The position numbers were made by a program, and so were the translations under genes. The notes under the pieces are model-generated. The model was not told the DNA's origin, ran no database searches, and worked only from the letters and a program-made list of their open reading frames with translations. Below are positions 1 to 16,959 of a DNA stretch of 16,959 bases, one piece after another. Source of the DNA: Actinomycetota bacterium (lineage in GTDB: Bacteria; Actinomycetota; Actinomycetes; Nanopelagicales; Nanopelagicaceae); assembly GCA_947490605.1 (NCBI GenBank), contig CANLHE010000003.1:1-16959 (forward strand), written 5' to 3'. The first letter of the stretch is position 1. Each line of letters begins with the position of its first letter.

Positions 1-227
1 CCTTCATTAATTTCACGAAGTGCGATTGATAATGGTTTCTCGTGAACATAGGTCTCAACAAGTGTGCCAACATATTCAAGTAAACCCTCGCCAAGTTGTG
101 AATAGTACGCATTAATCTGACGAGCACGCTTTGCTGCATAAAGAACCAAACTATATTTTGATCCAGCTTTTTCAAGCAGTGCATCAATAGGTGGGTTAGT
201 AATACCGTCTAGTGCTTGATTGGTCAT
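1..227 (-). CDS. rpoZ: RNA polymerase omega subunit, C-terminal end cut by window edge
   Basis: The reverse strand opens with MTNQALDGI and continues in frame for 75 codons to the window edge, with no stop. The reading matches the omega subunit: an N-terminal [17 protein letters not shown] segment, an AAKRARQIN helix (the RpoZ signature around the conserved Lys-Arg-Ala-Arg), a low-complexity middle and a final [12 protein letters not shown] helix. Omega binds the beta-prime subunit and helps core RNA polymerase assemble. The ATG at 227-225 follows an AAGGGG ribosome binding site about six bases upstream. It lies 27 bases downstream of the guanylate kinase stop, and no promoter is evident in that gap, so it is probably the tail of the same transcript. 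The gmk-rpoZ order is common in actinobacteria. Only the last few residues and the stop are missing. Confidence 0.93.
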
Positions 228-254
228 AGAAATGCCCCTTTAAATTTTGATGAT

Positions 255-1121
255 TTAGCGAAGGGCTAAAGATACCAGTTCAGCCACTGATTGCTCTACT
301 TGATGGTTAATCAGTACATGGTCAAACTCAGAGGCCGCTTGTAGCTCTTCTTTCGCCCGATCTAGGCGGGCTTGGGTGGAATGCTCAGATTCAGTGCCTC
401 TATTTATCAACCTTGAAGTCAATTCCTCCCAGGAAGGCGGTTCAATAAAGACCAAAATTGCACTCTGTTTGTTTTTTCTAACCTGACGTGCACCATTTAA
501 TTCAATCTCTAAAATTACATTCTTACCGTCCAATAATGCATCCTCAACTGCTTGTTGTGGTGTTCCGTACTTCGCTCCAGCAAAACTAGCCCACTCTAGA
601 AATTCATTCTTCTTAATCATTTCATCAAACTTCTCATCGCTAACAAAATGATAGTCCACTCCATCAACCTCACCAGTACGCATTTTTCTTGTTGTGGCAG
701 AAATTGAAATCAAAAAACGATCATCACTTCTTAATTTATTTGTTATTGTGCTTTTGCCTACACCGCTAGGTCCAGAAACAACAAGTAGGTTTCCGCTTTT
801 GCGAGAGTTTTTCATCAGTAGAAACTCCTGCCTTAGTAGGTCTAGCTGTCTATGCCCAACACCACCAATTCTACGCGATGGTGAGATGCCAGTTCTTTCC
901 AAAATCACATCAGCTCTGGATTGGCCGATACCTGGCACTGATTGCAGTAAATCAATTAATTTCATACGGGCGATGGCTTTGCGCTCATCTTTAAAAAGGT
1001 CAAAGAAATAAATCTCACCTAGTGCAACCTGTTCCTTGACTCTTGCTCGTTCCTGCCTGGCGATTACGGCTTTTAGCCCAGCTTTTCTCCGAGAACGCCG
1101 GCTTAATCTAGGTGGCAACAT
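255..1121 (-). CDS. gmk: Fused actinobacterial integration host factor (mIHF) and guanylate kinase
   Basis: One uninterrupted frame carries two proteins that are usually separate neighbours. Numbered from the ATG at 1121, residues 1-102 are an mIHF-type nucleoid protein: MLPPRLS start, basic helix RQERARVKEQ, then the H2TH DNA-binding part with LLQSVPGIG, RADVILERTGIS and SRRIGGVGHRQ. Residues 103-288 are guanylate kinase (GMP to GDP with ATP): P-loop GPSGVGKST at 117-125, GMP-binding SATTRK and EVDGVDYHF, then EWASFAGAKYGTP and LEIELNGARQV. The usual LEID Asp is Glu here. The kinase part alone is 186 residues, a normal Gmk length. The frame can be extended to a TTG at 1151, but that would overlap pyrF by 29 bases; the ATG at 1121 sits one base after the pyrF stop and matches the mIHF family start. 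A strong internal ribosome binding site precedes the kinase Met, so free Gmk is probably also made. A single-base indel or sequencing error could also create this fusion. Confidence 0.9.
   Translation of the reverse strand: MLPPRLSRRSRRKAGLKAVIARQERARVKEQVALGEIYFFDLFKDERKAIARMKLIDLLQSVPGIGQSRADVILERTGISPSRRIGGVGHRQLDLLRQEFLLMKNSRKSGNLLVVSGPSGVGKSTITNKLRSDDRFLISISATTRKMRTGEVDGVDYHFVSDEKFDEMIKKNEFLEWASFAGAKYGTPQQAVEDALLDGKNVILEIELNGARQVRKNKQSAILVFIEPPSWEELTSRLINRGTESEHSTQARLDRAKEELQAASEFDHVLINHQVEQSVAELVSLALR
813..830 (-). promoter_or_regulatory. Internal ribosome binding site and ATG for stand-alone guanylate kinase
   Basis: On the reverse strand CAGGAG is followed nine bases later by the ATG at 815-813, which begins MKNSRKSGNLLVVSGPSGVGKS, exactly where an ordinary Gmk starts. 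This is one of the clearer Shine-Dalgarno sequences in the window, although it lies inside the longer mIHF-Gmk frame. Shifted by one base, the reading contains TGATGA overlapping this ATG, which is how two formerly separate, overlapping genes would look. Confidence 0.75.
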
Positions 1122-1122
1122 A

Positions 1123-1815
1123 TCAGCCAAGAGTACTGGCGATTTGTTCAATCTTTTTTCGCATGTTTAAATCAGAGCCATCCCACAGTGAGGTAATTGA
1201 TCTGCCAATCACAACCAGATCAGCTCCGGCAGATATTGCTTGGCTAGGTGACATTATCCGTGCCTGGTCACCAGCAGCATCACCTTCAACTCTTACTCCA
1301 GGAGTTATTAAGGTGGCGGTGCTAGATAAAGTGCGAAGCGCACCTACTTCAAAGGGAGAACAAACTAACGATGTTGCCCCAGATGAAAGTGCCATCTGCG
1401 CCCAGCTCTTTGTTGTTTCTTCAATACTATTTTTTTGGCCCATGGCAGCAAAATCAATCTCTGAAAAAGATGTTAAAACTGTAACTGCAGTTATTGACCC
1501 ATTTGGAAGTGCATCTACAGCTGCCTTAATCATTTTATTGCCACCAGCAGCATGGACAGTTAAAAACTTTGGCGATAAAGATGACACAGATTCCACTGCT
1601 CCTTTTACAGTATTTGGAATGTCATATAGCTTGAGATCAAGAAATAACTCAAATTCACACTCACCTCTTAGCTTTTCAATCCCTTGTGCGCCATGACGTA
1701 AATAAAACTCCAAACCAATTTTGAAATGGCTTATTGATTCCTTAGAAGCTTTAATCCAGCTAGCGGCTTGAGCAACATCCTTTGTGTCGAGTGCGAGAAT
1801 TATTGGTAGTTTCAC
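1123..1815 (-). CDS. pyrF: Orotidine 5'-phosphate decarboxylase, short (type 1) form
   Basis: This is a 230-residue TIM-barrel enzyme that decarboxylates OMP to UMP, the last step of de novo pyrimidine synthesis. Visible motifs are LALDTKD at the first strand, FKIG with Lys32, the catalytic DLKLYDIPNTV stretch with Asp60, Lys62 and Asp65, VHAAGG, TVLTS, the phosphate loop TPGVRVEGD and the final VIGRSI. The start is GTG at 1815-1813, overlapping the pyrD TAG by one base (TAGTG) behind a GAGGT ribosome binding site. The stop lies one base before the mIHF ATG. The length and DLKxxDIPNT form correspond to the short bacterial type (as in E. coli or Bacillus); high-GC actinobacteria such as Mycobacterium and Streptomyces usually carry a longer type 2 enzyme. 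Confidence 0.96.
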   Translation of the reverse strand: MKLPIILALDTKDVAQAASWIKASKESISHFKIGLEFYLRHGAQGIEKLRGECEFELFLDLKLYDIPNTVKGAVESVSSLSPKFLTVHAAGGNKMIKAAVDALPNGSITAVTVLTSFSEIDFAAMGQKNSIEETTKSWAQMALSSGATSLVCSPFEVGALRTLSSTATLITPGVRVEGDAAGDQARIMSPSQAISAGADLVVIGRSITSLWDGSDLNMRKKIEQIASTLG

Positions 1816-2747
1816 TAGATACCTCGATGAGCAAAACCGATTGCATCTCGAAAATCATTAAAGCCATTTTTAGTGAGCAATTGCGATAGCTCATCTTTTA
1901 TTTGCATAGCTGCATTTGGATTACCAAAAGTAGCAGTTCCAACAGATACAGCACTTGCTCCGGCAAGAATTAATTCAAATGCATCTCTACCACTTGCCAC
2001 GCCACCCATGCCAACAATTGGTGTATTTGGAAAAGCTTGATGAACTTGATAAATGGCTCTAACTGCAACTGGTCTGATTGCAGGTCCAGATAATCCCCCA
2101 GTTTTTCCAGCTAATTTTGGCCTCATTGAGTTTGTATCGATAACCATTCCTAAGAGTGTATTAATTAATGCCAAACCATCAACTCCTGCATTTATCACGG
2201 CGCTAGCAATCTCAACTATGTCTGTAACATCCGGAGATAACTTCGCAATTATCGGAAGCTCCCCACCAATATTTCGCCTTACCGATTCAATAACTGCGAT
2301 AGCAGTATCTGGATGACAAGCAAAAACTTGACCTCTATTCTCAACATTCGGGCATGAAATATTTACTTCAACGGCACTAATCCCAGAGAGTGCTCGCAGC
2401 CTTCGCGCTAGAACGCCATACTCATCAACCGTTTCACCCGCAATTGAAATAATAATTTTTGCCTGTTGCTCAATCAGCCAAGGAATATCTTTCTCTAAAA
2501 ATGTATCAATACCTGGGCCTTGCAAGCCAATTGAATTAAGCATGCCGCTTGGTGTTTCAGCCATTCTGGGTGTTGCTCTACCAGTACGAGGCTTAGTCAT
2601 AATTGATTTAGTTACTACTGCGCCAAGCGAACTTAGTGGGAAAAACTGTGAAAGCTCCTGCCCTGAACTTGCGCAGCCACTTGCAGTGAAAATTGGATTA
2701 GAAAATCTTTTGCTACCAATTTTTGTAGAGAAATCTAAAGCGCTCAT
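1815..2747 (-). CDS. pyrD: Dihydroorotate dehydrogenase, class 1B catalytic subunit
   Basis: The 310-residue FMN protein oxidises dihydroorotate to orotate in the cytosol. The class 1B signature is clear: TASGCASSGQ near the start, VTKSIM with Lys47, NSIGLQGPG, VNISCPNVENRG with the catalytic Cys132, KLSPDVTDI, NTLLGM, TGGLSGPAIRP and the FMN phosphate-binding GMGGVASGRDAFELILAGASAVSVGTA region. The partner PyrK lies immediately upstream, two bases away, so the pair should form the PyrD2-PyrK2 complex that passes electrons to NAD+. No N-terminal membrane extension is present, which excludes the quinone-linked class 2 enzyme. The ATG at 2747 has only a weak GGATG-type ribosome binding site, so translation is probably coupled to pyrK. 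Confidence 0.96.
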   Translation of the reverse strand: MSALDFSTKIGSKRFSNPIFTASGCASSGQELSQFFPLSSLGAVVTKSIMTKPRTGRATPRMAETPSGMLNSIGLQGPGIDTFLEKDIPWLIEQQAKIIISIAGETVDEYGVLARRLRALSGISAVEVNISCPNVENRGQVFACHPDTAIAVIESVRRNIGGELPIIAKLSPDVTDIVEIASAVINAGVDGLALINTLLGMVIDTNSMRPKLAGKTGGLSGPAIRPVAVRAIYQVHQAFPNTPIVGMGGVASGRDAFELILAGASAVSVGTATFGNPNAAMQIKDELSQLLTKNGFNDFRDAIGFAHRGI

Positions 2748-2749
2748 AT

Positions 2750-3595
2750 CTATAACGCATCCAAAACAGTTTTACGATCCCAAATAATTTCCGAGCCATC
2801 CATTACCGGTCCATCAATACAGGTGCGGACCATCTTTATGCCATCCTCATGCTTGATCGGGACAACACAAGTCATGCAAACCCCAATTCCACAAGCCATT
2901 GCCTCTTCGACAGCACATTGGTGGGCAAGATCAAATTCACCAGCAATCTTTGCAATTGCTGAGAGCATGCCCATTGGCCCGCAAGAATAAATTACCTCAG
3001 TTCCAAACTCACGAATTAATCTTGGAATAGCTTCGCTAATCTGTCCATGAATGCCAGCAGTGCCATCATCGGTTGTTAAAGTTAATGAAGAAACACTTCG
3101 CTTGCCTTCAAGGGGTGCATATATTTTATTTGCAGTGCTTGCTCCAAGCACCATATCCACTCTGCATCCGCGATTTTTAAGTAGCTCTGCAAGTGCAAAA
3201 AGCGGCGCGGAACCATAACCGCCGCCAATTAACATTGTGTTTGCATTTGTTGTTGGTATCCCAAATGCAGTTCCAAGAGGACCAATTAAATCCACGAACT
3301 CACCAACATTTCTGGCACACAACCACTTACTACCTTCGCCATGTGGTGCAACTACTAACTCAATGCTGCCGCCCATTGGACCTTTATCAATTGCACGATA
3401 AATCGCAAAAGCTCTTCGTAAAATTAAAGCTGACTGGCTTCCACCAACTGAAATCGCAACAAAATTACCAGGTCGTGAATGGGCTGCCATATCCGCAACT
3501 GCGAAAACCATATGGTGATAGGGGCCTACTTTTTTATTACTAATCACTTCTGCGTTAATTTGAGTTGCGTTCTTATTAATCTTCTGTGGAATCAT
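2750..3595 (-). CDS. pyrK: Dihydroorotate dehydrogenase electron transfer subunit
   Basis: This is a ferredoxin-reductase-like protein that moves electrons from PyrD FMN through a [2Fe-2S] cluster and FAD to NAD+. Numbered from the ATG at 3595 (281 residues), the FAD-binding LRRAFAIYR is at about 59-67, the nucleotide-binding MLIGGGYGSAPLFALA at 121-136 and SCGPMGM at about 204-210. The cluster ligands are Cys235, Cys240 and Cys243 (ACGIGVCMTC) and Cys259 (RTCIDGP), the standard C-x4-C-x2-C-x15-C layout. I chose the ATG whose A overlaps the carB stop (TAATG). A GTG four codons upstream at 3607 is possible but would lengthen the overlap with carB. Its position between carB and pyrD is the Bacillus-type arrangement. 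Confidence 0.95.
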   Translation of the reverse strand: MIPQKINKNATQINAEVISNKKVGPYHHMVFAVADMAAHSRPGNFVAISVGGSQSALILRRAFAIYRAIDKGPMGGSIELVVAPHGEGSKWLCARNVGEFVDLIGPLGTAFGIPTTNANTMLIGGGYGSAPLFALAELLKNRGCRVDMVLGASTANKIYAPLEGKRSVSSLTLTTDDGTAGIHGQISEAIPRLIREFGTEVIYSCGPMGMLSAIAKIAGEFDLAHQCAVEEAMACGIGVCMTCVVPIKHEDGIKMVRTCIDGPVMDGSEIIWDRKTVLDAL

Positions 3596-6500
3596 TATTT
3601 CATCCACTCTTGCAGTGATTTGATGCCGAAATCATCTTTTTGCAAAGCAGATATTCCAGCAACAGCTGCTTTAAAGCCTGGGATAGTAGTGATGCATGAG
3701 ACAGACCTAGATACTGCGGCTGTTCTGATCAGAAAACCATCATGTCTTGAGCCTCGACCTAATGGTGTATTTATTACTAATTGGACTAGCCCCTTGGTAA
3801 TAACATCATTTGCCGACAGTTGGTTTGAATTATTATCTGAATTTTTTCTCACTAGTTCTGATGGTACGCCTTTTTCAGAAAGAAATGCATTTGTTCCTGA
3901 GGTGCTATAAATCTTAAAACCTAAATTGTGCAGATCTCGTGCTGCTCGCCAGCCAGGTTCTTTATCCCGCTCTGATAGCGATATAAATACTGCACCAGAC
4001 TTTGGTAGTGGACCGAATGCTGCAGTCTGGCTCTTTGCAAAAGCTAATCCAAAGTTGCTTGCAATGCCCATTACTTCACCAGTTGATTTCATCTCAGGTC
4101 CGAGCACGGTGTCTATCCCAGTTCCATCAATCCTTCTGAATCGGTTAAATGGCAGTACTGCCTCTTTTACCGAGACTCCATTAGCATGGCCGTCGCCAGA
4201 CTTAGGTAAAATCTTGCTGGTTCTTAACTCTGCTATCGAAATACCAGTTGATATCAGTGCAGCTGCTTTTGCTAATTGAACCCCAGTTGCCTTCGCTACA
4301 AACGGAACAGTTCTAGATGCACGAGGGTTAGCCTCTAGAACATAAAGTTTCTGTGGATTTCCGCTAATAGCAAATTGAATATTAATTAGGCCTAGCACAC
4401 CAACATCTTTAGCAATCTTCTCAGTAGCTTCTCTGATTTCAATTAACAGGTCTTTATTAAGTGAAATGCTTGGTAGAACACAAGCTGAGTCCCCTGAATG
4501 AATTCCCGCCTCTTCAATGTGTTCCATAACCCCAGCTAAGTAAAGTTCGCTGCCGTCATATAGTGCATCAACATCAATCTCAATTGCATCATCTAAAAAC
4601 TTATCAATTAGAACAGGGTGATTGGGTGTTACTGCAGTTGCAGCTTCGATAAACCCTCTTAGTGACTCTTCATCATAAACAATCTCCATGCCTCTACCGC
4701 CCAATACATATGAAGGCCTTACCAAAACCGGATAACCAATCCCGTTTGCAATCTGAGCAGCTTCCTCATATGAGTTCGCCATTCCATATTTAGGCGCCAA
4801 TAAATTATTCTTCTTCAATATTTCACCAAATGCACCACGTTCTTCAGCTAAATCAATTGCATCAGGAGAGGTACCAAGAATTTTTACCCCGGCCTCCATT
4901 AATCCTCTTGCTAATCCGAGTGGAGTTTGTCCTCCTAATTGAGCGATGACGCCCTTAACCGGCCCAGCTACTGTTTCGGCAGCAATAATTTCCAATACTT
5001 CTTCAAGGGTTAATGGCTCAAAATAAAGTCGGTCTGAAGTGTCGTAATCTGTTGAAACTGTTTCGGGATTGCAATTAACCATAATTGTTTCATATCCAGC
5101 TTTGCGTAGCGCAAATGATGCATGAACACATGAGTAATCAAATTCAATTCCTTGGCCAATTCGGTTAGGCCCACTTCCCAAAATAATCACTGCTTCTTTA
5201 GTACGCGGAAGAACCTCGCTCTCCTCATCATAAGCTGAGTAGTAATAAGGAGTAAGCGCTGCAAATTCACCGGCACAGGTATCGACAGTTTTATAAACCG
5301 GGTGCAAACTAAAACCAATACGAGATTGTTTGATTTGAGCCTCCGGCACATTCCTCAAGTTAGCGATCTGTAAATCTGAAAAACCCATCATCTTTGAGGA
5401 TTTAAGCAGATCTTTGGTCATCTCCCCGGAATTAGTAATTTGATTTGCCTGAAGATTAATCAAATTGATTTGCTCTAAAAACCATGGATCAATTTTAGTT
5501 GCCTCAAATACTTCTTTAACGGTTGCGCCTAGATGCATTGCTAATTGAACCTGTTGTAATCTAAATTCGGTTGGAGTAACCATCTTTTTCATTAAATCAG
5601 AAAGATTCCCATCCTTCCAACTAAAGCTTGCGCCGTTTTTTTCCAGAGAACGAAGCGCCTTTTGTAAGGCTTCCGGAAAGCTGCGCCCAATTGCCATCGC
5701 TTCTCCAACACTTTTCATTGTGGTCGTTAGCCTTGGATCAGCCTCAGCAAACTTTTCAAAAGCAAATCTTGGAACTTTAACAACAACGTAATCTAATGAA
5801 GGCTCAAAAGAGGCTGGGGTTGATTTAGTAATATCGTTTTCAATCTCATCTAATGTGTAGCCGATAGCAAGCTTTGTAGCAATTTTTGCAATTGGAAATC
5901 CTGTGGCTTTTGAGGCAAGTGCTGACGATCTTGAAACTCTTGGGTTCATTTCGATAACAATTATTCGGCCATCGGTTGGATTAACCGCAAATTGGATATT
6001 GCACCCACCGGTTGCTACTCCAACCTCTCTGATGATTAAAATTGATAGATCACGCAACTTTTGATACTCAACATCGGTAAGTGTCATGGCAGGTGCCACC
6101 GTAATTGAATCTCCTGTGTGCACACCCATTGGATCAATATTCTCAATGCTGCAAACGATTACAACATTGTCCTTGTGATCGCGCATAACCTCGAGCTCAT
6201 ACTCTTTCCAACCAATTATTGACTCTTCTAATAGAACTTCAGTAGTTGGACTATGTCGCAGCCCAGCACCAGCAATTTGATTAAGATCAGATTCATTGTA
6301 TGCAATTCCAGATCCAAGTCCTCCCATGGTGAATGAGGGGCGAACAACTACTGGATATTTGAGTTCTTTAACAGCAGCTAAGCAATCATCCATGGAGTGA
6401 CAAATTTTTGATTTAGCCGACTCTCCCCCAATTGTTTCTACAATTTTCTTAAATACTTCTCTATCTTCACCGCGTTTAATTGCTTCGACATCAGCACCAA

Positions 6501-6846
6501 TTAATTTAGTTCCATATTTTTCAAATGACCCACGCTCATACAAGGCCATTGCGGCATTTAGAGCAGTCTGTCCGCCAAGTGTGGCTAAAACTGCACTTGG
6601 CTTTTCTTTTTCTAATATTTTTTCAATAACTTCAGGTGTGATTGGCTCTATATACGTAGCATCTGCAAACTCTGGATCAGTCATAATTGTTGCTGGGTTG
6701 GAATTGATTAAAATAACTCTAATTCCTTCACTACGTAGCACCCGGCACGCTTGTGTTCCAGAGTAATCAAACTCGCATGCTTGACCAATAACAATCGGGC
6801 CACTGCCAATTACTAGAACACTTGTTATGGAGTTATCTCTAGGCAT
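3595..6846 (-). CDS. carB: Carbamoyl phosphate synthase, large subunit
   Basis: At 1083 residues this is a full-length CarB, which makes carbamoyl phosphate from bicarbonate, ammonia supplied by CarA, and two ATP. The two homologous halves are obvious. The first opens with [25 protein letters not shown] and the second, near residue 555, with [22 protein letters not shown]; each is followed by an ATP-grasp fold ([15 protein letters not shown], then [18 protein letters not shown]) and a metal-binding stretch ([19 protein letters not shown], then [19 protein letters not shown]). The last 140 or so residues form an MGS-like allosteric domain, which in known CarB proteins binds UMP or IMP. The ATG at 6846 follows AAGGAAG and overlaps the carA end by eight bases. 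No key motif is missing. Confidence 0.98.
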
Positions 6847-7987
6847 TTTCTTCCTTTAAACCTAATTTTGGAGATTGCATTAACTGAACAAATCTTTCAA
6901 ACAAATAAGCAGCATCGTGTGGGCCGGCAGCAGATTCTGGGTGATACTGCACTGAAAAAGCTGGAACTGAGATCATTTCTAATCCTTCAATTACTGAATC
7001 GTTCAGCGATATATGAGTTACCCGGCCGCTTCCGTAAACAGTGTGGAACTCATTTTCCTTTGGCGCAGCTACTGCGAAACCATGATTATGGGCTGTGATC
7101 TCAACTTTTCCAGTAGTTAAATCAATTACTGGTTGATTAATACCGCGATGACCAAAAGGAAGTTTGTAAGTTTCAAAACCTAATGCCCGTCCAAGTATTT
7201 GATGGCCAAAACAGATTCCAAAAAATGGAATCTCCTCAACCAAAACTTTTCTAACCAGCTCAACAATATCCACCATTGCAGCAGGGTCTCCCGGCCCATT
7301 TGATAAAAAGACCCCATCTGGTGAGAGCGCCTTTATCTGTTCAAAGGTTGTTGTCAAAGGGAGAACGTGTACTTCTATACCAAGATTTGCCATTGCCTTT
7401 GGTGTTGCGCCTTTAATTCCTAAATCAATTGCAGCTACCTTAAATCTCGTTGCTATCCCTTTTGGTGGATAAACAACATATGGTTCTTTAGTAGATACAT
7501 CTGCTGCTAAAAATGCCCCACTCATTGGCGAAGTTTTACGAACCCGAACAACCATCTCTTCGCGCGTTAACTTAGTATCACTAAAAATTCCAACTCTCAT
7601 CGCTCCTCGATCGCGCAAATGCCTAGTAAGTGCTCTGGTGTCAATTCCCTGAATACCAACGACCTGGTAATCAATTAACTCCTGCTCTAAACTTTTTTCA
7701 CTTCGCCAATTACTGGAAATAGGTGATGGATTTCTAACAACGAAGCCTGAAACCCAAATCTTTTTTGATTCTTCATCGCTCTTATTCATTCCGGTGTTAC
7801 CAATATGCGGGGCTGTCATTACAACTATTTGCTTATGGTAGGAAGGGTCGGTTAATGTTTCTTGATATCCAGTCATACCAGTTGAAAATACTGCTTCACC
7901 GAATGTTTCACCACTTGCCGCCCATGAGTGACCTTCAAAAATCCGGCCATCATCTAGAACTAAATATGCAGTAGATCGATTATCCAT
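6839..7987 (-). CDS. carA: Carbamoyl phosphate synthase, small (glutaminase) subunit
   Basis: The protein hydrolyses glutamine and channels ammonia to CarB. From the ATG at 7987 it has 382 residues. The N-terminal CPSase_sm domain contains [35 protein letters not shown] and [16 protein letters not shown]. The C-terminal class I glutamine amidotransferase domain has the nucleophile Cys259 in [12 protein letters not shown] and the His349/Glu351 pair in [12 protein letters not shown], plus the FLSNGPGDP oxyanion-loop motif. Two ATG codons compete: 7996 (MVIMDNR) overlaps pyrC by 17 bases, and 7987 (MDNRSTAYL) by eight. Neither has a strong ribosome binding site. The downstream one starts nearer the family norm and repeats the eight-base overlap seen at carA-carB. 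Translation is probably coupled to pyrC. Confidence 0.96.
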
Positions 7988-9272
7988 GATTACCATTTAC
8001 AATCATGCCATTGGATAAAACTAATTTACCGTTATAGATAACATCTGAAATTACCGCCGGTAAGTTCATGCCGTCAAATGGAGTGTTCTTACTCTTTGAT
8101 TTTAGATTATTTCGCTCAACCTGCCAGGACCGGGCAGTATCAACGAGAATTAAACTAGCTGGGATATTTTCCGCAATTACCTGACCCTGTTGCTTGTAAC
8201 CTGCAATTTGTGCTGGCTTAATCGACATACGATCTACTAAATCTGCCCAGCTCATTAATTTACTTTCGATCATGGTTTTAACCACAACTGAGAAAGCAGT
8301 TTCAAGTCCAACCATTCCAAATGCTGCTGCCTGCCATTCACAATCTTTATCCTCTGCTGGGTGTGGTGCATGATCAGTTGCAACAATATCAATGATGCCC
8401 TCAGCTAGGCCTTCCCGGAGAGCCATCACATCTTTTTGAGTACGAAGTGGCGGGTTTACCTTGTAAATTGGGTCATAGTTTTCAACTAAATCATCAGTTA
8501 GTAATAAATGGTGCGGTGTAACTTCAGCCGTTACTTGAATACCGCGCTGTTTTGCCCAGCGAACTAACTCAACTCCGCCTGCAGTGGTTAGGTGGCAAAT
8601 GTGTAACCTTGATTGAACATGTTCTGCCAACAAGATATCCCTAGCAATAATTGCCTCTTCGGCAATTGCTGGCCAACCAGGTAATCCAATCCGGGCTGAA
8701 ACACTTCCTTCATTCATTTGGGCATTAATAGTCAATCTTGGCTCTTGCGCATGCTGGGCAATAATTCCATTAAATGTTTTAACATACTCAAGGGCTCTTC
8801 GCATGATTAATGGATCAGATACACACTTTCCATCATCACTAAATATTCTCACTCCAGCAATTGAATCTGCCATCGCCCCAAGCTCAGCTAACTGCTCACC
8901 ATTTAAACCTTTAGTTACCGCACCAATTGGATTAACATCGCAAAGACCAGCTTCTTTACCAAGTCGATATATTTGTTCAACCACGCCAGCGGTATCAGCA
9001 ACTGGATTTGTATTAGCCATTGATGAGATTGCGGTGTAGCCACCAGCAACTGCTGCTTGTGATCCAGTAAGAACTGTCTCTGAATCTTCCCGGCCAGGTT
9101 CGCGTAAGTGAGTGTGCAGATCAACTAAACCAGGTAACAAAAGCTTTCCAGCAGCATCAATTCCATCAGTTTGTTTCCCAGATGATTTACTTAATTTTGT
9201 GATAAGCCCATTATTGATCTCCAGATCAACCAAAGAATTATCCGTTAACTTCGCATTATTAATCTTGATCAT
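7980..9272 (-). CDS. pyrC: Dihydroorotase, type I
   Basis: This 430-residue zinc amidohydrolase cyclises carbamoyl aspartate to dihydroorotate. Metal-site residues are all visible: His53 and His55 in [10 protein letters not shown], the SDDG Asp pair at 146-147 that bridges metals in type I enzymes, His174 in AQHAQEP, His227 in HICHLTT and Asp300 in ATDHAPH. Substrate-contacting Arg57 (HLREPG) and Asn89 (MANTNP) are also present. It is therefore an active enzyme and not the inactive pseudo-dihydroorotase found beside some PyrB proteins. The ATG at 9272 overlaps the pyrB stop in an ATGA junction. In mycobacteria a small membrane protein gene commonly lies between pyrC and carA; here they overlap directly. 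Confidence 0.97.
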
Positions 9273-10219
9273 TTAGTTTCACCAATCTGTGCGCCGCCGA
9301 GTAATTCATACAAAACCGCCATCCGGACTGCAACACCGTTCTTAACCTGATCAATTATTACTGACTTAAGATCATCCGCACTCTCTGCTGAAATTTCAAG
9401 CCCTCTGTTCATTGGCCCAGGGTGCATAACAATTGCGTTTTTAGAAAGCTTTGCTAACCGAGCCGAGTTAAGACCATATCTGCGTGAGTACTCACGTTCA
9501 GTTGGAAAGAATGAATCTGCCATTCGCTCAAGTTGAATCCGTAACATCATTACGACATCACAATTTTCAATCTCACTATCGAGATCATATGAAATTTTTA
9601 CTGGCCATTCATTAACACCAACTGGTAGCAAGGTGGGCGGTGCGACCAAAGTTACCTGAGCGCCTAATTTTGTTAAAAGTATTACATTGCTTCGAGCAAC
9701 TCTTGAGTGAAGTATGTCGCCGACAATTAATACTTTGACTCCAGTTAAATCTTCTTGATCATTTCTTAAATGCTGCTTTATTGTGAAAGCATCTAATAAG
9801 GCTTGGGTTGGGTGTTCATGAGTACCATCTCCAGCATTGATAATTGCTGCTTGGATCCACTGTGTATCAGCTAAACGTTTTGCAGCTCCGGAACTACCAT
9901 GCCTGATTACTACGGCATCTGCCCCCATTGCCTGCAAAGTTTGGGCGGTGTCTTTTAAACTTTCTCCCTTGCTAACTGAGGAGCCTTTTGCTGAGAAATT
10001 AATTACATCAGCAGATAATCTCTTTGCTGCGGTTTCAAAACTGATTCGAGTTCTAGTTGAATCTTCGAAAAACAGGTTTACAACAGTTTTGCCTCGAAGT
10101 GTTGGCAGTTTTTTATTTGGTCCATCGGTAATTGCAGCTAACTCTTTGGCAGTTGAAAGAAGATTTAACGCCTCTTGCTTGGTTAAATCTGCAGCGGAAA
10201 GTAGGTGGCCAGAGATCAT
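9269..10219 (-). CDS. pyrB: Aspartate carbamoyltransferase, catalytic subunit
   Basis: The 316-residue enzyme joins carbamoyl phosphate and aspartate. The carbamoyl-phosphate loop [13 protein letters not shown] (Ser54-Thr55-Arg56-Thr57-Arg58) is intact, as are Ser81/Lys84 in [10 protein letters not shown] from the 80s loop, RHGSSG, the [13 protein letters not shown] motif at 134-146, and the aspartate-binding region ending in MHPGPMNRG. No pyrI regulatory gene is next to it, so it is likely an unregulated trimer controlled mainly at expression level. Start ATG at 10219 overlaps the pyrR stop as ATGA. It is the second gene of the pyr operon. Confidence 0.97.
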
Positions 10220-10737
10220 TTGATTAACTCCACAAGATCCTCATCGTCATACTCTGAAAGATGAACCTTCACACTCTCACTTAATGAAGTAGGAATATTC
10301 TTACCAACGTAATCTGCTCTGATTGGTAACTCGCGATGACCACGGTCGACTAGTACTGCAAGCTGAACTGTTTTTGGCCGGCCCAATTCGCCAATTGCAT
10401 CAAGGGCTGCGCGAATAGTTCTGCCGGAGAATAAAACATCATCTACTAAAACTAAGTCCTTGCCTTCAATTCCACCGGGTGGCAATTTTGTGGGAAGAAG
10501 TGGTTTAGGGGGCCGAAGTCTTAAATCATCTCTATGCAGAGTAATGTCTAAAACACCGGTTGCTACCGGTCCTTCAATCTCGGTGATGAAGCCACAAATC
10601 CGGTCAGCCAAATAAGCACCACGGGTTGGAATACCCATTAATACTAAATTATTGATTCCTTGATTATGTTCGATGATTTCATGTGAAATGCGTTTAATAG
10701 CCCGATCGATATCGGCGCCAGATAACAAAATACCCAT
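10216..10737 (-). CDS. pyrR: PyrR: pyrimidine operon RNA-binding attenuator and uracil phosphoribosyltransferase
   Basis: This 173-residue PRTase-fold protein is the family regulator of pyr mRNA: when UMP/UTP is high it binds a conserved RNA loop. The PRPP-binding signature [17 protein letters not shown] is at residues 96-112. The N-terminal [20 protein letters not shown], the [13 protein letters not shown] phosphate loop, and the DITLHRDDL and [13 protein letters not shown] flexible loop are all typical. The ATG at 10737 is preceded six bases upstream by AAGGAG. Four bases above that Shine-Dalgarno lies a near-consensus PyrR-binding loop, so autoregulation is strongly suggested. It is first in a nearly gap-free operon and divergent from the BldD-type gene across a 114-base interval. 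Confidence 0.97.
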
Positions 10738-10743
10738 TTACTT

Positions 10744-10767
10744 CTCCTTCGCCGCCTCTCTGGACGG
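10744..10767 (-). promoter_or_regulatory. PyrR-binding loop and pyrR ribosome binding site
   Basis: Reverse-strand RNA positions 10766-10753 read CGUCCAGAGAGGCG, matching the published PyrR loop consensus ARUCCNGNGAGGYU at 12 of 14 positions (only the first and last bases differ). The segment folds as CCG, bulged U, CC, loop AGAGA, GG, CGG between 10767 and 10752. The Shine-Dalgarno AAGGAG at 10749-10744 follows almost immediately, and no terminator hairpin or U-tract lies between loop and gene. This matches the translational-repression arrangement described for mycobacterial PyrR better than Bacillus-style attenuation. Binding is inferred from sequence only. Confidence 0.82.
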
Positions 10768-10787
10768 ATCGTTAAAGGAATCGCCGT

Positions 10788-10816
10788 ATATTAGCAGAGG
10801 ATCTGTGGATATCGAA
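10788..10816 (-). promoter_or_regulatory. Probable promoter of the pyr operon
   Basis: On the reverse strand TGC-TAATAT gives an extended -10 element (hexamer 10793-10788), with a weak -35-like TTCGAT at 10816-10811 and a 17-base spacer. The transcript would start near 10781, leaving a leader of about 45 bases that just includes the PyrR loop and ribosome binding site. The -35 match is poor, so the call rests mainly on the -10 and its position. Confidence 0.55.
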
Positions 10817-10839
10817 AATCATCAATTTCTGCGTGTGGC

Positions 10840-10845
10840 TAACCT
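10840..10845 (+). promoter_or_regulatory. Candidate -10 element for a leaderless bldD-type transcript
   Basis: The hexamer TAACCT ends six bases before the ATG at 10852, which would place the transcription start on the A of the start codon. No Shine-Dalgarno-like sequence precedes that ATG (bases read ctgcggct), and leaderless mRNAs are common in actinobacteria. The -35 region is not recognisable. This is a tentative call. Confidence 0.35.
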
Positions 10846-10851
10846 GCGGCT

Positions 10852-11301
10852 ATGAATACACATAACCCAGCAGACAGATTACGAATCATTAGAAAATCAA
10901 AAGGGTGGAGCTTGCAAGATGTTGAGCGAAACTCAAACGGAAAGTGGAAAGCAGTAGTTATTGGATCTTATGAGAGATCAGACCGATCAATCTCACTTCG
11001 CAAGGCAATCTCCCTCATGGAGTTTTACCAAGTACCAATAAGTGAATTATTTCCGGAGATTTCACCAGAGGCCAAGGCTAGAAGTATTTCAATCAACCTG
11101 GTGAAACTAGCAGATGATCAAAGTATCAACTCTGAAAGTTTGCGCAGATTTACAAAGTCAATTGGCGATCGACGTAAGGATTGGAATGGCAAACTTTTAA
11201 CAATCAGAGCAAATGATCTGCAGTTTCTTTCCCTGCTTTTAGGCTTAAATGAATCAGCTGCCTTGGACTATCTAGCAGAGGCGGATCTACTAATCTCCTA
11301 A
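10852..11301 (+). CDS. bldD: BldD-family transcriptional regulator with c-di-GMP signature
   Basis: This 149-residue protein is the only plus-strand gene. Residues 8-68 form an XRE-type helix-turn-helix (ADRLRIIRKSKGWSLQDVE, WKAVVIGSYERSDRSISL, YQVPISELFPE) that matches Streptomyces BldD closely. The C-terminal half keeps NGKLLTIRANDL and, importantly, Arg108-x-Asp110, then eight residues, then Arg119-x-x-Asp122, the motif BldD uses to bind tetrameric c-di-GMP and dimerise. It is shorter at the C-terminus than the 167-residue Streptomyces protein. The location between nusB/efp and pyrR is the conserved bldD position in actinobacteria. The start ATG lacks a ribosome binding site, suggesting leaderless translation. 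Its stop overlaps the convergent nusB stop by four bases. Targets cannot be read from this window; autoregulation is known for Streptomyces BldD. Confidence 0.92.
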   Translation: MNTHNPADRLRIIRKSKGWSLQDVERNSNGKWKAVVIGSYERSDRSISLRKAISLMEFYQVPISELFPEISPEAKARSISINLVKLADDQSINSESLRRFTKSIGDRRKDWNGKLLTIRANDLQFLSLLLGLNESAALDYLAEADLLIS

Positions 11302-11705
11302 ATCGCGATTGAATCCTTAAGTTTTATAATTCTACCCAGCACGCCATTTATATAACCTGAGGATTCATCAGTTGATAAGGATTTAGCTAACTCAACCGCT
11401 TCATCACATGCCACCTGAAGATCGATATCTGTTGCCCAAAGAATTTCATATATAGCAATCCGCAATATATTTCGGTCTACTGGTGGCATCCGATCCATAT
11501 CCCAACCTTGGGCATAGGTAATGATTAGCTCATCAATTTTGCTTAAATGATCAGTAACCCCAGTAATAATTGTCAATACATATGGCTCTTGAGATAACTC
11601 AGTGGCTCCACGACTTTGAAAAAGATCTGCCGCTAATACACTCTTTATATCTGCTTCATATAAAAAATCTAAAGCTCTTTTTCTAGCCTTACTACGGGCA
11701 GACAC
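11298..11705 (-). CDS. nusB: Transcription antitermination factor NusB
   Basis: A 135-residue, all-helical NusB: basic N-terminal RNA-contacting stretch SARSKARKRALDFLYEAD, central MPPVDRNILRIAIYEILWA and C-terminal CDEAVELAKSLSTDESSGYINGVLGRI are all family landmarks. NusB with NusE (S10) binds boxA RNA and supports antitermination on rRNA operons. The start is GTG at 11705, two bases beyond the efp stop (TAAACGTG), with only a weak ribosome binding site, so translation is probably coupled to efp. The stop overlaps the convergent BldD-family stop by four bases, leaving no room for a terminator between them. Confidence 0.96.
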   Translation of the reverse strand: MSARSKARKRALDFLYEADIKSVLAADLFQSRGATELSQEPYVLTIITGVTDHLSKIDELIITYAQGWDMDRMPPVDRNILRIAIYEILWATDIDLQVACDEAVELAKSLSTDESSGYINGVLGRIIKLKDSIAI

Positions 11706-11707
11706 GT

Positions 11708-12268
11708 TTAGTTTGCTCGGCCTAGATATGCGCCAGTGCGAGTATCGACTAATACTTTCTCATCCTGTTTAATAAATAGTGGAACTTGAATTGTTATTCC
11801 AGTTTCAACAGTTGCAGGTTTTGTGCCACCTGAGGAGCGGTCTCCCTGTAATCCAGGTTCGGTATAAGTAATCTTTAACTCAACTGAAGCCGCAAGTTCG
11901 ATGAACAATGGATTGCCCTCGTGAATTGCAACTACAGCATCGGCATTCTCAAGTAAGTAGTCGACTGCATCCCCAACTGTCTGCTTGCTTATTGATATTT
12001 GATCAAAATTTGTTGAATCCATAAACATAAAATCTTCACCGTCGCGATATAAATACTGCATATTTCTTTTATCGACTTGAGCAACTTCAACTTTTACGCC
12101 AGCGTTAAAAGTTTTTTCAACAACTTTTCCAGAAAGTACTGACCTCATTTTAGTTCGAACAAATGCTCCACCCTTGCCAGGCTTAACATGTTGAAATTCA
12201 ATTACATTCCAAAGCTGACCATCTAGGTTCAAGGTCATACCGTTTTTTAGATCATTTGTTGTTGCCAT
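11708..12268 (-). CDS. efp: Translation elongation factor P
   Basis: EF-P is 186 residues in three beta-barrel domains and relieves ribosome stalling at consecutive prolines. The N-terminal [19 protein letters not shown], the [19 protein letters not shown] stretch in the middle domain, and the C-terminal [10 protein letters not shown] and KPATVETG(I)TIQVPLF signature are intact. The functional tip is [10 protein letters not shown] with Lys32. Actinobacterial EF-P normally has a palindromic PGKGP tip with unmodified lysine; here position 34 is Gly. No EpmA/EpmB, EarP or YmfI-type modification gene is visible nearby. The ATG at 12268 follows AGGA six bases upstream, and a 62-base gap separates it from aroQ. 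Confidence 0.97.
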
Positions 12269-12297
12269 TGCATTCCTATCAATTTAAATCCGACATT

Positions 12298-12303
12298 ATT
12301 ATC
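12298..12303 (-). promoter_or_regulatory. Possible -10 element for efp-nusB
   Basis: The 62-base gap upstream of efp contains, on the reverse strand, CTGATAATAATG with a TATAAT-like GATAAT hexamer, which would start transcription about 23 bases before the efp ATG. The same 10-mer GATAATAATG occurs upstream of aroC. No convincing -35 is present, so this is a suggestion based on the -10, the position and the recurrence. Confidence 0.4.
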
Positions 12304-12330
12304 AGAAAATTATTGGGCTAGCCTACCTTG

Positions 12331-12762
12331 TCAGCCAACTAGTTTTTGCATTGCAATTAAAGCCAGGTTGTAGCTCTCAACGCCAAATCCAGCGATTGAA
12401 CCCTTTACTACCCCGCTGATAACTGAGGTATGACGGAACTCTTCTCTTGATAATGGATTTGAAAGATGTACCTCAATAACTGGGGCGGTTAGCATCGTTA
12501 CTGCGTCACGAATTGCATATGAGTAATGAGTAAAGGCTGCTGGGTTAAAAATTACTGGTTGCTTCTTATCTGCCGCATCATGGATCCAAGAGATTAGTTC
12601 GCTTTCACTATCGCTTTGCTTAATCTCAACTTCAATTCCCAAAGCCTTCGCCTTCTCCTCAATCGATTTCTTAAGTTCTGGGTAATCAAAATCTCCATAG
12701 TGTTTTTGCTCGCGTAGATCTAACCTAGAAAGATTTGGGCCATTAAGGACAAGGATTTTCAT
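12331..12762 (-). CDS. aroQ: 3-dehydroquinate dehydratase, type II
   Basis: This 143-residue enzyme dehydrates 3-dehydroquinate in the shikimate pathway and belongs to the flavodoxin-like, dodecameric type II family. All catalytic residues known from the M. tuberculosis enzyme are present with an offset of two: Asn10 in LNGPNL, Arg17, Tyr22 in HYG, Asn73 in FNPAAF, His79 in THYS, His99 in EVHLSN and Arg110 in EEFRH. Minor departures are SDSESEL for the common SNxEGxL and FRHTS for FRHHS. The start ATG overlaps the aroB stop in ATGA, so it closes the overlapped aroC-aroK-aroB-aroQ set. Confidence 0.96.
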   Translation of the reverse strand: MKILVLNGPNLSRLDLREQKHYGDFDYPELKKSIEEKAKALGIEVEIKQSDSESELISWIHDAADKKQPVIFNPAAFTHYSYAIRDAVTMLTAPVIEVHLSNPLSREEFRHTSVISGVVKGSIAGFGVESYNLALIAMQKLVG

Positions 12763-13784
12763 TTGGCTATTCTCTCATAAACCTTAGCCAATAGGCTGGA
12801 TGAAACATCCTCTAACCATACTGGTTTTCCAATTTTACTTATTCCAATGAATCGAACTTTTGACTGCTTTACTTTTTTATCCATTAGAAGCAATGTGCTC
12901 AAATTTTTCCAACGACCCCGAGGATAGCTAATCGGTAGATTGTGATTCTGCAGTAATTCGCGATGTAACATAACTGCATCCTCTGATAGTCCAGCCAACT
13001 CACTACTTAACTCAGCTGCAAAAACCATTCCAATGCTTACTGCCTCACCATGCCGCAACTTATATTTACTATCTTTTTCAATTGCATGTCCTAATGTATG
13101 ACCATAATTAAGGATTTCCCTTAATTTACTTTCCTTAAAATCCTTAGAAACAACCTTCGATTTAACCTTAGTAGCACGGTAAATTAACTGTGAATAATCC
13201 AATTCATCTTCTTGAACAAGGTTTAGAATTTTATAATCAGATATGAATCCACATTTAATCACTTCAGCCATTCCAGCTGATAAATCACGCTTTGAAAGTC
13301 TCTCAAGAAAGGTTGGATCAATTAACACTCTTGCTGGTGAATAGAATGAACCAATTAAGTTTTTACCTGCTGATGAATTAATTCCAGTTTTTCCGCCAAC
13401 ACTTGCATCCACCATTCCAGCAAGTGATGTAGGTATTGCATACCAGGTGATTCCACGCAACCAAGTTGCTGCTGCAAACCCAGACAAGTCTGTTGTAGCT
13501 CCACCACCGAAGCCAACTATTGCATCCTGCCGGCTTAATCCAACAGCCGCACATTTTTTCCAAATACGATCTAAAGTTGCAACCGTTTTTTGATTCTCAC
13601 CATCTGGAGTTGAAAAAATAGTTAAATTCTTGCTCTCCTTCAACTTAAATAATTTGATAAGCGATGAAGGAGCAACTAATAGGACCTTATTGTGGTCCTT
13701 ACATATCTCTTTAATTGACTCAAGCCCATTGACTCCCACAACAACTTGGTAGTTGCGATCAGATTTCACACTTAAAGATCTCAT
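12759..13784 (-). CDS. aroB: 3-dehydroquinate synthase
   Basis: The 341-residue enzyme converts DAHP to 3-dehydroquinate using NAD+ and a divalent metal. The NAD-binding GFGGGATTDLSGFAAATWLRG is at residues 91-111, the PTSLAGMVDASVGGKTGINSSAGKNLIG substrate region at 118-145, and the metal ligands Glu174 (AEVIKCG), His229 (NYGHTLGHAIE) and His245 (RHGEAVSIGM) keep the 16-residue spacing of known enzymes. The ATG at 13784 overlaps the aroK stop by four bases (ATGA). The first pathway enzyme, DAHP synthase, is not in the window. Confidence 0.97.
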   Translation of the reverse strand: MRSLSVKSDRNYQVVVGVNGLESIKEICKDHNKVLLVAPSSLIKLFKLKESKNLTIFSTPDGENQKTVATLDRIWKKCAAVGLSRQDAIVGFGGGATTDLSGFAAATWLRGITWYAIPTSLAGMVDASVGGKTGINSSAGKNLIGSFYSPARVLIDPTFLERLSKRDLSAGMAEVIKCGFISDYKILNLVQEDELDYSQLIYRATKVKSKVVSKDFKESKLREILNYGHTLGHAIEKDSKYKLRHGEAVSIGMVFAAELSSELAGLSEDAVMLHRELLQNHNLPISYPRGRWKNLSTLLLMDKKVKQSKVRFIGISKIGKPVWLEDVSSSLLAKVYERIAK

Positions 13785-14296
13785 ATCTTGCTCGCTAGCT
13801 TTTCGCTAATTATTTTAGCTACCTCGGCTGGTTTATGGCTATCAGAGGAAACAACATCGGTTGCCAAATGCTCATAAATTGGACGACGCTCACTCATTAG
13901 ATTCATCCATTGTTGACGGGGATTAATCAAAAGTAATGGTCTATCTTTATTAAAACCAATTCGAGTGGCAGCTTGTGATATTGAAACATCTATAAAAATA
14001 ACTGGGAAATCTGCTTTTTCAAGAATATTTTTGATTTGCAGATTTATCGGAGCTCCCCCACCTAATGCAATTACCCCAGAGGTATCTGAAAGAATTTTTT
14101 CAACTACCTCTACCTCTATTTTACGAAAAGCAGGCTCGCCATCATCAACAAATATTTCAGAGATCTTCTTCTGTGTAATTTTTTCAATCTCAGAGTCAGT
14201 GTCAGTAAATGGCATCGATAATTCCTTTGCCAAGGCACGGCCAATACTAGATTTCCCAGCCCCCGGTGGACCAATTAATACAACCTTATTTAGCAT
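13781..14296 (-). CDS. aroK: Shikimate kinase
   Basis: At 171 residues this is a normal-length shikimate kinase that phosphorylates shikimate with ATP. It shows the Walker A loop GPPGAGKSS at 9-17, shikimate-binding Asp34 in FTDTDSEIE, Arg58 in FRKIE, the Gly79-Gly80-Gly81 motif (GGGAP), lid Arg119 in KDRPLL and the ERRPIYEHLA arginines near 137-138. The start ATG overlaps the aroC stop by one base (TAATG). Confidence 0.97.
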   Translation of the reverse strand: MLNKVVLIGPPGAGKSSIGRALAKELSMPFTDTDSEIEKITQKKISEIFVDDGEPAFRKIEVEVVEKILSDTSGVIALGGGAPINLQIKNILEKADFPVIFIDVSISQAATRIGFNKDRPLLLINPRQQWMNLMSERRPIYEHLATDVVSSDSHKPAEVAKIISEKLASKI

Positions 14297-15480
14297 TACT
14301 TGATTTCTAGGGTTTTAATATAGTTCTCAAAATTGCGTTTAGTTTCTTGAACACTATCGCCACCAAATTTTTCAAGTACCGCATCAGCAAGTACTAAGGC
14401 AGCCATTGCCTCTGCGACAATTCCAGCTGCTGGGACTGCGCAAACATCTGAGCGTTGGTTAATTGCTTTTGCAGCCTCACCGGTTGCAACATCAATTGTG
14501 TCCAATGCTTTAGGAACCGTTGAAATCGGTTTCATTGCAACTTTAACTCGCAATATCTCACCATTACTCATGCCGCCTTCCGTACCGCCAGCACGATCTG
14601 TTCGCCTTACAATCTTTCCAGCCTTATTCTTTTCAATCTCATCGTGCGCAACTGAGCCGCGACGCTTTGCAGTGGTGAATCCATCGCCAATCTCAACTCC
14701 TTTAATTGCCTGGATTCCCATCATTGCGCCAGCAAGTCGTGCGTCTAAACGCTTATCCCAGTGCGTATGTGAACCTAATCCGGGAGGCAAGTTATACGCC
14801 AAAACTTCTACAACACCACCAAGAGTGTCTCCGTCACGGTGAGCCGCTTCAATTTCTTTAATTATTGCCTCACTTACTTTCTTATCTGCGCAACGCACTG
14901 GATCTTCATCAATTCTTGATTTGTCTTTAATCGTTGGTAATTCATAATCTTCATCAACTGACACTTGGCCAATTGAAATTACATGACTTAAAATCTCAAT
15001 TCCAATACTTTGTTTAAGGAAAGCACGAGCTACTGCTCCTAATGCAACTCGGGCCGCAGTCTCTCTCGCACTGGCACGCTCTAAAATTGGTCTTGCGTCT
15101 GAAAAATTAAACTTTTGCATTCCAACTAGATCAGCATGACCAGGGCGGGGTCTAGTTAATGGCGCATTTCTTGCTAAATCCTTTATTTCCTCATCGGGTA
15201 CTGGATCAGCACTCATTACCTTTTCCCATTTTGGCCACTCTGAATTCGCAATTTGAATTGCAATTGGTCCACCTTGAGAAAGCCCAAGTCTAATTCCACC
15301 GGTGATCGTAATTTTATCGGCCTCAAAATTTTGTCTAGCACCACGCCCAAAACCTAATCGGCGCCGAGATAAATCAAAATCAATATCTTTACTTGTGATT
15401 TCGACGTGAGCAGGAATTCCTTCAACAATTGCCGAAAGTGCAGGGCCATGAGATTCGCCCGCGGTTAACCAACGTAGCAC
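14296..15480 (-). CDS. aroC: Chorismate synthase
   Basis: This FMN-dependent enzyme forms chorismate from EPSP. From the GTG at 15480 it has 394 residues and begins [15 protein letters not shown], as in other actinobacteria. Landmarks are [32 protein letters not shown], the [18 protein letters not shown] segment with its conserved Arg residues, and [21 protein letters not shown] four codons earlier (15492) keeps the frame open but has no ribosome binding site, whereas GGGGAG lies four bases before the GTG. It is the first of four overlapped aro genes. The EPSP synthase aroA is not in the window. Confidence 0.97.
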
Positions 15481-15506
15481 AGCACTCCCCAATCAATTAG
15501 AGCATT

Positions 15507-15512
15507 ATTATC
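15507..15512 (-). promoter_or_regulatory. Possible -10 element for the aroCKBQ operon
   Basis: In the 73-base gap before aroC the reverse strand reads TGAGATAATAATG. GATAAT is one change from TATAAT and would start transcription about 20 bases before the aroC GTG. The 10-mer GATAATAATG is shared with the efp upstream region. The -35 region is not convincing. Confidence 0.4.
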
Positions 15513-15553
15513 TCAGATTAATTACTTATCTTGCGCCCTATTTAACCTTGTAA

Positions 15554-15931
15554 TCAGAAAATCTTGGCCAAATATGTACCGCAAATCATAAAGGGTGCAA
15601 AGGCAATGGTTTTTGATCCCATTAGTAGCGCATAGATACCACCGATAATCCAAGTATATGAAAGTGCGTTAAATAGTTGGAAATAGGTATCAAGCATTAA
15701 ACCCAAGATAGCTGAAAGCTTTATATCACCAGCACCAATCTTGCCCTTGGCTAAAACATTGATCAGCGAATAAATGATTAGATTTATAAGAGCAAATTCC
15801 CATCTGTTGGCGATCTTAGGTGTCAAAAATATTAAGAGTAAAAAAATATCAAGGTTGCTTATTAAGTAGGTCTTAATGTCATATATGGCAACTCGGGCAA
15901 GCAAAATAAAAGTTAGAATTTCAAGTATCAC
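15554..15931 (-). CDS. Minimal A24-family prepilin peptidase
   Basis: This hydrophobic protein has only 125 residues but retains both catalytic aspartates of type IV prepilin peptidases: Asp18 in AIYDIKTYLISN and Asp69 in GAGDIKLSAILGL. It appears to have about four membrane helices (around 1-15, 27-40, 46-60, and two stretches between 72 and 120). The N-terminal methylase domain and its cysteines found in PilD are absent, as in small TadV/CpaA-like or archaeal-type peptidases. The start is GTG at 15931 with a weak ribosome binding site. A gene of this kind next to aroE and aroC is a known actinobacterial arrangement (for example the Rv2551c-Rv2552c pair). Its pilin substrates are not encoded here. 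Confidence 0.87.
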   Translation of the reverse strand: MILEILTFILLARVAIYDIKTYLISNLDIFLLLIFLTPKIANRWEFALINLIIYSLINVLAKGKIGAGDIKLSAILGLMLDTYFQLFNALSYTWIIGGIYALLMGSKTIAFAPFMICGTYLAKIF

Positions 15932-15977
15932 CAGTAAAGATTAGTAAGAAATTACTTTACTCATTTTTGGGTGTGGA

Positions 15978-16775
15978 TTACTTTTTGATAGCTGCGTGGC
16001 CTACCTTTAACAGCTCTTGGCGCATCTGGTCAAAATCAAATTCTTTCTGAGCAAAGTAGTTTATTTGAAAAAGTGCTTGTTCAACCAAAAGTGATAATCC
16101 ACCAATAACAGTTCTGCCTAAATTTTGATACCGCTTTGCTAACTCGGTTGGCCATGGATGGTAAATAACCTCAAAAAAATCCGCCTTAGTAGAGATAATT
16201 GATAAGCCATCAGTTGCACCAGCTGGGGTTGTTGAAATAATTAAATCACGATCCTGAATTTCTTCAAACCTATGCCAATCTAGAAAGCTAAGGTCGAGGT
16301 CTACTGCTGCGGCATGTAACTGATCATGTCTATTAATTGACCTTGTTAACACAGTCACTTCGGTACCAGTTCCCTTTAATGCCCCAATTGCAGCTCTCGC
16401 AGTTCCGCCCGCTCCTAGGATCGAAATCTTTTTACCGAAATATGGCCGTAGTAGGTTTTTAAATGCTAGTAAGTCGGTGGATAAGCCAATACTTCCCGTT
16501 GACTCAAAGATTATGGTGTTAACAGATGCTATTTGCTTTGCAACTGGATCAACCCTATCTACAAACCCTATTGAAATTTCTTTAAGCGGCATTGTCAAAG
16601 CCAGTCCGCGATATCCAGCATTTTTTGCGCTGAAGTAAAATTCACCAAATTTGTCTTCTGTGATTTCCTCAGACAAAAATTCCGCTTCAATTCCTAATAT
16701 TTTATATGCTGTGGAATGAAGTAGTGGCGAGAGAGAATGATTAATAGGGCTCCCAGCAACTGCCATTTTTATCAT
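15978..16775 (-). CDS. aroE: Shikimate dehydrogenase
   Basis: The 265-residue protein reduces 3-dehydroshikimate to shikimate with NADPH. Shikimate-binding Ser14 and Ser16 lie in SPINHSLSPLLHS, catalytic Lys65 in TMPLKE, Asn86 in SVNTI and Asp101 in STDLLAF. The dinucleotide loop GAGGTARAA spans 121-129, and the C-terminal GGLSLLVEQALFQ closes the substrate site. The ATG at 16775 overlaps the mltG stop in ATGA; a second ATG at 16766 (MAVAGSPIN) is also possible. The gene is separated from the other aro genes by the A24 peptidase, so it probably belongs to the mltG transcript. Confidence 0.96.
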   Translation of the reverse strand: MIKMAVAGSPINHSLSPLLHSTAYKILGIEAEFLSEEITEDKFGEFYFSAKNAGYRGLALTMPLKEISIGFVDRVDPVAKQIASVNTIIFESTGSIGLSTDLLAFKNLLRPYFGKKISILGAGGTARAAIGALKGTGTEVTVLTRSINRHDQLHAAAVDLDLSFLDWHRFEEIQDRDLIISTTPAGATDGLSIISTKADFFEVIYHPWPTELAKRYQNLGRTVIGGLSLLVEQALFQINYFAQKEFDFDQMRQELLKVGHAAIKK

Positions 16776-16959
16776 TTAAACAAACCTGCCTTTTCATTCT
16801 TTCTAAACTCATTCACCCAAAGATTAAACTCTTCAAAAGATTTAGTGAATCTAGTGTCTTGTGGCTTTACGGTTATGAAATATAACCAATCTCCAGACAC
16901 TGGATTCACTGCAGCATCAAGTGCATCCTGTCCAGGATTACCAATTGGTCCTATTGGGA
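16772..16959 (-). CDS. mltG: Endolytic murein transglycosylase MltG, C-terminal fragment at window edge
   Basis: The last 62 codons of a reading frame enter from the right edge and end in TGA at 16774-16772. The translation includes PIGPIGNPGQDALDAAVNP, SGDWLYFITVKP and a final FEEFNLWVNEF helix followed by GLFK. This matches the C-terminal YceG/MltG signature, in which PIxNPG and DWLYFVT are highly conserved. MltG is a membrane-anchored lytic transglycosylase that cuts nascent glycan strands. The catalytic Glu lies upstream of the window. Adjacency to aroE is the usual actinobacterial order. Confidence 0.93.
   Translation of the reverse strand, partial: PIGPIGNPGQDALDAAVNPVSGDWLYFITVKPQDTRFTKSFEEFNLWVNEFRKNEKAGLFK

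Follow-up and report, generated by a model that had tools for sequence, protein, structure and literature searches.

The window, the whole stretch of 16,959 nucleotides analyzed here, comes from an actinobacterium of the family Nanopelagicaceae (contig CANLHE010000003.1). Close to its beginning, the minus strand carries a series of genes in which a single open reading frame (ORF) combines the actinobacterial integration host factor (mIHF) with guanylate kinase (Gmk). The relevant features are as follows.

3607-2750, minus strand: gene resembling the electron-transfer subunit of dihydroorotate dehydrogenase (below the model cut-off)
2747-1815, minus strand: pyrD (profile match)
1123..1815, minus strand: pyrF (NF001273, 210.1 bits)
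255..1121, minus strand: mIHF-Gmk fusion ORF, 288 aa with an ATG start (ORF reading of the sequence)
822..1121, minus strand: mIHF domain, residues 1-100 (NF041260 and PF22525; PDB 4itq/6bek and 6tob by sequence)
825..829, minus strand: AGGAG, Shine-Dalgarno (SD)-like site of the internal start, which includes the Glu99 codon GAG (827-825)
813..815, minus strand: internal ATG (Met103), proposed start of a free Gmk of 186 aa
801..812, minus strand: flexible hinge, residues 104-107, pLDDT below 50 (AlphaFold2, 24-row alignment)
273..791, minus strand: guanylate kinase domain, residues 111-283 (PF00625, TIGR03263 and Foldseek)
750..773, minus strand: P-loop GPSGVGKS, residues 117-124 (sequence)
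3..227, minus strand: rpoZ (RNA polymerase omega), partial, directly downstream of the fusion (TIGR00690, 68.3 bits)

The TGA of pyrF (1125-1123) is followed, after a gap of 1 nt, by the ATG of the fusion. No SD-like run was seen by eye just upstream of this ATG, a promoter and terminator scan over 200-1300 returned 0 sites, and Rfam gave nothing at gathering score over the window. An alternative TTG at 1151 would make the fusion longer by 10 residues (the 298-residue form). The start at 1121 is favored, since 118 of the best 120 homologues (of 7997, with 8000 candidates scored) are exactly 288 aa long; the outliers are P0007 (275 aa) and P0065 (287 aa). Elsewhere in the window, a BldD-like regulator (10852-11301, plus strand; 127.6 bits, below the cut-off of 250) lies between pyrR and nusB on the opposite strand.

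The initial annotation described an mIHF protein joined in frame to Gmk with no stop in between, leaving the strand unstated, and this was borne out by both the Pfam and the NCBIfam domains: the 288 codons read from 1121 to 255 contain mIHF at residues ~1-100 and guanylate kinase at ~109-288, with 0 intervening stops. In the Pfam search, which used the 298-residue form, H2TH_5 (PF22525) covers residues 46-100 with 58.3 bits (cut-off 27) and Guanylate_kin (PF00625) scores 177.4 bits (cut-off 25.2). In the NCBIfam search, actino_IHF (NF041260) scores 81 bits against a cut-off of 60 over model positions 3-101 of 102, which places the domain in the family, and guanyl_kin (TIGR03263) reaches 231.5 bits against an equivalog cut-off of 160.45, together with the P-loop. 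A stand-alone protein beside gmk, another mark of actino_IHF, is found neither in the window nor in the 21 mIHF-bearing genomes of the genus, all of which carry the fused form. Since NF041260 is a model of the equivalog_domain type, the mIHF domain stays in this family despite the fusion.

The AlphaFold2 model consists of two confident domains and a low-confidence hinge placed directly after the internal start (mean pLDDT 88.3, pTM 0.60). Foldseek matches the Gmk half best to the Gmk of Mycobacterium tuberculosis (1z8f/1s4q/1znw), and the best 50 of 1423 matches are Gmk in every case. The fold of the mIHF half is assigned by sequence comparison, in which the nearest solved structures are SCO1480 (4itq) and mIHF (6tob). 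Within the P-loop, G117, P118 and G120-S124 are invariant in the 24-row alignment and S119 is variable. Both the mIHF part and the Gmk part are under purifying selection, with dN/dS values of 0.00-0.14 in each domain (obtained from 11 of 16 pairs for mIHF and from 11 of 16 for Gmk).

The fusion was initially presented as a departure from the separate genes usual in actinobacteria, and an indel or base-calling error at the joint was to be considered first. The fusion itself is real; what did not stand is its exceptional status. Both Pfam domains are present in all of the best 120 homologues, in agreement with the predicted architecture of roughly 290 residues, and the junction is uninterrupted in 21 loci of other assemblies that are 97 to 52% identical, and likewise in three relatives (L149, L151 and L152) in which the contig carrying it measures 1.16-1.24 Mb. 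A sequencing error is thereby excluded. Among the 38 loci obtained from a scan of the species genomes, both domains share one frame in 21 (L001-L021; L018 is interrupted by a contig end), and 17 are without mIHF. The genome nearest to the window, G001, is 97% identical, and mIHF occurs in 21 of the 25 genomes of its genus, one copy each and always fused (the copy of G103 is cut by a contig end). The four remaining genomes contain neither domain, probably because they are incomplete. A single gmk over the cut-off, always within the fused frame, occurs in 20 of the 25; the exceptions are G032, with an extra weak match of 19.6 bits, and G103, where it is in two pieces. A second, free mIHF was not found in any of 13 genomes searched for it, nor in the 21 mIHF-bearing genomes of the genus.

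At the level of the order, mIHF was found in 149 of the 151 genomes searched, and judging from the length of the open frame it is fused in 127 of the 149 (two of them cut short). The remaining 22 have a short frame of 105-154 aa. The extracted loci agree with this division: 40 long-frame loci (L113-L152) are all fused, and all 22 short-frame loci (L073-L092, L186 and L187) are separate. Thus, fusion is the rule in the genus and prevails among the sampled genomes of the order, and further cases are found in other parts of the class. In particular, 18 fused loci from other clades of the class (L093-L110), placed on separate branches of the tree, likewise encode mIHF followed by Gmk as a single frame; the Gmk of ~300 aa in Microbacteriaceae such as Leifsonia is presumably of the same kind.

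The main tree contains 157 rows, 90 fused and 67 separate, and the fusion label needs at least five changes on it, four of which are forced by supported branches. The fused rows comprise the window clade (21 loci) with five sister rows (26 in all), a second clade of 29 (c2), a third clade of 17 (c3), a distant group of 16, and a pair (L093 and L097); the distant group and the pair sit among the class-level outgroups. In a more careful tree, built from 65 of the 97 rows that represent the order, two changes are needed within the order. A single clade of all fused rows in the order is not rejected (p-AU 0.145), nor is the union of the window clade and c2 as one clade (p-AU 0.317), so that either one fusion followed by fission or repeated fusion would fit. 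In at least six genomes, the separate mIHF and gmk share a frame and are divided by one stop codon (TAG in G130, G139, G523, G533 and G540; TAA in G127), so that a single mutation would suffice there for fusion or fission. Among the extracted loci, such one-frame pairs with a single stop are L183, L184, L185 and L089 (TAG) and L090 (TAA), and in the four TAG loci an ATG follows the stop immediately.

The initial annotation also pointed to a ribosome binding site and an ATG at the boundary of Gmk. Both are there: CAGGAG occupies 830-825 and the ATG 815-813, with a spacing of 9 nt between AGGAG and ATG. The protein sequences alone are misleading about its conservation: residue 103, Met in the window, is replaced by Ile, Val or Ala in relatives, with Ile in many homologues, and the conservation of the start becomes visible at the codon level. 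In the 21 loci of the window clade, codon 103 is ATG in 11 and ATT, ATC, ATA or GCT in the other 10, and all of these 10 carry TTG, a legal start, at codon 102; TTG at codon 102 is found in only one of the 11 loci with ATG at 103. The SD-like site is AGGAG or AAGGAG in 19 of the 21, GGAG in L005 and AGGA in L002. In c2, 26 of the 29 loci have ATG, GTG or TTG at the equivalent two codons; of these 26, seven have only a 3-nt match to the SD and two have only GTGA.

The start-codon test compares the two codons at positions +3 and +4 from Glu99 with an expectation calculated from the residues and the codon usage, in the window clade, c2 and c3; the sister rows L138, L144, L188, L190 and L191 and the 16-row distant fused group were left outside it. 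The window clade has start codons in 21 of 21 loci against 13.0 expected (nominal P 1e-7), and c2 in 26 of 29 against 12.0 (nominal P 2e-10), both at a position chosen post hoc. After thinning to divergent loci (4-fold-site divergence above 0.3), the counts are 17 of 17 against 10.6 (P 3e-6) and 24 of 27 against 11.6 (P 3e-9), respectively, and among the loci without Met alone they are 8 of 8 (expected 1.6) and 17 of 20 (expected 4.6). Note that these P values are post hoc, because the position was chosen after the sequences had been seen; hence the column ranks and the result in c2 are given more weight.

In the ranking of columns, with controls that share the phylogeny of the tested site, the column of the internal start is first of 25 Leu columns in its use of TTG in the window clade (10 of 10 loci without ATG), and in c2 it is first of 32 Leu columns for TTG and first of 23 Val columns for GTG. 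Glu99 is encoded by GAG in 95% of the loci in the window clade and in 97% in c2, which ranks joint first of 14 and first of 9, respectively. The internal start is the sole pair of adjacent codons to reach at least 47 of 50 loci while no single column exceeds 34. An independent-pairs test had no power, with only two supported pairs. On these counts the SD-like site and the start codon are under selection beyond that on the protein sequence, with the position picked post hoc and with a 7-codon scan for synonymous conservation in which the junction falls outside the eight highest-ranking windows of both clades.

The third fused clade serves as a negative control: only 3 of its 17 loci have a start codon there, against 2.0 expected. 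The absence of enrichment in c3 indicates that free Gmk is not required by fusion as such. The sister row L138 of the window clade also has no such start, and L144, L188, L190 and L191 have longer, different linkers; therefore, the site was either lost in these rows or arose twice.

The reading that we consider likely is a bifunctional mIHF-Gmk fusion with selectively kept internal initiation of free Gmk. The neighboring mIHF and gmk genes are joined into one conserved gene, and translation from 1121 would give a 32-kDa protein with the mIHF/H2TH DNA-binding domain, a short flexible hinge, and an intact guanylate kinase. With the ribosome-binding site and start of gmk retained inside the fused frame, ribosomes would also begin at 815-813 and produce a free Gmk of 21 kDa, so that the fusion would be the sole supply of mIHF and the internal start would provide extra kinase. 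We infer from the sequences that initiation takes place at the internal site and that the products bind DNA and have kinase activity; tethering may also be of benefit. By analogy with the mIHF family, the fusion would bind DNA and carry the kinase along. The Gmk half is presumably active, since 20 genomes of the genus have no other gmk over the cut-off.

An unlikely alternative is that the locus yields the 32-kDa bifunctional protein alone, the joint having kept its SD-like site and start codons as leftovers or because the protein dictates them. The maintenance of the fusion in c3 without enrichment of the site is compatible with this, as are the invariance of Glu99 as a residue in the 24-row alignment and the 7-codon scan, which passes over the junction. 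However, the median 4-fold-site divergence between loci of the window clade is 0.64, so a leftover should decay, and the start codons instead persist by switching among ATG, TTG and GTG as the residue changes. It is also quite improbable that the mIHF half has decayed to a mere N-terminal extension of Gmk with no role in DNA binding, a proposal that is in itself compatible with the internal start. What suggests it is the low mIHF scores of the window clade (81-90 bits) and the distant fused group (56-81 bits), compared with up to 152 bits in separate genes, and position 86 (codon 866-864, minus strand; after RR-x), at which each of the 83 fused rows checked has Gly, Ala or Gln. None of these 83 rows has Arg there; among separate rows, Arg is present in 10 of 25 from the order and in 28 of 42 from the outgroup. 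Nevertheless, the scores overlap, in that some separate genes have only 72-86 bits and c3 fusions have up to 136 bits. The mIHF part also retains its low dN/dS, a mean net charge of +8 to +11 in the fused clades, and its basic residues (R11, R22, R25, K29, R83 and R84, together with G87 and G89, are conserved in 21 of 21 rows of the window clade), and no mIHF other than the fused copy was found in the genus.

Two further proposals deal with the joint itself. The internal SD might make ribosomes pause and so give the mIHF domain time to fold ahead of Gmk synthesis, which would suit its location at a domain boundary with a hinge; a pause, however, has no need for the conserved element, the start codon lying 6 or 9 nt further downstream, and we regard this proposal as very improbable. 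Hardly credible is a frameshift, either programmed or due to sequence error, with mIHF truly ending at the +1-frame TGA at the joint. The claim that removing one base would create a TGA overlapping the gmk ATG is formally true, and a +1-frame stop does occur within codons E+2 to E+5 in 20 of the 21 loci of the window clade, with an SD-like site upstream of it. Against this, the open frame is conserved in relatives, and a sequencing error cannot recur across 21 loci; moreover, the +1 stop is largely a by-product of ATGA or TTGA, c2 having it in 15 of 29 loci as opposed to a start codon in 26, and no slow zero-frame codon is seen.

The known stand-alone counterparts help to place the fusion. The mIHF of M. 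tuberculosis (Rv1388) and the sIHF of Streptomyces coelicolor (SCO1480) resemble the window domain over residues 3/4-100, including the H2TH part; however, they are stand-alone proteins of about 105 aa, whereas the window domain occurs solely at the N-terminal end of Gmk, with Gly instead of Arg at position 86. Similarly, the best structural match of the kinase, M. tuberculosis Gmk Rv1389 (1s4q and 1znw; 46-47% identity, TMt 0.88-0.89), has no mIHF domain, whereas the Gmk of the window carries mIHF on its N-terminus. According to an excerpt of PMC6155035, mihF directly precedes gmk and rpoZ in M. tuberculosis, and its deletion needed gmk-rpoZ to be supplied. The layout of a full-length and a short C-terminal product is reportedly shared with internal-start genes such as HrcQ/SctQ. 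Unlike in those, the two parts of the window gene correspond to individual genes of an operon in relatives, and its short product is predicted to be a complete housekeeping enzyme. Among the literature matches listed, in which papers with both terms were judged by title and the start of the abstract, there was no account of an mIHF-Gmk fusion, and a term search of PMC4255298 gave neither 'guanylate kinase' nor 'fused'. The JGI annotation of such fused proteins is 'guanylate kinase'. Thus, because JGI names such proteins and NCBIfam treats actino_IHF as a domain model, the architecture is already present in databases.

Gmk is a housekeeping enzyme that makes GDP, and forcing it into one chain with mIHF creates a problem of stoichiometry, to which the conserved internal start looks like an answer on the kinase side. 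In these tiny freshwater bacteria, the fused protein and free Gmk are probably both made. Lineages in which the fusion has the start, those in which it lacks it, and sisters that have a single stop between the domains form a natural experiment on why operon neighbors fuse and on how bacteria keep separate dosage after fusion. As a speculation that we think improbable, the ratio of full-length fusion to free Gmk might set the folding of the chromosome: the fusion might form multivalent DNA-bridging oligomers, which would be capped when free Gmk made from the internal start joins them. Such oligomers are conceivable because bacterial Gmk can self-associate (oligomeric Escherichia coli Gmk entries are among the Foldseek matches) and recombinant mIHF-80 is reported as a homodimer in an excerpt of PMC3724605. 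If this were true, GTP synthesis and any binding of (p)ppGpp or GMP to Gmk would feed directly into nucleoid structure, beside rpoZ, and a metabolic enzyme would act as a nucleoid protein in small freshwater bacteria.

Two observations concern the ends of the locus. The peak of synonymous conservation of the whole gene lies at the 3' end of gmk (264-281, last codons, minus strand; z 5.9 and 6.2 in the two clades), where the conserved stretch is CTGGTATCYTTRGC with variants, seen by eye also in separate genes and in clade c3. This stretch looks like a putative extended -10 promoter (TGGTATCCT) for rpoZ within the coding sequence of gmk; a generic sigma-70 scan found nothing at this site. At the other end, several of the separate-gene and clade-three loci (L083-L091 and L113-L127) show, by eye, TTTAAT or TAGATT as a box located ~6 nt upstream of the ATG of mIHF, an arrangement that would suit leaderless transcripts.
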